DNA from: Parachryseolinea silvisoli
GTDB lineage: Bacteria > Bacteroidota > Bacteroidia > Cytophagales > Cyclobacteriaceae
Reading direction: 5' to 3'
NCBI RefSeq assembly: GCF_021190955.1
Contig: NZ_JAIOAO010000002.1
Location: forward strand, 1,550,001 to 1,614,000
DNA: 64,000 nucleotides
The notes below the pieces were generated by a model. The model had not been told where the DNA came from, did no database searches, and was given only the letters and a program-made list of their open reading frames with translations. Position numbers and translations under genes: made by a program. Shown piece by piece: positions 1-64,000 of the stretch (position 1 is the first letter of the stretch; each line of letters opens with the position of its first letter).

Positions 1-1
1 G

Positions 2-505
2 GCATCCAAACAACGGGTGAAAACTATTTTTAGCGTTCTATTTCAGCTGGTTCATTCTCCTGAGAAGCAAAAAAACACGGAGATCATTTTAGCGTATTTG
101 AATATTCTGCTGTTCGAGTTTAACAAGGCTTACTTTCAACAAGGCGATGTTGGCATCATCTCCAGTTCCAGGCTGTCGAAGTATATAGAGTTCAAGCTTG
201 CTGTAGAAACACATTTGACCGAGCAGCAGGACGTCCGTTTAATCGCTGAAAATTTGTCCGTCACCACCGGTAGGCTTTATGCTATAGTAAAAGAGTTTTC
301 GGGCGTGTCGCCCAAAGAATGGATTACGAATCGGCTGATACAGGAAGCCCAACGGAAGTTGCAGCTCGCGCATATATCAACGAAAGAGCTGGCGTACGAC
401 CTGGGCTTTAATGACCCTGGCTATTTCTCCCGGCTTTTCAAGAAAAATACGGGCAAGACCGTTCGTGAGTTTTTAACAGACCTAAGGGATTTGTCCCCTA
501 AATAG
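2..505 (+). CDS. AraC family transcriptional regulator, C-terminal part
   Basis: The frame is open to the left edge of the window, so this is the 3' part of a longer gene; a GTG at 17 is probably internal. The last ~95 residues form an AraC/XylS double helix-turn-helix, with the second-helix signature around ELAYDLGFNDPGYFSRLFKK followed by TGKTVREF. The part before it looks like the end of an AraC ligand-binding arm. The dehydrogenase gene starts about 60 bases downstream on the same strand, so the regulator probably controls that gene, as is usual for AraC/dehydrogenase pairs. The ligand cannot be guessed from the part that is visible. Confidence 0.85.
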   Translation, partial: ASKQRVKTIFSVLFQLVHSPEKQKNTEIILAYLNILLFEFNKAYFQQGDVGIISSSRLSKYIEFKLAVETHLTEQQDVRLIAENLSVTTGRLYAIVKEFSGVSPKEWITNRLIQEAQRKLQLAHISTKELAYDLGFNDPGYFSRLFKKNTGKTVREFLTDLRDLSPK

Positions 506-565
506 AAAGATTTGTCCATGCCCACCGGTTTTTCGCTGGCTAGTTTTGCTTCAAACCAAGAAGCA

Positions 566-1300
566 ATGAAGACAGCATTAGTGACCGGCGCCAACAAGGG
601 CATTGGCTTTGAAGTAGCAAAACGACTCGCACAACAAGGATACTTTGTCTACCTGGGGTGCCGTAATCTGGAAAGAGGTTTGTCTGCTGTGCAACGTCTC
701 CAGGCTGACGGCCTCGGCCATGTCGCCGCTGTACAACTGGACGTTACCAGCCCGGAGTCGGTCCAATCAGCCTATGAGGCAATACATGAAAAGTCATCGG
801 TGCTGGATGTACTGGTGAACAATGCCGGCATTTCGGGGCCGTTTCAGCAATCTACACTCGGATCAACCGTTGACCAATTTAAAGAAGTGTATGAAACCAA
901 TCTGTTTGGCGTCGTACGCGTTACCCAGGCATTTATAGATCTGTTAAAAAAATCAACGGCACCCCGTATTGTGAATGTGAGTACGAGTATGGCTTCGCTG
1001 ACGCTGGCGGCCGATCTAACCGGGAGTAATTATCCAACAAGATTTGCGCTATACCAGTCGTCCAAGTCTGCGCTGAACATGTATACGATTAACCTCGCAT
1101 ACGAGCTCAAAGATACCCCCGTCAAAGTAAATGCGGTTTGTCCTGGATATACACAAACCGATTTTACCAACCATCAAGGTACAAGCACGGTACAAGAAGC
1201 GGGTCAACGCATTGTTAAATATGCTCTACTCGATGATGACGGACCGACCGGGAAATTCTTCAGCGAAGAATATTTTCCGGCGACAGTTTGTCCGTGGTAA
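566..1300 (+). CDS. SDR family NAD(P)-dependent oxidoreductase
   Basis: This is a classical short-chain dehydrogenase of 244 residues. It shows the cofactor motif TGANKGIG at the N-terminus, the NNAG motif in strand 4 and the catalytic YxxxK as YQSSK, with an upstream Ser in the NVSTSM segment. The sequence resembles the carbonyl-reductase-like SDRs often found beside AraC regulators. The frame is open back to a TTG at 512, but the ATG at 566 puts the Rossmann strand at the usual distance from the start, so I chose it. The substrate is unknown. It converges with the peptidase gene 23 bases downstream. Confidence 0.85.
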   Translation: MKTALVTGANKGIGFEVAKRLAQQGYFVYLGCRNLERGLSAVQRLQADGLGHVAAVQLDVTSPESVQSAYEAIHEKSSVLDVLVNNAGISGPFQQSTLGSTVDQFKEVYETNLFGVVRVTQAFIDLLKKSTAPRIVNVSTSMASLTLAADLTGSNYPTRFALYQSSKSALNMYTINLAYELKDTPVKVNAVCPGYTQTDFTNHQGTSTVQEAGQRIVKYALLDDDGPTGKFFSEEYFPATVCPW

Positions 1301-1323
1301 TATGTCAATGGCCAATGTCGGAA

Positions 1324-1989
1324 TCATTGATTAAACAGTTTCCAGTTTCCTTCGGAGATGATTTCGACCTGGCCATCGGTTACTTTAATAGCGGTCTGAT
1401 CGTCGATGGCATAAGAGGGCACGGGGATCGTGGCGGCCACCTTTTCCAGGTTGGCTAACGAGTTCTTTGGAAACCACGCGTGATCCAAATGCGGATGAAT
1501 CGCAAAGTCAACCAGTCCGAGTGATTTATCGGTTTCGACTGGCAGCGTATGATTGCTGTAGGTCGTTCCATAGCGGGTCAACACCATGCTCCCGGCGCTC
1601 AGGCCCACGTAGACCGTCTTGCGGAGCAATGATGGCAACAGGTCAGTCAGTCCGGATTGCTGCATCCAGTAGCATAGATACTGGCAGTCGCCACCGCCTA
1701 CCAGCAGGGCGTCAGTCTCCAGGAGCGTGGGCACCCAAAGCTCTTGTTTCATGGTGGGCAGTGCGGTGAGCTCCAGCAGTCCCAACGACTTCCAACCCAA
1801 ATCGCAAAAGGGGTCGCCAAGCGATCCGCAAATCACCCGTCGCACGATGTCGCCACCGTTCGGTATACCGTATATCGCGGTGGGAACAAAAAGGGCGCTG
1901 GCTTCGGCGATGGGTTTTCCCAGGAGATCAACCAGTGCATTGTGAATGCTTGTGTTGCTGATGCCGGCGGAAGTGAGCAGAAGCTTCAT
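1324..1989 (-). CDS. Peptidase E-like protein (family S51)
   Basis: The 221-residue protein matches the peptidase S51 fold (class I glutamine-amidotransferase-like). The nucleophile elbow reads GLSAGSMV, with the catalytic Ser in GLSAGS, and it is preceded by the family segment DALLVGGGDCQYLCYW. A His/Asp-containing stretch (DFAIHPHLDH) follows at the place expected for the family. Members cleave Asp-X dipeptides or related peptides in the cytoplasm (family knowledge); no signal peptide is seen. It is a single gene, convergent with the dehydrogenase. Confidence 0.85.
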   Translation of the reverse strand: MKLLLTSAGISNTSIHNALVDLLGKPIAEASALFVPTAIYGIPNGGDIVRRVICGSLGDPFCDLGWKSLGLLELTALPTMKQELWVPTLLETDALLVGGGDCQYLCYWMQQSGLTDLLPSLLRKTVYVGLSAGSMVLTRYGTTYSNHTLPVETDKSLGLVDFAIHPHLDHAWFPKNSLANLEKVAATIPVPSYAIDDQTAIKVTDGQVEIISEGNWKLFNQ

Positions 1990-2204
1990 GATTTTCTTTG
2001 TTTCGGCGTAAAGTTAAATCATGGGTGCGACGCATCTTCCCCCCTTTTATGTCACTTTCTGCCCGGTTGAAGAGCCGGTTTCCATGTGCGTCGTAGGATA
2101 GACAATATCTGGGTACATGGACCTTTTAAGAAAACAAGTTGGGGCTTTCTGGAAAAGTAAGCGCAATTTTTTTGTGCGCAATTATGAAGTATAAAACTTC
2201 AGCC

Positions 2205-2391
2205 ATGGAAGATCAGAAAGCGTAGGTCATGACGGGATCTACTTCAGGTATAGGTTCTGCGACTGCATCGGCGTTTGTAAATCTCAGTGTGCGAAGTGGC
2301 TACCTCGGAAGTAGCAACAATCAAGAAAGATCTATTGGCAAAGGAGCTATCACCTTTTGGTGGCGGCGTCTTTACGACAGAAGGCTTGTAA
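2205..2391 (+). pseudogene. Decayed short-chain dehydrogenase fragment
   Basis: An ATG at 2205 opens a frame MEDQKA, then an in-frame TAG (2223-2225), then VMTGSTSGIGSATASAF, which is the SDR cofactor-binding start. About 60 bases later another frame reads VATIKKDLLAKELSPFG and ends FTTEGL-stop at 2391. Those segments resemble the helix after the YxxxK motif and the TEG segment of SDRs. Roughly 150 codons between the two parts are missing. So an SDR gene seems to have lost its middle and gained a stop. The N-terminal match is good; the 3' part is weaker and rests on short similarity. The stretch 1990-2204 upstream holds nothing that I recognise. Confidence 0.5.
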
Positions 2392-2394
2392 TCT

Positions 2395-3129
2395 TTAGAG
2401 CGTAAGCGTCAGCAAATTGGTATCACGTATGTAGGCAGTGGCGCCCTGCCACTGGATTTTCACCCACACATCTTTGCGTCCCAGTATTTCGACACGGTGT
2501 CCGCCGCCGACGACTGAAACAACGCCTGCCCCGGGCGACGGCCCATCCATCAGGACCGTATTGTCGTGCGCTACGATGCCATTCTCACCGTTGGTACTAA
2601 GAAGGTTATGGCCTACCAGCGAGCTGAGCACCAGGAACAGCAGCACGAGCGCCACCACCGGATTTCTTTTCTGTCGGCGCAGGTAGAAAGCAATGCTCAA
2701 AAAAAGTACGGCCAGGGCCATCAATGACAGCCCAATGGGCCAGCGGAAGTCGTGGTAGAATGACAGGGCCTGCACGGTGTCGGTTTGTTTGTAGCCCTCG
2801 AGGTTATATTTGCCGGCCAGCTCTTCCATTTTATCGAGCACAGCCTGGTCGTTGGTGGCATCGAAATAGAGGTTCAGGTAGAAGAGCGCCTGTCCTGCCT
2901 GGCCAAGGCCCTCTTCGATATAAGCCATTTTCAGGAGCATGGCGGGAGTATATTGGTTAGAAGCAAAGATGGCGCGGTAGTGCTCCATGGATTGCGTATA
3001 GCGCTTTGTTTTGAAAAGAGAATCAGCCGTTTGCAAGCGAAACGAGGATGTTTGAGCGGATGCCGTCCCGGTAAAAACGAGCAGGGAAGAGAAGATAATG
3101 AAAATAATTTTTTTATGGAGGCTTTGCAT
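2395..3129 (-). CDS. Membrane TPR and SH3-domain protein (BatE-like)
   Basis: This 244-residue protein has a signal peptide (residues 1-25, ending SAQ), a TPR-like helical region (about 30-110), two transmembrane helices (about 130-150 and 158-175) and a C-terminal bacterial SH3 domain (about 185-244: VEILGRKDVWVKIQW, AYIRDTNL). That order is the one of the BatE-type proteins of Bacteroidota, which usually sit with BatA-D; no bat genes are beside it here. The periplasmic SH3 domain may bind peptidoglycan or a protein partner (inference). The start lies inside the promoter of the divergent tRNA gene. Confidence 0.75.
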   Translation of the reverse strand: MQSLHKKIIFIIFSSLLVFTGTASAQTSSFRLQTADSLFKTKRYTQSMEHYRAIFASNQYTPAMLLKMAYIEEGLGQAGQALFYLNLYFDATNDQAVLDKMEELAGKYNLEGYKQTDTVQALSFYHDFRWPIGLSLMALAVLFLSIAFYLRRQKRNPVVALVLLFLVLSSLVGHNLLSTNGENGIVAHDNTVLMDGPSPGAGVVSVVGGGHRVEILGRKDVWVKIQWQGATAYIRDTNLLTLTL

Positions 3130-3153
3130 ATTAATGATGTCCTGTTACCTTTG
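3123..3153 (+). promoter_or_regulatory. Bacteroidota-type promoter of tRNA-Lys
   Basis: TTTG at 3123-3126 and TACCTTTG at 3146-3153 are 19 bases apart. This fits the primary sigma factor consensus of Bacteroidota (-33 TTTG, -7 TAnnTTTG, spacing about 19-21). It points towards the tRNA, whose 5' end is 64 bases downstream. The -33 box overlaps the first codons of the divergent TPR/SH3 gene. Confidence 0.8.
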
Positions 3154-3216
3154 CAGCCTCAATTACGGAAAATACCCCGAAATTGACAAGAAATAGAAGA
3201 TTTCTTGAAGAATGTC

Positions 3217-3289
3217 GATTCCGTAGCTCAGCTGGTAGAGCAATACACTTTTAATGTATGGGTCCTGGGTTCGAATCCCAGCGGGATCA
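3217..3289 (+). tRNA. tRNA-Lys (anticodon UUU)
   Basis: The 73-base gene folds as a full cloverleaf. The acceptor stem is GATTCCG (3217-3223) with CGGGATC (3282-3288), including one G-U pair. The D arm is AGCTCAGCTGGTAGAGC, the anticodon loop CTTTTAA gives UUU, and the T arm has GGTTCGAATCC. The discriminator base is A, and CCA is not encoded. It is a single tRNA gene with its own promoter and terminator. Confidence 0.97.
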
Positions 3290-3298
3290 CTTGTAACA

Positions 3299-3422
3299 AG
3301 AACGATGCGCCTCCATGTCTCATGGAGGCGTTTTGCTTTTAGGGAGGTTCGGGCCGAGCGCCTCGCCTGCGTGAGAGCCTCCCTAAAAGCAAAATGACGA
3401 GCGAAGCGAGGCACATCGTTCT
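3299..3422. repeat. Nested palindromic repeat downstream of tRNA-Lys
   Basis: The stretch is a two-level inverted repeat. The inner arms TTTTGCTTTTAGGGAGG (3331-3347) and its perfect reverse complement (3378-3394) are 17 bases long with a 30-base GC-rich loop. The outer arms AGAACGATGCGCCTC (3299-3313) and 3408-3422 pair at 14 of 15 positions. The tRNA terminator is embedded in the left half. Part of the left arm (3324-3347) recurs at 6900-6924, so this is probably a member of a dispersed repeat family. No open frame of note lies inside it. Confidence 0.8.
3308..3340 (+). terminator. Intrinsic terminator after tRNA-Lys
   Basis: A perfect 10-bp stem CGCCTCCATG / CATGGAGGCG with the 3-base loop TCT is followed by TTTTGCTTTT. 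It lies 19 bases after the tRNA and reads in the same direction. Confidence 0.85.
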
Positions 3423-3462
3423 GCTTTTGCAACTCGGATAGCTGGGGATCACCGAAGGTAAT

Positions 3463-3475
3463 CCAGCGGGATCAC
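3463..3475 (+). repeat. Second copy of the tRNA-Lys 3' end
   Basis: CCAGCGGGATCAC (3463-3475) repeats bases 3278-3290 of the tRNA gene and its first flanking base exactly. The similarity extends to the left with a one-base deletion. Such a tRNA 3'-end duplication is the usual scar of site-specific integration. Here only the 170-base palindromic segment lies between the two copies, so it may be an att-like remnant or simply part of the repeat. Confidence 0.55.
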
Positions 3476-3617
3476 AAGAGAAGCGAGAGCCACTTTTTAT
3501 GCATGAAAATCATTGATTGCAAATTATTTCGTGCAAACTGCCGCGAGCTGTGGACAAATCCGGACCAGAATCCGTAACTGGGTAGGGAAGTTGGTGGCAA
3601 ATGCTGTGCGTTCGCCT

Positions 3618-4178
3618 TTATTCACCACCATCATCATCATGTTCCCACCATTTGTCACCGTATTGTTCCTTTAATTTGAGAGTCTTCTCAATTCGCTTTC
3701 TTATACTTTCAAAATCTTTTGAGTTGCAGAAACCTAATTTCTTTTGCCCTTTTGGTGCTGTAGAAAATTTTTCATTCCCTTTGTGTAATAGATTTAAAAT
3801 GTCCGGCACCGTGTCAGCAAACCTAAAAATACACAAGTGCTTATGTCCATGATCAACAGTGTCCAATGGAAACCAAGCCTCATGAATACTCTGAACAAGC
3901 TCGTAGTCGATCTTTATAAAATTGTCGGGATTATCCGTCTGGAAAATTATGTCAAATGTTTTAGGTATAGGAAAGTCCGCATAAGCATATAGTGTAAACA
4001 CTGCTATTTCATTGTTCAATCGTTTCCAATTGATGTACCTCTCATAAGGTGGTCCTTTTGTTTTGTCTTTGCAACGGCTGATGCATTCAGCTTTCCAAAT
4101 GGCAATAGCGTTATCCGTAAAATATTCGTCTGAAAACAAATATCGTTGGTTAGATGGGCATAGTTCTTCAGTTCTCAA
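3618..4178 (-). CDS. Hypothetical protein
   Basis: I do not recognise this 186-residue protein. It is soluble, with no signal peptide or membrane segment. It has an acidic C-terminal tail (EHDDDGGE), three Cys and many aromatic residues. The base composition is clearly more AT-rich than that of the flanking core genes, as for all genes from here to about 8.6 kb, which suggests acquired DNA. The C-terminal half (RKRIEKTLKLKEQYGDKWW) is helical and could make a short coiled coil. It has no operon partner: the next gene on the same strand begins more than 100 bases away. Confidence 0.55.
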   Translation of the reverse strand: MRTEELCPSNQRYLFSDEYFTDNAIAIWKAECISRCKDKTKGPPYERYINWKRLNNEIAVFTLYAYADFPIPKTFDIIFQTDNPDNFIKIDYELVQSIHEAWFPLDTVDHGHKHLCIFRFADTVPDILNLLHKGNEKFSTAPKGQKKLGFCNSKDFESIRKRIEKTLKLKEQYGDKWWEHDDDGGE

Positions 4179-4294
4179 AGCTGTCTTAATAAAGGTGACG
4201 CAGAACGTTTTGCTATGAGGCGGTGGCCCTACCCTAATTTAAAATATACAAAAAAGGCCAATGCCTTATAGCTTGTGTTGTAGTGCGGTTTACT

Positions 4295-4990
4295 TCACTC
4301 TATTACAGAGGGTCTGTCCAAGTCGCTGTATGGATAAAATCCCTTCTCTTTCAACTTCTTTAGTAATTCACTACTTCCATTTTCCATTGCATATTCCATT
4401 TCATTTCTAAATACTTCAATTACTAAAAGGAGTCCGTGTTCTTTATCCCCAATAATAAAATCTTTATTATCCGGTTTGTACTCGTCAAAAATTAGGCACT
4501 TATTTGGTTTATCGTCTTCTGGTATTTCGATTGTCTCCCCAGGCTCTAACTTGGCTTCCAATGAGTAGTTTCCAATAGCAGTAAAAGTTCCGCAAGTCCT
4601 TCGCTCGATTAAATTGAATGCGTTTGTTTCCGTTGTATCTGAAACATAATTAAGCTTTGTAAAAGCAACGAGTTCATATGTCCCGTTCCTATTTGGTATC
4701 GGACCTGTGCCATCTGGTTGAATCAATTCCATTGTCGCAAAACCAGTTCCCTCTAATGCATTTGGAAAGTAATACATGTCCACTGCTCCTCCAATTTCAA
4801 AAGGGATAATAGCATGTCCAACCACGTCGTGAGATTTACCTAGTATCTTCTCAAGTCCTTGTGATTTAAGTTCATAATGTTTTTCAAATTCTTCGTCAGT
4901 AAACTCTCTAGTTATTTTTTCTTGTGTCTTTTGTTGTGAACACATTACTGTCAAGAATAATGTTGTTAATATTCCTATTCGTCTAAACAT
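4295..4990 (-). CDS. Putative lipoprotein, possibly SUFU-like
   Basis: The 231-residue protein starts with a short signal ending in a Cys (LFLTVMCSQQ), an imperfect lipobox, so it is probably a lipoprotein. The middle part (about 55-115), with GHAIIPFEIGGAVDMYYFPN and the GTYELVAFTKL strand, recalls the suppressor-of-fused (SUFU) domain, which in bacteria is common among toxin-immunity proteins. That similarity is from memory and is weak. Gene context gives no toxin. It lies in the AT-rich island. Confidence 0.5.
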   Translation of the reverse strand: MFRRIGILTTLFLTVMCSQQKTQEKITREFTDEEFEKHYELKSQGLEKILGKSHDVVGHAIIPFEIGGAVDMYYFPNALEGTGFATMELIQPDGTGPIPNRNGTYELVAFTKLNYVSDTTETNAFNLIERRTCGTFTAIGNYSLEAKLEPGETIEIPEDDKPNKCLIFDEYKPDNKDFIIGDKEHGLLLVIEVFRNEMEYAMENGSSELLKKLKEKGFYPYSDLDRPSVIE

Positions 4991-5105
4991 AATCGGTTAT
5001 AAAATTCGCTACAAGGCTCGAATATACGTAATAGCGTATATTTGTTCTTATCATGAAGCTCTGAGACGGCCATTTTCTAAAAAAAGTCAGGTATTTAGGA
5101 TCGTA

Positions 5106-5492
5106 TTGCGAAAGATCACAATTGTAACCTTGTTATTTTTATCACTATTCATTTTCAATGGTGCTACGAGCTTTACCAAATCACCTACTATGATAGATAA
5201 ATTTAAGATTCGGCACACTGTCGTGTTCAATTTAAAGCACGCTAAGGGTTCTGTAGAAGAAAGAAAATTCTTGAAGCGGCCAGGAAATGAGCTTCGATAG
5301 AGGGTGTCAGGAAATTTGAATCGCTAAAGGAGATAAGCAATAAAAACAATTATGACTACGGTCTGTCGATGGAGTTCGACTCTGCGCGCGCATATGAAGC
5401 TTATCAGAAAGATCCATTACATGAAGCCTTTGTTCAAAACTATTGGGTACAATGTCAAAGAGTTTCTGGAGATTGACTACGAAATGATATAA
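5106..5492 (+). pseudogene. Broken Dabb-domain (stress-responsive A/B barrel) protein
   Basis: A TTG at 5106 opens a frame with a signal-peptide-like start and then IRHTVVFNLKHAKGS, the first strand of Dabb domains, but it stops at 5300. The next frame continues the domain with SIEGVRKFESLKEI and YDYGLSMEFDS (5294-5455). A further shift at about 5456 restores KEFLEIDYEMI and a TAA at 5490-5492. Together the pieces give one full-length Dabb protein of about 125 residues, broken by at least two frameshifts and a stop near 5280-5300. The family forms small dimeric barrels; some members are stress-induced. The lesions are clear in the sequence, so the gene cannot make the full protein without recoding. 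Confidence 0.85.
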
Positions 5493-5614
5493 GCATTTTT
5501 TTGCAACGAGGCAATTTATACGGAAGGGCTTCCTTTTCGCTCCCCCTGTGCATTGCCCAGGTGCAGGATTGACCGTTGCGAGCTTTCGTTCACCTGATTG
5601 ACGCTCTTCGTAAT

Positions 5615-6130
5615 CTACTGGATTATCGCTTTAAAGTTTCCTTTGGCTACAACCAAGACGTCTTTGCAGGGTTTGGCACAATTCCTTTCAAATTCGGTGT
5701 AACCGCGAATTATGTCGCCTCTTTTGAATTTGTTGGTCTGCAATTTTAGCTTCGTATCCTTAGGCAACAGAATTTCATCAAAAATCCCACCTCCCGCCGC
5801 GAACCTATACTTGATAGTATACTTACCGTGCGCAATTATTATTTCATACTCGTGGTGATATGCCGGGGTCGTTGTATGCAAAAGGATTTTTAACGTATCG
5901 TTACTAATCTGGGTGTGGCATAACTTAATTTTATCAAATACCTCCTTGTCGTTTCGAACTTCTATTGAAGCTCGAATAGTGTCATTGGGCTCATCAAAAT
6001 CGCTCAGGTAGACTTGATCTTCAGACTCAATGCGGTACTTATCTGAGCCGTCTACTACGACGTTTCTACATTCAATATTTGATTGATCACAGCCAATCGT
6101 AGTTACTAAAAGAAGAAATAAGATTCTCAT
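5615..6130 (-). CDS. Hypothetical lipoprotein
   Basis: This 171-residue protein starts with a strong lipoprotein signal (MRILFLLLVTTIGCDQ, Cys14). The mature part is rich in beta-strand-like segments and ends with two close Cys (NCAKPCKD). I do not recognise the family. It belongs to the AT-rich accessory stretch and has no clear operon partner. Confidence 0.6.
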   Translation of the reverse strand: MRILFLLLVTTIGCDQSNIECRNVVVDGSDKYRIESEDQVYLSDFDEPNDTIRASIEVRNDKEVFDKIKLCHTQISNDTLKILLHTTTPAYHHEYEIIIAHGKYTIKYRFAAGGGIFDEILLPKDTKLKLQTNKFKRGDIIRGYTEFERNCAKPCKDVLVVAKGNFKAIIQ

Positions 6131-6192
6131 TGTATTTATCGGTAAGTTGAACTAAGCTCAGTACAAATAGAATACACCTTCTTATTATTTTA

Positions 6193-6639
6193 TTAGCGTT
6201 CGTGCCGCCTTCTTTCCCTTTTAAAGTAGTGCGTTCTTCTGTCAACCGTTGCAAGGTCGGTTATGTCACCTGTCTTAATTGTCCGAATTTCCTTTTTCTT
6301 AATTGTCGCAGTCACCGGTCTGTATGTCTTGTCGACTCCTGTTTTTAAAAAATATTCAGACGTGTCAGTCATGTTTATTTTCTCTGAGTTGCAACTTAGG
6401 TCAAACATGTCTGAAGTGTAATTGAAAAATATTGTGTCGTTTTTAATTTCAAATTGTCCACAAGCCAAGTCCCAGTATGCGTGAGATCTGTATCTGAACT
6501 TAAACGTCCTGTCCGCGTGGAGAATTAAATAACTGCCAGGATTGTCAGTCAATGTGTATTTTCCGAATAACTCATCTTGACCAAAAGTCGTTACCAGTGC
6601 GAGTAATACAAACAGCATGGTCGAGAGAAGTTTGTTCAT
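6193..6639 (-). CDS. Hypothetical secreted protein
   Basis: The ATG at 6639 gives a typical signal peptide (MNKLLSTMLFVLLALVTTFG) and a mature part of about 128 residues; the frame is open further upstream, but that extension would bury the signal. The core, LFGKYTLTDNPGSYLILHADRTF and the following strands (split here only by description), resembles small lipocalin-like or YopX-like beta barrels seen in Bacteroidota. That assignment is uncertain. The C-terminus is very basic (KRERRRHER), possibly because the original stop has been lost. Confidence 0.5.
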   Translation of the reverse strand: MNKLLSTMLFVLLALVTTFGQDELFGKYTLTDNPGSYLILHADRTFKFRYRSHAYWDLACGQFEIKNDTIFFNYTSDMFDLSCNSEKINMTDTSEYFLKTGVDKTYRPVTATIKKKEIRTIKTGDITDLATVDRRTHYFKRERRRHER

Positions 6640-6889
6640 CGTGCCGACGGTTAACATTGGAAATTGTCGCCCCAGGTTTCGCAATTGAAAATCATCTTTC
6701 GGTTCTTGGTTTTCTTGTGCTATTAAATAAAAATCGTTCATTTATCCGATGGTATGCAAAATGCAAAATTATAAAACGACGGAGTATAAGATAGGCTCTT
6801 CATGAGCCCTCTTGATAATAATTGATTGTAGCGCCTCGGGGCAAAAGTCGGGGCAACTGACTGGAGTTACGTGCCAAAATGGCAAAATC

Positions 6890-6985
6890 GAGGCAAAAAG
6901 GAGGCGTTTTTGCTTTTTAGGGAGTTTCTCGTCTTGGCGCTTGCTTAAGCGCAAACCCCAAAACGGCGAGGGAGGCGCTTCCTTC
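6890..6985. repeat. Second copy of the tRNA-associated repeat motif
   Basis: Bases 6900-6924 (GGAGGCGTTTTTGC, then TTTTTAGGGAG) match 3324-3347 apart from one extra T in each T run. The copy lies between GCAAAAA/TTTTTGC arms (6893-6913) and is followed by a GCGCTT-GCTT-AAGCGC hairpin (about 6938-6953) and another GGGAGGCGC. So the same motif sits in a hairpin-rich intergenic stretch in both places, but the full palindrome of the first copy is not kept. Confidence 0.6.
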
Positions 6986-7056
6986 CGTTTTCTAAAATCC
7001 TTTTCCCGTTTTTGAACATTCTCAAGATTGTTTATAATCGTTTAATCAAAGCAACT

Positions 7057-8196
7057 ATGTACCTACTCCCGTTTATAAAACGAAATCAAGATCATGATTT
7101 CACGCTGATCTCGGACACTGTAAAAGAATACTTTCCGACCGGCAAGTCCACAAGGCTCACGCCTGAGACCGTTGTCTCATCACCAGGGTATGAGAAGATC
7201 GGAAAGATCTGTCAGGAGGAGTTCCTGGACAAAAAAGCTTATCGCGATAAATGGGGGAAATTGACATCTCACCTCAAGAAAGTGTTTAAAACATCTGTGC
7301 GCGGATATCCGGATTTGGCAAGTGGCGGATTCTTTGGTGAAGTAATAATCGAAGAAGATAAATCGCCGGACTTCATTAGAGAAAAGAGCCTTCATTTTTA
7401 TGTCAGTACCATCGGCCCGTTCTTTTCCATTTATGCCGTTGACTCCTCCATAGCGTTGCTGGAAATTGATTTCCATATGGTGGAGTATCGCAAAGGTAAC
7501 TTTGAAGCAATACATGCTATTACTCTCTCTCCGGTTTTTGAATATCGGGAAGTGTTTCTCAAACTTGAGTCAGAACTTAGAGCATTTTTTTTAGGATATT
7601 TATTTGTGCCGTATCAAATTGGCATGTCGACCATCAAAAACATATCGGTGGCCGATGAGTTGCGCGATCCGAGGGCGTTGGATACGGTATATGAAGCCCT
7701 TTTTGGATATGGTGCAGTGCGGGATTGTCTGACGAGAGGCGATGGGTACTATGGAATGAACGACTGGATCAAATCGTTAAATAAAAAAGAGAAATCATTA
7801 GTGGATGTGGTCTCAAAAAACATAGCAGCGGCGCCCACTGACATTACTATCCATAAGGTGTGGAAACTCCAGGAATCAAAACGACTCGATACATTCGGAA
7901 TATCCGGGAATCTCATGTTTGGAATGAATCTATTTGATATAATCGATTTGAGCGATAAGTCCACGGTTATTATGACGTCTTCTAAAAGCGGGACTCCCGG
8001 AAGCACTAAGTACAAGATCGAGGATAATGTAATTAAAATCGCCTCGAACTATTCACTCCGGATTGTGAGCCTCTCGCAAGATACACTGACGTTGAACTTA
8101 ATCCTTGACTTCGATAGCGATGACGTGTCGCTCAAGGGTGAGGTGTTGGAGATGCGTTTTTGTCAAATGAAAGACAGTGCCCTGCAAGGTGTGTAA
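7057..8196 (+). CDS. Hypothetical protein
   Basis: I do not recognise this 379-residue protein. The frame is open to a TTG at 7012, but the ATG at 7057 (MYLLPFIKRN) seems the better start. There is no signal peptide and no clear membrane helix. The sequence is mixed alpha/beta, with two parts: residues about 25-240 (with ASGGFFGEVIIEED and FSIYAVDSSIALLEIDFH) and a C-terminal beta-rich part about 270-379. No catalytic motif stands out. It stands alone on the plus strand in the AT-rich island. Confidence 0.6.
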   Translation: MYLLPFIKRNQDHDFTLISDTVKEYFPTGKSTRLTPETVVSSPGYEKIGKICQEEFLDKKAYRDKWGKLTSHLKKVFKTSVRGYPDLASGGFFGEVIIEEDKSPDFIREKSLHFYVSTIGPFFSIYAVDSSIALLEIDFHMVEYRKGNFEAIHAITLSPVFEYREVFLKLESELRAFFLGYLFVPYQIGMSTIKNISVADELRDPRALDTVYEALFGYGAVRDCLTRGDGYYGMNDWIKSLNKKEKSLVDVVSKNIAAAPTDITIHKVWKLQESKRLDTFGISGNLMFGMNLFDIIDLSDKSTVIMTSSKSGTPGSTKYKIEDNVIKIASNYSLRIVSLSQDTLTLNLILDFDSDDVSLKGEVLEMRFCQMKDSALQGV

Positions 8197-8309
8197 AGCG
8201 TCTAAGAACTTCGTCGCGAGCTTCCAACCTTTGCGTCTATCTACTACGATCGCGAGCGGAAATTTAAGAAACAAAGGTAAACGCCAACTATAAAGTATAA
8301 TCAAGAAAC

Positions 8310-8582
8310 ATGAAGCAAGAACTGGTACAAAGCCTCAGGGCATTCCGTGATGCGATTACAAAAAACGGCCACGCAGATGCGTCTAAATTCTTAATCGAGG
8401 CCGACGAGGCTGTAACCAATAAGGGTGCGCTTAATGATATTGACAGTGAGTACGAAGAGCAACTTTTCGAGCTTATCACCGATATCGAGGCGATTGAAAA
8501 CGTCAGCGTACCCAACAAGGAACGATTTGACGCAACCGTCGAATTGATAGAGACAACGTTGTACGAAAACGACGAAGATTAG
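8310..8582 (+). CDS. Small acidic hypothetical protein
   Basis: This 90-residue protein is strongly acidic and predicted to be all-helical (MKQELVQSLRAFRDAITK, YEEQLFELITDIEAIENV). The family is unknown to me. Its size, charge and position after an orphan gene in an accessory stretch would fit an immunity protein or a small regulator, but nothing in the sequence proves this. A longer open frame on the other strand (8391-8888) is judged to be a shadow. Confidence 0.6.
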   Translation: MKQELVQSLRAFRDAITKNGHADASKFLIEADEAVTNKGALNDIDSEYEEQLFELITDIEAIENVSVPNKERFDATVELIETTLYENDED

Positions 8583-8755
8583 CGCAGCAATTTGATACAC
8601 CATCGTGGACGGCCAACAACCAAAGCCGCCCCCGATGGTATCGCCGGCCCCGGCTTTGTTCGAATTCGACGCGCGCTCTTCCCATTCGAGCTCCTCTTCG
8701 TAGTGATCGACTTCATAAAGATGGATTTTAACAGTAAAACCGCGATTTAATAGAA

Positions 8756-8792
8756 ATGCAACCCTATTGCATGGTTTTTTCCAGTACTTTTG
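8756..8792 (+). promoter_or_regulatory. Promoter-like region before the efflux operon
   Basis: An inverted repeat ATGCAA / TTGCAT (8756-8761 and 8767-8772, 5-base loop) is followed by TACTTTTG (8785-8792), which fits the Bacteroidota -7 box. The start codon follows at 8797, so the transcript would have almost no leader. The inverted repeat lies where the -33 box should be and could be a metal-regulator operator (inference). Confidence 0.5.
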
Positions 8793-8796
8793 ATTC

Positions 8797-9120
8797 ATGC
8801 GATCGATTCGTTTATTACTAGCGCTGTATATCCTTTTCCTGGCGGTCACCCCGTGCAGCGACGAGATGGTGCTGGTACACGAAGGCAAATCGATTTCAGC
8901 GTTAGCTATAAATAGCGACCATAATCATTCTGAAGCTGACCAAGACGGATGCACGCCATTTTGTGTTTGCTCGTGCTGCGCAACCAATATTCAGCTCAGT
9001 CACGCTACGGATATTGCACTTGTGCCCTTTTTCCACAACACAAAAATCATCACACCATACTTCGACATCCCGGTGTTGCATGGTGTTAAGTCGATCTGGC
9101 AGCCACCCAAACTAGCCTAA
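8797..9120 (+). CDS. DUF6660-like Cys/His-rich exported protein
   Basis: The 107-residue protein has an N-terminal signal segment (residues 1-19), a His/Asp-rich stretch (NSDHNHSEADQD) and a dense Cys cluster CTPFCVCSCC. It is of the DUF6660 type that in Bacteroidota lies at the head of heavy-metal efflux operons. A periplasmic metal-binding or metal-buffering role is likely from the residues and the context. About 200 bases separate it from czcA, with one more small gene between, so it is probably the first gene of the operon. Confidence 0.75.
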   Translation: MRSIRLLLALYILFLAVTPCSDEMVLVHEGKSISALAINSDHNHSEADQDGCTPFCVCSCCATNIQLSHATDIALVPFFHNTKIITPYFDIPVLHGVKSIWQPPKLA

Positions 9121-9194
9121 CGCCATTTTCAGGCAGAACGATGTTTTAATCGTTCTTAATTAAATCACTCATACTAAAATTCAGTGTTGCGTTT

Positions 9195-9323
9195 ATGCGC
9201 AAAAAAAAGCCTGCATCCGCTTTTCGGAGGCGTATGGATATTTCAGGCTATATCCTGGCGGCGTTCGCGGGCTTAGGACTGGCTGCGCTACTTCGCCATA
9301 TCATATTAGACCATCTACAATAG
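9195..9323 (+). CDS. 42-residue single-pass membrane peptide
   Basis: ATG at 9195, TAG at 9321-9323, three bases before the czcA start. The peptide has a basic head (MRKKKPASAFRRR) and one hydrophobic helix (YILAAFAGLGLAALL). Basic head, single helix and tight spacing to an RND pump recall the small subunits of RND pumps (for example AcrZ in E. coli), but there is no sequence similarity to prove it. Alternatively its translation only couples that of czcA. Confidence 0.55.
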   Translation: MRKKKPASAFRRRMDISGYILAAFAGLGLAALLRHIILDHLQ

Positions 9324-9326
9324 CTT

Positions 9327-12300
9327 ATGTTAGATAGGATTATTCAATTTTCGATAAAGAATAAACTGATCATTGGCCTGTTCACGCTGGCGTTGATTGG
9401 TTGGGGGGTGTACTCGCTCAGTAGATTGCCGATCGATGCCGTACCCGACATTACCAACAATCAGGTGCAGGTTATTACGATTGCCCCGTCTCAGTCCGCC
9501 CTCGACATTGAGCGCCTGGTGACATTTCCCATCGAGCAAACAATGTCCACGATTCCCGATATTCAGGAGGTTCGGAGTTTTTCGCGGTTCGGGTTATCAG
9601 TAGTGACTATCGTGTTTCACGACAATGTGGATGTTTACTGGGCACGTCAGCAGGTAAACGAGCGCCTGACCGTAGCGGCGGACCAAATCCCACCGGGCGT
9701 GGGCTCACCGGAAATGGCGCCTGTTACCACCGGTCTGGGTGAAATTTATCAATACATCATCCGGGCAGAAAAAGGCTACGAAGATACCTATGATGCGATG
9801 GAACTCCGCAGTATCCAGGACTGGATCGTACGCCGACAGTTGTTGGGTACCCCGGGCGTGGCCGACGTGGCCAGCTTTGGCGGTTACCTGAAGCAATATG
9901 AAATCACGCTTGACCCCGATAAATTACGGAGCTTCGATTTAAGCATCGGCGATGTTTTCGCCGCCCTCGAGCGGAACAATCAGAACACCGGCGGGGCCTA
10001 TATCGATAAGAAGCCCAACGCCTGGTATATCCGTAGTGAGGGATTGATCAACTCCCAGGAAGATATTGGCAAGATTGTCATCGAGAGTACTGCAGCCGGT
10101 ATTCCCGTGCTGATTCGAAATGTCGCCGAAGTGAAGTTTGGTTACGCAAACCGCTATGGCGCGATGACCTATAATACCGAAGGTGAAGTCGTCGGGGCAA
10201 TTACCATGATGCTCAAAGGTGAAAACTCTAATGCGGTGGTAAGCCGGGTGAAGGAGAAAATGGAGCAGATTCAGAAAACTCTTCCCAAAGGGGTGACCAT
10301 TGAGGCGTTTCTCGACCGCAGCTCGCTGGTAGCCCGGGCCGTTGGCACCGTGGAGAAGAACCTTTTAGAAGGAGCCCTCATTGTGATCCTGGTGCTTGTG
10401 CTGTTCTTAGGCAATCTCCGTGCGGGTCTTATCGTAGCATCCGTCATTCCGTTGGCGATGTTATTTGCTGTTTCACTGATGAATGTATTCGGAGTTTCCG
10501 GTAACCTCATGAGTCTCGGGGCGATCGACTTCGGGATCATTGTAGACGGAGCTGTTATTATCGTGGAAGCGACCATGCACCATCTGGGGCTGCGCGGTAT
10601 TGGTCGGGGTAAACTCACGCAGGCTGAAATGGATATTGAAGTTTATGAGTCCGCATCTAAGATCAGGAATTCAGCGGCCTTTGGCGAAATCATCATCCTG
10701 ATTGTTTACCTGCCTATCCTGGCATTGGTGGGAACGGAAGGGAAGATGTTCAAACCGATGGCCCAAACAGTCAGCTTTGCCATTTTGGGTGCCTTTATCT
10801 TGTCACTGACGTACGTGCCCATGATGTCGGCATTAGTACTGAGTAAGAATCCCCAGCACAAGCGGAATTTCTCCGATCGCATGATGGATTTCTTCCATCG
10901 TGTTTATGTGCCGGTCATAGAAGGTGCCATGCGCCGAAAGCTGCTGGTGGTCGCTGCCGCTGTTGCACTATTCGTCGTAAGCCTGGTCATCTTTCTCAAC
11001 ATGGGGGGCGAATTTTTACCTACGCTGGAGGAAGGCGACTTTGCTGTGGAAACCCGCGTACTTACGGGGAGCAGCTTGTCCTATACCGTTGATGCCGCCA
11101 CCCAGGGGGCGGAAATCTTACTGCGAGAGTTTCCAGATGAAGTGAAAGAGGTGGTCGGCAAGATTGGCTCCTCGGAAATTCCAACCGATCCCATGCCCAT
11201 CGAGGCCTGTGACTTAATGGTCATTCTAAAGAACCGAGATGAATGGACTAAAGCAGGTACGCGGGATGAACTTGCTGAAAAAATGGGCGAGGCGCTGGAA
11301 GCGGTTCCAGGCGTGACATTTGGCTTTCAGCAGCCTATCCAAATGCGTTTTAACGAGCTGATGACCGGTGTCCGCCAGGATGTGGCCGTCAAGATATTCG
11401 GTGAAGACCTGGACGTTTTAAGCGGTCTTTCCAGGGAGGTTGCCAAGATTGTCGGCTCGGTAGAAGGTGCCCGCGATCTATATGTAGAAGAGGTCACCGG
11501 GTTGCCCCAGATCGTTGTTCAGATCAACCGTGATGAAGTAGCCAAATATGGTCTGGACGTTGAAACGATCAACCAGACATTGAACACGGCCTTTGCCGGT
11601 CAAAGTGCCGGTATCGTCTACGAGGGTGAGAAACGTTTTGATCTGACAGTACGCCTGGCCTCACAAAGCCGCCAAAGCATTGAAGATGTTCGAAACTTAT
11701 TCGTCACCTCGCCGAAAGGTGATCAGATACCGCTTAAACAATTGGCCGATGTCGAGTTCAAGATCGGCCCTAACCAGATTCAGCGTGAAGATGCCAAGCG
11801 ACGTATTATCGTTGGCTTCAATGTGCGGGGCCGAGATGTGGCAAGTATCGTTATGGAGCTACAACAGAAGATTGCCAGCCAGGTATCGTTTCCGCCGGGG
11901 TACTATCCTACCTATGGTGGACAGTTCGAAAATCTGAAAGAAGCGCAAGCGCGGCTGTCGGTCGCCGTACCGGTAGCGCTACTGCTCATCTTACTGCTTT
12001 TGTTCTTCACGTTCGGCTCGATGAAATACTCCATGCTCATTTTTATGGCTATACCCATGGCGGCTATCGGCGGGGTGTTCGCTTTACTACTGCGTGGCAT
12101 GCCCTTCAGCATTTCGGCAGGTATTGGCTTCATTGCTCTTTTCGGTGTAGCCGTGTTAAATGGGATTGTGCTGATCGCAGAATTCAATCGGTTAAAGGCA
12201 TCCGGGGTGACCGACCTGCATGATATAATCCGTCAGGGTACAGAAACACGTCTCCGGCCCGTGCTCATGACAGCCATGGTGGCGTCGCTCGGGTTTTTGC

Positions 12301-12467
12301 CCATGGCCCTGGCCACTACCGCGGGTGCCGAGGTACAGAAGCCACTGGCAACAGTGGTTATTGGCGGATTGGTCAGCTCCACTATCCTAACATTGGTTGT
12401 GCTGCCATGCCTTTACATCTATTTCGAGAAAATGAACTTAAAAAAGAGTGATGAGAACGCAATCTGA
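9327..12467 (+). CDS. czcA: CzcA/CusA-type heavy-metal RND efflux pump
   Basis: This 1046-residue inner-membrane proton antiporter shows the heavy-metal RND signature: RLPIDAVPDITNNQVQV near the N-terminus and the TM4 proton relay DFGIIVDG, with Asp401 and Asp407. It has two halves of six helices with large periplasmic loops, as in CzcA and CusA, and its length is normal. It should export divalent or monovalent metal cations from periplasm or cytoplasm through the TolC-like and adaptor proteins encoded next. Which metal it exports (Co/Zn/Cd or Cu/Ag) cannot be decided from what I can see. The order pump, channel, adaptor is common in Bacteroidota. Confidence 0.95.
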   Translation: MLDRIIQFSIKNKLIIGLFTLALIGWGVYSLSRLPIDAVPDITNNQVQVITIAPSQSALDIERLVTFPIEQTMSTIPDIQEVRSFSRFGLSVVTIVFHDNVDVYWARQQVNERLTVAADQIPPGVGSPEMAPVTTGLGEIYQYIIRAEKGYEDTYDAMELRSIQDWIVRRQLLGTPGVADVASFGGYLKQYEITLDPDKLRSFDLSIGDVFAALERNNQNTGGAYIDKKPNAWYIRSEGLINSQEDIGKIVIESTAAGIPVLIRNVAEVKFGYANRYGAMTYNTEGEVVGAITMMLKGENSNAVVSRVKEKMEQIQKTLPKGVTIEAFLDRSSLVARAVGTVEKNLLEGALIVILVLVLFLGNLRAGLIVASVIPLAMLFAVSLMNVFGVSGNLMSLGAIDFGIIVDGAVIIVEATMHHLGLRGIGRGKLTQAEMDIEVYESASKIRNSAAFGEIIILIVYLPILALVGTEGKMFKPMAQTVSFAILGAFILSLTYVPMMSALVLSKNPQHKRNFSDRMMDFFHRVYVPVIEGAMRRKLLVVAAAVALFVVSLVIFLNMGGEFLPTLEEGDFAVETRVLTGSSLSYTVDAATQGAEILLREFPDEVKEVVGKIGSSEIPTDPMPIEACDLMVILKNRDEWTKAGTRDELAEKMGEALEAVPGVTFGFQQPIQMRFNELMTGVRQDVAVKIFGEDLDVLSGLSREVAKIVGSVEGARDLYVEEVTGLPQIVVQINRDEVAKYGLDVETINQTLNTAFAGQSAGIVYEGEKRFDLTVRLASQSRQSIEDVRNLFVTSPKGDQIPLKQLADVEFKIGPNQIQREDAKRRIIVGFNVRGRDVASIVMELQQKIASQVSFPPGYYPTYGGQFENLKEAQARLSVAVPVALLLILLLLFFTFGSMKYSMLIFMAIPMAAIGGVFALLLRGMPFSISAGIGFIALFGVAVLNGIVLIAEFNRLKASGVTDLHDIIRQGTETRLRPVLMTAMVASLGFLPMALATTAGAEVQKPLATVVIGGLVSSTILTLVVLPCLYIYFEKMNLKKSDENAI

Positions 12468-12483
12468 TATAACAAATAGAAGC

Positions 12484-13713
12484 ATGAGAAGTATACTTTT
12501 TCTTATCGCGCTTTTGGCTGGCTTTGTCGGACATACGCAGACCCAGGTAACATTGGAAGAAGCGCTGGCACAAGCGCTTAAAAATAGCAAGAATATCCAG
12601 GCGGCTTCGCTGAATATTGACTATCAGCAACAGGTCAAGCGTTCCTCCACTGATATTGGCAAGACGAGTGTCATGTATATGCGCGGACAATACAATAGCT
12701 ATGTAAAAAACGACAATAACATTACGATCACGCAGAGCATTCCGTTTCCTACGGTATTTACCTTCCAACATGCTCTTGGAAAGTCGCTTGTTCGGGGCGG
12801 GGAACTTCAAAAGGCGGCAACAGAAAATGAATTGGCTTTTCAAGTAAAGCAGGCCTTTTATGAGTTGCAATACCGAAAGGCACGGGAAGTATTGTTGGCC
12901 CAACAGGATAGCATCTTTGGAAACCTCGTCAAGGCGGCTGAAGCTCGTTACCGAACAGGGGAGACGCGGCTTTTAGAGAAGACGTCTGTAGAAACTCAGC
13001 ATAGCGAGGCCGCTAATGCGCTGGCACAGGCTCGGGGTGACGTGGCCATCTATCAGCGGCTCTTGAGTACACTGATGAACAGTCCCACGCTGGTGGACAT
13101 TGCTTCGCAGGATCCCGATGAGCGGTCTTTGTCGGTGGCGCTGGATACTACATCAGCCAGTCACAATCCGCGTTTAGCGTATTTGCGCCAACAGGTAGTC
13201 ATTGCCGAGGCAGAGCGCAAAGTCGCCGGTGCTAAATTCCTTCCGGACATCAATCTGGGGTATTTCAACCAGACGCTTATCGGAACAGCAAGAGATGAAA
13301 CCGGCAGTTTAGCGTCTTCCAGCGACCGGTTCCAGGGGTTCCAGGTAGGTGTTTCCTTGCCCCTGTGGTTCGGTCCCCAGGCGGCCAAAGTACGGGCATC
13401 GGCTATAAACCGTGAACGGGCACAGGCCACCTACGAATACGACCAAACCATCATGCAAGGTCAGTGGCAACAGGCCGTCCAGGAATATATAAAAGACAAG
13501 AGCAGCGTCGACCACTATAAAGGATCCGCGCTGAAAAACGCGGAACTGCTATTGAAGCAATCCGCGCTGGCCTTTCGCAGCGGCGAAATCGACTATACCG
13601 AATTGTGGCTCACCACGCGGAACGCCATTGAAATCCGTGAGAACTACCTCAGCAGCCTGAACAATCTTAATCAGTCTGTTATCACCTTAGAGTTCCTGGC
13701 GGGAGTTAATTGA
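12484..13713 (+). CDS. TolC family outer membrane channel
   Basis: The protein has about 409 residues and a signal peptide (MRSILFLIALLAGFVGHTQ) when started at 12484; a GTG at 12448 inside czcA is open in frame but would bury the signal. After the signal comes the OEP-family pattern of long helices and two short strands, with TLEEALAQALKNSKNIQAA as the first repeat. It should form the trimeric exit duct for the CzcA pump. It is 16 bases behind czcA and 24 bases ahead of the adaptor gene. Confidence 0.88.
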   Translation: MRSILFLIALLAGFVGHTQTQVTLEEALAQALKNSKNIQAASLNIDYQQQVKRSSTDIGKTSVMYMRGQYNSYVKNDNNITITQSIPFPTVFTFQHALGKSLVRGGELQKAATENELAFQVKQAFYELQYRKAREVLLAQQDSIFGNLVKAAEARYRTGETRLLEKTSVETQHSEAANALAQARGDVAIYQRLLSTLMNSPTLVDIASQDPDERSLSVALDTTSASHNPRLAYLRQQVVIAEAERKVAGAKFLPDINLGYFNQTLIGTARDETGSLASSSDRFQGFQVGVSLPLWFGPQAAKVRASAINRERAQATYEYDQTIMQGQWQQAVQEYIKDKSSVDHYKGSALKNAELLLKQSALAFRSGEIDYTELWLTTRNAIEIRENYLSSLNNLNQSVITLEFLAGVN

Positions 13714-13737
13714 TTAAATGCTATAAAAAGAAACATC

Positions 13738-14940
13738 ATGAATCGTATAACCAATATAATTGTTCTCATTTCCCTGTTTTCCGTCACGTTATTTTCCTGT
13801 AACACTCCCAAAAAGGAAGAAGTGGAGGAACATCATGAAGATGAAGAAAATGCAGTAGAGCTCACCGAAGCGCAAATCAAAACAGCAGGTGTAGCGTTTG
13901 GCAAAGTCGAAATGAAACAGATCAGCGGCACGATAAAAGTAAACGGTGTCCTGGACGTACCGCCGCAGCAGCTGGTAAGCGTATCGGTTCCGTTGGGTGG
14001 TTTTCTCAAATCCACGGATCTTTTACAGGGTATGTATGTGAAAAAAGGTCAACTGATCGCGACCATCGAAAACACGGACTATATCCAGCTGCAACAGGAC
14101 TACCTGGAGGCTACGAACCAGTTGGAATTTTCAAAAGCCGACTATGAGCGTCAGAAAGAGTTAGCCAGAGAAAATGTCAATTCAGCCAAGACGTTGCAGC
14201 AGGCTAAGTCAACCTTTCTGACATGGATGGCGAAGAAAAATGGATTTGAGGCAAAACTAAAGCTTCTCCATATCAATTTGGCTGACCTTGAAACGGGGCG
14301 AATCACCAGCACCATACAAATCTATGCGCCGATCAGCGGCTACGTCACGGAGGTGAATGTGAACATTGGGAGGTTTGTCAATCCAACCGATGTGCTGTTT
14401 GAAATCGTGGACACGGAACATTTACACGCTGAGCTGACTGTCTTTGAAAAAGACGTTCCAAAGATCAAGATCGGACAGAAAATTCGTTTTACGCTCGCCA
14501 ACGAAACGGAAGAGCGTATGGCGAAGGTATATCTCATCGGGCGCGAGATCACTTCCGACAGAACCGTGCGCATCCACTGTCATATCGACAAAGAGGACAC
14601 AGACCTTCTGCCAGGAATGTACCTGAAGGCGGTAGTAGAAACGAGTGGGGCTTCTGTTCCTGCTTTACCGGATGAAGCCATCGTGGATTACCAAGGTAAG
14701 AAGTATGTTTTTGTTTTGGGCAAGGATGACCATAAAGAGGCTACACAGGAAGGGGAGGAGCATCAAAAAGAAGGGACACATTTTCAAATCGTTGAGGTCC
14801 AGGTTGGTGTTAGCGAGCTGGGCTATACGGAAGTCAATCTGCCAGAGGGTATCGACACGACCGCAGTCGTAACGGAGGGTGCATACGCCGTCCTGTCGAA
14901 ACTTAAAAACAGTGAAGAGGAGGGCGGGCACGCGCACTAA
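13738..14940 (+). CDS. Efflux RND periplasmic adaptor (CzcB/CusB-like)
   Basis: This is a 400-residue lipoprotein (lipobox ending LFSC, Cys21) of the membrane fusion protein family. It has a biotinyl-lipoyl-like domain (LLQGMYVKKGQLIATIEN), a helical hairpin (about 115-185), the second lipoyl half (IYAPISGYVTEVNVNIGRFV) and beta-barrel domains. Two acidic/His-rich stretches (EEHHEDEENA near the N-terminus, and DDHKEATQEGEEHQKEGTH near 330) and a C-terminal HAH could bind metal. It completes the three-part pump. The operon appears to end here. Confidence 0.92.
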   Translation: MNRITNIIVLISLFSVTLFSCNTPKKEEVEEHHEDEENAVELTEAQIKTAGVAFGKVEMKQISGTIKVNGVLDVPPQQLVSVSVPLGGFLKSTDLLQGMYVKKGQLIATIENTDYIQLQQDYLEATNQLEFSKADYERQKELARENVNSAKTLQQAKSTFLTWMAKKNGFEAKLKLLHINLADLETGRITSTIQIYAPISGYVTEVNVNIGRFVNPTDVLFEIVDTEHLHAELTVFEKDVPKIKIGQKIRFTLANETEERMAKVYLIGREITSDRTVRIHCHIDKEDTDLLPGMYLKAVVETSGASVPALPDEAIVDYQGKKYVFVLGKDDHKEATQEGEEHQKEGTHFQIVEVQVGVSELGYTEVNLPEGIDTTAVVTEGAYAVLSKLKNSEEEGGHAH

Positions 14941-15239
14941 GAAAACGGCCTGTATGGTTGCCATTAAGGTTGTTATCCACAAAAAGGAGCATTCACCATT
15001 GTAGATCACAGTAAGCACGAGGAGGATAGCGTCACAAGCCATGACAAATAACTTTGCTCGATTAGTTTAAGTCATTGTTTTCGTAAATAAATTGGGGGAT
15101 GAACGTGGTACAACAGCTCTGATTACCACTAGCTGTTATCGATTTCGTACATTCCGTAAAAGTGTGCTCTTATTTCCCACTTATGTATCCTAGTGTCCGC
15201 CACGATGCTGCGGATATTTGCATCATAAAACAATTAGCA
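14941..15239. other. Intergenic stretch without a recognisable gene
   Basis: The only structure I see is an inverted repeat AACAGCT (15112-15118) / AGCTGTT (15131-15137) with a 12-base loop, about 100 bases before the dehydrogenase start. It could be an operator. No good intrinsic terminator follows the efflux operon. Confidence 0.35.
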
Positions 15240-16061
15240 ATGGCAAAAACAATTTTTATTACAGGCGCATCCCGTGGGTTGGGGCGTATCTGGGCGGAGG
15301 CATTCTTACATCGTGGTGATCAGGTAATCATAGCTGTAAGAAACACACTTTCATTAAAAGAACTGGCTGAACGATATCCTTCAACTCTTTTGGTTCTACG
15401 TCTCGACGTAACGGACAAAAAAGCATGTTTTGAAGCAATTGAAAAAGCAAAGCAGCATTTTGGGAAAATAGATGTATTGATAAACAATGCAGGATACGGA
15501 CATGTCGGTGCCATCGAAGAACTAAATGAAGAGGAGATACGGGCGCAAATGGAAACAAACGTATTCGGATTGCTATGGGTAACACAGGCGATTATACCGA
15601 TTATGCGTGAACAAAAGTTGGGGCATATCATCCAGGTTTCGAGTGCGCTGGGATTGGTTGCATTCCCTACCTTAGGTATCTACAGTGCTTCCAAATTTGC
15701 CGTGGAGGCGATCAGCGAAAGCCTGGCAACTGAAGTAGCCGGCTTTGGAATAAAAGTTACCCTGGTAGAGCCGAACGGATATCTTACCGAATTCAGCACA
15801 TCGTCCGGATCGCAAAGCAAATCTTTAGCGTTATATGATGGGGTGAGAGCCGTACTGAACGAGTCAAATAAACCTGAGGACTGGGGGGTACCTGAAGCGA
15901 CAGCAGAGGCAATGCTGAAGCTAATTGATGCAGATAACCCGCCGTTAAGATTAATACTGGGAAGGGCCGGCTTTCAGTGGGTAAAATATACTTACGCCGA
16001 ACGTATGAAAACCTGGGAATCCTGGCAAGATGTTTCTGTAGCCGCTCATGGCAAACCATAA
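15240..16061 (+). CDS. SDR family oxidoreductase
   Basis: A classical short-chain dehydrogenase of 273 residues when started at the ATG at 15240 (MAKTIFITGASRGLG); the open frame reaches further upstream without support. It shows TGASRGLG, NNAG, the catalytic Ser in VSSALG and YSASK. The C-terminal extension of about 80 residues (GVPEATAEAMLKLIDADNPP) is typical of the DltE/retinol-dehydrogenase-like SDRs annotated as oxidoreductases beside AraC regulators. The substrate is unknown. The AraC gene follows in the same direction, after a perfect palindrome. Confidence 0.87.
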   Translation: MAKTIFITGASRGLGRIWAEAFLHRGDQVIIAVRNTLSLKELAERYPSTLLVLRLDVTDKKACFEAIEKAKQHFGKIDVLINNAGYGHVGAIEELNEEEIRAQMETNVFGLLWVTQAIIPIMREQKLGHIIQVSSALGLVAFPTLGIYSASKFAVEAISESLATEVAGFGIKVTLVEPNGYLTEFSTSSGSQSKSLALYDGVRAVLNESNKPEDWGVPEATAEAMLKLIDADNPPLRLILGRAGFQWVKYTYAERMKTWESWQDVSVAAHGKP

Positions 16062-16072
16062 ATATTAACAAT

Positions 16073-16094
16073 GGACTCCAGCATGCTGGAGTCC
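16073..16094. promoter_or_regulatory. Perfect 22-bp palindrome between SDR and AraC genes
   Basis: The sequence reads GGACTCCAGCA at 16073-16083 and its exact reverse complement at 16084-16094, with no spacer. No T run follows, so it is not a standard terminator. Its place 11 bases after one stop codon and 18 bases before the AraC start suggests an operator, an RNA-level hairpin controlling the regulator, or a processing site. Confidence 0.6.
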
Positions 16095-16112
16095 TACTAT
16101 AATCAATCGAGT

Positions 16113-17006
16113 ATGAATCATTTTAAAACAATTAGTGCTTTTAATCATGCTTCTGGAGTAAAGCCACCGGAGCATCCGATGTTTAGTATACTATACGGTG
16201 ACAAAAATGATCATTGGGATGGGAGTGTTGAGTTTACGGCCGATTTCTATATCATCGGGTTTAAACAATTGAAGTCGGGAAGTGTGCTGTATGGTAAAAC
16301 GAAGTATGATCATGATCTCGGAAAAATGTCGTTCATCAAGCCTCGTCAACTTGTAACGTTTAAGGATATCCGCCTTGAGGAAGCCTGTTGCCTGATACTG
16401 ATTCATGAAGACTTTTTATCCGGGACGGCGTTATACCACGAAATAAAGAAATATCATTACTTTGAATATGATGTGAATGAAGCCCTACATCTTTCTCCAA
16501 GCGAGGAAAAGACGATATGGGAGCTCATGCAAACAATGGATAAAGAGCATCGCAATAACACGGATGATTATAGCAAACCCATTATAATCAGTCATTTAGA
16601 TACTTTGCTGAAGTATGCACAGCGGTTTTATAAAAGACAATTTATCAATCGTGCCGAAATGTCGGGTGCAGTAGCAACGAAATTTAATGATTTGCTTGCC
16701 GCACATTTCGATAAAGAAAATCACAGAGTCACCGGGCTTCCCACGGTGGGATCATTAGCAGCGAAATTAAATCTTTCACCTCGATACCTAAGTGATCTAC
16801 TGAAGCAGGAAACAGGCAAGACGGCTTTAGACCTTATCCATCTCTATTTAATCGCTGAGGCAAAAAACTTATTGATAGAGGGGCGGTTAAATATTAGTGA
16901 AATTTCTTTTTCATTAGGCTTCGAAAACCCCAATTACTTTTCGCGCTTATTCAGACGAACGGTCGGTATTACTCCACATGCTTTCAGAGATCAAGGTTTA
17001 AATTAA
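16113..17006 (+). CDS. AraC family transcriptional regulator
   Basis: This 297-residue AraC/XylS regulator has an N-terminal cupin-like sensing arm (about 20-150) and a C-terminal double helix-turn-helix (about 205-295: LAAKLNLSPRYLSDLLKQET, ISFSLGFENPNYFSRLFRR). The start at 16113 (MNHFKTISAFNH) is preferred; the in-frame ATG at 16071 would place the palindrome inside the coding region. It probably controls the upstream dehydrogenase and itself. The ligand is unknown. Confidence 0.87.
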   Translation: MNHFKTISAFNHASGVKPPEHPMFSILYGDKNDHWDGSVEFTADFYIIGFKQLKSGSVLYGKTKYDHDLGKMSFIKPRQLVTFKDIRLEEACCLILIHEDFLSGTALYHEIKKYHYFEYDVNEALHLSPSEEKTIWELMQTMDKEHRNNTDDYSKPIIISHLDTLLKYAQRFYKRQFINRAEMSGAVATKFNDLLAAHFDKENHRVTGLPTVGSLAAKLNLSPRYLSDLLKQETGKTALDLIHLYLIAEAKNLLIEGRLNISEISFSLGFENPNYFSRLFRRTVGITPHAFRDQGLN

Positions 17007-17149
17007 GAATAACAGTTATCGGTGCTACCGGTAGATTTATAGTTTTCGGTAGATCCGTCAATTCTCACATTTGAATGGGGGTATTGCCTGTGAATAGCTT
17101 CTTTGCACAATTTGGTTAATTTCACAGTGTTTTAATCCTGCGTTTGGTA

Positions 17150-19924
17150 ATGGTCTTCTTTAATCGGACAGTCTTCCAATATTTGCTTCTATTTCTGGTT
17201 TGTGTCGTCGTTCTGGCTGCCTGCAATCGGCCTGAAAGACAGGCCAAGTTCAAAATTGGCTTTTCCCAATGCACGGGGGGAGATGCCTGGCGAAAGCAGA
17301 TGTTGATAGCCATGAAAGGCGAACTCGCTTTTTACCCCGAGTTCGAACTGGAGTATTTGGACGGGGAGAATAGTAACGAAAAGCAAATTCGGGATATAGC
17401 GTCATTCATCAAATCCGGCGTTGATCTTCTCATTGTCTCTCCCAATGAGGCAGCACCGATTACTCCCATTGTCGAGACAGCTTTTCGCCAGGGTATTCCT
17501 GTTATTATCGTAGACCGGCGGACGAGCTCGAGTTTTTATACCGCCTACATTGGCGCAGACAACTATTCCATTGGAAAGCTAGCGGGTACGTATGTATCGG
17601 AATTGCTGAAAGGAAATGGATCTATCCTTGAAATCTGGGGCCGTCGTGGATCTTCGCCTGCGATCGACCGACATCGCGGGTTTATGGAGACTATCGCCGG
17701 CTATCCCCACATAAAAATAGTTGCGCAGCTGGATGGTCAATGGGAGCTGGACTCAGCCAAGGCGCAAATGCGCAAACATATTCTTGACTTGCCGGCATTC
17801 GATCTGGTTTTTGCTCATAATGATGTGATGGCTTACGGAGCAAGTTCGGTGTGTCATGAATTGCTGACAAAAAGTGTTCCCTTGAAGTTCATTGGTATTG
17901 ACGGACTTCCGGGGCCCGGAGGAGGAATTCAGTTTGTAGACGACAAGATTTTAGACGCTACGTTTTTGTATCCCACGGGAGGAGAAGAAGCCATTCGAAT
18001 CGCAGGACAGATTCTGAACCATCAACCTTACGAAAAGGAAAATATTCTGCACAGTACTGTAATCGATTCCCGTAATGTAAGGGTCATGAAATTGCAGACG
18101 GACAAGTTGCTCAACCAACAACGGGACATTGTTCGCCAGCAGGAAAAGATCAATGAGCAGATTCAAACCTATTACAATCAGCGAATTCTCATTTACATTC
18201 TATTGGCCAGCCTTATTGTTACGATTATCGCAGGCGCCATTGCTGCGTTATCGTGGCGGGAAAAGAATGAGGTCAATAAAAATCTGGAGATAAAAAATCA
18301 GGAGATTTTGAGTCAACGTAACACGATAGCCGAAATGGCGGAAAAAGCCGAAGTGGCAACACAGGAGAAACTGAAATTCTTTACCAATATATCGCATGAA
18401 TTTAAAACACCGTTGACGCTCATCCTGGGGCCCGTTGAAGAACTCCTGTCGAAGGGCGGAGAAATCCGGTCGCATGCAAAGGAAAATCTTCAACTGATCC
18501 GGAAGAACGCCATCCGCTTGCTTCGCCTGGTAAATCAGTTGATGGACTTCAGGAAGATCGAGGACCGTAAGATGATGCTGAAGGCCTCGGAGGGTGATCT
18601 GATAGCCTTTGTAATGGAGGTGATGAATGCCTTTGAAAGTGTAGCGCTCCGCCGCAAAATTGATTTTCGCCTTCAAACCGAATTTAAGCAGCAATACGTT
18701 TGGTTCGATCCTGACATGTTGGATAAAGTCATTTTTAACTTGCTCTCGAACGCATTCAAATTCACCAACGATCACGGGAAAATTCAGGTATCCATTTCCC
18801 TGGATGAGATGCAAAAGCATGTGGTCATCCAGGTGGAAGACAATGGCTTGGGAATGTCTAAGGAGCACGTCGAACATGCTTTCGACCGTTTCTATAGCGG
18901 TGTGAGCATAGGAGGAACAGGGCTTGGATTGTCGCTTTCTAAAGAATTCGTCGAGCTTCATCACGGCGATTTGCTGCTGACAAGCGAGAAAGGGAAAGGA
19001 ACACGGTTTAGCATTGTATTGCCCTTGGGTAAAGCTCATTTTGAGGAGCAGGAGCTGGTCTCTGGTAAAGTCAGTTGGATTCGAAATACCGGCTACGACG
19101 TTTTGAATGAGACCCCAGTCATGAATGGAGGCAGCGATGCGGAGCCCCTGGTGGAAAATCAAAAAGATCATACCATCCTGCTGATAGAAGATAATACAGA
19201 GCTGCGGCAGTTTTTACGTGAGCGTCTAAAAAATACCTACACGATTGTGCAGGCGCAGGAGGGGCTGACGGGAATGAATCTGGCATTCGAGGTTGTTCCG
19301 GATATTATCATCTGCGACATCATGTTGCCTGGAAAAGATGGCCTGGAAGTGGCCCGGATGCTCAAAAACGACTTGCGCACCTCACACATCCCGGTCATCA
19401 TACTGACAGCCAAAGGCTCTATAGAGCAAAAGATCGCGGGCGTTCAGACGGGCGCCGACGAGTACATCACCAAGCCCTTTGTTTTTGAATATCTGCACGA
19501 ACGAATAAAGGCCCTCATTCACAACCGTGAGGTCCTCCGACAACATTATAGCCATGACCTTCATGTTGATCTGGGGCAAACGGCGCCCGGTAGTATTGAT
19601 AAGAAATTTGTCAATGATTTCATGGCGTTGATCGAAAAGAACATTTCCAACGCGGAATTTAATGTCAACGACATTGGTAGGGAACTGGGCATGTCGCGGA
19701 TTCAGCTCTACCGGAAAGTAAAGGCTCTGTTGGGATACAGTGTCAACGACTACATTATTAATGTGCGCCTTAAAAAAGCGAAGCACCTGTTGCTCAACTC
19801 CAGCTTAACGATTTCGGAAGTTGCAAATGAGGTAGGTTTTTCTTCCCCCACCTACTTTTCCACCTCCTTCAAAGCGAAGTTTAATCAGTCGCCGAAGGAG
19901 TTTAAAAGCTCCCAACATTCTTAA
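17150..19924 (+). CDS. Hybrid two-component sensor/regulator with sugar-binding domain
   Basis: A 924-residue hybrid two-component system. In order: an N-terminal membrane or signal segment (1-25); a type I periplasmic-binding (LacI/ribose-binding-like) domain (about 33-300); a transmembrane helix (about 342-366); a histidine kinase with H-box SHEFKTP (His416) and an ATPase domain (DNGLGMS, GTGLGLSLSKEF); a receiver domain with Asp723 in CDIMLPGKDG; and a C-terminal AraC-type DNA-binding domain (about 815-922). In Bacteroides thetaiotaomicron the regulator with this architecture, BT1754, senses fructose and controls the fructan locus. The GH32 and fructokinase genes downstream make the same role very likely here. 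Confidence 0.93.
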   Translation: MVFFNRTVFQYLLLFLVCVVVLAACNRPERQAKFKIGFSQCTGGDAWRKQMLIAMKGELAFYPEFELEYLDGENSNEKQIRDIASFIKSGVDLLIVSPNEAAPITPIVETAFRQGIPVIIVDRRTSSSFYTAYIGADNYSIGKLAGTYVSELLKGNGSILEIWGRRGSSPAIDRHRGFMETIAGYPHIKIVAQLDGQWELDSAKAQMRKHILDLPAFDLVFAHNDVMAYGASSVCHELLTKSVPLKFIGIDGLPGPGGGIQFVDDKILDATFLYPTGGEEAIRIAGQILNHQPYEKENILHSTVIDSRNVRVMKLQTDKLLNQQRDIVRQQEKINEQIQTYYNQRILIYILLASLIVTIIAGAIAALSWREKNEVNKNLEIKNQEILSQRNTIAEMAEKAEVATQEKLKFFTNISHEFKTPLTLILGPVEELLSKGGEIRSHAKENLQLIRKNAIRLLRLVNQLMDFRKIEDRKMMLKASEGDLIAFVMEVMNAFESVALRRKIDFRLQTEFKQQYVWFDPDMLDKVIFNLLSNAFKFTNDHGKIQVSISLDEMQKHVVIQVEDNGLGMSKEHVEHAFDRFYSGVSIGGTGLGLSLSKEFVELHHGDLLLTSEKGKGTRFSIVLPLGKAHFEEQELVSGKVSWIRNTGYDVLNETPVMNGGSDAEPLVENQKDHTILLIEDNTELRQFLRERLKNTYTIVQAQEGLTGMNLAFEVVPDIIICDIMLPGKDGLEVARMLKNDLRTSHIPVIILTAKGSIEQKIAGVQTGADEYITKPFVFEYLHERIKALIHNREVLRQHYSHDLHVDLGQTAPGSIDKKFVNDFMALIEKNISNAEFNVNDIGRELGMSRIQLYRKVKALLGYSVNDYIINVRLKKAKHLLLNSSLTISEVANEVGFSSPTYFSTSFKAKFNQSPKEFKSSQHS

Positions 19925-19931
19925 TCGGACC

Positions 19932-20074
19932 CAATTTTTAAGGTTTGATACAATTTTTAACGTTTTACAGCCCGTATAGGGCTTGAACTTCTTCGCAAAC
20001 GGTTGCAAAAAGGTCTTTTCGGAAACGATTTCGATGATTAACCTTTGAGTCCTGCAATTTGATCCATTTTTGAA
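19932..20074 (+). promoter_or_regulatory. Direct repeats upstream of the fructan operon
   Basis: CAATTTTTAA occurs at 19932 and again at 19951 (19-base period), and the related CCATTTTTGAA at 20064 with TTTGAT just before it (TTTGAT also precedes the second copy). AraC-type outputs of hybrid two-component systems usually bind direct repeats upstream of the transporter operon, so these are candidate sites for the sensor encoded just before. No experiment supports this. Confidence 0.4.
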
Positions 20075-20117
20075 ATTCGTTGATACGGTAAAAAACGCAA
20101 TGTCCTTCGTTGCGGAA

Positions 20118-20125
20118 TAGTTTTG
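20118..20125 (+). promoter_or_regulatory. -7 box of the fructan operon promoter
   Basis: TAGTTTTG fits TAnnTTTG and lies 21 bases before the MFS start codon. No TTTG is found at the -33 distance, which is what one expects for a promoter that needs an activator such as the hybrid regulator encoded upstream. Confidence 0.55.
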
Positions 20126-20146
20126 ACCCAACAAACATTCCGCTTC

Positions 20147-21511
20147 ATGAACAAAAAACGTGTATTTACCTGGTCCGTAATCATCGCTTTGGGGGGATTC
20201 CTATTTGGGTTGGACACCGCCGTTATATCCGGGGCCGAGCAGAAAATTCAACAATTGTGGGACCTGGACGTCTTTGAACACGGCCTTACCGTATCGATCG
20301 CCCTCATCGGAACAGTAGTCGGCGCGATGCTGGGGGGTATTCCTTCCGATAAACTAGGTAGGAAAAAGACGCTCTTTTGGATCGCCGTCATCTTCCTGGT
20401 TTCCTCGGTCGGTTCGGCCCTGGCAATAGACTGGTTCACATTCCTAGGTTTCCGGTTCCTGGGAGGGTTGGGTGTAGGGTGCTCGTCAGTAACGGCACCC
20501 ATGTACATTAGCGAGCTGGCGCCCGCCTCACACCGCGGGCGGCTGGTAGCCATGTTTCAGTTTAATGTGGTAGCAGGCATCCTGCTCGCATTTCTTTCTA
20601 ATTATCTATTACAGGATCTTGGAGACAATGCCTGGCGTTGGATGCTTGGCGTTCAAGCCTTTCCTTCCTTGATTTTTTTGGTACTGGTGCTCTTCATTCC
20701 GGAAAGTCCCCGATGGCTTGTGGTTAAAAAGAATGCGCCGGCAGAAGCCCGCGCGGTACTTGTCCTGATCGATCCTGATACGGCTGATCAGGAATTACGA
20801 TCCATTTCACAGTCACACAGCAAGGCAACGAGCGGTACCCATCAAGAAAAACTATTCTCAAAAAAGTACGCTATACCAGTCATGCTGGCTGTGACCTTCG
20901 CGGTGTTTAACCAGGTGTCCGGTATAAATGCAATCATTTACTATGCACCACGCATATTCGAAATGACTGGTCTCGGCGCCGACTCTGCGCTGCTCTCCAC
21001 TGCCGGTCTTGGCGTCATTAATTTCATATTCACCCTTCTGGCTGTGAATTTTATTGACCGCTACGGGCGAAGGACTCTGATGCTGATTGGGTCTTTTGGC
21101 GTTATCATCACACTGGCGCTGGTGGCAAATGCATTTTATACCAGCACCTTCAACGGTTATCTGGTGCCGGTATATTTATGCATATACATTGCCTTCTTCG
21201 CCTTCTCACAGGGTGCTGTTATTTGGGTTTTCATCTCCGAAATTTTTCCAAACGAAGTACGGGCGAAAGGACAAGCGCTTGGAAGCTTTACACATTGGCT
21301 TATGGCGACTCTTATTGCATTCACGTTTCCATACATCACTGAAAAGCTAGGCGGTGGAAATTCATTTTTGATTTTTACCGTCATGATGGTGTTTCAATTG
21401 ATTTTCGTTTGGAAGGTCATGCCGGAAACAAAAGGAAAATCCCTGGAGGAAGTTGAGAGCATGCCAGTGGAAGACAAGGCCGAACTCATTAAACACGCTA
21501 ACTACAAATAA
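20147..21511 (+). CDS. MFS sugar porter (probable fructose transporter)
   Basis: The 454-residue, twelve-helix protein belongs to the MFS sugar porter family. Signatures are GGFLFGLDTAVISGA in TM1, DKLGRKK in loop 2-3, PESPRWL after TM6, QVSGINAIIYYAPRIFE in TM7, DRYGRR in loop 8-9 and PETKGKSLEE at the end. I chose the ATG at 20147 because TM1 then begins at the usual place. It should carry fructose or short fructans across the inner membrane by proton symport; the sugar is inferred from the locus. It is nine bases ahead of the susC gene, so it opens the operon. Confidence 0.9.
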   Translation: MNKKRVFTWSVIIALGGFLFGLDTAVISGAEQKIQQLWDLDVFEHGLTVSIALIGTVVGAMLGGIPSDKLGRKKTLFWIAVIFLVSSVGSALAIDWFTFLGFRFLGGLGVGCSSVTAPMYISELAPASHRGRLVAMFQFNVVAGILLAFLSNYLLQDLGDNAWRWMLGVQAFPSLIFLVLVLFIPESPRWLVVKKNAPAEARAVLVLIDPDTADQELRSISQSHSKATSGTHQEKLFSKKYAIPVMLAVTFAVFNQVSGINAIIYYAPRIFEMTGLGADSALLSTAGLGVINFIFTLLAVNFIDRYGRRTLMLIGSFGVIITLALVANAFYTSTFNGYLVPVYLCIYIAFFAFSQGAVIWVFISEIFPNEVRAKGQALGSFTHWLMATLIAFTFPYITEKLGGGNSFLIFTVMMVFQLIFVWKVMPETKGKSLEEVESMPVEDKAELIKHANYK

Positions 21512-21519
21512 CCAACCCT

Positions 21520-24500
21520 ATGAACCTTAAACTTTTACTGTTTCTACTCTTTTTCGGCTTACTGTCGGGAAAGACCCTGGCTCAGGAATTCACCTTGAGT
21601 GGAACGATAACGGATCAGAGTTCCAGTGACCCTTTGCCGGGTGTTAATGTGATTGTGAAGGGCACGAGCAAAGGCACGACCACCGATATGAATGGCGCCT
21701 ATTCCGTTCAGGTAAGTTCTTCTGACGTACTCGTGTTTTCTTTTATCGGCTATGCACCGATCGAAATGGCAGTTGGCAATCAAACGGCGATTAGCGTCGC
21801 CCTGGTTCCTGATATCACCCAACTCAATGAGATAGTGGTCGTGGGCTATACCACGCAGAAGAAAGGAGAAATTACGGGCGCCGTTGCTGTCGTAGACGTG
21901 GACAGAGTTGCCAAGGCACCTTACTCCAACGTTTTGCAGTCCATGGTAGGCAGTGTCAGTGGCGTGTCCATCGCCCAGGACGGCCAGCCTGGTAAAGGCC
22001 GGACCGATATTAAAATAAGAGGTATCACCACACTGAATAACAATCAACCGCTTTATGTCGTGGATGGAGTTCCGACCATTGAGGATTTAAGCAACCTGAA
22101 CCCCAACGATATTGAGTCTATACAGGTACTCAAAGACGCATCGGCAGCATCGATCTATGGATCACGCTCCGCCGGTGGTGTAGTGGTTGTAACAACCAAG
22201 AAAGGAAAAAAAGGAAAGCTTACTATCGATGCAGGCGCACAGGTTGGTGTCCAAACGTTGGCCTACAAAATTAACTTGCTTGACGCCACACAATGGGGCC
22301 AATTGTATTGGAGAGCGTCGAGAAACTCAAACATTGCCCCAAGCAACCCGCTGTATGGTAACGGCCTGGAGCCGGTGATATCAACAGAGCCTTTCCTGAT
22401 TTCTAACGGCCGACAGACCTATCAGTTTTCAAAAACCGGTACGGATTGGTATAAAGAAGTTTACCACCCGGCGGCCACCCGGCAGTACTATGCCAATGTT
22501 TCTAACGGAACAGAAAAAGGAAATGTGTTTTTAGGGTTCTCTTATTACAATCAGGATGGCCTTATCAAAAAAACCTTCTACGATCGCTACACGGCGCGGT
22601 TAAACTCCGACTATAATCTGACCCCATGGCTGCGCGCTGGCGAAAATCTCTCTGTGGCTTACTCAGACCAGGTACAGATCGCTTCCCAGCAAGGTCAGGA
22701 TGGCATTCCCCTGGACGTGATCCGTCAACATCCTTTGCTTCCTGTTTATGATGTAAATGGAAAATATGCCGGTAAGATCGCTGGACTCCCAGATGTGCGG
22801 AATATGGTAAGTGTTCTGGATAAGAATAAGGATAATACTACCAATACCTGGCGAATTTTTGGAAATGCTTTCCTGGAGGCAGATCTGTTTGGAGCCATCC
22901 CCGATTTTAACAAGGATCATTCCTTAAAACTTAAATCAAGCTTTGGCCTGGACTATAGTAACTTCTACGATCGCCGCTTCTCGGCCAAGTATCAGGAAGG
23001 TGACTATGACATTCAACAAAACAATCTCGCCAATAATTATGGTGCTGGCATCACAACAACCTGGACAAACACGGTAGAATATAACTTCAATCGGGATCCG
23101 CATAGCCTGAAAGTGCTCGGTGGCATGGAAGCTGTTCAATACACTTTCCATTCTTTGTCAGGGACCAGAACGGGGTTCGAGGTTGAAGATCCTTCCTTCA
23201 CCTATCTAAAAGCGGGTTCGGGTGTACAAACCAACACCGGCGATGGCACCGAGTGGGGATTACTATCTTACTTTGGCAGGGCCGATTATGCGTACAAGGG
23301 CAAGTACCTTGTTTCCGGAACACTCCGGTATGATCAAACATCCCGCCTCAACACTTCGGGTGTGTTTCCCGCCGGATCCGTGGGATGGGTGCTGACGGAA
23401 GAAGACTTCTTGCAGGGACTAACGTCGGGGGGTGACGGTAATATTTTGAGCTCGGCTAAAATCAGGGCGGGTTATGGCAAGCAGGGGAATCAACAAATCG
23501 GTGACTTCGCTACACGCTCTATTTTTGGTGCAGATCAGGACCATACCAACTATGACCTGGATGGTACAAATACGTCCGCGCTCCAGGGCTACCGTGTTTA
23601 CCAACGCGGAAACCCTGATTTGAAATGGGAAAGTACAACCCAATACAATATCGGAACCGATCTCGGCCTTTTGCACAATCGCCTTCAAGTCGTCTTCGAT
23701 TATTACGTGAAAACAACGGACGATATTTTGATGCGGGCGCCACAGATCACTGCCCTGGGCGAAGGAGATGCCCCGTACATAAACGCGGCATCCATGCGCA
23801 ACAAGGGTATTGATCTTAGCATTGCCTATCATCACGACCGCTCGCCGGACAAAATCTCCTTTGGCGCACAGCTTCAATTCAGCAAGTTCAGCAATGAAGT
23901 GCTTGACCTTGGGCCAGGGATTGGAAATGTAGGCTACGAAAACGAGCGCTATCTCAACGGCGGCGACGGCCCCACGCGGATAACCGTTGGCAAGCCTATG
24001 GGGGTATTCTATGGTTACGTAGTGGAAGGTATTTTTCAGAATCAATCGGATTTGGATGCACACGCCACACAAAACGGAAAGGACATCGGGCGCCTGAAGT
24101 ATAAGGATGTGAATACCGACGGTGAGATCAATGACAAAGACCGCACCTACCTGGGTAGCCCGTATCCTGATTTTAATATGGGTCTTAATCTTACCGCCGG
24201 CTATAAAGGTATTTCGTTGAGCATGTTCTTCTATTCCGCCGTGGGCCAGAAGGTTTACAACGAAATGAAGTGGTATACGGATTTTGCCCAATCCGGAAAT
24301 TTCAACCACGGCACCCGAATTCTAAATGCCTGGACACCGGATAATACAAGCTCAAGTATTCCCGCTCCCGTGCTCACCAACGACAATAACGAGAACCGTG
24401 CTTCATCCTACTATGTGGAGAACGCATCTTATTTGAAGTTACGCAACGTGCGTCTTGCTTATGATCTGCCTTCCAAATTGGTTGCGGGATTTCGGATAAA

Positions 24501-24657
24501 CGTTTACGGTGAAGTTCAAAACGTCTTCCGGATCACAAACTATAAAGGCCTTGATCCCGAAGTAACCTATGCAGCGAACAGCAACTTTGTGGGTATAGAC
24601 CGGGGCGTGTATCCGCTTCCCAGAATGTTTATGCTTGGCTTGACCATTCGTAACTAA
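21520..24657 (+). CDS. susC: SusC/RagA family TonB-linked outer membrane transporter
   Basis: The 1045-residue protein has a signal peptide (1-21), a carboxypeptidase-D regulatory-like domain (about 24-100: SGTITDQSSSDPLPGVNVIV), a TonB box region and plug (GAVAVVDVDRV, KIRGITTLNNNQPLYVVDG, SAASIYGSRSAGGVVVVTTK), and a large beta barrel with a conserved C-terminal strand. It imports oligosaccharides through the outer membrane with energy from TonB. The following gene codes for its SusD lipoprotein lid. Given the locus, the substrate is a fructan such as levan or inulin oligosaccharide. Confidence 0.95.
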   Translation: MNLKLLLFLLFFGLLSGKTLAQEFTLSGTITDQSSSDPLPGVNVIVKGTSKGTTTDMNGAYSVQVSSSDVLVFSFIGYAPIEMAVGNQTAISVALVPDITQLNEIVVVGYTTQKKGEITGAVAVVDVDRVAKAPYSNVLQSMVGSVSGVSIAQDGQPGKGRTDIKIRGITTLNNNQPLYVVDGVPTIEDLSNLNPNDIESIQVLKDASAASIYGSRSAGGVVVVTTKKGKKGKLTIDAGAQVGVQTLAYKINLLDATQWGQLYWRASRNSNIAPSNPLYGNGLEPVISTEPFLISNGRQTYQFSKTGTDWYKEVYHPAATRQYYANVSNGTEKGNVFLGFSYYNQDGLIKKTFYDRYTARLNSDYNLTPWLRAGENLSVAYSDQVQIASQQGQDGIPLDVIRQHPLLPVYDVNGKYAGKIAGLPDVRNMVSVLDKNKDNTTNTWRIFGNAFLEADLFGAIPDFNKDHSLKLKSSFGLDYSNFYDRRFSAKYQEGDYDIQQNNLANNYGAGITTTWTNTVEYNFNRDPHSLKVLGGMEAVQYTFHSLSGTRTGFEVEDPSFTYLKAGSGVQTNTGDGTEWGLLSYFGRADYAYKGKYLVSGTLRYDQTSRLNTSGVFPAGSVGWVLTEEDFLQGLTSGGDGNILSSAKIRAGYGKQGNQQIGDFATRSIFGADQDHTNYDLDGTNTSALQGYRVYQRGNPDLKWESTTQYNIGTDLGLLHNRLQVVFDYYVKTTDDILMRAPQITALGEGDAPYINAASMRNKGIDLSIAYHHDRSPDKISFGAQLQFSKFSNEVLDLGPGIGNVGYENERYLNGGDGPTRITVGKPMGVFYGYVVEGIFQNQSDLDAHATQNGKDIGRLKYKDVNTDGEINDKDRTYLGSPYPDFNMGLNLTAGYKGISLSMFFYSAVGQKVYNEMKWYTDFAQSGNFNHGTRILNAWTPDNTSSSIPAPVLTNDNNENRASSYYVENASYLKLRNVRLAYDLPSKLVAGFRINVYGEVQNVFRITNYKGLDPEVTYAANSNFVGIDRGVYPLPRMFMLGLTIRN

Positions 24658-24671
24658 TCAACACTACGGCT

Positions 24672-26363
24672 ATGAAAAATCTGAATATAAAGATAAAAAC
24701 TATTACCCGGGCGATGATCCTTTCGGGTCTGTTTGCAACGGTGTCTTGTCAGGATGTGCTGGAGACCAGCCCAAAGGGTATACTTTCTGAAGACCAGCTC
24801 ACCACTGGCGCCTCCGTGGAGACACTTATTGTGGCAGCCTATCAGGGACTGGGTGCCCACTTTTTTGGCAATGGCGAAGCCTTCCTTGGGCCCACCAGCA
24901 ATTGGGTCAATGAAGTAAGAAGCGACAACGCCTATAAAGGGGGTGGCGGAACGCAGGATCTGTCGGAGGCATATCAGTTGGAAACCAATACGCTCGATCC
25001 AACGAACGGTATTGCTTTCAACAAGTGGAGAAATCTGATGTTTGGAATTTCAAGAACCAACTTCGCCATACGGCAGCTTGGCAAAGTACAGGATGCAGAC
25101 TACCCTGTTACCACTCGCCTGGCTGAAATGAGGATGCTCCGGGGACACTTTCATTTTGATCTGAAGCGGAACTACGACGAAATTCCCTACCTGGATGAAA
25201 ATGCCGACGTAACGAAGGTCAGTAACAAGCAATTCACATCGGATGAACTGTGGCAAAAGATCGAAGCCGATTTTCAATTTGCCTACGAAAATCTTCCTGA
25301 AACACAGTCGCAGATCGGGCGCGTGAATAAATACAATGCTGCGGCGTACCTCGCTAAAATTGCGCTCGAAACCAAGCAGTGGGCCAAGGCCATACAATAT
25401 GCGGATGTAGTGATCAACGCTGGAAAGTACCGCTTACTGGATAACTTTGAGGACAACTCAAAAGTGGCTTTTGAAAACGGGCCGGAAGCTGTATTCACGG
25501 TTCAATTTTCAACGGAAAACAACTACGCCAGCCACAACTGGGGGGATCTCCTAAACGTTACGCGCAGCCCGGGCATTGCCAGTGGTGGATATGCCAATGG
25601 GGATGATTTTTACCTGGGTAGCCAAAATCTGGTCAATGCCTTTCGGACGGATGTAAACGGCCTTCCATTGTTCGATTCATTTGATAATGTTGATGTTTTA
25701 GATGGAGACTATAGCGGTAGCCTTGATCCGCGCGTAGACCATACGGTGGGCCGGCTGGGGATTCCCTGGAAAGGAACAGCAATTTATACAGAAGCGTGGG
25801 TGCGCGACCCTGCCTATATGCCGGGCTTTTCAGGTAAGAAAAATATTGAAGCTCCCAATGCTCCTGGTATGAACCAGACGTTTCCCTGGGCGGCTACAGG
25901 GCTTAACTATGTGCTGATCCGTTACTCGGAAGTACTGCTTTGGAAGGCGGAGGCGCTCATCGAATCAAACCAGGATCTTGATGAGGCTAGAAGTTTGATT
26001 AATCAAGTACGCGACCGTGCGCGTACCGGATCGTACGTCAAAACATTGGATGGATCTTCGGATGCAGCAAACTACCTGGTTGGTATATATCCTTCTTCCG
26101 GTTGGAGCCAGGACTATGCCAGAAAAGCCTTGCGCTTTGAGCGGAGGCTGGAACTTGCCATGGAAGGTCATCGCATATATGACCTTAATCGCTGGGGCAT
26201 AGCCGCACAAACCATGAACGCATATTATCAGTCGGAAGGAACCACGGCGACATACCTGGCGGGGAAAGTTTTTGTGGCGGGCAAGCATGAATATTTGCCG
26301 ATTCCTCAATCTGAAATTGACCTGGCGCCCACGGTTTATTTTCAACGCGACGCGTATAAGTAA
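24672..26363 (+). CDS. susD: SusD/RagB family surface glycan-binding lipoprotein
   Basis: A 563-residue SusD-family protein with a lipoprotein signal (LFATVSC) and the family's TPR-like helices (EMRMLRGHFHFDLKRNYDEI, YNAAAYLAKIALETKQWAKA) and the C-terminal SusD block (YARKALRFERRLELAMEGHR, YDLNRWG, YLPIPQSEID). It forms the lid of the SusC pore and hands captured fructan to it. It begins 14 bases after susC. Confidence 0.95.
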   Translation: MKNLNIKIKTITRAMILSGLFATVSCQDVLETSPKGILSEDQLTTGASVETLIVAAYQGLGAHFFGNGEAFLGPTSNWVNEVRSDNAYKGGGGTQDLSEAYQLETNTLDPTNGIAFNKWRNLMFGISRTNFAIRQLGKVQDADYPVTTRLAEMRMLRGHFHFDLKRNYDEIPYLDENADVTKVSNKQFTSDELWQKIEADFQFAYENLPETQSQIGRVNKYNAAAYLAKIALETKQWAKAIQYADVVINAGKYRLLDNFEDNSKVAFENGPEAVFTVQFSTENNYASHNWGDLLNVTRSPGIASGGYANGDDFYLGSQNLVNAFRTDVNGLPLFDSFDNVDVLDGDYSGSLDPRVDHTVGRLGIPWKGTAIYTEAWVRDPAYMPGFSGKKNIEAPNAPGMNQTFPWAATGLNYVLIRYSEVLLWKAEALIESNQDLDEARSLINQVRDRARTGSYVKTLDGSSDAANYLVGIYPSSGWSQDYARKALRFERRLELAMEGHRIYDLNRWGIAAQTMNAYYQSEGTTATYLAGKVFVAGKHEYLPIPQSEIDLAPTVYFQRDAYK

Positions 26364-26405
26364 ATCCCCTAACCTGATTGATTTCAATTTACATAAACGA
26401 AAATC

Positions 26406-27617
26406 ATGAAACCCTTCTCAAAGTATTTCACCACGGCAATGACGGTCCTATCGATATCTTGCCTATTGGCCCTGGCCATTGTTTCGTGCTCGGACGATGA
26501 CGAAAGCACGCCAGACAGTAGTCTATTGGCGTTTACCATTACCAGCCCGGTTGAAACACCGGGTAGCGTTCATGAATTGGCGCGGACAGTATCTGCTGCC
26601 GTACCGTTTGGAACCGACCTTTCGGCGCTAACGGTGAATACGGTTGTATCCACCGGCGCCACTGTAACGCCCGCCTCGGGATCGGTCGTCAATTTTTCGC
26701 AAGGACCAGTCTCCTTTCAGGTCACCAAGGGCGGTCAAACGTCCACGTACCTGGTGCGTGTGACAGAGAGTTTACCGATACGTGTGAAGGTTGCGTTCAT
26801 CGGCCTTGCCCCTGATGTCGCATCGATTACCGAGCCGGATACAAAAGCCGCGGCACTTTGGGCGCAGGATCAATATGGGACCAATTTCAAGTACTTATCC
26901 TTTAGTCAAATCAATGAGACAGCGGTATCCGATGTTAAAGTTATATTCTGGTATTTCGACGATACCGGCGTGGATCGCAATGCGATAATTCCCGATGCTG
27001 CGAAAGGTGATGCATTGACGACGTTAACCAACTGGTATAAGGCGGGAGGCAGTTTCGTCTTTTCGTGCTACGCTACGCAGTATGTTACCTTACTTGGAAG
27101 AATCCCGAATTCCTATGCTCCGGTGATTTACGGTAACGGCATCGGTGGAAGTAACCCGGACTATTGGGGACTAAATGCCGGGACAGGATTGACGGCCGAT
27201 CGGACAAGTCATGCCATCTATGCCAACCTGACGACAACGCAAACCTCCAATCCTGTTGCAGTGCCTCCGGGTAGCTATGGACACGATATTTTTCCTTTGA
27301 TCGATGGAGGTTATAAGGAAGACCACAACTCGATGTGGGATTTGAACGTAATTGCCGAACTCAACGGAGCTCCAAGCAAAGGCGCGGCGTTTGAAACCAA
27401 TACACAATCCATTATCCTGGGAACATGGCAACACGTCACAGACCTGTGCTGTGCGGCGGCTGTCGAATTCCTGCCCAATACGCAGTATCAGGGAAGTTGT
27501 ATTGCTATCGGAACAGCTGCATACGAATGGGAAATGAATGACGGACGAACAAACTCATTTGCGCCAAATGTTGAAGGCATCACGGCTAACGCCATCCAAT
27601 ATCTGCTGGATAAATAG
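26406..27617 (+). CDS. DUF4960 surface lipoprotein of the fructan locus
   Basis: The 403-residue protein has a lipoprotein signal (ALAIVSCSDDDES), an N-terminal Ig-like region (about 35-125) and a C-terminal DUF4960 domain (about 130-400: IRVKVAFIGLAPD, WYFDDTGVD, GGSFVFSCYATQYVTLLGRI). In B. thetaiotaomicron the DUF4960 protein sits at the same place of the fructan locus, after SusC and SusD, as a cell-surface glycan-binding protein. The same role is likely. No glycosidase motif is seen. Confidence 0.82.
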   Translation: MKPFSKYFTTAMTVLSISCLLALAIVSCSDDDESTPDSSLLAFTITSPVETPGSVHELARTVSAAVPFGTDLSALTVNTVVSTGATVTPASGSVVNFSQGPVSFQVTKGGQTSTYLVRVTESLPIRVKVAFIGLAPDVASITEPDTKAAALWAQDQYGTNFKYLSFSQINETAVSDVKVIFWYFDDTGVDRNAIIPDAAKGDALTTLTNWYKAGGSFVFSCYATQYVTLLGRIPNSYAPVIYGNGIGGSNPDYWGLNAGTGLTADRTSHAIYANLTTTQTSNPVAVPPGSYGHDIFPLIDGGYKEDHNSMWDLNVIAELNGAPSKGAAFETNTQSIILGTWQHVTDLCCAAAVEFLPNTQYQGSCIAIGTAAYEWEMNDGRTNSFAPNVEGITANAIQYLLDK

Positions 27618-27642
27618 AATCATAATCGTAAGAGGAGGAGTT

Positions 27643-30186
27643 ATGAACAGATTTAAAAAGATCGTCGTATTAATTTTTTCGATGGGTATGGGTATGTACG
27701 GTCATGGATATGCGCAGGAGATTGCACATTTTCCCTTTGACGAAGCGACCGGCGTGATGACCACGCAGGAGTCTGTTCACAGCACCTCCTTTGCGATTGT
27801 CAACAAATACAACAATCCCGAACGAATCACCGGCGTGGTGGCCAATGCCCTTCGGCTCGATGCCACATCGACCTGGGCATTTAACAATTCATTCGCCCTG
27901 GAAAATGTTCAGAAGCGAATGACGGTCGAATCCTGGTATGCCATGGAATCATTTTCAGCCGGCACCGGCGCTATCGTAAGCCAGGAGACGGGTGCCGCTG
28001 GCTTTTCATTAGAAGTGGCATCGTATGGCAATGTCTCTCTCTCCTTTTTTGCCGATGGCAACCGCTTTACGTTAAGGTCAGAAAAACTTCTTGAGAAGTA
28101 CAAGTGGAATCATGTCGTAGCCACCATCGATCTGGATGCGAAACTGGCCCGAATCCTTGTGAACAACGAACAGTGGGCTAAGCTTGACTTACCCACGGTG
28201 AATAATTCCCTCACCTTTGCCACGACTCCTTTTTACCTTGGACGTCACAGTACCTATACGGAAGCCGGGGGATTCATTATCACCGCGCTGAACGGCGCGC
28301 TGGATGACGTGCGTTTTTATAACGCAATTCTATCGGACAGCGACATCAGCGCCCACTATTTGGCACACAACACGGTAGTCCCGGATCTGACTATTGATCC
28401 TGCCATTCGCCATGCCAACGATTATCTTCGACCCAAGTATCATCCCATGCCCAACACAAGTTGGACGAATGAATCTTACGGGCTCACGTACTATGAGGGA
28501 CGGTACCATATGTTCTTTCAAAAAAATCCCAATGGTCCATTTCTCTATTTTATGCACTGGGGCCACCTCAGCAGCCCGGATCTGGTGAACTGGACAGAAG
28601 AGAAAATCGCACTGGCACCCTCGCCAGGTTTTGACAGCTTCGGAGTATGGTCGGGTACCACTACGGTAGATCAGGATCAAAAGCCTGTTATCGTTTATAC
28701 CGGAGTGGATGGTGTTAAAGCGGGTATTGGCTTAGTATATCCCGATGATGATAACCTTATCTCCTGGAAGAAGTATACCGGTAATCCGGTGATTCCTGCT
28801 CCTCCGTCCAACTTCCAGCATATGGACTTTCGTGACCCCTTTGTTTGGAAGCTCGGAAGCACCTATTATATGATTGTGGGATCGGGTCTGCAGAATAACG
28901 GGGGTGGAATCCTGTTCACCTACAAATCCACAGATCTAAAAACGTGGCAGACGATTACACCGTTGTATCGCAGCGCTAACGTGGCACAGAATGGTGTGTT
29001 TTGGGAAATGCCGTTCTTCAAACGGATAAATGACAACGACGAATATATTTTGCAAGTGCTGCCTACGCCCAACGCCGGCAAGCGCGCCAAATCAATTTAC
29101 TGGATAGGTAAATTTGTAAACGAACGATTTACTCCCTACTTCACGCAGCCAAAGGAACTTGAACTTATCAATGAAAATCTTTTAGCGCCGGCCGTGGGTG
29201 ATGATGAGAAAGGTCGTCCGTATTATATCGGCATCATTCCCGAAGACAGAAATTCGGCGGACCAGGTCAAGGCCGGCTGGCGTCATACGTTTAGTGTGCC
29301 ACGGGTTATGCGTTTATTGAAGGACTCGACAATCGGCTACTATCCGCATCCGAATCTATGCCGTCTGCGCAGTGATGTTGCCACCATCGCTAACCGGAAG
29401 ATTCTACGGAACACAAACTTTAACCTCCCCGAATTCGAAGGCAACCAAATAGAACTGGAGTTTAAGGTGAAGGCCGATTCCGCTTCGCGTTTCATGATCC
29501 AACTATTGAAACACCAGGATGTCCGCGAATTTGTTTCGCTTGTATTTGATCTGAAGACCAACACCGTTGGACTGGATAGAAGATTCTCTACCCTCAGCGA
29601 TGCCTTGAAAGACAATCGAGAGGCTTCCTACATTTTTAATCACAAGGATACGATCGCTGTCAATATTTTTATTGATCACTCTATCATCGAAGTGTTTGTT
29701 GACAACATCGTTGTGTTTTCTTGCCGGGCCTATCCCTCGCGCGAGGCAAGTAATAAGGTAGACTTTATCGTCAGCGATGGCGGTGCTGAAATTATTCAGG
29801 CACATGCCTGGCAAATGTTGGCTATGCGAAGTGGGACCAGTGTCGCCGTATGCGAACCCGACCCGGGCTCTTTGCCTGACGCGCTCCGAAAGAAAACGAC
29901 CGCGGTAGGTCCGGTTACGGCAATCGAACCAGAGCACAACAACGGGACATTTGCCATATTCCCCAATCCCACATCCGATACGCTCAGAGTAGTTTATAAG
30001 GACGGAAAATTAAAAAAGAGAGCGACCTTATTGCTATACGCAGCCAACGGCGTGATGCTCGAAAAGCACGTACTGAACGATGCGGAAACCAATCTGAGCC
30101 TGGGGCACCTGAGATCCGGAATCTACTATGCCCGGATAGAGTATGCAGGCTCGTTCACCATGCAAAAAATTATAGTTACCAAATAG
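27643..30186 (+). CDS. GH32-family protein with LamG domain and T9SS tail; altered nucleophile
   Basis: An 847-residue exported protein. Domains: signal peptide (1-24), a LamG/concanavalin-like domain (about 25-245), a GH32 five-blade propeller (about 260-570), the GH32 beta-sandwich (about 575-735) and a T9SS type A sorting domain at the end (FAIFPNPTSDTLRVVY to the C-terminus). The RDP motif (Asp398) and the acid/base Glu455 (WEMP for the usual WECP) are kept. The nucleophile motif WMNDPNG reads WTNESYG, so the nucleophile Asp is replaced by Glu277. It may be a weak or specialised fructanase, or a binding protein. The ATG at 27643 has a strong Shine-Dalgarno-like AGAGGAGGAG before it, unusual in this phylum. 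It is four bases ahead of the next GH32 gene. Confidence 0.88.
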   Translation: MNRFKKIVVLIFSMGMGMYGHGYAQEIAHFPFDEATGVMTTQESVHSTSFAIVNKYNNPERITGVVANALRLDATSTWAFNNSFALENVQKRMTVESWYAMESFSAGTGAIVSQETGAAGFSLEVASYGNVSLSFFADGNRFTLRSEKLLEKYKWNHVVATIDLDAKLARILVNNEQWAKLDLPTVNNSLTFATTPFYLGRHSTYTEAGGFIITALNGALDDVRFYNAILSDSDISAHYLAHNTVVPDLTIDPAIRHANDYLRPKYHPMPNTSWTNESYGLTYYEGRYHMFFQKNPNGPFLYFMHWGHLSSPDLVNWTEEKIALAPSPGFDSFGVWSGTTTVDQDQKPVIVYTGVDGVKAGIGLVYPDDDNLISWKKYTGNPVIPAPPSNFQHMDFRDPFVWKLGSTYYMIVGSGLQNNGGGILFTYKSTDLKTWQTITPLYRSANVAQNGVFWEMPFFKRINDNDEYILQVLPTPNAGKRAKSIYWIGKFVNERFTPYFTQPKELELINENLLAPAVGDDEKGRPYYIGIIPEDRNSADQVKAGWRHTFSVPRVMRLLKDSTIGYYPHPNLCRLRSDVATIANRKILRNTNFNLPEFEGNQIELEFKVKADSASRFMIQLLKHQDVREFVSLVFDLKTNTVGLDRRFSTLSDALKDNREASYIFNHKDTIAVNIFIDHSIIEVFVDNIVVFSCRAYPSREASNKVDFIVSDGGAEIIQAHAWQMLAMRSGTSVAVCEPDPGSLPDALRKKTTAVGPVTAIEPEHNNGTFAIFPNPTSDTLRVVYKDGKLKKRATLLLYAANGVMLEKHVLNDAETNLSLGHLRSGIYYARIEYAGSFTMQKIIVTK

Positions 30187-30190
30187 TATC

Positions 30191-31780
30191 ATGACAAAGA
30201 ATTCTACGATTCATACCCTTTGCTTGTTATTGACTGTTGTCGTCCTGGTCTCTTGTTCCAGGAAGGAAGATAAACCTGCGGTCGTGTCCAGTACAAGCGC
30301 ATTTTATAATGAACAACATCGCCCACAATTCCACTTTTCACCTAAAGAGCATTGGATGAATGATCCGAATGGAATGGTTTACTATCAGGGTGAGTATCAT
30401 TTGTTCTACCAGCATTATCCCGAAGGGAATACGTGGGGTCCCATGCATTGGGGCCATGCCGTAAGTGAAGATCTTATACATTGGAAGCATCTTTCCATTG
30501 CCCTGTTTCCGGATAGCGCGGGAATGATTTTCTCGGGAAGTGTTGTTGTGGATCATCAAAACGTGACGGGGTTTGGAACGGCTGATAATCCTCCGCTCAT
30601 TGCCATCTATACGGTGCACAACATGGAAGGGGAAAAGAGCGGTCGTAATGACTATCAAAACCAGGCAATAGCCTATAGTGCCGACCGCGGCAGAACCTGG
30701 ACAAAATATAATGGCAATCCCGTTCTGAAGAATCCGGGGAAGAAGGATTTCAGAGATCCGAAAGTTTTCTGGCATGCACCTTCGCAGGCCTGGATCATGA
30801 TATTGGCTGTGGGCGATCATGTTGAGTTATATCGCTCGACTAACCTTACATCGTGGACCAAGTCAGGTGACTTTGGAATTGATCAGGGTAGTCATGGTGG
30901 GGTATGGGAATGCCCTGATCTCTTCCCTTTGCAGGTTGACAATGGAAAACAGAAGTGGGTCATGCTCGTGAGCCTTAGCGATGGCGGACCCAATGGGGGA
31001 TCGGGCACGCAATACTTCGTGGGTAATTTTGACGGAACAGGCTTTACCAACGATAACCCCAAAGACAAAATTTTATGGATAGACTATGGTCGCGACAATT
31101 ATGCTGGCGTCACCTGGTCGAATATTCCAGAAGGTGACGGACGGACCATTTTCATAGGATGGATGTCTAATTGGAAATATGCCAACGTAGTGCCAACCAC
31201 CGTCTGGAGAAGCGCAAACACCTTGCCTCGCACTGTCCAATTAAAAGAGACCGGGGATGGACTACGGCTGACGTCAATGCCGGTGAGCGAATTCGATTCG
31301 CTTGCGCTTACGTCCAACGAAGTTACCCAACAGAATATTTCGGATTCACTTGATCTCTCTTCGACCATCACCGCGCTGTCAACATATGAACTCGATGTAG
31401 AGATCTCGAACGCGGATAAAACGGGCTTTGTCATTGAATTGCAAAATGAAGTGAACCAAAAAGTCGTGTTTGGGTATTCACCCTCAGAAGGAAACAGGTA
31501 CTACGTAGATCGGCTTATGGCGGGGAAGAATGACTACTCACTTAATTTTCCCGGTAAACATTACGCTACAAGAATTTCTTCGGACACAACTGTGAAACTT
31601 CGAATGATCGTGGATCGCTCCTCCATCGAAATTTTTGCGGATGGCGGGTTGACCGTATTTACCGACCTGGTTTTCCCGGATCGTGTATTCAGCAAACTGA
31701 AGATCAAGAGTCAAGGTAAGCCCATAACGTTGAAATCAGCGAACGTGACGGCTATCGATACAATTTGGAAAGTAGAATAA
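30191..31780 (+). CDS. GH32 fructan hydrolase lipoprotein (levanase/inulinase type)
   Basis: The 529-residue lipoprotein (VLVSCSRKED) has a complete GH32 catalytic set: nucleophile Asp58 in WMNDPNG, transition-state Asp189 in RDP and acid/base Glu240 in WECPD, followed by the GH32 C-terminal sandwich (about 365-525, with RMIVDRSSIEIFADGG). It should release fructose from levan, inulin or sucrose, probably at the cell surface or in the periplasm. The linkage preference cannot be read from the sequence. It lies directly behind the divergent GH32 paralogue. Confidence 0.93.
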   Translation: MTKNSTIHTLCLLLTVVVLVSCSRKEDKPAVVSSTSAFYNEQHRPQFHFSPKEHWMNDPNGMVYYQGEYHLFYQHYPEGNTWGPMHWGHAVSEDLIHWKHLSIALFPDSAGMIFSGSVVVDHQNVTGFGTADNPPLIAIYTVHNMEGEKSGRNDYQNQAIAYSADRGRTWTKYNGNPVLKNPGKKDFRDPKVFWHAPSQAWIMILAVGDHVELYRSTNLTSWTKSGDFGIDQGSHGGVWECPDLFPLQVDNGKQKWVMLVSLSDGGPNGGSGTQYFVGNFDGTGFTNDNPKDKILWIDYGRDNYAGVTWSNIPEGDGRTIFIGWMSNWKYANVVPTTVWRSANTLPRTVQLKETGDGLRLTSMPVSEFDSLALTSNEVTQQNISDSLDLSSTITALSTYELDVEISNADKTGFVIELQNEVNQKVVFGYSPSEGNRYYVDRLMAGKNDYSLNFPGKHYATRISSDTTVKLRMIVDRSSIEIFADGGLTVFTDLVFPDRVFSKLKIKSQGKPITLKSANVTAIDTIWKVE

Positions 31781-31901
31781 GAGCGCATCTCTGGCATCGT
31801 GAGAAAGAGGACTTGTCAAAATATGCATGTAAGCCTGACCTCATTGTTCAACGTGTCGGCGAGATCAATCTGCCACTGGACCGGCATTAAAACTAACGTA
31901 T

Positions 31902-32825
31902 ATGAATGTATTAGCATTTGGGGAGATATTGTGGGATATCATCGAAGGACAAGAGCACCTTGGAGGCGCTCCGTTCAATTTTGCAGCTCATGCGGCGCAA
32001 TGCGGAAACAGCTCGTTTATTATTTCACGCCTGGGAAACGACTTCCTGGGGACGCGTGCCTATAATGAATGTAGAGCCTATGGCGTCGACAACAGTTTGA
32101 TACAATGGCACGAAGAATTGCCTACGGGTATAGTAGATGTCACTCTTGAGCATGGGCAACCTGACTACCACATACGCAAAAATGTTGCTTATGATTTTAT
32201 TGAGTATGACGCGGTATGCAGTGCGTTTGAGAAATTTACTTTCGATGTCTTCTATTACGGAACGCTTGTTCAGCGCAACGGGGTGTCGGCCTCGACTTTA
32301 AAGAAAATTCTAACCGAACATCAATTCAGGCACATCTTCTACGATGTAAATCTGAGAAAAGAAACTTTTACTGAAGCCATTATCCGGGAGTCATTACGAC
32401 ATTGCACGATATTGAAATTAAACGTCGATGAAGTTCCCGTGCTTTCAAAAATGCTTGTCGGGGAAGATCTTATTGATGAGCAATTTTGCGCGGTCGTCAC
32501 CGAATTATTTCCAAACATCAAAATCGTCATCATCACGGCGGCAGAAATGGGGTGCTACTTGTATGAGGATAAGAAACTGACACACGTTCCCGGTGTACCG
32601 GTTTCGGTGACTGACGCAGTCGGGGCCGGCGATGCTTTCAGCGCGGCTTTTATGCACGTTTTTTCCCTTACACACGATGCTAAAAATGCGGCAGCGTTGG
32701 CTAATCAAATTGGTGCGTTCGTAGCTGGAAAACGCGGGGCGGTTCCAGAATATTCTGCTCACCTGAAAAATATCTTAACGCAGGGAGTAAAAAATATGAG
32801 CAATGTCTCGCAGAACATTCTTTAA
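31902..32825 (+). CDS. PfkB family fructokinase
   Basis: A 307-residue ribokinase/PfkB kinase with the N-terminal family motif GGAPFNFAAHAAQCG, substrate contacts typical of fructokinases, and the C-terminal signature DAVGAGDAFSAAF with the catalytic Asp. It should phosphorylate fructose to fructose 6-phosphate with ATP in the cytoplasm, which completes the fructan pathway from surface binding to glycolysis. It lies 121 bases after the second GH32 gene and probably belongs to the same operon or regulon. Confidence 0.9.
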   Translation: MNVLAFGEILWDIIEGQEHLGGAPFNFAAHAAQCGNSSFIISRLGNDFLGTRAYNECRAYGVDNSLIQWHEELPTGIVDVTLEHGQPDYHIRKNVAYDFIEYDAVCSAFEKFTFDVFYYGTLVQRNGVSASTLKKILTEHQFRHIFYDVNLRKETFTEAIIRESLRHCTILKLNVDEVPVLSKMLVGEDLIDEQFCAVVTELFPNIKIVIITAAEMGCYLYEDKKLTHVPGVPVSVTDAVGAGDAFSAAFMHVFSLTHDAKNAAALANQIGAFVAGKRGAVPEYSAHLKNILTQGVKNMSNVSQNIL

Positions 32826-32869
32826 AGGTCGGTCTGTGTATAATAAGCTATGTGGCTGCGCTAAATTAC

Positions 32870-33832
32870 TCACCATGCATAGGCTATGTAGACAAGAAAT
32901 AGATTGATAGAAGCATATGCGATAACGATTGAGAAAAAAGCTACCTTATCAAGCCACAATGATCTGGACCTTTTGTGTGGATCTTCGGATTCAAATAATT
33001 TAAGGGAAATAATGATAATGCACACAATAATTAAAATAAAGGTGAAGGTAAGGTTATGAACATTGTCCATTAAGGTATTCGTAATTGACGAGGGAACTAC
33101 TGACTCTACAATGTATTTGTTGCCAATGGCTGCAAATAATCCGCCCACACATAGTCCAAAACGGGAATCCTGGTTTTCAGAAGAGACAAAGAAAACAAGA
33201 CATGAAATCAGAAATGCCGCATAGACACCTGTCAGCATTTTACCCAATACCAGCCAGGAGTTTTTTCGTTTAATAGTTATTTCGGCAACCACTCTCGGGT
33301 AAGCGCTTGTTCCTGAAAGTTCAGGGTTGCCATACGTCGTTTCATACGTTCTTACATCCGCGTTTATAGTGAAATTCTCAATACACCATTCGTTCGAATT
33401 GAATACGGAATCTACTCTTGAATTTGCCTTATCGGCCTGGTAGATCAGTTGTGTGGTGTCATATTCTGAATTTTCTATCTCGATGCGCAACCGTTGCGTA
33501 TCGAATGGAAATTTCGAGATATCCCACTGGTGCATCAATTGTGCTTTGCATTTTTGCGTAGCCCAGTTCCAGCCTGCTTTTTTTTCAGTTGAAAAATGGC
33601 TGAATTCCACCGTTTTGTTATTCGGTATCTCCAATACATCATGAAAGTTCAAACTATCATTCTGGCAGTTCATCCAGATCCAGAAATCTGCCGAGAAGCT
33701 TTTTTCATCCAACCGAAAATCGTAGATGGAGTTAATATAAATCCCCAATTTACAGGTATCCTTTTGCGCAAAGGAGGACAGATCAAGACCAAAAATGGAG
33801 ACAAGTAAAAAGGGCAATATCCGGTATGACAT
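32870..33832 (-). CDS. Pentameric ligand-gated ion channel-like protein
   Basis: The protein has about 320 residues when started at 33832 (MSYRILPFLL, signal peptide ending SSFAQ). The extracellular half (about 25-200) is beta-rich, with GIYINSIYDFRLDEKSFSAD near its start and WDISKFPFDTQRLRIEIENS, the Cys-loop-equivalent region with the conserved FPFD seen in all pLGICs. Four membrane helices follow: about 210-232, 240-262, 272-292 and 300-320, and the second (FAAIGNKYIVESVVP) would line the pore. The four-helix order and the FPFDxQ motif fit the bacterial Cys-loop receptor family. The ligand is unknown. It is a lone gene. Confidence 0.72.
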   Translation of the reverse strand: MSYRILPFLLVSIFGLDLSSFAQKDTCKLGIYINSIYDFRLDEKSFSADFWIWMNCQNDSLNFHDVLEIPNNKTVEFSHFSTEKKAGWNWATQKCKAQLMHQWDISKFPFDTQRLRIEIENSEYDTTQLIYQADKANSRVDSVFNSNEWCIENFTINADVRTYETTYGNPELSGTSAYPRVVAEITIKRKNSWLVLGKMLTGVYAAFLISCLVFFVSSENQDSRFGLCVGGLFAAIGNKYIVESVVPSSITNTLMDNVHNLTFTFILIIVCIIIISLKLFESEDPHKRSRSLWLDKVAFFSIVIAYASINLFLVYIAYAW

Positions 33833-34002
33833 AAGCAATGGTGCCTTCCCATGCAAACATCACGCAAACGATAGTCATAAAAATCAGAAAAAGCCGGATT
33901 TTAAAAGAATCAGGACATCTTAACATTATCAGAGAAAGCCTGATTATTAGAGCAGTAGCTTTGTGAAGTGTATTTATTTACGGGTGTCGTGCTCATGATA
34001 AA

Positions 34003-34048
34003 GAGGCTGTATAAAGCCTCAGGCCCGTTTCGCAATTTCATGGGGCCT
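34003..34048 (-). terminator. Possible terminator of the hydrolase gene
   Basis: Two small hairpins lie together: AGGCCC (34021-34026) / GGGCCT (34043-34048), and GAGGCT (34003-34008) / AGCCTC (34015-34020). Read on the minus strand, the second is followed by TTTATC. The stems are short, so the call is weak. The rest of 33833-34117 shows nothing. Confidence 0.35.
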
Positions 34049-34117
34049 TTTTAGGTGTATACTCCGAAATAATCAAGGTCTCCCGTAGGGCTTTGAGTAT
34101 AACGCGCGGTTTCTCCT

Positions 34118-35005
34118 TTACATCTTTTCTAAGAACCGACTAATCAACCGCGCCGTCTCCTCCGGCTTTTCCGCCAAAATAAAATGCCCGGCATCATCGA
34201 TCTTTTCCAGGCTATACGTGGTAGCTACCACCGGTAGTGCATGCTGTAACAAGGCGTATCCGCTTCCGCCCAAACCCAATACTGGCATGGTAAGTTTAGC
34301 ATATGTTCGACTGTCCACGATATCTTGAGGAAACGCCTGGTACCAGGCATTCGAAGCGCGGATGGCATCGGCGCTGTTGTAGGCAGCGGCATAAACAGCG
34401 CGATCAAAATCAGTAACAGAATCTTTCTTCTGGAGCAATTGGTTGAAAATCCAATCGATCACGATGGACATGCGTCCCTCCAGAAGCTGTTCAGGAAGCT
34501 GTTTGATTTGATTAAATGCCAGCCACCAGGGATACACATAGTCGGCTCCCGGTATGGGTAGCATCGGGAGACGGTACATACTATCATCAGGATGTGGTGT
34601 GTCAAGAAGAATAAGGTTGGATACGAACGCTGGATAATTGGCAGCAAAGCTGAAGGCAACGTGAGCGCCTATGTCGTGTCCGCCAATAGTTACTTGATTG
34701 TACCCCAGTACTTTTACCAATTCGAATACGTCACGTGCCATATTCCGTTTTTCATAGCCTCCTGGCGGTTTGCCCGAACCGCCCATGCCGCGCAGATCGA
34801 CAACGATCACTTCGTAGTTTTTAGCCAGAAGAGGCATTACCTTGTGATAGGCCCACCAGGTTTCCGGCCATCCCGGAACTAATACTAACGGCGTCCCTGC
34901 GCCTCCCTTTACGTAGTGAAGGTCTACATTGTTTACGGTTGCATAGCCATTGGTAAAACCCGGCAGCAGCTTCACAAGCTCGTCGTCTGAATAGTTTATT
35001 TCCAT
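34118..35005 (-). CDS. Alpha/beta hydrolase, epoxide hydrolase-like
   Basis: A 295-residue alpha/beta hydrolase with the oxyanion segment PGWPETWW and the nucleophile elbow GGHDIGAH, in which the nucleophile is Asp, as in epoxide hydrolases and haloalkane dehalogenases. The catalytic His lies in DDAGHFILAEKPEE near the C-terminus. The HGxP-like motif (here PGWP) favours an epoxide hydrolase. There is no signal peptide. It is divergent from a MerR regulator and shares its control region, so it probably serves a detoxification response. Confidence 0.85.
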   Translation of the reverse strand: MEINYSDDELVKLLPGFTNGYATVNNVDLHYVKGGAGTPLVLVPGWPETWWAYHKVMPLLAKNYEVIVVDLRGMGGSGKPPGGYEKRNMARDVFELVKVLGYNQVTIGGHDIGAHVAFSFAANYPAFVSNLILLDTPHPDDSMYRLPMLPIPGADYVYPWWLAFNQIKQLPEQLLEGRMSIVIDWIFNQLLQKKDSVTDFDRAVYAAAYNSADAIRASNAWYQAFPQDIVDSRTYAKLTMPVLGLGGSGYALLQHALPVVATTYSLEKIDDAGHFILAEKPEETARLISRFLEKM

Positions 35006-35043
35006 AAGGTAGTTTCTATGACAAATTTTTCAGTTGCTCGGCT

Positions 35044-35074
35044 CAAAAATAAGGTGGACTTTTGTGCCTAACAA
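35044..35074 (-). promoter_or_regulatory. Promoter of the hydrolase gene
   Basis: On the minus strand TATTTTTG (35051-35044) is a good -7 box, and a TTG at 35074-35072 lies 20 bases upstream as a -33 box. The -33 overlaps the edge of the MerR operator. The transcript would have a leader of about 30 bases. Confidence 0.55.
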
Positions 35075-35096
35075 CCCTACAGTATACTGCAGGGTT
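35073..35096. promoter_or_regulatory. MerR-type operator dyad
   Basis: A 24-base dyad AACCCTACAGTA / TACTGCAGGGTT (11 of 12 positions symmetric) lies between the divergent hydrolase and merR genes. Length, symmetry and the place between two divergent starts fit a MerR-family operator. It ends 26 bases before the merR start and overlaps the hydrolase -33 box. Confidence 0.75.
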
Positions 35097-35122
35097 TGAG
35101 TTTATTTTTACTACGGACGCGA

Positions 35123-35491
35123 ATGAAATTGATCAGTCAACTCTCTAAAGAAACCGGCATTCCGGTTGGAACGATACGTTTTTACGAAAAAGCTGGACTA
35201 TTCAGCGGAGTGAAGAAGCAAGACGTTACGACCAACAATTATGTTTATTACGACCAGGATGTTGTTGAGAAAATACGGTTCATTAAGATGGCGAAGGCGG
35301 TTGGATTTACGCTGGCCGAAATTCGTGAAGTAGTCGATGCCTGGTATAAGAAGCAGTTTACTAAAAATGCAAGGCTGCGTGTACTGGATAAGAAGCTGGT
35401 TCAACTGGATGAAAAGATCGCTGAGCTAAAAGCTATGAAAAAACAAATTGCGATCTGCAAAGACAATATCGCGAACGATCGGAGCACGTAA
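35123..35491 (+). CDS. MerR family transcriptional regulator
   Basis: The protein has 122 residues when started at 35123 (MKLISQLSKETGIPVGTIRF). It has a MerR winged helix-turn-helix (about 1-70, with YEKAGLF and FIKMAKAVGFTLAEIREVV) and a C-terminal dimerisation coiled coil (about 80-115). There is no metal-binding Cys pattern beyond one Cys near the end, so it is not a typical metal sensor; a redox or organic ligand is more likely. It probably controls the divergent hydrolase through the dyad. Confidence 0.85.
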   Translation: MKLISQLSKETGIPVGTIRFYEKAGLFSGVKKQDVTTNNYVYYDQDVVEKIRFIKMAKAVGFTLAEIREVVDAWYKKQFTKNARLRVLDKKLVQLDEKIAELKAMKKQIAICKDNIANDRST

Positions 35492-35808
35492 TGTGCCGCC
35501 GGCACGTGCAAACCCCCGAGCAAAAAGGCTTGGGCTGTTAAATTTAACTGGATCCTTTTGTCTTGCCATATATAAGTTAGCGTATTTTGGCGATCCTATT
35601 GGATCACCGGCTGTCTATTCGAAGCGTTTTTCTAAGCCGATTCACTTAAAGCCCGAAGCCCTTAGCGTCAACAGCATCGGCATGGTAAACGTTAAAAAAT
35701 GTTAGATGTCTAATCGGGAATTATACCAAATCGCCGGGCATTTATAGCAAATGGGATAGGAGGCACGGTTTAAACTCGGATACTGAGTTTTATAAGCCAT
35801 GCTAATTC
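35492..35808. other. Intergenic stretch without a recognisable gene
   Basis: Only a short palindrome GTGCCGCCGGCAC (about 35494-35506) just after the merR stop is visible; it has no T run after it. A weak open frame (to 35705) ends in VNVKKC but matches nothing that I know. Confidence 0.4.
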
Positions 35809-36165
35809 CTACCCAGCATTTTTCTTTGTCACAAATTCGTCAAAGAAGAAATGCGGTAGACGTTGCCCATCGGTATTTCGTTTTTGTCGATATGGACCGT
35901 ATTGTTGTCGAACGAGGTGGTGTGCTGAATGTTTTGGGCAATTGCTCATGAATAGTCTTGATGTTCATCGCTGTTATTATTTTCCGTTCCCCGGTGTGGA
36001 TGACGACATAGTCCTTTACCCCTTCGATAAACAGAATGTCCTTGAAAAATAATCTTGAATGTTTTTCGGTCCGATTTTACAAACAAATAATCTCCTGCGA
36101 TTGTTTCGATATTACTATAGGCGTGGGAGTTGGCAGCGGCAAGCAGGTTGCCGTAAGCCCGCTCC
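35809..36165 (-). pseudogene. Decayed LytTR response regulator, C-terminal remnant
   Basis: Read on the minus strand, the pieces of a LytTR DNA-binding domain appear in order but in three frames: AGDYLFVKSDRKTFKIIF, then (after a shift near 36045) DILFIEGVKDYVVIHTGE with RKIITAMNIKTIHEQLP, then (after a deletion of the VHKSYIV strand near 35920) FDNNTVHIDKNEIPMGNVYR, then (after another shift) FFDEFVTKKNAG and a TAG at 35811-35809. No receiver domain or sensor kinase is left nearby. The chain of family landmarks is unmistakable, so this is a remnant of a LytTR regulator. Confidence 0.82.
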
Positions 36166-36243
36166 GGTCCCAATCCCGCGGGGTATGGTAGTTTGTGCAG
36201 CAGCGCTTGCTTGTCACACCGAAGAACGTTGCTAAATTCCGGC

Positions 36244-37080
36244 ATGAAATGGATCACCCGCGAGCGACCCAAGATTGACCGTATTGCCTGTCCGTGGCTC
36301 ATCCGGCGCTTTGTAGATTTGGAGGCGGAAGTTATCTACGTACCCTTCGACGAGGTCATTCCCAAAGCGCAGGCACTCGATGCTATCCCGTTCGATGTTC
36401 CGGGTGTAGCATACACGCACTACGGCGACCAATGCACATTTGACTACATCCTAAAAAAGCACCAACTGACCGACCCGGCGCTGCATACCCTTGCCATCAT
36501 CGTACGCGGCGCCGACACCGACCGCCACGATCTGGCGGCCCAGGCCTCCGGCCTGTGGGCTATCTCTGCGGGCCTGGCCCATAACATCACCGACGACCAG
36601 GAGCTCCTGGAAAGCGGCATGATGATCTATGACGCGCTCTACACGTGGGCCAGGCACCTCCAAAACGAAAAGCATACGCAAAACCCGATCGAAAATCTTT
36701 TACTCGACGTTTATAAGAAGTTCCTGAAGGTCAAGGGCGACAAAATACCCGAGTGGGCGCGCGAGCTCAAAGAAATCATCCAGGACCAAATCGACACCAA
36801 CCTCACGCTCAATCTCAAGCAGATATCGCAAAGCCTCAACGTCCACCCCAGCTATCTGTCACGCGAGTTCTCAAAGTACTTCGACGACCTATCCTTCGGC
36901 GACTATATCCGCAAGCTACGCATTGACCGTGCGCTCCAGCTCCTTCGTGACACCGACCACAACCTGTCGGAGATCGCCTACCTCACCGGCTTCTCCGACC
37001 AAAGCCACTTTACCCGGATTTTTAAGAAGGTGGTAGGCCAAAACCCGTCGGAATACCGAAAAAACCTGGCTAAAAAGTAA
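36244..37080 (+). CDS. ChrB-domain / AraC fusion regulator
   Basis: The protein has 278 residues when started at 36244 (MKWITRERPKIDRIACPW). Residues 1 to about 135 match the C-terminal domain of chromate resistance protein ChrB (RPKIDRIACPWLIRRFVD, FDVPGVAYTHYGDQCTFDYI). Residues about 180-275 are an AraC double helix-turn-helix (ISQSLNVHPSYLSREFSKYF, IAYLTGFSDQSHFTRIFKK). ChrB proteins usually act as chromate-sensing regulators of chrA, so here the sensing domain seems to be joined to a different DNA-binding domain. It lies ahead of a DUF2490 gene and chrA on the same strand. Confidence 0.88.
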   Translation: MKWITRERPKIDRIACPWLIRRFVDLEAEVIYVPFDEVIPKAQALDAIPFDVPGVAYTHYGDQCTFDYILKKHQLTDPALHTLAIIVRGADTDRHDLAAQASGLWAISAGLAHNITDDQELLESGMMIYDALYTWARHLQNEKHTQNPIENLLLDVYKKFLKVKGDKIPEWARELKEIIQDQIDTNLTLNLKQISQSLNVHPSYLSREFSKYFDDLSFGDYIRKLRIDRALQLLRDTDHNLSEIAYLTGFSDQSHFTRIFKKVVGQNPSEYRKNLAKK

Positions 37081-37146
37081 AAAGTATACAAAACGGTAAA
37101 ATCCGTTCTATTTTGCCACCGTGCTGCCTGCTAGCATTGCCTTACC

Positions 37147-37908
37147 ATGCAGCCGAAAATATCCCAACCCCTTTTTCTATTCGTACTCGCGATTGCCGGA
37201 CACTTCGCAGCCGCTCAGTCCATACAGAAAGAAGTCCATCATCGCGAGCAACTTTGGCTGGGCTTCTTTAACCAAACACGCCTCACTGACAAGTTTGGCT
37301 TTTGGGTAGACGTACATTACCGGCAAACCGGTACATTCATCGACCGCCCTTTCCAATTCATATTTCGCCCGGCGGTCACCTATTTCATCAAAGACAACTT
37401 ACGCATTAACGTAGGCTATGCGTTCGTCAACCACTTTCCTGCCAAAGGCCTTGGCACCTCGCGTCCGGAGCACCGCGTCTGGCAGCAGATCTGGTGGAAT
37501 CAAAAATACCCCGGCCTCACCACCTTACAATGGCTGCGTCTCGAAGAACGCTTCAACCACAAGATTGCCAACGACCAATTACTCGACGGCTACAACTTTA
37601 ACTACCGGTTGCGCTACAACCTATCGTTTTTTATTCCCCTCCTTGGCAAAGAGCTTGCGCCCAAAACGCCATTCATTGCTGTGATGAATGAGGTCTTCAT
37701 CAACTTCGGCGGCAAGATTGTCTACAACACCTTTGACCAAAACCGGTTCTTCGCCGGGCTGGGCTATCAATTTACACCGCACCTCAATGCCCAGTTGGGA
37801 TACATGAATGCCTTCCAACAGGAAGCAACCGGCAACAACTATATCTCCACCAACGCGATTCGCCTGTTCTTCTTCCATTCGCTGGACGTTCGCCCCAAAG
37901 ACGAGTGA
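37147..37908 (+). CDS. DUF2490 outer membrane beta-barrel protein
   Basis: The 253-residue protein has a signal peptide (about 1-23, ending AAAQS) and alternating aromatic/polar strands typical of a small outer-membrane barrel; it fits the DUF2490 family (EHRVWQQIWWNQK, LRLEERF, RLRYNLSF, NEVFINFGG, FAGLGYQF). The last strand ends in aromatic residues. Its function is unknown. It lies between the regulator and chrA, with 16 bases to chrA, so it probably serves the same chromate response, for example as a porin. Confidence 0.8.
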   Translation: MQPKISQPLFLFVLAIAGHFAAAQSIQKEVHHREQLWLGFFNQTRLTDKFGFWVDVHYRQTGTFIDRPFQFIFRPAVTYFIKDNLRINVGYAFVNHFPAKGLGTSRPEHRVWQQIWWNQKYPGLTTLQWLRLEERFNHKIANDQLLDGYNFNYRLRYNLSFFIPLLGKELAPKTPFIAVMNEVFINFGGKIVYNTFDQNRFFAGLGYQFTPHLNAQLGYMNAFQQEATGNNYISTNAIRLFFFHSLDVRPKDE

Positions 37909-37924
37909 TGCTAAATCAACGACC

Positions 37925-39064
37925 ATGAATCCGTCATACTCACTAAAAGACCTCATTATATACTTCCTCAAACTCGGCACCTGGGGTTTCGGCGGTCCGG
38001 TCGCGCTTGTAGGCTACATGCACCGCGACCTGGTAACCGATAAGAAGTGGATCGCCGAAGAAGACTATAAAGAAGGCCTCGCCCTTTCCCAGCTTGCACC
38101 GGGGCCGTTAGCCGCCCAACTGGCCATCTATATCGGCTATGTGCATTACCACCTGGCCGGAGCCACCCTGGTCGGCCTGGCGTTCGTGCTACCCTCGTTT
38201 CTTATGGTTCTCGCCATCGGCTATGCCTATGTCGCCTACGGCGGGTTACCCTGGATGCAAGCCGTCTTTTATGGAGTCGGTGCCGCCGTGATTGGCATCA
38301 TCGCGGTAAGCAGCTATAAACTCACCACCAAAAGCATTGGAAAAGACAAATTGTTATGGGCCATCTTTTTGATCGTCGCCATCATCACGTTCGCCACCGG
38401 TCAGGAAATTCTGTGGGTCATTCTTCTGGCAGGTGTTATCGTATGGTTCGTAAAAGCGCCGCCTCGCTGGTTGGCCTCGCAGGCGCAGGCAATCGTACCG
38501 TTCATGCTCGCCCAGATTCAACCCGTCGCCACCGAGTCCAGGCTATGGCAAATAGCCGTCTTCTTCACCAAAGCCGGTGCCTTCGTGTTTGGCAGCGGCC
38601 TCGCGATAGTACCGTTTCTGTATGGCGGTGTTGTAACCGAATATCGATGGCTCAACGAGCAGCAGTTCCTCGACGCGGTCGCCGTCGCGATGATCACGCC
38701 GGGTCCGGTGGTCATCACGGTGGGGTTCATCGGCTACCTTGCAGCCGGTTTCTGGGGAGCAGTAGTAGCGGCTCTTGCCACGTTTTTACCATGCTACCTT
38801 TTTACCGTCTTGCCCGCGCCCTATTTTAAGAAGTACGGTAAACATCCGGCCATCAAAGCTTTTGTTGACGGAGTCACCGCCGCCGCTATCGGTGCCATTG
38901 CCGGCGCCGTATTTGTACTGGGCAAGCGCACCCTGGTAGACTTACCCGCGCTGGCGATAGCCCTCGTCGCAATCATTATTTTACTGAAGTTTAAAAAACT
39001 ACCGGAGCCACTCATCATTGCGGGAGCCGCTATACTCGGACTGACATTAAAACTCATTGTATGA
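37925..39064 (+). CDS. chrA: ChrA chromate efflux transporter
   Basis: The protein has 379 residues when started at 37925 (MNPSYSLKDLIIYFLKLG). It is a full-length two-domain CHR transporter: the first half has FLKLGTWGFGGPVALVGYMH and the second the parallel motif FFTKAGAFVFGSGLAIVPFL. It has about ten to eleven membrane helices. The family expels chromate from the cytoplasm. Some close homologues have other roles, but the ChrB-type regulator in the operon supports chromate. Confidence 0.92.
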   Translation: MNPSYSLKDLIIYFLKLGTWGFGGPVALVGYMHRDLVTDKKWIAEEDYKEGLALSQLAPGPLAAQLAIYIGYVHYHLAGATLVGLAFVLPSFLMVLAIGYAYVAYGGLPWMQAVFYGVGAAVIGIIAVSSYKLTTKSIGKDKLLWAIFLIVAIITFATGQEILWVILLAGVIVWFVKAPPRWLASQAQAIVPFMLAQIQPVATESRLWQIAVFFTKAGAFVFGSGLAIVPFLYGGVVTEYRWLNEQQFLDAVAVAMITPGPVVITVGFIGYLAAGFWGAVVAALATFLPCYLFTVLPAPYFKKYGKHPAIKAFVDGVTAAAIGAIAGAVFVLGKRTLVDLPALAIALVAIIILLKFKKLPEPLIIAGAAILGLTLKLIV

Positions 39065-39320
39065 ACAGAATAGCGCTAAACAAAAAGATATACTTTGTTC
39101 AATAATGTATTTAGTAGCATGCCAGACCTTCGGCAAGAATCTACCGGAGCTGGCCAGGCTATTTCTCTGGCCTCCAAGCGCCGGCACCATCCTTGATCTT
39201 CATGTCAGGCATTATTTTCGTCACTTTAAAAAACCGATCTATTCATTCCTTCCTTTTTGGGAGAAGCATATGACATTCCCGTTCCGATGTGCCGGCCGCT
39301 TGCCCCCGCGGCTTCGTGCA

Positions 39321-40073
39321 CTATAACAACCCACCCGATACTGTAATCCTCTCGCCTGTTACCCACCCCGAATCGTCCGACGCCAGGAACACGGCAACTT
39401 TCGCAATATCTTCCGGCTGACCGGTTCGACCCAACGGCGTATTCGCCACCATTTGTTTCTCCAGGTCGCCGCCAATGATACCGGCAGCATGCGTTCCTTC
39501 CGTTTCGGTAACACCGGGCGCAATTGTATTGATCCGTATTTTTCTTCCTCCCAGTTCTTTTGCCAATAGCTTCGTCATCGTGTCAACGGCCGCTTTTGCT
39601 GCACAATATACAACAAGACCCGGCATGGGATTTTGGCTTACCGTAGAGCTGATATTGATGATACTTCCACCGCGATCACCAAACAGTTCCACCGCATTTT
39701 GAGTAGACAGCAAGTTGCCCAGAACATGCGTGTTGTATTGTGCATAGAACGTCTCCTCCGTAACAGCCTCTAACGGTTCGAATTTGAAAACGCCGGCATT
39801 GTTGACCAAAATATCCAGTCCACCAAAGGAGTTTTTTGTTTCGGTAAAAAGTCTTTTTACATCGGCCGCTTTGGTGACATCACCCTGCACGGCAATCGCT
39901 ATACCACCGTTGCGGGTAATCTCCTGTACGACTTTATCAGCGCCCTCTTTACTTGATGCGTAATTGACAACGACTTTCGCGCCCGCCGTGGCAAATGCTT
40001 TTGCAATGCCGGCACCTATCCCTTTTGATGCGCCCGTCACCACGGCTACTTTATCCTTTAATTTTAAGTCCAT
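39321..40073 (-). CDS. SDR family oxidoreductase (glucose 1-dehydrogenase-like)
   Basis: A 250-residue classical short-chain dehydrogenase with TGASKGIGAGIA, NNAG, the Ser in NISSTVSQ, catalytic YCAAK and the C-terminal GWVTGERITVSGGL. It is of the large FabG/glucose-dehydrogenase-like group, so the substrate cannot be told. It diverges from an HxlR regulator, which most likely controls it. Confidence 0.88.
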   Translation of the reverse strand: MDLKLKDKVAVVTGASKGIGAGIAKAFATAGAKVVVNYASSKEGADKVVQEITRNGGIAIAVQGDVTKAADVKRLFTETKNSFGGLDILVNNAGVFKFEPLEAVTEETFYAQYNTHVLGNLLSTQNAVELFGDRGGSIINISSTVSQNPMPGLVVYCAAKAAVDTMTKLLAKELGGRKIRINTIAPGVTETEGTHAAGIIGGDLEKQMVANTPLGRTGQPEDIAKVAVFLASDDSGWVTGERITVSGGLL

Positions 40074-40125
40074 TGTTATTTGTTTTTAATGTGCTGCAAT
40101 AGTGGGGCAAATAGTCGCTGTTGGC

Positions 40126-40169
40126 AAGTATGTACTTTTTTGTATCGTATGAACTAAAAGGTATGTATT
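40126..40169. promoter_or_regulatory. Candidate HxlR operator
   Basis: AAGTA-TG-TACTT (40126-40137) is an inverted repeat, and the GTATGTA part recurs at about 40161-40167. Both lie between the divergent SDR and HxlR genes, where an HxlR repressor would be expected to bind. Confidence 0.4.
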
Positions 40170-40201
40170 GGTGGTTATCAAGTGCTTGTAATGAAATAAA
40201 A

Positions 40202-40609
40202 ATGAAAAATAAATCGGTTGTTGCTGAGGCAACGCAAATGTGCGCAGTGGATTACGCGTTCAAGCGCATCGGCGGGAAATACAAAGCCCGGATTTTGTGG
40301 TACCTGAACATGAAAAAGGTGCTGCGGTATGGTGAGCTGACCAGAACCCTGCCCGATATCACCACGAAAATGCTGACGCAAACGTTACGGGAGCTGGAGG
40401 AAGATAATTTGATCGTCCGAAAGATGTATCACGAGGTGCCGCCCAAAGTGGAATATTCCTTAACCGAAACGGCGCAGGAGCTGATTCCGTTTATAGCGCA
40501 TTTACACAACTGGGGCAAAAAGCAAATAGAAAAGGAATCGTTGGCTAACCGGATTCATGCCGATGAGCGTGCTCTGGCGGTTTGCCAAACCGAGTGTGGG
40601 CTTAATTGA
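40202..40609 (+). CDS. HxlR family transcriptional regulator
   Basis: The protein has 135 residues when started at 40202 (MKNKSVVAEATQMCAVDYAF). It has the HxlR winged helix: AFKRIGGKYKARILWYL, LRYGELTRTLPDITTKMLTQ, LRELEEDNLIVRKMY and a wing PPKVEYSLTETAQEL. A Cys near the N-terminus (Cys14) is at the place where redox- or electrophile-sensing HxlR members such as YodB/HypR carry their sensor Cys. It probably controls the divergent dehydrogenase. Confidence 0.87.
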   Translation: MKNKSVVAEATQMCAVDYAFKRIGGKYKARILWYLNMKKVLRYGELTRTLPDITTKMLTQTLRELEEDNLIVRKMYHEVPPKVEYSLTETAQELIPFIAHLHNWGKKQIEKESLANRIHADERALAVCQTECGLN

Positions 40610-40673
40610 TTACCTCGTCACAGACAAGGTTGATTTGTTAATTTCTAAATTACCATAAAACGGTCGCGCAAAG

Positions 40674-41267
40674 TCAATACATTTTTTCCCAGAGCTTCAG
40701 ATTTCCTTTGAATAGTGTGTCGACCAGTTCGAAGTTGGTCGGAACGATCCACTCGTCTGTGAAATAGGTGGCAAGGCGTACACCAGACGGTAATGAGCTA
40801 AGCTTGTTGGATGTATGGGCACCGTATGTAGTATAAAACCCAGCGCTCAGCGCAATGGTTTGGTCAATACTATTGCGTGGTTCTATGTTCTCGAAGAACG
40901 AATTATACAAATAGAATCCGTTGAAATCGCGGAAGTCGATCGAGATGATGTTTGCGTTGATGTAGGTCGTATTGGTAAGCCCGTAAGAAGCGGAGAGCGT
41001 TCTGGATAATTCAACAAGCTCCGACCGCTGCTCGACACCGGTGAAATGACCATGGGTAAGTGTGGCGCCGACCATACAAAACTTGCCTACACCTGAACCG
41101 ATATCCAGCACCTTAATGCCGCGCCGGCTAACCAGAAATTGGGCTGCTGCTTTCGCGACAGAAATTGGAGTCCAATGCTTTCTGGCCAACAGCCTGATAT
41201 GGTCCGGGTAGATCGCGTCGAAGTCGTCGTCTGTGCTGTCAATCAGGGGCAGGAGTTCAAGGTTCAT
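40674..41267 (-). CDS. Class I SAM-dependent methyltransferase-like protein
   Basis: The 197-residue protein contains a Rossmann-type SAM-binding motif I (VLDIGSGVGKFC), a motif II acidic residue (FTGVEQ) and NANIISIDF with NSFFENI in the motif IV region. The N-terminal helix region (about 1-45) resembles methyltransferases that act on proteins or small molecules. The target is unknown. It stands alone. Confidence 0.75.
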   Translation of the reverse strand: MNLELLPLIDSTDDDFDAIYPDHIRLLARKHWTPISVAKAAAQFLVSRRGIKVLDIGSGVGKFCMVGATLTHGHFTGVEQRSELVELSRTLSASYGLTNTTYINANIISIDFRDFNGFYLYNSFFENIEPRNSIDQTIALSAGFYTTYGAHTSNKLSSLPSGVRLATYFTDEWIVPTNFELVDTLFKGNLKLWEKMY

Positions 41268-41514
41268 AAATGAATCCCCAATTTAGCGGCAATCCTCTTC
41301 AAAATACCCGTTTAGCAGCAAAATCTAACAGAAAGTAGCGGCAGGGACCTCCGACTAAGCCTGCATTCCAAATAATTGGAAATCATCGTCAGCGTTGAAA
41401 CAGTTAGGTATTCACGCTATCTTTATCAAAGGAGCATTGAAATGCAGCACGATAATTTAATTTAGTGGGGAAAAAGCTGTCATAAAGAAGTAGGAGCGAC
41501 GCAGCAACAACGCC

Positions 41515-41862
41515 ATGGCCGTAGATAACCTTCAGGTACTAGACATCATTGAAGTCATGGAGCCTTTTCTGGAAAGAAAGCGGCCATCCGAAGACATTCG
41601 ACCACGACTTGATATTGGATATAAGATAGAAGGTCAAAGTATTATTATTCACGAGATTCGACCTTTGTGGGATGATGCTTCAAAGACCATCTATCCTGAA
41701 GTGGCAAAGGCTACGTTTGTAAAAGCCAAAAATCATTGGAAAGTGTTTTGGCGTCGAGCTGATCTAAAATGGCATGCGTATGAGCCAACGCCTACCGTTA
41801 CGACACTTGAGGGTTTTGTAAAGCTGGTCGAGGAGGATAAACATGCATGCTTTTGGGGATGA
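41515..41862 (+). CDS. DUF3024 domain protein
   Basis: The 115-residue protein fits the DUF3024 family end to end: RPRLDIGYKIEGQSIIIHEI, RPLWDD, AKATFVKAKNHWKVFWRRAD, LKWHAYEP and the C-terminal CFWG. Its function is unknown in the literature that I recall. It is the first gene of a tightly overlapping operon: its stop TGA overlaps the next start as ATGA. Confidence 0.82.
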   Translation: MAVDNLQVLDIIEVMEPFLERKRPSEDIRPRLDIGYKIEGQSIIIHEIRPLWDDASKTIYPEVAKATFVKAKNHWKVFWRRADLKWHAYEPTPTVTTLEGFVKLVEEDKHACFWG

Positions 41863-42263
41863 TCAGGAGTGGAATTTTAAAATCCTTCTCTACTACTTTC
41901 ATCTGTTTGGTCTGGCTGGCCAACGGACTGTTATGTAAAGTTCTAAACCTCGTTCCCCGACATCAGGAAATCGTAGCGCGAATTCTTGGTGAGCAGTATT
42001 CCGAGCCGTTCACGAAGGTCATTGGTATTTCAGAAATAGTACTGGCCGTTTGGATCGTAAGCAGAATCAAGAGTCGCTTTTGTGCGGTTTTTCAAATGGC
42101 GATCGTTGGAATGATGAATATTATAGAGTTTATTATCGCCCCTGATTTACTTCTTTTCGGAAGAATGAATATCATGTTTGCTTCCATGTTCATTATGCTT
42201 ATTTATGTCAATGAATTTATCCTCGGCAAGCACAAAGCGATTCGCAATAAACAGATGATTTGA
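41859..42263 (+). CDS. DoxX-like four-helix membrane protein
   Basis: The protein has about 134 residues and four membrane helices (MIRSGILKSFSTTFICLVWL, ISEIVLAVWIVSRI, AVFQMAIVGMMNIIEFII, MNIMFASMFIMLIYVNEF). It fits the DoxX-like family (quinol oxidase subunit-like membrane proteins). The start at 41859 overlaps the DUF3024 stop by ATGA; an earlier ATG at 41847 in the same frame is possible. The stop overlaps the next start by one base. Confidence 0.75.
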   Translation: MIRSGILKSFSTTFICLVWLANGLLCKVLNLVPRHQEIVARILGEQYSEPFTKVIGISEIVLAVWIVSRIKSRFCAVFQMAIVGMMNIIEFIIAPDLLLFGRMNIMFASMFIMLIYVNEFILGKHKAIRNKQMI

Positions 42264-43000
42264 TGTTCGGTTTTTTGAAAGATCATCCGTTCACAGTGAC
42301 AAGCCATTTTGATGCTTCGCTCGTATTGACGTATGCCGTCCCGAAAGCGCAGCTTGAAACGTTTATTCCCGAGTGTTTGACACTCGATACGTTCGAAGAA
42401 AAATGGGCCTTCATTGCCGTAGCAATAGTCAAAACGAGGAACCTCCGACCGAAGGGATTTCCTGGATTTATAGGGAACGATTTTGTGCTGATAGGATATA
42501 GAATATTTGTTAAGTATAACACAAGCTACGGCAAGAGACTACGCGGATTGTACATTATCCGGTCAGAGACTGACAAGATCAGGATGGCAATTCTGGGTAA
42601 TATATTCACACATTACAACTACCTGAAAACGGACATCAGCTTTCAACGAGCAGGAACAATTATTGACGTAAAGTCATCGAAATCAAATCTATCCGTAAAG
42701 GTCGAGGACAGCCCTGCAGAAATTACTCTTCCCAGTCACTCTCCTTTTAAAGATTGGAAAGAGGCCAGGCGATTTGCGGGACCCCTTCCTTTTACGTTCA
42801 CGTATGACAAAAAGAAAAAGGAGGTCCTTATTATTGAAGGTGTAAGAGAAGATTGGACGCCAAGACCGGTAAAGGTTGTTGAGAGTAACGTGGGTTTTGT
42901 AGACAGCCTGAAACTCGAAGGTACCGTTCTTGCCAGTGCTTTTGTGATTGATAACATTCCGTATTATTGGAAGAAAGGGAGGAAGGACCCATGGAAGTAA
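42263..43000 (+). CDS. DUF2071 (YqjF-like) protein
   Basis: The 245-residue protein matches DUF2071 (acetoacetate decarboxylase-fold-like): AVPKAQLETFIPECLTLD, WAFIAVAIVKTRNLRPKGFP, GYRIFVKY, RGLYIIRSETD and the later beta strands. The catalytic Lys of acetoacetate decarboxylase is not evident, so enzyme activity is uncertain. The ATG at 42263 is the better start; a TTG at 42260 is next to it. It overlaps its upstream neighbour by one base and the next gene by ten. Confidence 0.82.
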   Translation: MFGFLKDHPFTVTSHFDASLVLTYAVPKAQLETFIPECLTLDTFEEKWAFIAVAIVKTRNLRPKGFPGFIGNDFVLIGYRIFVKYNTSYGKRLRGLYIIRSETDKIRMAILGNIFTHYNYLKTDISFQRAGTIIDVKSSKSNLSVKVEDSPAEITLPSHSPFKDWKEARRFAGPLPFTFTYDKKKKEVLIIEGVREDWTPRPVKVVESNVGFVDSLKLEGTVLASAFVIDNIPYYWKKGRKDPWK

Positions 43001-43761
43001 CGACGAGGAAGCCTTTCCAGGGGGTAATGAATATTATCCGATTCAACTGGCACTTTTACGTTGCGGCAGCTGCCGTTGTTTCTATTTTATTAGCAGCAAG
43101 TATGATGTTGGATATGCTGGCCTTTCGGATTTGTATTCTGATTGCGGCAGGTATTGTCATATCTACTTTTATTTCGCTATTGGTTTCTTATTATGTTTAT
43201 GATCGCTCGGATTTGTACAGTTTCAGATGGCTTCAACGGTTTAGAGAGTCCGCGAATTTGAACATTATAAACGTTCATGCAGGCTTCGATGAGACGAGTG
43301 GGATACTACGAAATAACTTTCCAAAGGCTAATCTTCGAGTGTTTGATTTTTATGACCCTCAAAAGCATACTGAAATTTCCATTGCGCGGGCCAGGGAAGC
43401 TCATCCGGCATTTCCGGAAACGCTTAAAATCAAAACAAACCATTTCCCCGTTCTAGCGAATTCAGTCGATTCCATTTTCAATGTCTTCGCCTTACATGAA
43501 GTGCGGGATCGGAAAGAGCGTATACAATTTATCGAACAACAGGCAGTGGCTTTGAAAAATACTGGCAACATCGTTGTAGTCGAACATTTGCGTGACCTGC
43601 CAAACTTCCTCGCCTACAACATCGGATTTTTCCATTTCTTAGCTGGGCGAGAATGGTATGACAATTTCCAACAAGCGGGACTTTCTGTCGACAACAAGTT
43701 TAAGATTACTTGTTTTATCACTGTTTTTGTTTTAAAGAAAGCTGATGGAAATACACCTTAA
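42991..43761 (+). CDS. Membrane-anchored methyltransferase-like protein
   Basis: The protein has 256 residues; the start at 42991 has GGAGG-like sequence before it. Two membrane helices near the N-terminus (about 20-45 and 48-72) are followed by a degenerate class I methyltransferase-like domain: IINVHAGFDETSG at the motif I place, LRVFDFYDP, SVDSIFNVFALHEVRD as the post-motif segment and NIVVVEHLRDLPNFLAY. The glycine-rich motif I is weak (HAGFDET), so SAM binding is not certain. A quinone- or lipid-modifying role is an inference only. Confidence 0.65.
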   Translation: MEVTTRKPFQGVMNIIRFNWHFYVAAAAVVSILLAASMMLDMLAFRICILIAAGIVISTFISLLVSYYVYDRSDLYSFRWLQRFRESANLNIINVHAGFDETSGILRNNFPKANLRVFDFYDPQKHTEISIARAREAHPAFPETLKIKTNHFPVLANSVDSIFNVFALHEVRDRKERIQFIEQQAVALKNTGNIVVVEHLRDLPNFLAYNIGFFHFLAGREWYDNFQQAGLSVDNKFKITCFITVFVLKKADGNTP

Positions 43762-44146
43762 GATTGTCGGTTCGTTTTTGATTGCCTTATCACTGATGCA
43801 CATCATCATTCCCAGGTATTTCAAGTGGGAACAGGAACTAGCGTCATTGTCCCTCATTACCAAGCAGATTCTTTACGTTCATACTTTTTTCATTGCCTTT
43901 ATTGTCATATTGATGGGCCTGCTGTGCCTCTGCTATTCACATGAGCTGGTGTATAATCCCTTTGGAAGAATCATATCGTTGGGACTGTTTGGATTCTGGC
44001 TGACGAGGTTGACCTTTCAATTCTTTGTATACTCACCGGCGCTTTGGAGAGGTAAAAGGTTTGAGACGGCGATGCATGTTGTGTTTTCATTGATATGGAC
44101 CTACTTTACAGGCGTCTTTCTCTTCTCTTATTTGGTCCAGTTGTAA
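43745..44146 (+). CDS. Small four-helix membrane protein
   Basis: The 133-residue protein has four predicted membrane helices (IVGSFLIALSLMHIII, ILYVHTFFIAFIVILMGLLC, RIISLGLFGFWLTRLTFQFF, MHVVFSLIWTYFTGVFLFSY). I do not recognise the family. It overlaps the preceding methyltransferase gene by 17 bases and closes the operon; the His and Cys in helices 1 and 2 might bind a cofactor. Confidence 0.7.
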   Translation: MEIHLKIVGSFLIALSLMHIIIPRYFKWEQELASLSLITKQILYVHTFFIAFIVILMGLLCLCYSHELVYNPFGRIISLGLFGFWLTRLTFQFFVYSPALWRGKRFETAMHVVFSLIWTYFTGVFLFSYLVQL

Positions 44147-44246
44147 CCAGCGTGCAGAGCAACCCTTCCATGACAGCAGCATTATGGCCTGATCGATCTT
44201 TGTTAACACTGGAAAATTTGACAGAAGCTCCGTAGCTTTCGATGCC

Positions 44247-45122
44247 ATGAGAAGTTTTGCCCTTACCGACCATCCCGCTTTCTCTACAACGGCTTCTCCT
44301 TATTTTCCAGAACATGTGATTTTTACGGGCAAGGTCTCGGACTTCGTCATTCCCGAGCACCGATGTCACCACGGGTTGATTTATTCTCTCGGGGGAACGT
44401 TCTCTTTTACCCTCCATGGATTGACCCGCACGCTGGATGAGAACAAATTTCTGATTGTGAATGGCAATAGCACATTCGGACTACACGTGGGCAGCCCGGT
44501 CGCGCAGCCTATGATGTTGTATTTTCAGTCGCGTACTCCGGCGTTGAGCCTGGGTAGTGATGCGGCGGACTGGAATTTAACAGAGCGGATTTACCCGGTA
44601 ACCGATGTATTTAAAGAACGCATTCATGTACTGGCGTCATTGCCCGACAGTTGCTCGTCATTTATCACGATGAAAGCCGATGCCGTGATCCGGTCGATCC
44701 TGTTCGAAATACTTTCGTTTAATCAATACGCGTCGAACGAGTCGATGAAGCTGGATGTGCGGAAGGTCTCCACACGGCAGGAGAACTACAAGCGGCTGGC
44801 GGTAGTGCGTGAGTGGATAGAAGATAATTTTAATCGCACGTTAACCCTGGATGAGTTGGCCGGTATAGCTGCCATGAACCATCAGCATTTTCTAAGGCTC
44901 TTCCATAAAGTCTTTCACAAGACGCCTCACCAATACATTATAGACCGCCGCATAACCGAGGCCAAGCAGTTGTTGCTCGACCCCGGCATGGTGGTAGCGG
45001 ATGTATGCCTGGCTATAGGCTGGGATAGTCTCAGTACGTTCAGCCAGCTGTTCAAGCAACGTACAGGTCAGACGCCCGGCGAATACCGGAAAGCCTCAGG
45101 CGGTGATCACATTCTTGAGTGA
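44247..45122 (+). CDS. AraC family transcriptional regulator
   Basis: The 291-residue regulator has a cupin-type N-terminal sensing domain (about 20-120, with HRCHHGLIYSLGGTFSF) and a C-terminal AraC double helix-turn-helix (about 190-285: LAGIAAMNHQHFLRLFHKVF, VCLAIGWDSLSTFSQLFKQR). The last 27 bases overlap the convergent SRPBCC gene. The likely target is that gene or the NTF2-like gene. Confidence 0.88.
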   Translation: MRSFALTDHPAFSTTASPYFPEHVIFTGKVSDFVIPEHRCHHGLIYSLGGTFSFTLHGLTRTLDENKFLIVNGNSTFGLHVGSPVAQPMMLYFQSRTPALSLGSDAADWNLTERIYPVTDVFKERIHVLASLPDSCSSFITMKADAVIRSILFEILSFNQYASNESMKLDVRKVSTRQENYKRLAVVREWIEDNFNRTLTLDELAGIAAMNHQHFLRLFHKVFHKTPHQYIIDRRITEAKQLLLDPGMVVADVCLAIGWDSLSTFSQLFKQRTGQTPGEYRKASGGDHILE

Positions 45123-45602
45123 CGGATTAAAATTTCGCAAGTCCAGGCCGCCTTCGAGCACCGATTTGAGGTTGGTGAGGAAGAACGTCCAGCCCATGGT
45201 GTTGCTGGTGTAGTGCTTGAAAATCCGTGCATTGTCTACCGGTATATTGTCTTCGATCAACTCTACGATCACCTCGTCCTGCTCTTTATAGATTGAAACG
45301 GTGACGGGGCAGTTGGACGAGAAGCTGAACGCGAACTTGTCCTTGCCGTTGGCCTCCAGCACGGTGCCTTCGTGTTTCATGTCATCGCTGTAACCGTGCC
45401 AGGTCCACAGGTAGGTATCGTCTTTCGACAACAGCTCGTTGGTTTTGCGAGTTTTGCCCTGTGCGTCCGTGGCGGGTGCTTTCCTGAGGAACCACGCCTC
45501 CAGGCCTTGCTGCGTAGCCCACGAGCTATAGGCTTTTTCAATAGTGGTTTTGATGTTAATCCGGAGCTTGATCTGGCTCCAGTCTTTATTAATGGCTTCC
45601 AT
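45096..45602 (-). CDS. SRPBCC (AHSA1-like) domain protein
   Basis: The 168-residue protein matches the AHSA1/START-like SRPBCC family: IKTTIEKAYSSWATQQGLEA at the N-terminal helix, the DDTYLWTWHGYSDDMKHEG beta region and NTMGWTFFLTNLKSVLEGG as the long C-terminal helix. These proteins bind hydrophobic ligands in a deep pocket. It overlaps the convergent AraC gene by 27 bases. Confidence 0.85.
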   Translation of the reverse strand: MEAINKDWSQIKLRINIKTTIEKAYSSWATQQGLEAWFLRKAPATDAQGKTRKTNELLSKDDTYLWTWHGYSDDMKHEGTVLEANGKDKFAFSFSSNCPVTVSIYKEQDEVIVELIEDNIPVDNARIFKHYTSNTMGWTFFLTNLKSVLEGGLDLRNFNPSLKNVITA

Positions 45603-45740
45603 AAATGTGTTTGTTTTTTAACGAAGGTAGCGGGGGAGCGTTCGTGGCTGTTTCTTGAAAATGGAGAATTTTCAGGCCAGCACCCCTGGCACGACCTTTT
45701 CTCTGTCTTCTAAACGACTATAAACCTAAGACAGATTGAT

Positions 45741-46097
45741 ATGGCAGAGAAAAATAAAGCAACGTTATTAAAGGGCAATGCGGCGATCGCAGCGGGTAAT
45801 CACGAAGGATTCTTGTCGCTCTGTACCGACGACACAACATGGACGTTTATCGGCGAGCAGACCCTGAAAGGGAAAGAGGCGGTACGCCAGTATATGGCGA
45901 TAACCTACCTCGAGCCGCCCAGCGTCACAGTCGATACGTTAATAGCAGAGGGTGACTTCCTCACAGCTGTCGGCAACATCACCATGAAGGATAAAGACGG
46001 GAAAATGACGCCATACGCGTACTGCGACGTCTGGCGTTTTCGCGAGGGTAAGATGGCTGAGCTGCGGGCTTTCGTCGTCAAAACAGACGCCCCTTAA
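45741..46097 (+). CDS. NTF2-like (SnoaL-type) protein
   Basis: The 118-residue protein is of the NTF2/SnoaL fold: an N-terminal helix (KATLLKGNAAIAAGNHEGFL) followed by the DDTTWTFIGEQTLKGKEAVR segment and strands DTLIAEGDFLTAVGNI and YCDVWRFREGKMAELRAFVV. Such small proteins can be enzymes or binding proteins. Its partner is unknown. It is convergent with the large T9SS gene. Confidence 0.85.
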   Translation: MAEKNKATLLKGNAAIAAGNHEGFLSLCTDDTTWTFIGEQTLKGKEAVRQYMAITYLEPPSVTVDTLIAEGDFLTAVGNITMKDKDGKMTPYAYCDVWRFREGKMAELRAFVVKTDAP

Positions 46098-46107
46098 TGC
46101 CGGAAAT

Positions 46108-48858
46108 TTATTGGTCTTTGCCCGAGTAGGCGACGGTAATGACCCCGCGGTATTCATTGTTTGAATAACCGATGTGATAAAAATACATTCCAGGAGCTTC
46201 CCCGTTGGGGTGCCACTGAAACTCCCGGCTGTCGCTCGTGAATACGCGGCGGCCCCAGCGATTGAAAATCAGAATCCGTTCGAAATGTCCGGCGCAATTA
46301 TCGAGGGGGAGGATGTTGACGAGCGCACCGGTATCATCAAGTTTTTGCATGGCGAAGTAGTCGTTCTTGTCGTCGCCGTTAGGTGTGACGAAGTTCGGCG
46401 GAAGGAATTTATCGTCGCTGCCGTCTACATCTTTAATGTGCAGGGTTACCGTTACCGTGTCGGCCAGGTTGGCAAAGCAGCGGTCGTCGCTTACGCGGAA
46501 GGTAAAGGTGTAGTCATTCTCATATACCCGGTTTACGAAGATGCTGCAGTCGGGCTCCCAGAGGAATGTTCCGTTTACGGTGCTCTGTGCGGGCGAGGAC
46601 GTGAAGGTATAGCCGGACGGTTCTACTGTGCCCGTGGCGCCGACCAGGCTCATGGTAAGCATGTCGGGTTGGGGAAAGAGGTCGGGGTCGCGGCCGGTCA
46701 GGGCCAGGGAGATGGGCTGGCCGAGGGTGATATTCATGGAGTTGTCTGCTGCCAGCACCAGGTCGGGGTTGGTGTTCGCGACGGACAAGGCCGGGGCGCG
46801 GTTGTCGGGCGGCGAGACGTTGACGTTTACGACCAGGGTGTCCTGGTATTTAAAGCGGCATTTGTTGTTATAGTCCTGTACGATGAAGTGGAAGGTAAAA
46901 GAGCTTTTCATGCGCAGGTCGATCGGGCCACAACGGAGATCCCAGGCGAACGGTGACTGTACGTCTCCTGCTCTTTCCGTCTGCGGGAAGGTGGCGTTAT
47001 AATCTGACAAGGCAAAGTCTTTGCCTTCGCCGTACAAGGTCAGCATGTCGCCGTCGTTGTCATGCCCGAGGACAGTGAAGCGAAGCGACTCGTTTATTTT
47101 TCGTTCGACTGTTACGGAGTCGTCGAAGGGATCGCTGGTGAGTCCGGAGGATGAGATGATGGGCTTGCTATTGACGGGCAGGATGATGCGGAGATTCATG
47201 TTCAAGCGATCGGGATCTTTGAACAGGCATTGATCGGCGTCCTCGACCTGGAGTATTACGGGGAAGACGGTCTGTTGGGTGAAATCAAATACGTCACACC
47301 GAATGTCCCATTGAAAAATAGCGGTGCGTGTATTACCGGTTTGTGGGTTTACGGTCAGGGTCATGCCGGCTTCGGCGAGGGATGTAGGACCGGTGAGGGG
47401 CAGGGCGGTAATGTCCATCGCATCGCCGTCGGCATCAAACGCTTCAATGGTCCAGGTCTTTATACCACTGCCTTCGTTAAACGCTTCGTTGATGTCGTTC
47501 GTGACGAATACGGCGGGCGTGTTGAGTGGCGGCGTGATATTGACGGTAACGAGTAGTGTGTCGAGGTTGGGCAAGCTACAGGCGTCGTCAGCGGCAATGA
47601 AGGCGATCTGGAATGGCCGGTTTACAAAGGGGCATTCCGGAAAACAGACGCGGAACGTCGCGAAGGGGCTGGTGCGTGTGAGCCGTGCGGACGTGATCGC
47701 GGGAAGAATGTCGCTGAGGTCGGCGTTGAATCCGATCGGTACGGCGCGTAGGGCGATCTCCTCGGCAAAGCCGTCGGCGAGGTTGTTTATATCGTCGTCG
47801 GAGATGCGCACTTCGATGCAACGATTAGCATCCGGCGTGCCAGCGGGAAACGTAACGTTCATGACGTCGTCGTGGGTGAACGTGCCTTCGCTCAGGGTGC
47901 GGCCAAGAATCTGTGGCGGCACGGCGGTGGGGCATTCGTCCACGACATACATCTGGAAGTCGCGGCGCACCTCGCCGATCTTTCGGTTCCCACGATATTC
48001 TTCGCAACGGACGCCAAAGACATACAGGCCTACACCCGTAAACGATGGGGTGACTGTGAGCAGGCCGTCGCGGCTAATGGCGAGGTCGGGGCGGCCACGC
48101 ATGACGTTGGTGAGGCTGTACGGCGACGTCCAGCGCACGTCGGGATAGGGGCCGGGGTGTGGACCATCGGCCGGGACCGCCTCGGCGGTGACGGTGTTGA
48201 GGGGAGTAACAAGTGAGTAGACCAGCGAGTCGCCATCGGGGTCGGTGCCGGAGAAATCAGCGTAATACTGTTTGCCGGGGCACGCATAGTCGCTCAGTGG
48301 GCGAAACAATGCGGGCGATGAATTGATGAACGCCCGGTTGCGCCAAACGACGGCGGGGAACTCCATGTAAAATGTCTGTCCGGCGGCATTGGGAAAATCC
48401 ACCGTGCCTTCGGGTGGCTCTTCGCTGACGATGTTGACCAGGCCTACGTTGTTATAGTTGCGGCAACAGCGCTCCCAACTGATGTAGTAGCCATTGGCGT
48501 GGTTAAAGGAGTTGCTGCGGAGTTGTATTGTATCGGTATACACAATCTTGTCCGTAATGATGCCACCATTGGAGCAGTTGGGTTGCGTGTACTCGACCGG
48601 TGTGCGAGACCAAAAGGTGAGCGGCTTCAGGCGCAGGCGCCGGTTATCGAATTTTCGGAAGATCCCGACCTGAATGACGCGCTCTTCCGCTTCCGGATCG
48701 CGCGTGGGATTATTCTGAACGTCGAGGTAATAGATGAGGTTGATGCGATAGATGTTTCCAGAGATGTGCACAAGCTCGATTTCTCCCCCCACAATATGCC
48801 GGGCTGCAGCAGGAAGGCAGAGGAATATGAGCAGAAGGAGAAAAACAATGCGATTCAT
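46108..48858 (-). CDS. Large T9SS type B secreted surface protein
   Basis: The 916-residue protein has a signal peptide (1-19, ending AAARH), an N-terminal conserved domain (ARHIVGGEIELVHISGNIYR, CCRNYNN) common in Bacteroidota gliding-type surface proteins, several cadherin/PKD-like repeats (about 280-800; FSGTDPDGDSLVYSL, FDADGDAM, GHDNDGDML with Ca2+-site Asp/Asn clusters) and a C-terminal CHU_C T9SS type B domain (FLPPNFVTPNGDDKNDYF, LIFNRWGRRVF, APGMYFYHI). It is exported by the T9SS and exposed on the cell surface, probably for adhesion. Confidence 0.9.
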   Translation of the reverse strand: MNRIVFLLLLIFLCLPAAARHIVGGEIELVHISGNIYRINLIYYLDVQNNPTRDPEAEERVIQVGIFRKFDNRRLRLKPLTFWSRTPVEYTQPNCSNGGIITDKIVYTDTIQLRSNSFNHANGYYISWERCCRNYNNVGLVNIVSEEPPEGTVDFPNAAGQTFYMEFPAVVWRNRAFINSSPALFRPLSDYACPGKQYYADFSGTDPDGDSLVYSLVTPLNTVTAEAVPADGPHPGPYPDVRWTSPYSLTNVMRGRPDLAISRDGLLTVTPSFTGVGLYVFGVRCEEYRGNRKIGEVRRDFQMYVVDECPTAVPPQILGRTLSEGTFTHDDVMNVTFPAGTPDANRCIEVRISDDDINNLADGFAEEIALRAVPIGFNADLSDILPAITSARLTRTSPFATFRVCFPECPFVNRPFQIAFIAADDACSLPNLDTLLVTVNITPPLNTPAVFVTNDINEAFNEGSGIKTWTIEAFDADGDAMDITALPLTGPTSLAEAGMTLTVNPQTGNTRTAIFQWDIRCDVFDFTQQTVFPVILQVEDADQCLFKDPDRLNMNLRIILPVNSKPIISSSGLTSDPFDDSVTVERKINESLRFTVLGHDNDGDMLTLYGEGKDFALSDYNATFPQTERAGDVQSPFAWDLRCGPIDLRMKSSFTFHFIVQDYNNKCRFKYQDTLVVNVNVSPPDNRAPALSVANTNPDLVLAADNSMNITLGQPISLALTGRDPDLFPQPDMLTMSLVGATGTVEPSGYTFTSSPAQSTVNGTFLWEPDCSIFVNRVYENDYTFTFRVSDDRCFANLADTVTVTLHIKDVDGSDDKFLPPNFVTPNGDDKNDYFAMQKLDDTGALVNILPLDNCAGHFERILIFNRWGRRVFTSDSREFQWHPNGEAPGMYFYHIGYSNNEYRGVITVAYSGKDQ

Positions 48859-48930
48859 ACGCTACACATGCCGGTTCGGGAATGTTAAAGATAGAGAATC
48901 AGGACGAGGGGGAAAACCCCCGCCAGTTTG

Positions 48931-48938
48931 TATTTTTG
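48931..48938 (+). promoter_or_regulatory. Possible -7 box of rlmD
   Basis: TATTTTTG fits TAnnTTTG and lies eight bases before the ATG at 48946, so the message would be leaderless. No clear -33 TTTG is seen. Confidence 0.4.
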
Positions 48939-48945
48939 CGCCTTT

Positions 48946-50385
48946 ATGCGAAAAGGCGACATAATCGAAAATATTGTAGTCGAAACCATGGCTTCTGAAG
49001 GCAAATGCGTTTCGCACGTAGATGGCAAAGTGATTTTCCTGGAAGGCTGCGCACCCGGCGACACGGTCGACGCAGCCCTCACCAAGATCAAGGGCAGCTA
49101 CCTGGAAGGCCGCGTAACGCAGATCCGTCAACTGTCACCCGACCGCGCGCAGCCGTTCTGCCTGCACTTCGGGCTGTGTGGTGGCTGCTCGTGGCAGCAC
49201 ATCCAATACGAAAACCAGCTGCACTACAAACAACAGCAGGTAGTCGACAACCTCGAACGCCTCGGGGGCCTCACGCTGCCGCCGCTCACACCGATCCACC
49301 CCTCGGCCAAGACCCGTTTCTACCGTAACAAGCTTGACTATACTTTCTCCGCGCAACGCTGGCTGACGCGCGCGGAAATGCTGGATGAAAATAAACCGGG
49401 TCAGGGTGAAGTGGCGCTGGGCTATCACATTCCACGCAAATACGATTTGGTATTTGATGTAAAAGAATGCCACCTGCAACCCGATCCCTCCAACGCCATC
49501 CGGCTGGCGGTAAGAGATGAGGCAGTAAAAAATGATATACCCTTCTTCGATCTGCGCAAGCAGGTTGGATTTCTGCGTACGGTGACAATCCGCACGGCGA
49601 CCACGGGCGAGACGATGATCATTCTGCAAGTAGTCTACGACAAGATGGAATGGACAGAGCTGATTTTGCGTCGCCTGGAGCGTGACTTCCCGCAGATCAC
49701 ATCGTTTCAATATGTGATTAACGGCAAGAAGAACGACACGTTTGCCGATCTTACCATTCTTACCTGGAAGGGCAATCCCTATATCACGGAGCAAATGCCG
49801 AAGCCCGACGGGAGTGGTGTGTTACAGTTCCGCGTGGGGCCGAAGTCCTTCTATCAGACAAACTCGGACCAGGCATTTGAGCTGTATAAGATCGCCTGGA
49901 AGATGGCCGATCTGAAAGGACATGAGCTGGTGTACGATTTGTATACCGGCACCGGTACCATCGCCAACTTTGTGGCGGGCCAGGCGCGGAAAGTTGTGGG
50001 CCTGGAATACGTGGCGGCGGCAATTGATGACGCCAAGGTGAACTCGCGGATCAATGGCATTACCAATACCGATTTTTATGCAGGCGATATCAAGGACCTG
50101 CTTGACGATGAATTCCTGTCGACACACGGGCGACCGGATACGGTCATTACAGATCCGCCGCGGGCGGGAATGCACGAAGATGTGTGCAAGATGTTGTTGA
50201 AGGCGGAGCCGGAGAAGATTGTGTATGTGAGCTGCAATCCGGCGACACAGGCGCGCGATCTGAAGTGGCTGTCGGAGAAATATGAGATTTCGGCGGTGCA
50301 GCCGGTGGATATGTTCCCTCATACGATGCATGTCGAAAATGTTGTGCGGTTGGATCGGAAGCGGTCGTTGTCCTCGGAAGTCTGA
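48946..50385 (+). CDS. rlmD: 23S rRNA (uracil-5-)-methyltransferase RlmD
   Basis: The protein has 479 residues when started at 48946 (MRKGDIIENIVVETMA). It has an N-terminal TRAM domain (FLEGCAPGDTVDAALTKIKG), the 4Fe-4S cluster Cys of the RumA/TrmA family (CLHFGLCGGCSW), a SAM motif (LVYDLYTGTGTIANF) and the catalytic Cys in VYVSCNPATQARDL. It methylates U1939 or a close position of 23S rRNA at C5 (family knowledge). Some Bacteroidota homologues act at U747, so the exact site is not certain. Confidence 0.9.
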   Translation: MRKGDIIENIVVETMASEGKCVSHVDGKVIFLEGCAPGDTVDAALTKIKGSYLEGRVTQIRQLSPDRAQPFCLHFGLCGGCSWQHIQYENQLHYKQQQVVDNLERLGGLTLPPLTPIHPSAKTRFYRNKLDYTFSAQRWLTRAEMLDENKPGQGEVALGYHIPRKYDLVFDVKECHLQPDPSNAIRLAVRDEAVKNDIPFFDLRKQVGFLRTVTIRTATTGETMIILQVVYDKMEWTELILRRLERDFPQITSFQYVINGKKNDTFADLTILTWKGNPYITEQMPKPDGSGVLQFRVGPKSFYQTNSDQAFELYKIAWKMADLKGHELVYDLYTGTGTIANFVAGQARKVVGLEYVAAAIDDAKVNSRINGITNTDFYAGDIKDLLDDEFLSTHGRPDTVITDPPRAGMHEDVCKMLLKAEPEKIVYVSCNPATQARDLKWLSEKYEISAVQPVDMFPHTMHVENVVRLDRKRSLSSEV

Positions 50386-50447
50386 AGACTTCCATCCGTG
50401 GAGGCACTCCCGATAGCTATCGGGACGCCCTCCCTTCGGTCGGAAGA
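50376..50447. repeat. Palindromic repeats after rlmD
   Basis: The rlmD stop lies inside the palindrome GGAAGTCTGAAGACTTCC (50378-50395). It is followed by a perfect 18-base palindrome TCCCGATAGCTATCGGGA (50408-50425) inside imperfect GGAGGC / GCCCTCC arms, and then GGAAGACTT again (50442-50450). No T run follows the stems. The group could stabilise the 3' end of the rlmD message or be a mobile repeat unit. Confidence 0.65.
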
Positions 50448-50562
50448 CTTGCGCCAGGTGCTGCGGCCTTAATGCACTCCAATCTGGGTTTTTTGTAAAA
50501 TCTACGATCGGTGGGATGGGAAGTCCATAATATTAGTAGTTTAGTGCAGACGATTGAATTAC

Positions 50563-51138
50563 ATGCAACGAAGAACGGCATTAAAACAACTGGGGTTGAT
50601 AGCGGGGGCGGCAATCATTCTGCCGCACTGTACCAGCAAGGAGGCGGCCACCGAAGCCACCGTCAAATTAAATAAGCTGCAGGTGAGCGGTCAGCAGGAA
50701 AATCTGCTGGCAACCATGGCCGACGCACTGATTCCCAAAACCGATACGCCGGGTGCCAAAGAGCTCAACATCCACCAGTTTGTACTGCGGATGATGGATG
50801 ACTGCTTTGACGCGGACGCTCAAAAGAAATTTATGGCAGGCCTGACGCAAGCGCAAAAGGCCATTGTCCATAAGACCGGCAAAGACGCCGAAGAATGTAC
50901 CCCTGCGGAGTGGCAGGCGTTCTTCCAGGATATTGAGGCCGGCAAGATAGCGGCACCTGCACAGGGTGAAGATAACCTCAAAGCTTTTTACGAGCCCTTC
51001 CGCCAGCTTAGCATTCGCGGCTACCTCGGCTCCGAATATGTCATGACCAATGTGTTTGGCTATAAGATGATTCCCGGCAAGTTTACCGGTGAAGTGAAGA
51101 TTGATGCCAACAGCGACCTCAAAACGATTCTTGCATGA
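50563..51138 (+). CDS. Gluconate 2-dehydrogenase subunit 3 family protein (Tat signal)
   Basis: The protein has 191 residues when started at 50563. It has a twin-arginine signal (MQRRTALKQLGLIAGAAI) that ends in a lipobox-like PHC, and a helical body typical of the gluconate-dehydrogenase gamma subunit family (ADALIPKTDTPGAKELNIHQ, FFQDIEAGK, AYLGSEY-like segment RGYLGSEYVMTNVFGY). It serves as the small subunit of the following GMC oxidoreductase: its stop overlaps the next start as ATGA. Confidence 0.82.
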   Translation: MQRRTALKQLGLIAGAAIILPHCTSKEAATEATVKLNKLQVSGQQENLLATMADALIPKTDTPGAKELNIHQFVLRMMDDCFDADAQKKFMAGLTQAQKAIVHKTGKDAEECTPAEWQAFFQDIEAGKIAAPAQGEDNLKAFYEPFRQLSIRGYLGSEYVMTNVFGYKMIPGKFTGEVKIDANSDLKTILA

Positions 51139-52844
51139 ACGCCAATATTGACGCAACCAAACAAAATACTTTCGACGCGATCGTGATCGGCTCGGGCATC
51201 AGCGGCGGCTGGGCGGCCAAAGAGCTGACGGAAAAAGGTCTGAAGACGCTCGTGCTGGAACGCGGCCGCGACGTAAAACACCTCAAAGATTATCCCACCA
51301 CCAACATGCAGCCGTGGGAGTTCCCCCACTATGGCCAAATGCCGAAGGAGGTTAAAGATGCCAACCCCGTGGTGAGCAAGTGTTATGCCTTCAACGAAGA
51401 TGCTGCACACTTCTTTGTGAAAGACCAGGAGCACCCGTACGTACAAGACAAGCCGTTCGATTGGATCCGCGGCTACCAGGTAGGCGGCAAGTCGCTGCTT
51501 TGGGCACGTCAGACACAACGGTGGAGTAACTTTGACTTTGAAGGTCCCGCGCGCGATGGTTTTGCCGTCGACTGGCCGATCCGGTATAAAGATATAGATC
51601 CATGGTATAGCTATGTCGAAAAGTTTGCCGGCATCTCCGGTAACAAAGACGGCATTCCGGCACTGCCCGACGGCGAGTTCCTGCCGCCGATGGAAATGAC
51701 CAAAGTAGAAAGCTACTTCAAAGAGAAAGTAGCGGAGAACTATAAAGACCGTCACATCATTGTCGGCCGCTGCGCCCACATCACCGAGCAACAGCCGATC
51801 CACGCGGAGCAAGGCCGCGCCAAGTGCCAGCACCGTAACTTGTGCCAGCGGGGCTGTCCGTTTGGCGGCTACTTCAGCAGCAATGCATCGACCATACCCT
51901 GGGCGGAGCGCACCGGTAACATGACACTGCGTCCAAACTCCGTGGTACACTCCATCATCTATGATGAACAGAAAGGTCGTGCGACCGGTGTACGCGTCAT
52001 TGACGCCGAAACCAAGGCGACCACGGAATATTTCGCACGCATCATTTTCGTCAATGCTGCTGCGATGAATACAAACCTCCTTCTGCTCAACTCCACCTCC
52101 AACCGTTTCCCGAACGGTCTGGGTAACGACAGCGGTGTGTTGGGTAAATATGTGGCATTTCACAACTACCGCGCCCGTGTATCGGCTGAATACGAAGGCT
52201 TCGCCGATTATACCAAAGCCGGCAATCGCCCCAACGGATGTTATATACCACGCTTCCGCAATGTACAGAAACAAGAGACTAACTTCCTGCGCGGCTACGC
52301 CGCGGGCTTCCAGGCCTTCCGCCAGGTAGAGCGCTCGTTCGACGGTATCGGGGCAGACTTGAAAGACAACATCTTGCATCCCTCACTCGGCATGTGGAGC
52401 GTAGGCTCACACATGATGGGGGAGACGATTCCCAAGGAAAGCAGCTACGTCGCGCTCGACAAAGATCAGAAAGACGCGTGGGGCATACCACTGCTCAAGA
52501 TCTCGATGGACTATGACGATAACGACGAGAAGATGGTGAAAGACTATCTCGAGCAGATCTCCGAGATGTATAGCAAAGCCGGCTTTACCAACATCCAAAC
52601 CTTCGACAGCCACCAGGCGCCGGGCCTCGACATCCACGAAATGGGCGGTGCCCGCATGGGCAACGATCCAAAAACATCGGTACTCAACAAGTGGAACCAG
52701 GTGCATGCGTGCAAGAACGTGTTTGTAACAGACGGAGCGTGTATGACTTCTACGTCTACACAGAACCCTTCGTTGACCTACATGGCCTTTACAGCGCGTG
52801 CTGCAGACTATGCGGTGAAGCAGATGAAAGCGAATGAGCTTTAA
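51135..52844 (+). CDS. GMC family oxidoreductase (large catalytic subunit)
   Basis: The 569-residue flavoprotein has an N-terminal FAD site (AIVIGSGISGGW-like: VIGSGISGGWAAKEL, then LVLERG), a middle part with GGKSLLWARQTQRW, a Cys-rich stretch CQHRNLCQRGCPFGG and the C-terminal GMC block (HEMGGARMGNDP, VTDGACMTSTSTQNPSLTYM). Members oxidise sugars or alcohols and pass electrons through the small subunit. No signal peptide is seen, so it probably rides out with its Tat-exported partner. The substrate is unknown; gluconate-like sugar acids or other sugars are possible. Confidence 0.9.
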   Translation: MNANIDATKQNTFDAIVIGSGISGGWAAKELTEKGLKTLVLERGRDVKHLKDYPTTNMQPWEFPHYGQMPKEVKDANPVVSKCYAFNEDAAHFFVKDQEHPYVQDKPFDWIRGYQVGGKSLLWARQTQRWSNFDFEGPARDGFAVDWPIRYKDIDPWYSYVEKFAGISGNKDGIPALPDGEFLPPMEMTKVESYFKEKVAENYKDRHIIVGRCAHITEQQPIHAEQGRAKCQHRNLCQRGCPFGGYFSSNASTIPWAERTGNMTLRPNSVVHSIIYDEQKGRATGVRVIDAETKATTEYFARIIFVNAAAMNTNLLLLNSTSNRFPNGLGNDSGVLGKYVAFHNYRARVSAEYEGFADYTKAGNRPNGCYIPRFRNVQKQETNFLRGYAAGFQAFRQVERSFDGIGADLKDNILHPSLGMWSVGSHMMGETIPKESSYVALDKDQKDAWGIPLLKISMDYDDNDEKMVKDYLEQISEMYSKAGFTNIQTFDSHQAPGLDIHEMGGARMGNDPKTSVLNKWNQVHACKNVFVTDGACMTSTSTQNPSLTYMAFTARAADYAVKQMKANEL

Positions 52845-52869
52845 TTAGTTTCACTATCTGATATGTGAT

Positions 52870-52901
52870 TGCCCCATGCCGGAAGCGTGGGGCATTTTTT
52901 T
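52870..52901 (+). terminator. Intrinsic terminator after the GMC operon
   Basis: TGCCCCATGC / GCGTGGGGCA (one G-U pair) with a CGGAA loop is followed by seven T residues. It starts 26 bases after the stop codon. Confidence 0.88.
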
Positions 52902-53003
52902 GGCCCATTCCCAACAAACACTTGTTCCCCGAAAAATAAAATCCTCCATCCGCTTGAATCCTTTCTCCAAACTTCTCAACATCGCCTTTCAATTTTTGGG
53001 AGT

Positions 53004-54308
53004 ATGCGACAAAAGCTGCTAAGTGAAGGAGCAAAAGAGCTCAGCTACGAAATCCGGGAGATCGTAAAGAAGGCAGACCAGCTGCAAAAGCTCGGTGTGA
53101 CCATCTCATGGGAAAACATTGGTGACCCCATTCAAAAGAATCACAAGCTGCCGCAGTGGATCAAGGACGTCATCGCCGACCTCATGAAGCAAGACGACAC
53201 CTATAGCTACTGTCCTTCCAAAGGCATGCTGGCCACGCGCGAATTCCTCGCCCGCCAGACAAACGCCATGGGCGGCGTACAGATTACAGCCGATGACATC
53301 TGTTTCTTCAACGGCCTGGGCGACGCCATCTCCAAAGCATACCAATTCATCTCGCGCACGTCGCGCGTAATCGGTCCTTCGCCGGCATACTCCACACACT
53401 CCAGCGCTGAAGCAGCACACGCTGCCCATGAGCCGCTGACGTATAAGCTCGATCCGGATAACAAATGGTACCCCGACCTGGACGATCTATACAACAAGAT
53501 CAAATACAATCCCAACGTCGTCGGCATCCTGATCATCAACCCCGACAACCCGACGGGCATGGTCTACCCGCTGGAAACCTTGCAGCGCATCGTGGCCATC
53601 GCGAAAGAGTTCAACCTCTTCCTGCTGGCCGACGAGATCTATATCAACATCACCTACAACGGCGCGCGCGCATATTCGCTCGCGGAGATCATCGGCGACG
53701 TGCCGGGCATCTCCATGAAAGGCATTTCGAAAGAGATGCCATGGCCCGGCTCACGCTGTGGCTGGATGGAATACTACAACCGCGACAAGGACCAGGACTT
53801 CAACCGCTTCTGCCAGGCCCTGGACAACGCCAAGATGATCGAGGTGTGCTCCACGAAGCTGCCACAGCTGGCAATTCCGAAGATTCTCGGCGACCCACGC
53901 TTTAAAGGCTACCGCGAGGCAACGAACACCAACATCGGGCGCCGCAGTAAGATCATATCCGACATTCTCGGCACCGTGCCGGAGCTAACCTTCAACGAAA
54001 CGTTCGGAGCTTTCTATAACACGATCATCTTCCGCGAAGGCGTGCTGAAGCCGCATCAAAAGATGCGCATTGATAATGCCGAAGTACGGACATTGGTCGA
54101 GGCCTGGGTAAACCAGGATGATATCCAGCAGGACAAGCGCTTTGTTTATTATCTGCTGGGATCGAAAGGCGTTTGCGTCGTGCCGATCTCATCGTTCTGC
54201 TCTGAGCTGCAAGGCTTTCGGGTAACACTACTGGAGGAAGATGAAGATACCCTCGTCCGCACCTTCACAGCCATCCGCGACGGCCTGGTAGAATACCTGG
54301 CGTCCTGA
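53004..54308 (+). CDS. PLP-dependent class I/II aminotransferase
   Basis: The protein has 434 residues when started at 53004 (MRQKLLSEGAKELSYEIREI); the open frame before it overlaps the terminator and is judged non-coding. It shows the fold-type I aminotransferase pattern: GDPI, GLGDAISKAYQ, IINPDNPTGMVYP, LADEIYINITY and the PLP Lys243 in ISKEMPWPGSRCGW. The closest match in memory is the alanine/aspartate aminotransferase (AlaA-like) group, but the long N-terminus differs. It is a lone gene. Confidence 0.85.
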   Translation: MRQKLLSEGAKELSYEIREIVKKADQLQKLGVTISWENIGDPIQKNHKLPQWIKDVIADLMKQDDTYSYCPSKGMLATREFLARQTNAMGGVQITADDICFFNGLGDAISKAYQFISRTSRVIGPSPAYSTHSSAEAAHAAHEPLTYKLDPDNKWYPDLDDLYNKIKYNPNVVGILIINPDNPTGMVYPLETLQRIVAIAKEFNLFLLADEIYINITYNGARAYSLAEIIGDVPGISMKGISKEMPWPGSRCGWMEYYNRDKDQDFNRFCQALDNAKMIEVCSTKLPQLAIPKILGDPRFKGYREATNTNIGRRSKIISDILGTVPELTFNETFGAFYNTIIFREGVLKPHQKMRIDNAEVRTLVEAWVNQDDIQQDKRFVYYLLGSKGVCVVPISSFCSELQGFRVTLLEEDEDTLVRTFTAIRDGLVEYLAS

Positions 54309-54680
54309 GTGAATAGCTTTTTCTGAAAAAAACGCCAGATTGGCAGGCTCCCGGCGTAGGGTACTGCCGGCATACAGTAAGTATACTCTATGTATACTTT
54401 AAGTATACTTTATCCCTACTCTATCCACTCTGTTGTGGATGTCTATTTCTGGCATTTCTATAGCTTCATGGGTGCTCTTTGGCCACGGTACTCGTGTCAT
54501 TGTGTCGGAGTTATTCCGGGGACCTTTTGCTAACCGTGTCCGCGTACCACCATCCGATATCGGACACCCCGTAACAATACCGAACGTCCTTCACACCTAA
54601 AAAACGGCTCCAGCCGCTCAAAAAGCCGTTTCCCCCAACTGGTACGACCTTTGGTCCCTGTCTTTGCAAATCTCCGCCCC
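54309..54680. other. Intergenic stretch before the ABC permease
   Basis: The part 54309-54380 is plain. Three phased copies of GTATACT follow (separate entry), then about 270 bases with no gene that I can support; a short open frame on the minus strand there is a shadow. Confidence 0.5.
54381..54409. repeat. Three GTATACT repeats with an 11-base period
   Basis: GTATACT occurs at 54381, 54392 and 54403, so each copy is about one helical turn from the next. GTATAC is itself a palindrome. Such phasing is typical of cooperative regulator binding. The nearest downstream gene, the ABC permease, starts about 270 bases away. Confidence 0.6.
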
Positions 54681-57164
54681 ATGATAAAATACCACGTTCT
54701 CCTTTTTCTGCGCAACATGCGGCGCCAAAAGCTGTTCTCGGCCATCAATTTGCTGGGTTTAACGGCCGGTATCGTCAGCACCCTGCTGATTTACCTGTAC
54801 GTGCAGCACGAGCTAAGCTACGACCGCTTTCATGCAAATGCCGACCGCGTTTACCGCATCAACCAGACCTTTATCTGGGGTGAAAACGATGACCACCTGT
54901 TCTCTTCTACCGGCCCGGGCGTAGCCTATGCGTTGGATGCCGAGATTCCGGAGGTAGAACAAGTAACCCGCGTGCATCCTACGGGCAACTTCCTGGTGTC
55001 GTACACCGACACCAAGCATGAAGCACATGCCTTTGATGAAAGCAAGATTCTGGCGGTAGACTCTAACTTCCTTTCCGTTTTCACCTTTCCGCTGGTGAAA
55101 GGCAACGCCGCCACCGCCCTGACCCTGGCGCGGAGCGTTGTCCTGACGGAAGAAGCCGCCCGGCGCTACTTCGGGGACGAAGACCCCATGGGCAAACTGC
55201 TGGAAGTAAAAGATACCAGTCCGCAAGGCGATGGTGGCCTGCAGACATACCAGGTAACGGGTGTTGTAAAAGACGTACCCTCGAACTCGTATATCGACTT
55301 CGACATGCTGGTGTCCATGAACACCTTCGAAAGCATTACCAAGGCCAACTGGAACTGGATCTGGACAACCTTCGAGACATTTGTACTGCTCGACAAACAT
55401 GCTTCACCCGAAGCGCTCACGGCTAAGCTGCCGATCCTTCCACGCAAGTATGCCGAGACAACCCTGCGTCGCACCATGAACCAGTCCTTCGACGACTATA
55501 CAAAAAGCGGTCGTTCGTGGGAGCTGTTTGCGCAGCCGCTTACCAGCATTCGCCTCTACTCGGATAATATCTACAATCGCCTGAACACCGTCAGCAGCAT
55601 CGTGATCTTGTACGTGCTGTCGGGTGTCGAGATCTTTATCGTGTTGCTCTCGTGCATCAACTTCATGAACTTATCGACTGCGCAGTATACACGCCGTATC
55701 AAGGAGTCCAGCTTGCGCAAGATTCTGGGGTCGAACCGCCTGCAATTGGCCGTGCATTTCTTCGCGGAGGCATTGATGTTCTGTGTATTGGCGGCAGGGG
55801 TGGGCCTGGCGGTAGCGCAGCTGGTATTGCCGCTCTTCAACGTGCTGACCGGCAACGACCTTCGCCTCAACCTGTTCACAGACCCTCAAATTCTCATGAT
55901 ACTGGGGGCGCTGATCCTCATCATGAGTGCCTTGTCGGGTAGCTACCCTGCCATCTTCCTGAGCCGCTTCTCGCCTGTAGAAGCGATGAAGGGCACCCTG
56001 CGTACCGGCAAGCAAGGCAAAGTGCTGCGCAACGGTCTGGTGATGTTTCAGTTTGCCATCTCCATGGTGCTGATCGTCTGCACGGTAGTGGTATTCCAAC
56101 AACTGCACTTCCTGGCCAACAAAGACGTAGGCTTTAACCGTGAGAACCTGGTGGTGGTGAAGCGCGGTGAATGGATTAAAGACAGAAAAACATTCGCACA
56201 TGCGCTGAAGAATATTCCACACGTGGAGGAGGTAGCCTGGTCTACGTCTGTGCCCCCGCGTTTATACGATGGCGACCAGTTTCAGGCAGAGGGTCATACG
56301 GATAAAACGTCTTCGTTGAACTATGTAAAGGCAGATGAGCAATATGTCTCTGCGCTGAAGCTGCAGCTCGTAGTGGGCCGCAACTTCTCGAAAGATATAC
56401 CCGCCGACAAAGAGCGTGTCATTTTGAATGAGAACGCGGTGAAGGCCTTTGGCTGGAATGTAGACGAAAGTGTATTGGGTAAAAAGATATTCTACCCGGG
56501 AATAGAGAAGACATACGAAGTGGTGGGCGTGGTGAAAGATTTTCACTACTGGGCGCTGGCTGCACCGGTACAGCCGATGGGCATCTTCCACATGGAGGGA
56601 TCGGCTTATTCCGGTCAACAACAGTTTGCGGTCGTGCGGGTAGAGGCTGGACAAGCCGACGTATGGAGCGATGTAATAGCCTCGCTGGAGAAGGAATGGA
56701 GAGTATTTGCCGGCGACGCCCCGTTCCAATACGAGTTCGTGGATCAGGCTTTCGCCGAAGCGTTTAAGGGACAGGAGCAATTCGCCCGTGCACTGACAAT
56801 CTTCGCGGCGATGGCCATTCTCATCGCTTGCTTCGGCTTGTTGGGCATGATCATCTTTACCCTGGAGCAACGCACCAAGGAGATTGGCATTCGCAAAGTA
56901 GTAGGCGCTTCGGTATGGAATATCTGGGTGCTGGTGGTACGCGAGTATACCGTGCTGATCGTGGTATCGGTGCTAGTGGCTACACCGTTGTGCATTTACC
57001 TGCTTACAAAATGGCTTGAAACCTTCCAGTACAGAGTACCGCTGACGCCCTGGGCCTTTATCCTGGCGGCGGGCAGTATGCTGGCGACATCCATTCTCAT
57101 CACCGGCTATCATGTGTTAAAAGCCGCGCTGATGAATCCGGTGGCAGTGTTAAAAGATGAATGA
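54681..57164 (+). CDS. ABC transporter permease (MacB/FtsX family, Bacteroidota type)
   Basis: The protein has 827 residues when started at 54681 (MIKYHVLLFLRNMRRQKLFS). It shows the two-half layout of this family: a first helix (AINLLGLTAGIVSTLLIYLY), a MacB periplasmic core domain (about 45-270), three helices with an FtsX domain (about 290-420), then a second MacB/FtsX block (about 430-820) with the last helices at the end. No ATPase gene is beside it. In Bacteroidota such large permeases often pair with an ATPase encoded elsewhere and export peptides, lipoproteins or antibiotics. Confidence 0.88.
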   Translation: MIKYHVLLFLRNMRRQKLFSAINLLGLTAGIVSTLLIYLYVQHELSYDRFHANADRVYRINQTFIWGENDDHLFSSTGPGVAYALDAEIPEVEQVTRVHPTGNFLVSYTDTKHEAHAFDESKILAVDSNFLSVFTFPLVKGNAATALTLARSVVLTEEAARRYFGDEDPMGKLLEVKDTSPQGDGGLQTYQVTGVVKDVPSNSYIDFDMLVSMNTFESITKANWNWIWTTFETFVLLDKHASPEALTAKLPILPRKYAETTLRRTMNQSFDDYTKSGRSWELFAQPLTSIRLYSDNIYNRLNTVSSIVILYVLSGVEIFIVLLSCINFMNLSTAQYTRRIKESSLRKILGSNRLQLAVHFFAEALMFCVLAAGVGLAVAQLVLPLFNVLTGNDLRLNLFTDPQILMILGALILIMSALSGSYPAIFLSRFSPVEAMKGTLRTGKQGKVLRNGLVMFQFAISMVLIVCTVVVFQQLHFLANKDVGFNRENLVVVKRGEWIKDRKTFAHALKNIPHVEEVAWSTSVPPRLYDGDQFQAEGHTDKTSSLNYVKADEQYVSALKLQLVVGRNFSKDIPADKERVILNENAVKAFGWNVDESVLGKKIFYPGIEKTYEVVGVVKDFHYWALAAPVQPMGIFHMEGSAYSGQQQFAVVRVEAGQADVWSDVIASLEKEWRVFAGDAPFQYEFVDQAFAEAFKGQEQFARALTIFAAMAILIACFGLLGMIIFTLEQRTKEIGIRKVVGASVWNIWVLVVREYTVLIVVSVLVATPLCIYLLTKWLETFQYRVPLTPWAFILAAGSMLATSILITGYHVLKAALMNPVAVLKDE

Positions 57165-57220
57165 TCTTGACGTTGTTGTTATTGATAGTTTAGGTTAATG
57201 TTTAAATTAAAATGTGCAGA

Positions 57221-57249
57221 AAGCTGCCGGTTCGCCGGCAGCTTTTTTT
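57221..57249. terminator. Strong intrinsic terminator between convergent genes
   Basis: AAGCTGCCGG / CCGGCAGCTT with a TTCG tetraloop and a T run after it (57245-57249). It serves the plus-strand permease; the convergent barrel gene may also use it, since the minus strand likewise has A/T next to the stem. Confidence 0.9.
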
Positions 57250-57299
57250 ATGTCAGGTGCTATGCTGATTTGTACAATAGATGCCAGGATTATAGTATA

Positions 57300-57929
57300 C
57301 TACTCTAACGGCTCTTCCAGACGGTACCGGATGCCAACTCCGTTCGACCAGATGCGATTAAATAAGTTTCTGCTATTGTCATCGGATCTGTCGAGAGAAA
57401 AGTTATACTGACTTTGTGCGAAGAGACAGAATCCATGAATCGGGATGCTTATACCAACGAACGGGATCAGGGGCAGGCGGCTTTCAACGAAGCGATCGCT
57501 GTCTTTTACATTGCCCTTATAGCGGGTCTGGCGATACGAGGTAAAGTGGTAGCCCATTTCCATGCCCACATAAAGTTCGAGGTGTCGCCAGACAATGAAG
57601 TCCCGGCGCAGACTGAGAGTCAGCTGGAACACTTGATAGTCGCTATACGTATCATACCCGAAAATCTCATTCCGTGCGATAATAGTAGGAAACGTATCGG
57701 CTTTAGGAGTATACCGGCCATAACCAAAGTTACCGGTCAACGTAGAGCGTTTATTCCTTTCCCGGTCGTTTACGCCCAGGGAGAACAGGTAGGTGTGCCC
57801 GGGGCGGTAAATGTGCCTGAATTCATCCTGGTATTGGTCGACGAGTTTGGTGGCGCTGAATTCGAGCTGTGCGCATACGGGTAGGGTGGAGAAAAGGAGA
57901 ATGGCTGTGAGCAGGAAACGGTGGTTCAT
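57300..57929 (-). CDS. Outer membrane beta-barrel protein (porin-like)
   Basis: The protein has about 209 residues when started at 57929, which gives a clear signal peptide (MNHRFLLTAILLFSTLPVCA). The mature part has alternating strands and ends in aromatic-rich strands (ILFNRIWSNGVGIRYRL-like end), typical of a small OM barrel. I do not recognise a narrower family. It is convergent with the permease. Confidence 0.65.
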   Translation of the reverse strand: MNHRFLLTAILLFSTLPVCAQLEFSATKLVDQYQDEFRHIYRPGHTYLFSLGVNDRERNKRSTLTGNFGYGRYTPKADTFPTIIARNEIFGYDTYSDYQVFQLTLSLRRDFIVWRHLELYVGMEMGYHFTSYRQTRYKGNVKDSDRFVESRLPLIPFVGISIPIHGFCLFAQSQYNFSLDRSDDNSRNLFNRIWSNGVGIRYRLEEPLE

Positions 57930-58200
57930 GGGTAGGTGGAGGTGTAAAGAAAGTGAATAAAACGGAAACAGAAGAGCAGGAATTATGCCAGTACCCATAG
58001 CAATCTATATACTTTCCTTAACTTTTAAGGAAACAAAAACGGGTTTCCCGAAAACGCTTGCGAAATGGTGACAATCCGCGCAAACGAAAGCCAGTAACTG
58101 TCAACCTAACATTCGTTTTTGAGCTGGATTCGAAACATTTCCGGAAGTTTGCTTGAATAGTAGATGATAATTCGTGATAATTGTACTCGCACAGAATTTT
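57930..58200. other. Intergenic stretch before the ilv leader
   Basis: About 270 bases between a divergent barrel gene and the ilv leader peptide. The ilv promoter must lie here, but I find no convincing TAnnTTTG with a matching -33 box; GATAATTGTAC near 58175 is a poor candidate. Confidence 0.35.
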
Positions 58201-58323
58201 ATGATGAAAGATCTAAAAATAACCGAACGATCGTTAAGCCTTACAGGGCTGATCAACGGCACTGTGCTCGTCATCGTCGTCATTCTCCTCGTGGTCAAAC
58301 CCGCAGGGGCGATGGTGATTTAA
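58201..58323 (+). CDS. ilvL: ilv attenuation leader peptide (IlvL-like)
   Basis: A 40-codon frame from ATG 58201 (a second ATG at 58204) to TAA 58321-58323. Codons 22-32 read VLVIVVILLVV, that is eleven branched-chain residues in a row (6 Val, 3 Leu, 2 Ile; bases 58264-58296), followed by KPAGAMVI. The frame ends 21 bases before a perfect terminator hairpin and 88 bases before ilvE. This is the composition and layout of the leader peptides of ribosome-mediated attenuation (ilvL, leuL in enterobacteria). Its start context has no good Shine-Dalgarno, as usual for this phylum. The hydrophobic run also looks like a membrane helix, so a small membrane protein is the alternative; the control-codon and hairpin arrangement favours a leader. 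Confidence 0.82.
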   Translation: MMKDLKITERSLSLTGLINGTVLVIVVILLVVKPAGAMVI

Positions 58324-58353
58324 GATTTTAAACAAGATATCACGAACCGCCCC
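58306..58353 (+). promoter_or_regulatory. Antiterminator pairing of the ilv attenuator
   Basis: GGGGCG (58306-58311) pairs with CGCCCC (58348-58353), and GTGAT (58315-58319) with ATCAC (58339-58343), with a small internal loop between. This 11-bp structure uses the left arm of the terminator stem, so the two exclude each other. The left strand lies right after the Val/Leu/Ile codons: a ribosome stalled at 58264-58296 leaves it free, while a ribosome at the stop codon covers it. Confidence 0.65.
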
Positions 58354-58378
58354 GATCACTCGGGGCGGTTTTGTTTTA
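58345..58378 (+). terminator. ilv attenuator terminator
   Basis: AACCGCCCCGA (58345-58355) and its perfect complement (58360-58370) with a TCAC loop make an 11-bp, mostly GC stem, followed by TTGTTTTA. It lies between the leader peptide and ilvE, inside one transcription unit, which is what one expects of an attenuator. Confidence 0.88.
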
Positions 58379-58410
58379 TACAGGCAACTACAAACTAACA
58401 GTTGTAAATT

Positions 58411-59298
58411 ATGTACTACACGAAAGACACGATCCTTTTCCTGAATGGGAAATTTATCAAGGCGGTCGATGCCCACATAGATCTGTACAGTCAGACACTG
58501 CACTATGGCTTCGGAGCGTTCGAGGGAATTCGTGCCTATCAGACCATGAACGGCACGAAGGTCTTCAAGGCCGTCGAGCACTTCGAGCGCCTCAAGAAAA
58601 GCTGCGCGCTGGTCGGCATTCCGTTTCAATACGAAACTGAAGAGCTGGTACAAATTGCCTATCAACTGTTAGAGAAAAACAACCTGTCCGACGCTTACAT
58701 CCGCCCATTGGTATACAGCGGCGCCAACATGCAGCTGACGCAAACAAACGAAGTATACCTGATGATGTGCGCGTGGGAGTGGGACAAATACCACGGCGAC
58801 AAACACCTTCGGATGTGCATCTCGTCGTATCAACGCCCCAATCCGGGTGCGTTGAAGGTGGAAGCCAAAGTAACCGGACATTATGTGAACTCGATCCTGG
58901 CGACCAGCGAAGCCAAAGTACGTGGCTACGACGAAGCCCTCATGCTCGACATGAACGGCAACATCGCCGAAGCTCCGGGCGCCAACTTCTTCCTGGAAAA
59001 AGACGGCGTGTTGTACACCCCGGCGCTGGGCCATATTCTGCCGGGCATCACACGGCAAACGGTGCAGAATATTTGCCGTGAGCTCGACATACCGGTGAAA
59101 GAAAAACAAATCCGTCCCGAAGAGCTGGAAGCAGCCGACGGCGCGTTTTTGTGTGGCACCGCGGCGGAAATAGTAGGTATAGAGTCCGTTGATGCAAAAC
59201 CTTTTAAAAAAGAATGGTTTGACAGCTTAGGGGCGACCGTACAGGAAGCTTACAAGTGTCAAGTATTGGAGAAATCATTTAGCTACGTCATCATCTAG
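58411..59298 (+). CDS. ilvE: Branched-chain amino acid aminotransferase
   Basis: A 295-residue fold-type IV PLP aminotransferase that makes the last step to Val, Leu and Ile. The N-terminus reads LHYGFGAFEGIRAYQT, the PLP Lys is Lys153 in EAKVTGHYVNSILA, and later EAPGANFFL, PGITRQTVQNIC and LEAADGAFLCGTAAEIV place it firmly in the IlvE group. It is the first structural gene of the ilv operon and follows the attenuator by about 40 bases. Confidence 0.95.
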   Translation: MYYTKDTILFLNGKFIKAVDAHIDLYSQTLHYGFGAFEGIRAYQTMNGTKVFKAVEHFERLKKSCALVGIPFQYETEELVQIAYQLLEKNNLSDAYIRPLVYSGANMQLTQTNEVYLMMCAWEWDKYHGDKHLRMCISSYQRPNPGALKVEAKVTGHYVNSILATSEAKVRGYDEALMLDMNGNIAEAPGANFFLEKDGVLYTPALGHILPGITRQTVQNICRELDIPVKEKQIRPEELEAADGAFLCGTAAEIVGIESVDAKPFKKEWFDSLGATVQEAYKCQVLEKSFSYVII

Positions 59299-59312
59299 AC
59301 AACCAGATGGTC

Positions 59313-59357
59313 CGTGGAGGCGGAGTATTCTTGCTCGGAATACTCCCGCCGTCCACG
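59313..59357. repeat. Hairpin between ilvE and ilvD
   Basis: CGTGGAGGCGGAGTATTC (59313-59330) and GAATACTCCCGCCGTCCACG (59338-59357) form an imperfect stem of about 18 pairs with a 7-base loop and no T run. It is not a standard terminator; it may be an RNA processing or stability element between ilvE and ilvD. Confidence 0.6.
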
Positions 59358-59439
59358 AGTGACCGGAAGGTTATAGGGGAAGAGTGATCAGCAGGGGAGA
59401 AGAATTTTTTAAACTAAGTATCATCATAGAGTCAACAAC

Positions 59440-61099
59440 GTGAGTACAGAATTGAATAAGTACAGCAAGACACTGACCCAGGACCCGACGTTACCTGCCG
59501 CACAGGCAATGCTTTACGGCATTGGCCTGACGGACGAAGACATGCAGAAAGCGCAGGTAGGCATCGTGAGCACCGGTTTCGACGGCAACACCTGCAACAT
59601 GCACCTCAACGGACTGGCGCAGGATGTTAAGAAGTCAGTGTGGGCGAGCGATCTGGTAGGATTAGTCTTTAATACCATTGGCGTAAGCGACGGCATCAGC
59701 AACGGTACTGCGGGCATGCGTTATTCGCTGGTAAGTCGTGATATCATTGCCGACTCGATCGAAGCGGTATGTGGCGCACAATATTACGACGGTCTCGTCG
59801 CCATCATGGGCTGCGATAAGAACATGCCCGGCGCGTTGATCGCCATGGGCCGGTTGAACCGCCCTGCGATCATGGTCTACGGCGGCACGATTGCCGGTGG
59901 CCACTATAAAGGTCAAGAACTGAACATCATCTCGTCGTTCGAAGCCCTCGGTAAAAAACTCGCCGGTAACCTCAGCGACGAAGACTACAAAGGTATCATC
60001 AAAAACTCTTGTCCCGGCGCCGGCGCCTGTGGTGGGATGTATACGGCCAATACCATGGCCTCGGCGATCGAAGCGATGGGCATGTCGTTGCCTAACTCGT
60101 CGTCGAACCCGGCGATAGATCAATCGAAGAAAGATGAATGCGCTGCTGCCGGGCAGGCGATTTACAATCTGCTGAAGCTTGACCTCAAGCCCCGCGACAT
60201 CATGACGCGTAAGGCCTTTGAAAACGCCATTACGGTGGTGATGGCCACCGGCGGCTCGACAAACGCCGTGCTCCACCTCATCGCCATGGCCAAAGCCGTA
60301 GACGTCGCGCTGACGCAAGATGATTTCCAGAAGATCTCCGACCGTATACCGCTGCTCGCCGATTTCAAGCCCAGCGGCACGCACCTCATGGGCGCATTGC
60401 ACAAGATCGGCGGTATGTCGTCGGTACTGAAATACCTGCTGGAAAAAGGGTTCCTCCACGGCGACTGTATAACCGTAACGGGTAAGACCCTCGCCGAAAA
60501 TGTAAAAGATGCCCCCAGCCTCGTCTTCGGCGAAAACAATGTTATCTACCCGGTAGAGACACCGCTCAAGCCCACTGCCCACTTGCAGATTCTCTATGGC
60601 AACCTGGCCGAGAAAGGTTCGGTAGCTAAAATTACCGGCAAAGAAGGCGAGCGTTTTAAGGGACCTGCCCGCGTCTTCAACGGCGAGTTCGAGCTGGTAG
60701 ACGGTATCCAGAATGGCCGTGTAAAGTCCGGCGATGTAGTGGTGATCCGCTACGTAGGACCAAAAGGCGCGCCAGGTATGCCGGAAATGCTCAAGCCTAC
60801 ATCCGCCATTATGGGTTCGGGCCTTGGTAAAAACGTAGCCATGATTACCGACGGACGGTTCTCCGGTGGATCCCACGGATTTGTGATCGGCCACATTGTG
60901 CCGGAAGCTTTCGCCGGTGGCCTCATCGCCCTGGTAGAAGACGACGACCTGATAGAGATCGATATTAAGGGTCATTCCATCAACCTGTTGGTGGATGATA
61001 AAACGATAGCCCTGCGCAGAGCAGCGTGGAAACAACCCGCGCTGAATGTTAAGAATGGAGTTTTATGGAAGTATGCTAAACAAGTAAAAACTGCTGCTG

Positions 61100-61125
<26 letters not shown>
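59440..61125 (+). CDS. ilvD: Dihydroxy-acid dehydratase
   Basis: The 561-residue protein starts at a GTG (59440) and is full length. It is an IlvD/Edd Fe-S dehydratase: the cluster Cys lie in [16 protein letters not shown] and [16 protein letters not shown], and the C-terminal swivelling domain has [20 protein letters not shown]. It turns dihydroxyacids into the 2-keto acids that IlvE aminates. The stop lies inside ilvB (26-base overlap), so the two are probably coupled in translation. Confidence 0.97.
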
Positions 61126-62866
<1,741 letters not shown>

Positions 62867-62896
62867 ACCCGACGGAGTTAGATCAAAGACTGAGAC

Positions 62897-63193
62897 ATGA
62901 AACAGGATTTCACATTAGAGATACATTCGGACAACAACTTTTCGGTCATTAACCGGATCGTCAACATTCTGAACCGGCGGCGCGTACGCATTAAACGGTT
63001 GCTGGCCCACGAAGCCGAAGATGATTTTCGTCGCGGTACGGCAGTATTGCTGCTCGTGGCAACGGAAGACATGATGGAAAAGGTAAAAAACCAGGTGGAA
63101 AAGCTTATCGAAGTAGAGCAGGCGCTGTATTATACCGGCAGCGCCTTGTACTGCGAGCTGAGCGCAAAACACAGCGTGATTGAAAACGCATAG
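62897..63193 (+). CDS. ilvN: Acetolactate synthase small (ACT) subunit, short form
   Basis: The 98-residue protein has one ACT domain: FTLEIHSDNNFSVINRIVNI, LNRRRVRIKRLLAHEAED, and a C-terminal LIEVEQALYY strand. Typical IlvN/IlvH subunits have about 160-170 residues with a second regulatory domain; here only the first ACT domain is present, as in E. coli IlvM or IlvN. So it may activate the large subunit, with weak or different feedback control by valine. Confidence 0.85.
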   Translation: MKQDFTLEIHSDNNFSVINRIVNILNRRRVRIKRLLAHEAEDDFRRGTAVLLLVATEDMMEKVKNQVEKLIEVEQALYYTGSALYCELSAKHSVIENA

Positions 63194-63247
63194 ACATTCT
63201 GAAGCACCTACTAAACAGTAAAACATAAACAATTAAACACATAGAAA

Positions 63248-64000
63248 ATGGCTAAGATTAATTTTGGCGGAACCATAGAAGAAGTAGTAACACGGGAAGA
63301 ATTTCCGATGGAAAAGGCCCTGGACGTATTGAAGAACGAAACCATTGCCATTATCGGATATGGCGTGCAAGGCCCTGCACAGGCGTTGAACCTGCGCGAC
63401 AACGGATTTAAAGTGATCGTGGGACAACGGAAAGGTTCGAAGACCTGGGACAAAGCAGTGGAGCACGGTTGGGTTCCTGGCGAAACGCTGTTCGAGATCG
63501 AAGAAGCTGCCAAGCGTGGTACGATCCTCGAGTTCCTGCTGTCAGACGCCGGCCAGATTGCCCTGTGGCCTACCATCAAGCCTTTCCTGACAAAAGGTAA
63601 GACACTGTATTTCTCACACGGCTTTGGCATCACCTTCAAAGACCAAACCGGCATTATTCCTCCGGCCGATATCGACGTAGTATTGGCTGCGCCGAAAGGT
63701 TCGGGTACTTCGGTACGCCGCCTGTTTTTACAAGGTAAAGGTATCAACTCGAGCTATGCAGTATTCCAGGACGCCACCGGCAACGCCACACAGAAGGCTA
63801 TTGCCCTCGGTATCGGTGTAGGTTCAGGCTACCTGTTTCAAACGGATTTCAAAAAAGAAGTATACTCCGACCTGTCGGGCGAGCGTGGTACGCTGATGGG
63901 CGCTATCGCCGGTATCTTCGAAGCACAATACGAAGTACTGCGTGCGAACGGTCACTCACCTTCAGAAGCATTCAACGAAACGGTAGAAGAGCTGACACAA
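63248..64000 (+). CDS. ilvC: Ketol-acid reductoisomerase (N-terminal part, cut by window edge)
   Basis: From ATG 63248 the frame is open to the window edge (251 residues seen). The NADPH-binding Rossmann domain is clear: IAIIGYGVQGPAQALNLRDN, then GQRKGSKTWD, SHGFGIT, PADIDVVLAAPKGSGT. After it comes the start of the C-terminal knotted helical domain (AIGIG-like AIALGIGVGSGYLFQTDF, FKKEVYSDLSGERGTLMGAI) with the Mg-binding acidic residues. It converts acetolactate and acetohydroxybutyrate for IlvD. It is the fifth gene of the operon. Confidence 0.95.
   Translation, partial: MAKINFGGTIEEVVTREEFPMEKALDVLKNETIAIIGYGVQGPAQALNLRDNGFKVIVGQRKGSKTWDKAVEHGWVPGETLFEIEEAAKRGTILEFLLSDAGQIALWPTIKPFLTKGKTLYFSHGFGITFKDQTGIIPPADIDVVLAAPKGSGTSVRRLFLQGKGINSSYAVFQDATGNATQKAIALGIGVGSGYLFQTDFKKEVYSDLSGERGTLMGAIAGIFEAQYEVLRANGHSPSEAFNETVEELTQ

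Follow-up and report, generated by a model that had tools for sequence, protein, structure and literature searches.

A predicted ribosome-mediated attenuator upstream of ilvE in Parachryseolinea silvisoli and the recurrence of its elements in Bacteroidota

Leader-peptide (ribosome-mediated) attenuation is a textbook mechanism. In the enterobacterial ilvGMEDA and leu attenuators, as at the locus described here, the leader carries branched-chain codons in a row, the 1:2, 2:3 and 3:4 pairings exclude one another, and a terminator precedes the biosynthetic genes. No sequence relation to them is claimed; the host here belongs to Bacteroidota and the gene order is ilvE-ilvD-ilvB-(ilvN)-ilvC-ilvA. 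To our knowledge, Bacteroidota are a phylum without Shine-Dalgarno signals. The abstract of Vitreschak et al. 2004 reportedly mentions Bacteroidetes/Chlorobi.

As known to the authors of PMC2965389, in a passage of that paper, no leader-peptide system had been shown outside Proteobacteria and Actinobacteria in 2010. The Corynebacterium glutamicum ilvBNC attenuator (excerpts of PMC11857589) is an example of branched-chain leader-peptide attenuation outside Proteobacteria, in another phylum and with another gene order. Closer to the present host, Flavobacterium psychrophilum, of the same phylum, lacks Shine-Dalgarno signals according to sections of PMC9723704; the same paper reports strong clues for attenuation by leader peptides ahead of amino-acid operons, names structured 5′ elements before pheA and hisG, and does not mention ilv in its main text. 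The original prediction knew of no described example for this lineage, a statement to be corrected at the level of the phylum, as attenuation had already been suggested there. In Bacteroides thetaiotaomicron, also of this phylum, 5′-UTR frames reminiscent of leader peptides were reported, the example being a hypothetical protein and ilv being absent from the main text (PMC7366714). The Bacteroid-trp RNA (RF01692), linked to trp by name, is among the Bacteroidetes cis-regulatory candidates in a list of PMC2864571. Its covariance model gave no match in the ilv leader, in the window or in any of 60 family genomes, under filtering that misses some weak matches; in the control search, Bacteroides ihuae alone among 14 control genomes gave a match. 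Among the matches listed from full-text literature, outside which most subscription journals lie, none dealt with an attenuator of ilv in Bacteroidota or with amino-acid attenuators in tandem there. The spread of the ilv form, and the presence of two attenuators in series at about ten loci, seem to be less known so far.

Leader, hairpins and gene cluster in the window

We analysed a stretch of 64,000 nucleotides of P. silvisoli DNA, here called the window, in which the ilv gene cluster is preceded by the elements listed in Table 1. Judged from its sequence, the element before ilvE is very probably an attenuator of transcription that works through a translating ribosome and responds to charged branched-chain tRNAs.

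Table 1 Features of the ilv region, in positions of the window.
Feature	Position	Strand	Basis or remark
Conserved block CTAACATTCGTT, 5′ of the candidate promoter	58106-58117	+	discernible, though altered, in the 24-locus alignment
Possible promoter: TTG 58153-58155, -7-like GATAATTG 58176-58183, 20-nt spacer	58153-58183	+	sequence only
Leader peptide frame MMKDLKITERSLSLTGLINGTVLVIVVILLVVKPAGAMVI	58201-58323	+	40 codons, stop 58321-58323
Control codons, 11 Val/Leu/Ile codons in a row	58264-58296	+	leader codons 22-32
1:2 hairpin, control codons with segment 2	58270-58319	+	MFE folds
Segment 2, putative antiterminator left strand (GGGGCG, GTGAT)	58306-58319	+	pairing, folding
Segment 3, putative antiterminator right strand, overlapping the terminator 5′ arm	58339-58353	+	pairing, folding
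Intrinsic terminator, hairpin 58344-58371 and T-rich tail	58344-58380	+	sequence, folding; pairs kept in the 24-locus alignment
Conserved block ACAAACTAACAGTTGT, terminator-ilvE interval	58390-58405	+	variants kept in the 24-locus alignment
ilvE, branched-chain aminotransferase	58411-59298	+	TIGR01122 and NF005146 over cut-off
ilvD, dihydroxy-acid dehydratase	59440-61125	+	TIGR00110 over cut-off
ilvB, acetolactate synthase large subunit	61100-62866	+	TIGR00118 over cut-off
98-aa frame at the ilvN place	62897-63193	+	position only; no NCBIfam match at 1e-20
ilvC, running beyond the window end	63248-64000	+	TIGR00465 over cut-off

The control codons follow the order GTG CTC GTC ATC GTC GTC ATT CTC CTC GTG GTC, and no other I/L/V run in any of the six frames of the 64-kb window is as long, the remaining runs of at least eight being 9, 8 and 8 long. 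The original prediction had described a 40-codon leader with these eleven consecutive codons, exactly to the base. GTG at 58174 is a possible alternative upstream start, and the leader peptide had no match in Pfam.

The terminator arms (58345-58355 with 58360-58370) form 11 perfect pairs and are followed by the tail TGTTTTATA. The 11-bp hairpin with a T-rich tail that had been claimed at 58345-58378 was thus found again, with an outer G.U pair in addition. The 11-bp alternative pairing claimed to break it resolves into 6 + 5 bp, in which GGGGCG (58306-58311) pairs with 58348-58353 and GTGAT (58315-58319) with 58339-58343. Because this antiterminator occupies the terminator 5′ arm, the two structures are mutually exclusive. 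Folding also gave a 1:2 hairpin that the original prediction did not contain, at -23 kcal/mol for the 70-nt piece 58267-58336 and present as well in the MFE structure of 58201-58400. Compared with shuffled sequences, the fold of 58201-58400 had a z of -4.0 (0 of 200 shuffles as good) and that of 58297-58380 a z of -3.7 (1 of 200). Simple scans of the window were at chance level, both for terminators (one found, 0.8 expected) and for promoters (two found, 1.1 expected).

These elements suggest the following course of events. Transcription would start near 58190 and a ribosome would begin translating the leader. If Val-, Leu- and Ile-tRNA are abundant, the ribosome would reach the stop codon at 58321 and cover segment 2 (58306-58319), and the terminator hairpin (58344-58371) would then halt RNA polymerase before ilvE. 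When charged tRNA is scarce, the ribosome would stall in 58264-58296, leaving segment 2 free to pair with 58339-58353; with the antiterminator formed, no terminator would arise and the ilv genes would be transcribed. If the leader were not translated, the 1:2 hairpin would leave the terminator free to form.

A metabolite-binding riboswitch or a T-box could also govern a terminator at the end of a long, structured leader such as this one, the frame being incidental. However, no Rfam family reached its gathering score in the leader, and the whole window gave one tRNA only. The best weak Rfam scores were far under the cut-off (rnk_pseudo, 26.9 of 55 bits, E 0.014; ncS54, 23.2 of 43 bits, E 0.0042). 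The hairpin sequences, moreover, vary by lineage while the codon run and the complementarity stay. We consider such an RNA extremely unlikely here.

In the nearest relatives of the 24-locus alignment the elements of the candidate promoter are kept as CTTGAA and ATTGTA. The candidate promoter weakly resembles the TAnnTTTG type described in a section of PMC9723704. Another reading takes the hairpin as the end of another transcript, gives ilvE a promoter of its own downstream, and places a DNA-binding protein at two CTAAC..GTT blocks. In the clade alignment the blocks do lie on either side of the attenuator, and one of them is found before leuC as well: ACAAACTAACARTTGT has a single other match in the same genome, at G000:C6:1616265-1616280. 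Against this reading, the nearest upstream gene-length frame lies on the opposite strand (57300-57998), and the blocks were observed in one clade, where the search for them covered that clade and a few upstream regions outside it; the attenuator, by contrast, is found again in the phylum sample. The motif class CTAACRNYYGTT was not enriched in the genome (16 sites versus 56 for the reversed control), and the CTAAC..GTT blocks were rejected as a genome-wide operator on this ground. A second promoter at the ACAAACTAACAGTTGT block was judged unlikely, because the only upstream TTG seen is in the terminator tail and is replaced by TTTTA in L140-L143. The reading as a whole appears exceedingly improbable, and regulation through the blocks may exist in addition to the attenuator.

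Downstream of ilvC and outside the window, the cluster continues with ilvA and, after a gap of about 680 bases, leuC-leuD-leuB-leuA (L213).

GCACAG near the 5′ end (58190-58196) and CTGTGC where the control codons begin (58263-58268) are complementary, and both are kept in the nearest relatives. At 57161-57193, a short frame MILTLLLLIV is followed by a T-tailed hairpin at the end of a frame ending at 57164, which is probably chance or an ordinary gene end.

Recurrence in relatives and across the phylum

Among named relatives, Chryseolinea lacunae and C. serpens are near by IlvE (86% and 87% identity, respectively). In the comparison of related upstream regions proposed with the original prediction, the leader frame with its end KPAGA.V., the terminator and the alternative pairing were kept in five congeners (L002, L003, L004, L005 and L007) and in a member of another genus (L009). 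The V/L/I run is broken by N or S in three of these congeners (L003, L004 and L005). The locus of a further congener (G001, L006) has only 69 bases upstream of ilvE and is uninformative.

We aligned 24 loci of the wider clade, selected for the terminator type of the window. In the terminator, 95.8% of cells were paired, with both-side changes at 2 of 12 pairs. The antiterminator was paired in 80.6% of cells versus 38-53% for slid versions, a value barely above shuffles within this clade (24 of 500 as high). Its covariation was not above shuffles in the 24 members (180 of 500 as high), the 2:3 helix being too conserved to covary. When the RNA was folded up to the terminator 3′ arm, at least six of nine arm positions paired with the upstream segment in all 24 members, though weakly in L152 (-4.6 kcal/mol).

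Recurrence was scored with a detector designed after the first relatives had been viewed. Within 600 bases upstream of the first ilv gene (taken as ilvE where this lies directly 5′ of ilvD, otherwise as ilvD), it seeks a frame no longer than 60 codons that has six or more V/L/I in eight, with a T-tailed hairpin after it. From the GTDB family, 102 of 107 ilvD places were used (30 loci and 72 regions) after five partial or second copies were dropped, and two more were too short. The named set held 80 loci, of which three were too short, leaving 77. The phylum sample used 58 of 67 places; the nine omitted were six of the family of the window, two from a genus that the sample already contained and one partial. 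There is overlap between the named and family sets at least once, L134 and L033 being one contig.

The leader with its terminator was detected, with changed sequence, at 149 of 235 loci, compared with 7 of 235 on the reverse strand. By set, the matches were 74 of 100 family loci with the window included (reverse strand, 3), 48 of 77 named loci (reverse strand, 1) and 27 of 58 phylum-sample loci (reverse strand, 3); no leader reached the detector threshold at the other 26, 29 and 31 loci, respectively. Family matches divided by gene order into 37 of 42 where ilvE comes first and 37 of 58 where ilvD does. In 15 of the 26 family misses a frame is present at five of eight, 11 of them belonging to one kept type, for example MFEIVTPLSFIILICNK. 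Three matches (L180, L198 and L308) look false.

The named matches include Chryseolinea, Chitinophaga, Niastella, Segetibacter, Flavihumibacter and Sediminibacterium (not all loci so titled). No leader was detected at eight of nine Mucilaginibacter loci, the ninth being the false-looking L180, or at the sole Olivibacter locus. In the phylum sample, a family of another class (f40) gave 13 of 15, followed by f25 (7 of 13), f22 and f23 (2 of 5 each), f24 and f33 (1 of 1 each) and f36 (1 of 1, the false-looking L308); eight further families gave no detected leader at 17 loci.

A control run was made on 1.7-kb regions, the family part of which was partly mis-oriented. Under these conditions V/L/I matches numbered 64 of 102 in the family set and 49 of 80 in the named set, while other residue sets gave 0-5 matches, dinucleotide shuffles 1 of 102 and 0 of 80, and the reverse strand 8 of 102 and 6 of 80.

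Pairing geometry and tandem units

As the named and family sets overlap, the pairing test counts distinct peptides, and 151 distinct units were analysed. The pairing of segment 2 with the terminator 5′ arm, compared with dinucleotide shuffles of the segment after the run, had a mean z of -3.12, with z below -1 in 140 units and below -2 in 116. The antiterminator starts a median of 12 nt past the last control codon (5-95%: 7-27), and its segment ends a median of 6 nt beyond the leader stop (5-95%: -9 to 20), so that a terminating ribosome would mask segment 2. Segment 2 generally paired better with the terminator arm of its own unit than with arms from other sequence classes (median rank 0.022; among the best 10% for 118 of the 151 units), and the own class had the lowest mean pairing energy in six of seven sequence classes, with 52 of the 151 arms unclassified and taken as one class. 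A single-linkage grouping of the arms was dropped, as 48 of 88 chained in one group. The 1:2 pairing was weakly general (mean z -0.75; z below -1 in 59 of 151). Because leaders and arms differ among lineages, the persistence of their complementarity speaks strongly for function. Recurrence and kept pairing thus support the ribosome-mediated control of ilv put forward in the original prediction, and the switching itself we infer from these sequences.

The leader frame might instead encode a small functional membrane protein, with the V/L/I run as its transmembrane segment and an ordinary terminator after it. The run is hydrophobic, and the N-terminal ..ITER.. is kept in close relatives together with the end KPAGA.V., as such a protein would lead one to expect. 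However, leaders of other families appear by eye to be unrelated outside the run. In the best 8-codon windows, which were chosen for V/L/I, S, T and N make up 100 of the 144 other residues, and A, F, G and M only 22; this excess of S, T and N fits drifting codons and not a membrane helix. The short distance from the run to the strand complementary to the terminator also argues against a membrane protein, as do the His and Trp runs that hisG and a trpE-type gene carry instead. We regard a membrane protein as very unlikely.

The window has one attenuator unit. Ten other loci have two leader-terminator units in series upstream of ilvE or ilvD (L043, L044, L045, L067, L076, L078, L094, L267, L271 and L280), the second unit in L067 and L076 being present only at five of eight; an eleventh candidate, L156, is doubtful. 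The antiterminator z was below -1 in 18 of the 20 units, both failures being in L067. A second unit within 260 nt occurred at 9 of 149 loci versus 1.2 expected from shuffles. The tandem attenuators of Salmonella mgtCBR likewise control transcription through a leader with two short frames (excerpts of PMC3641672), but they do not serve amino-acid biosynthesis, whereas the ilv tandems are two leader-terminator units with V/L/I runs.

With moderate confidence, we propose that classic attenuation is a usual branched-chain control in large parts of Bacteroidota, implying close transcription-translation coupling, and that in several lineages two V/L/I attenuators in series before ilvE or ilvD would act as a multiplicative two-lock gate. 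As a case of leader-peptide attenuation in Bacteroidota, the locus is clear and open to genetic testing, and the ilv form recurs in this phylum with differing leader and hairpin sequences. Because an attenuator needs a ribosome close behind RNA polymerase, it would let transcription-translation coupling be tested directly in vivo in this phylum, which is not known to start translation at Shine-Dalgarno sequences, and the double attenuators in series lend themselves to testing multiplicative control.

Other amino-acid operons of the same genome

In the genome of the window, hisG is directly preceded by an attenuator-like five-His leader, MINKITIGFHHHHHVLTVRGIAY (L310 1344-1415), with a T-tailed hairpin from 1443; the alternative pairing has a z of -3.7 and starts 12 nt past the last His codon. 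A trpE-type gene, the best of three chorismate-binding genes, is preceded by an attenuator-like three-Trp leader, MKNFNNIAWWWHISKHDM (L311 reverse complement 770-826), with a hairpin from 857, an alternative pairing of z -1.6 and a gap of 23. With V/L/I, His and Trp runs before ilv, hisG and the trpE-type gene, respectively, codon identity follows the product in the three operons where a leader was found, of the four examined (those of ilv, hisG, the trpE-type gene and leuC).

Ahead of leuC, no Leu-rich leader was found by eye at the plus-strand loci of this genome and six congeners. A hairpin with a T-rich tail is present there (L213 3220-3256) and is kept in this genome and the six congeners (L232-L238); it is perhaps another kind of attenuator.
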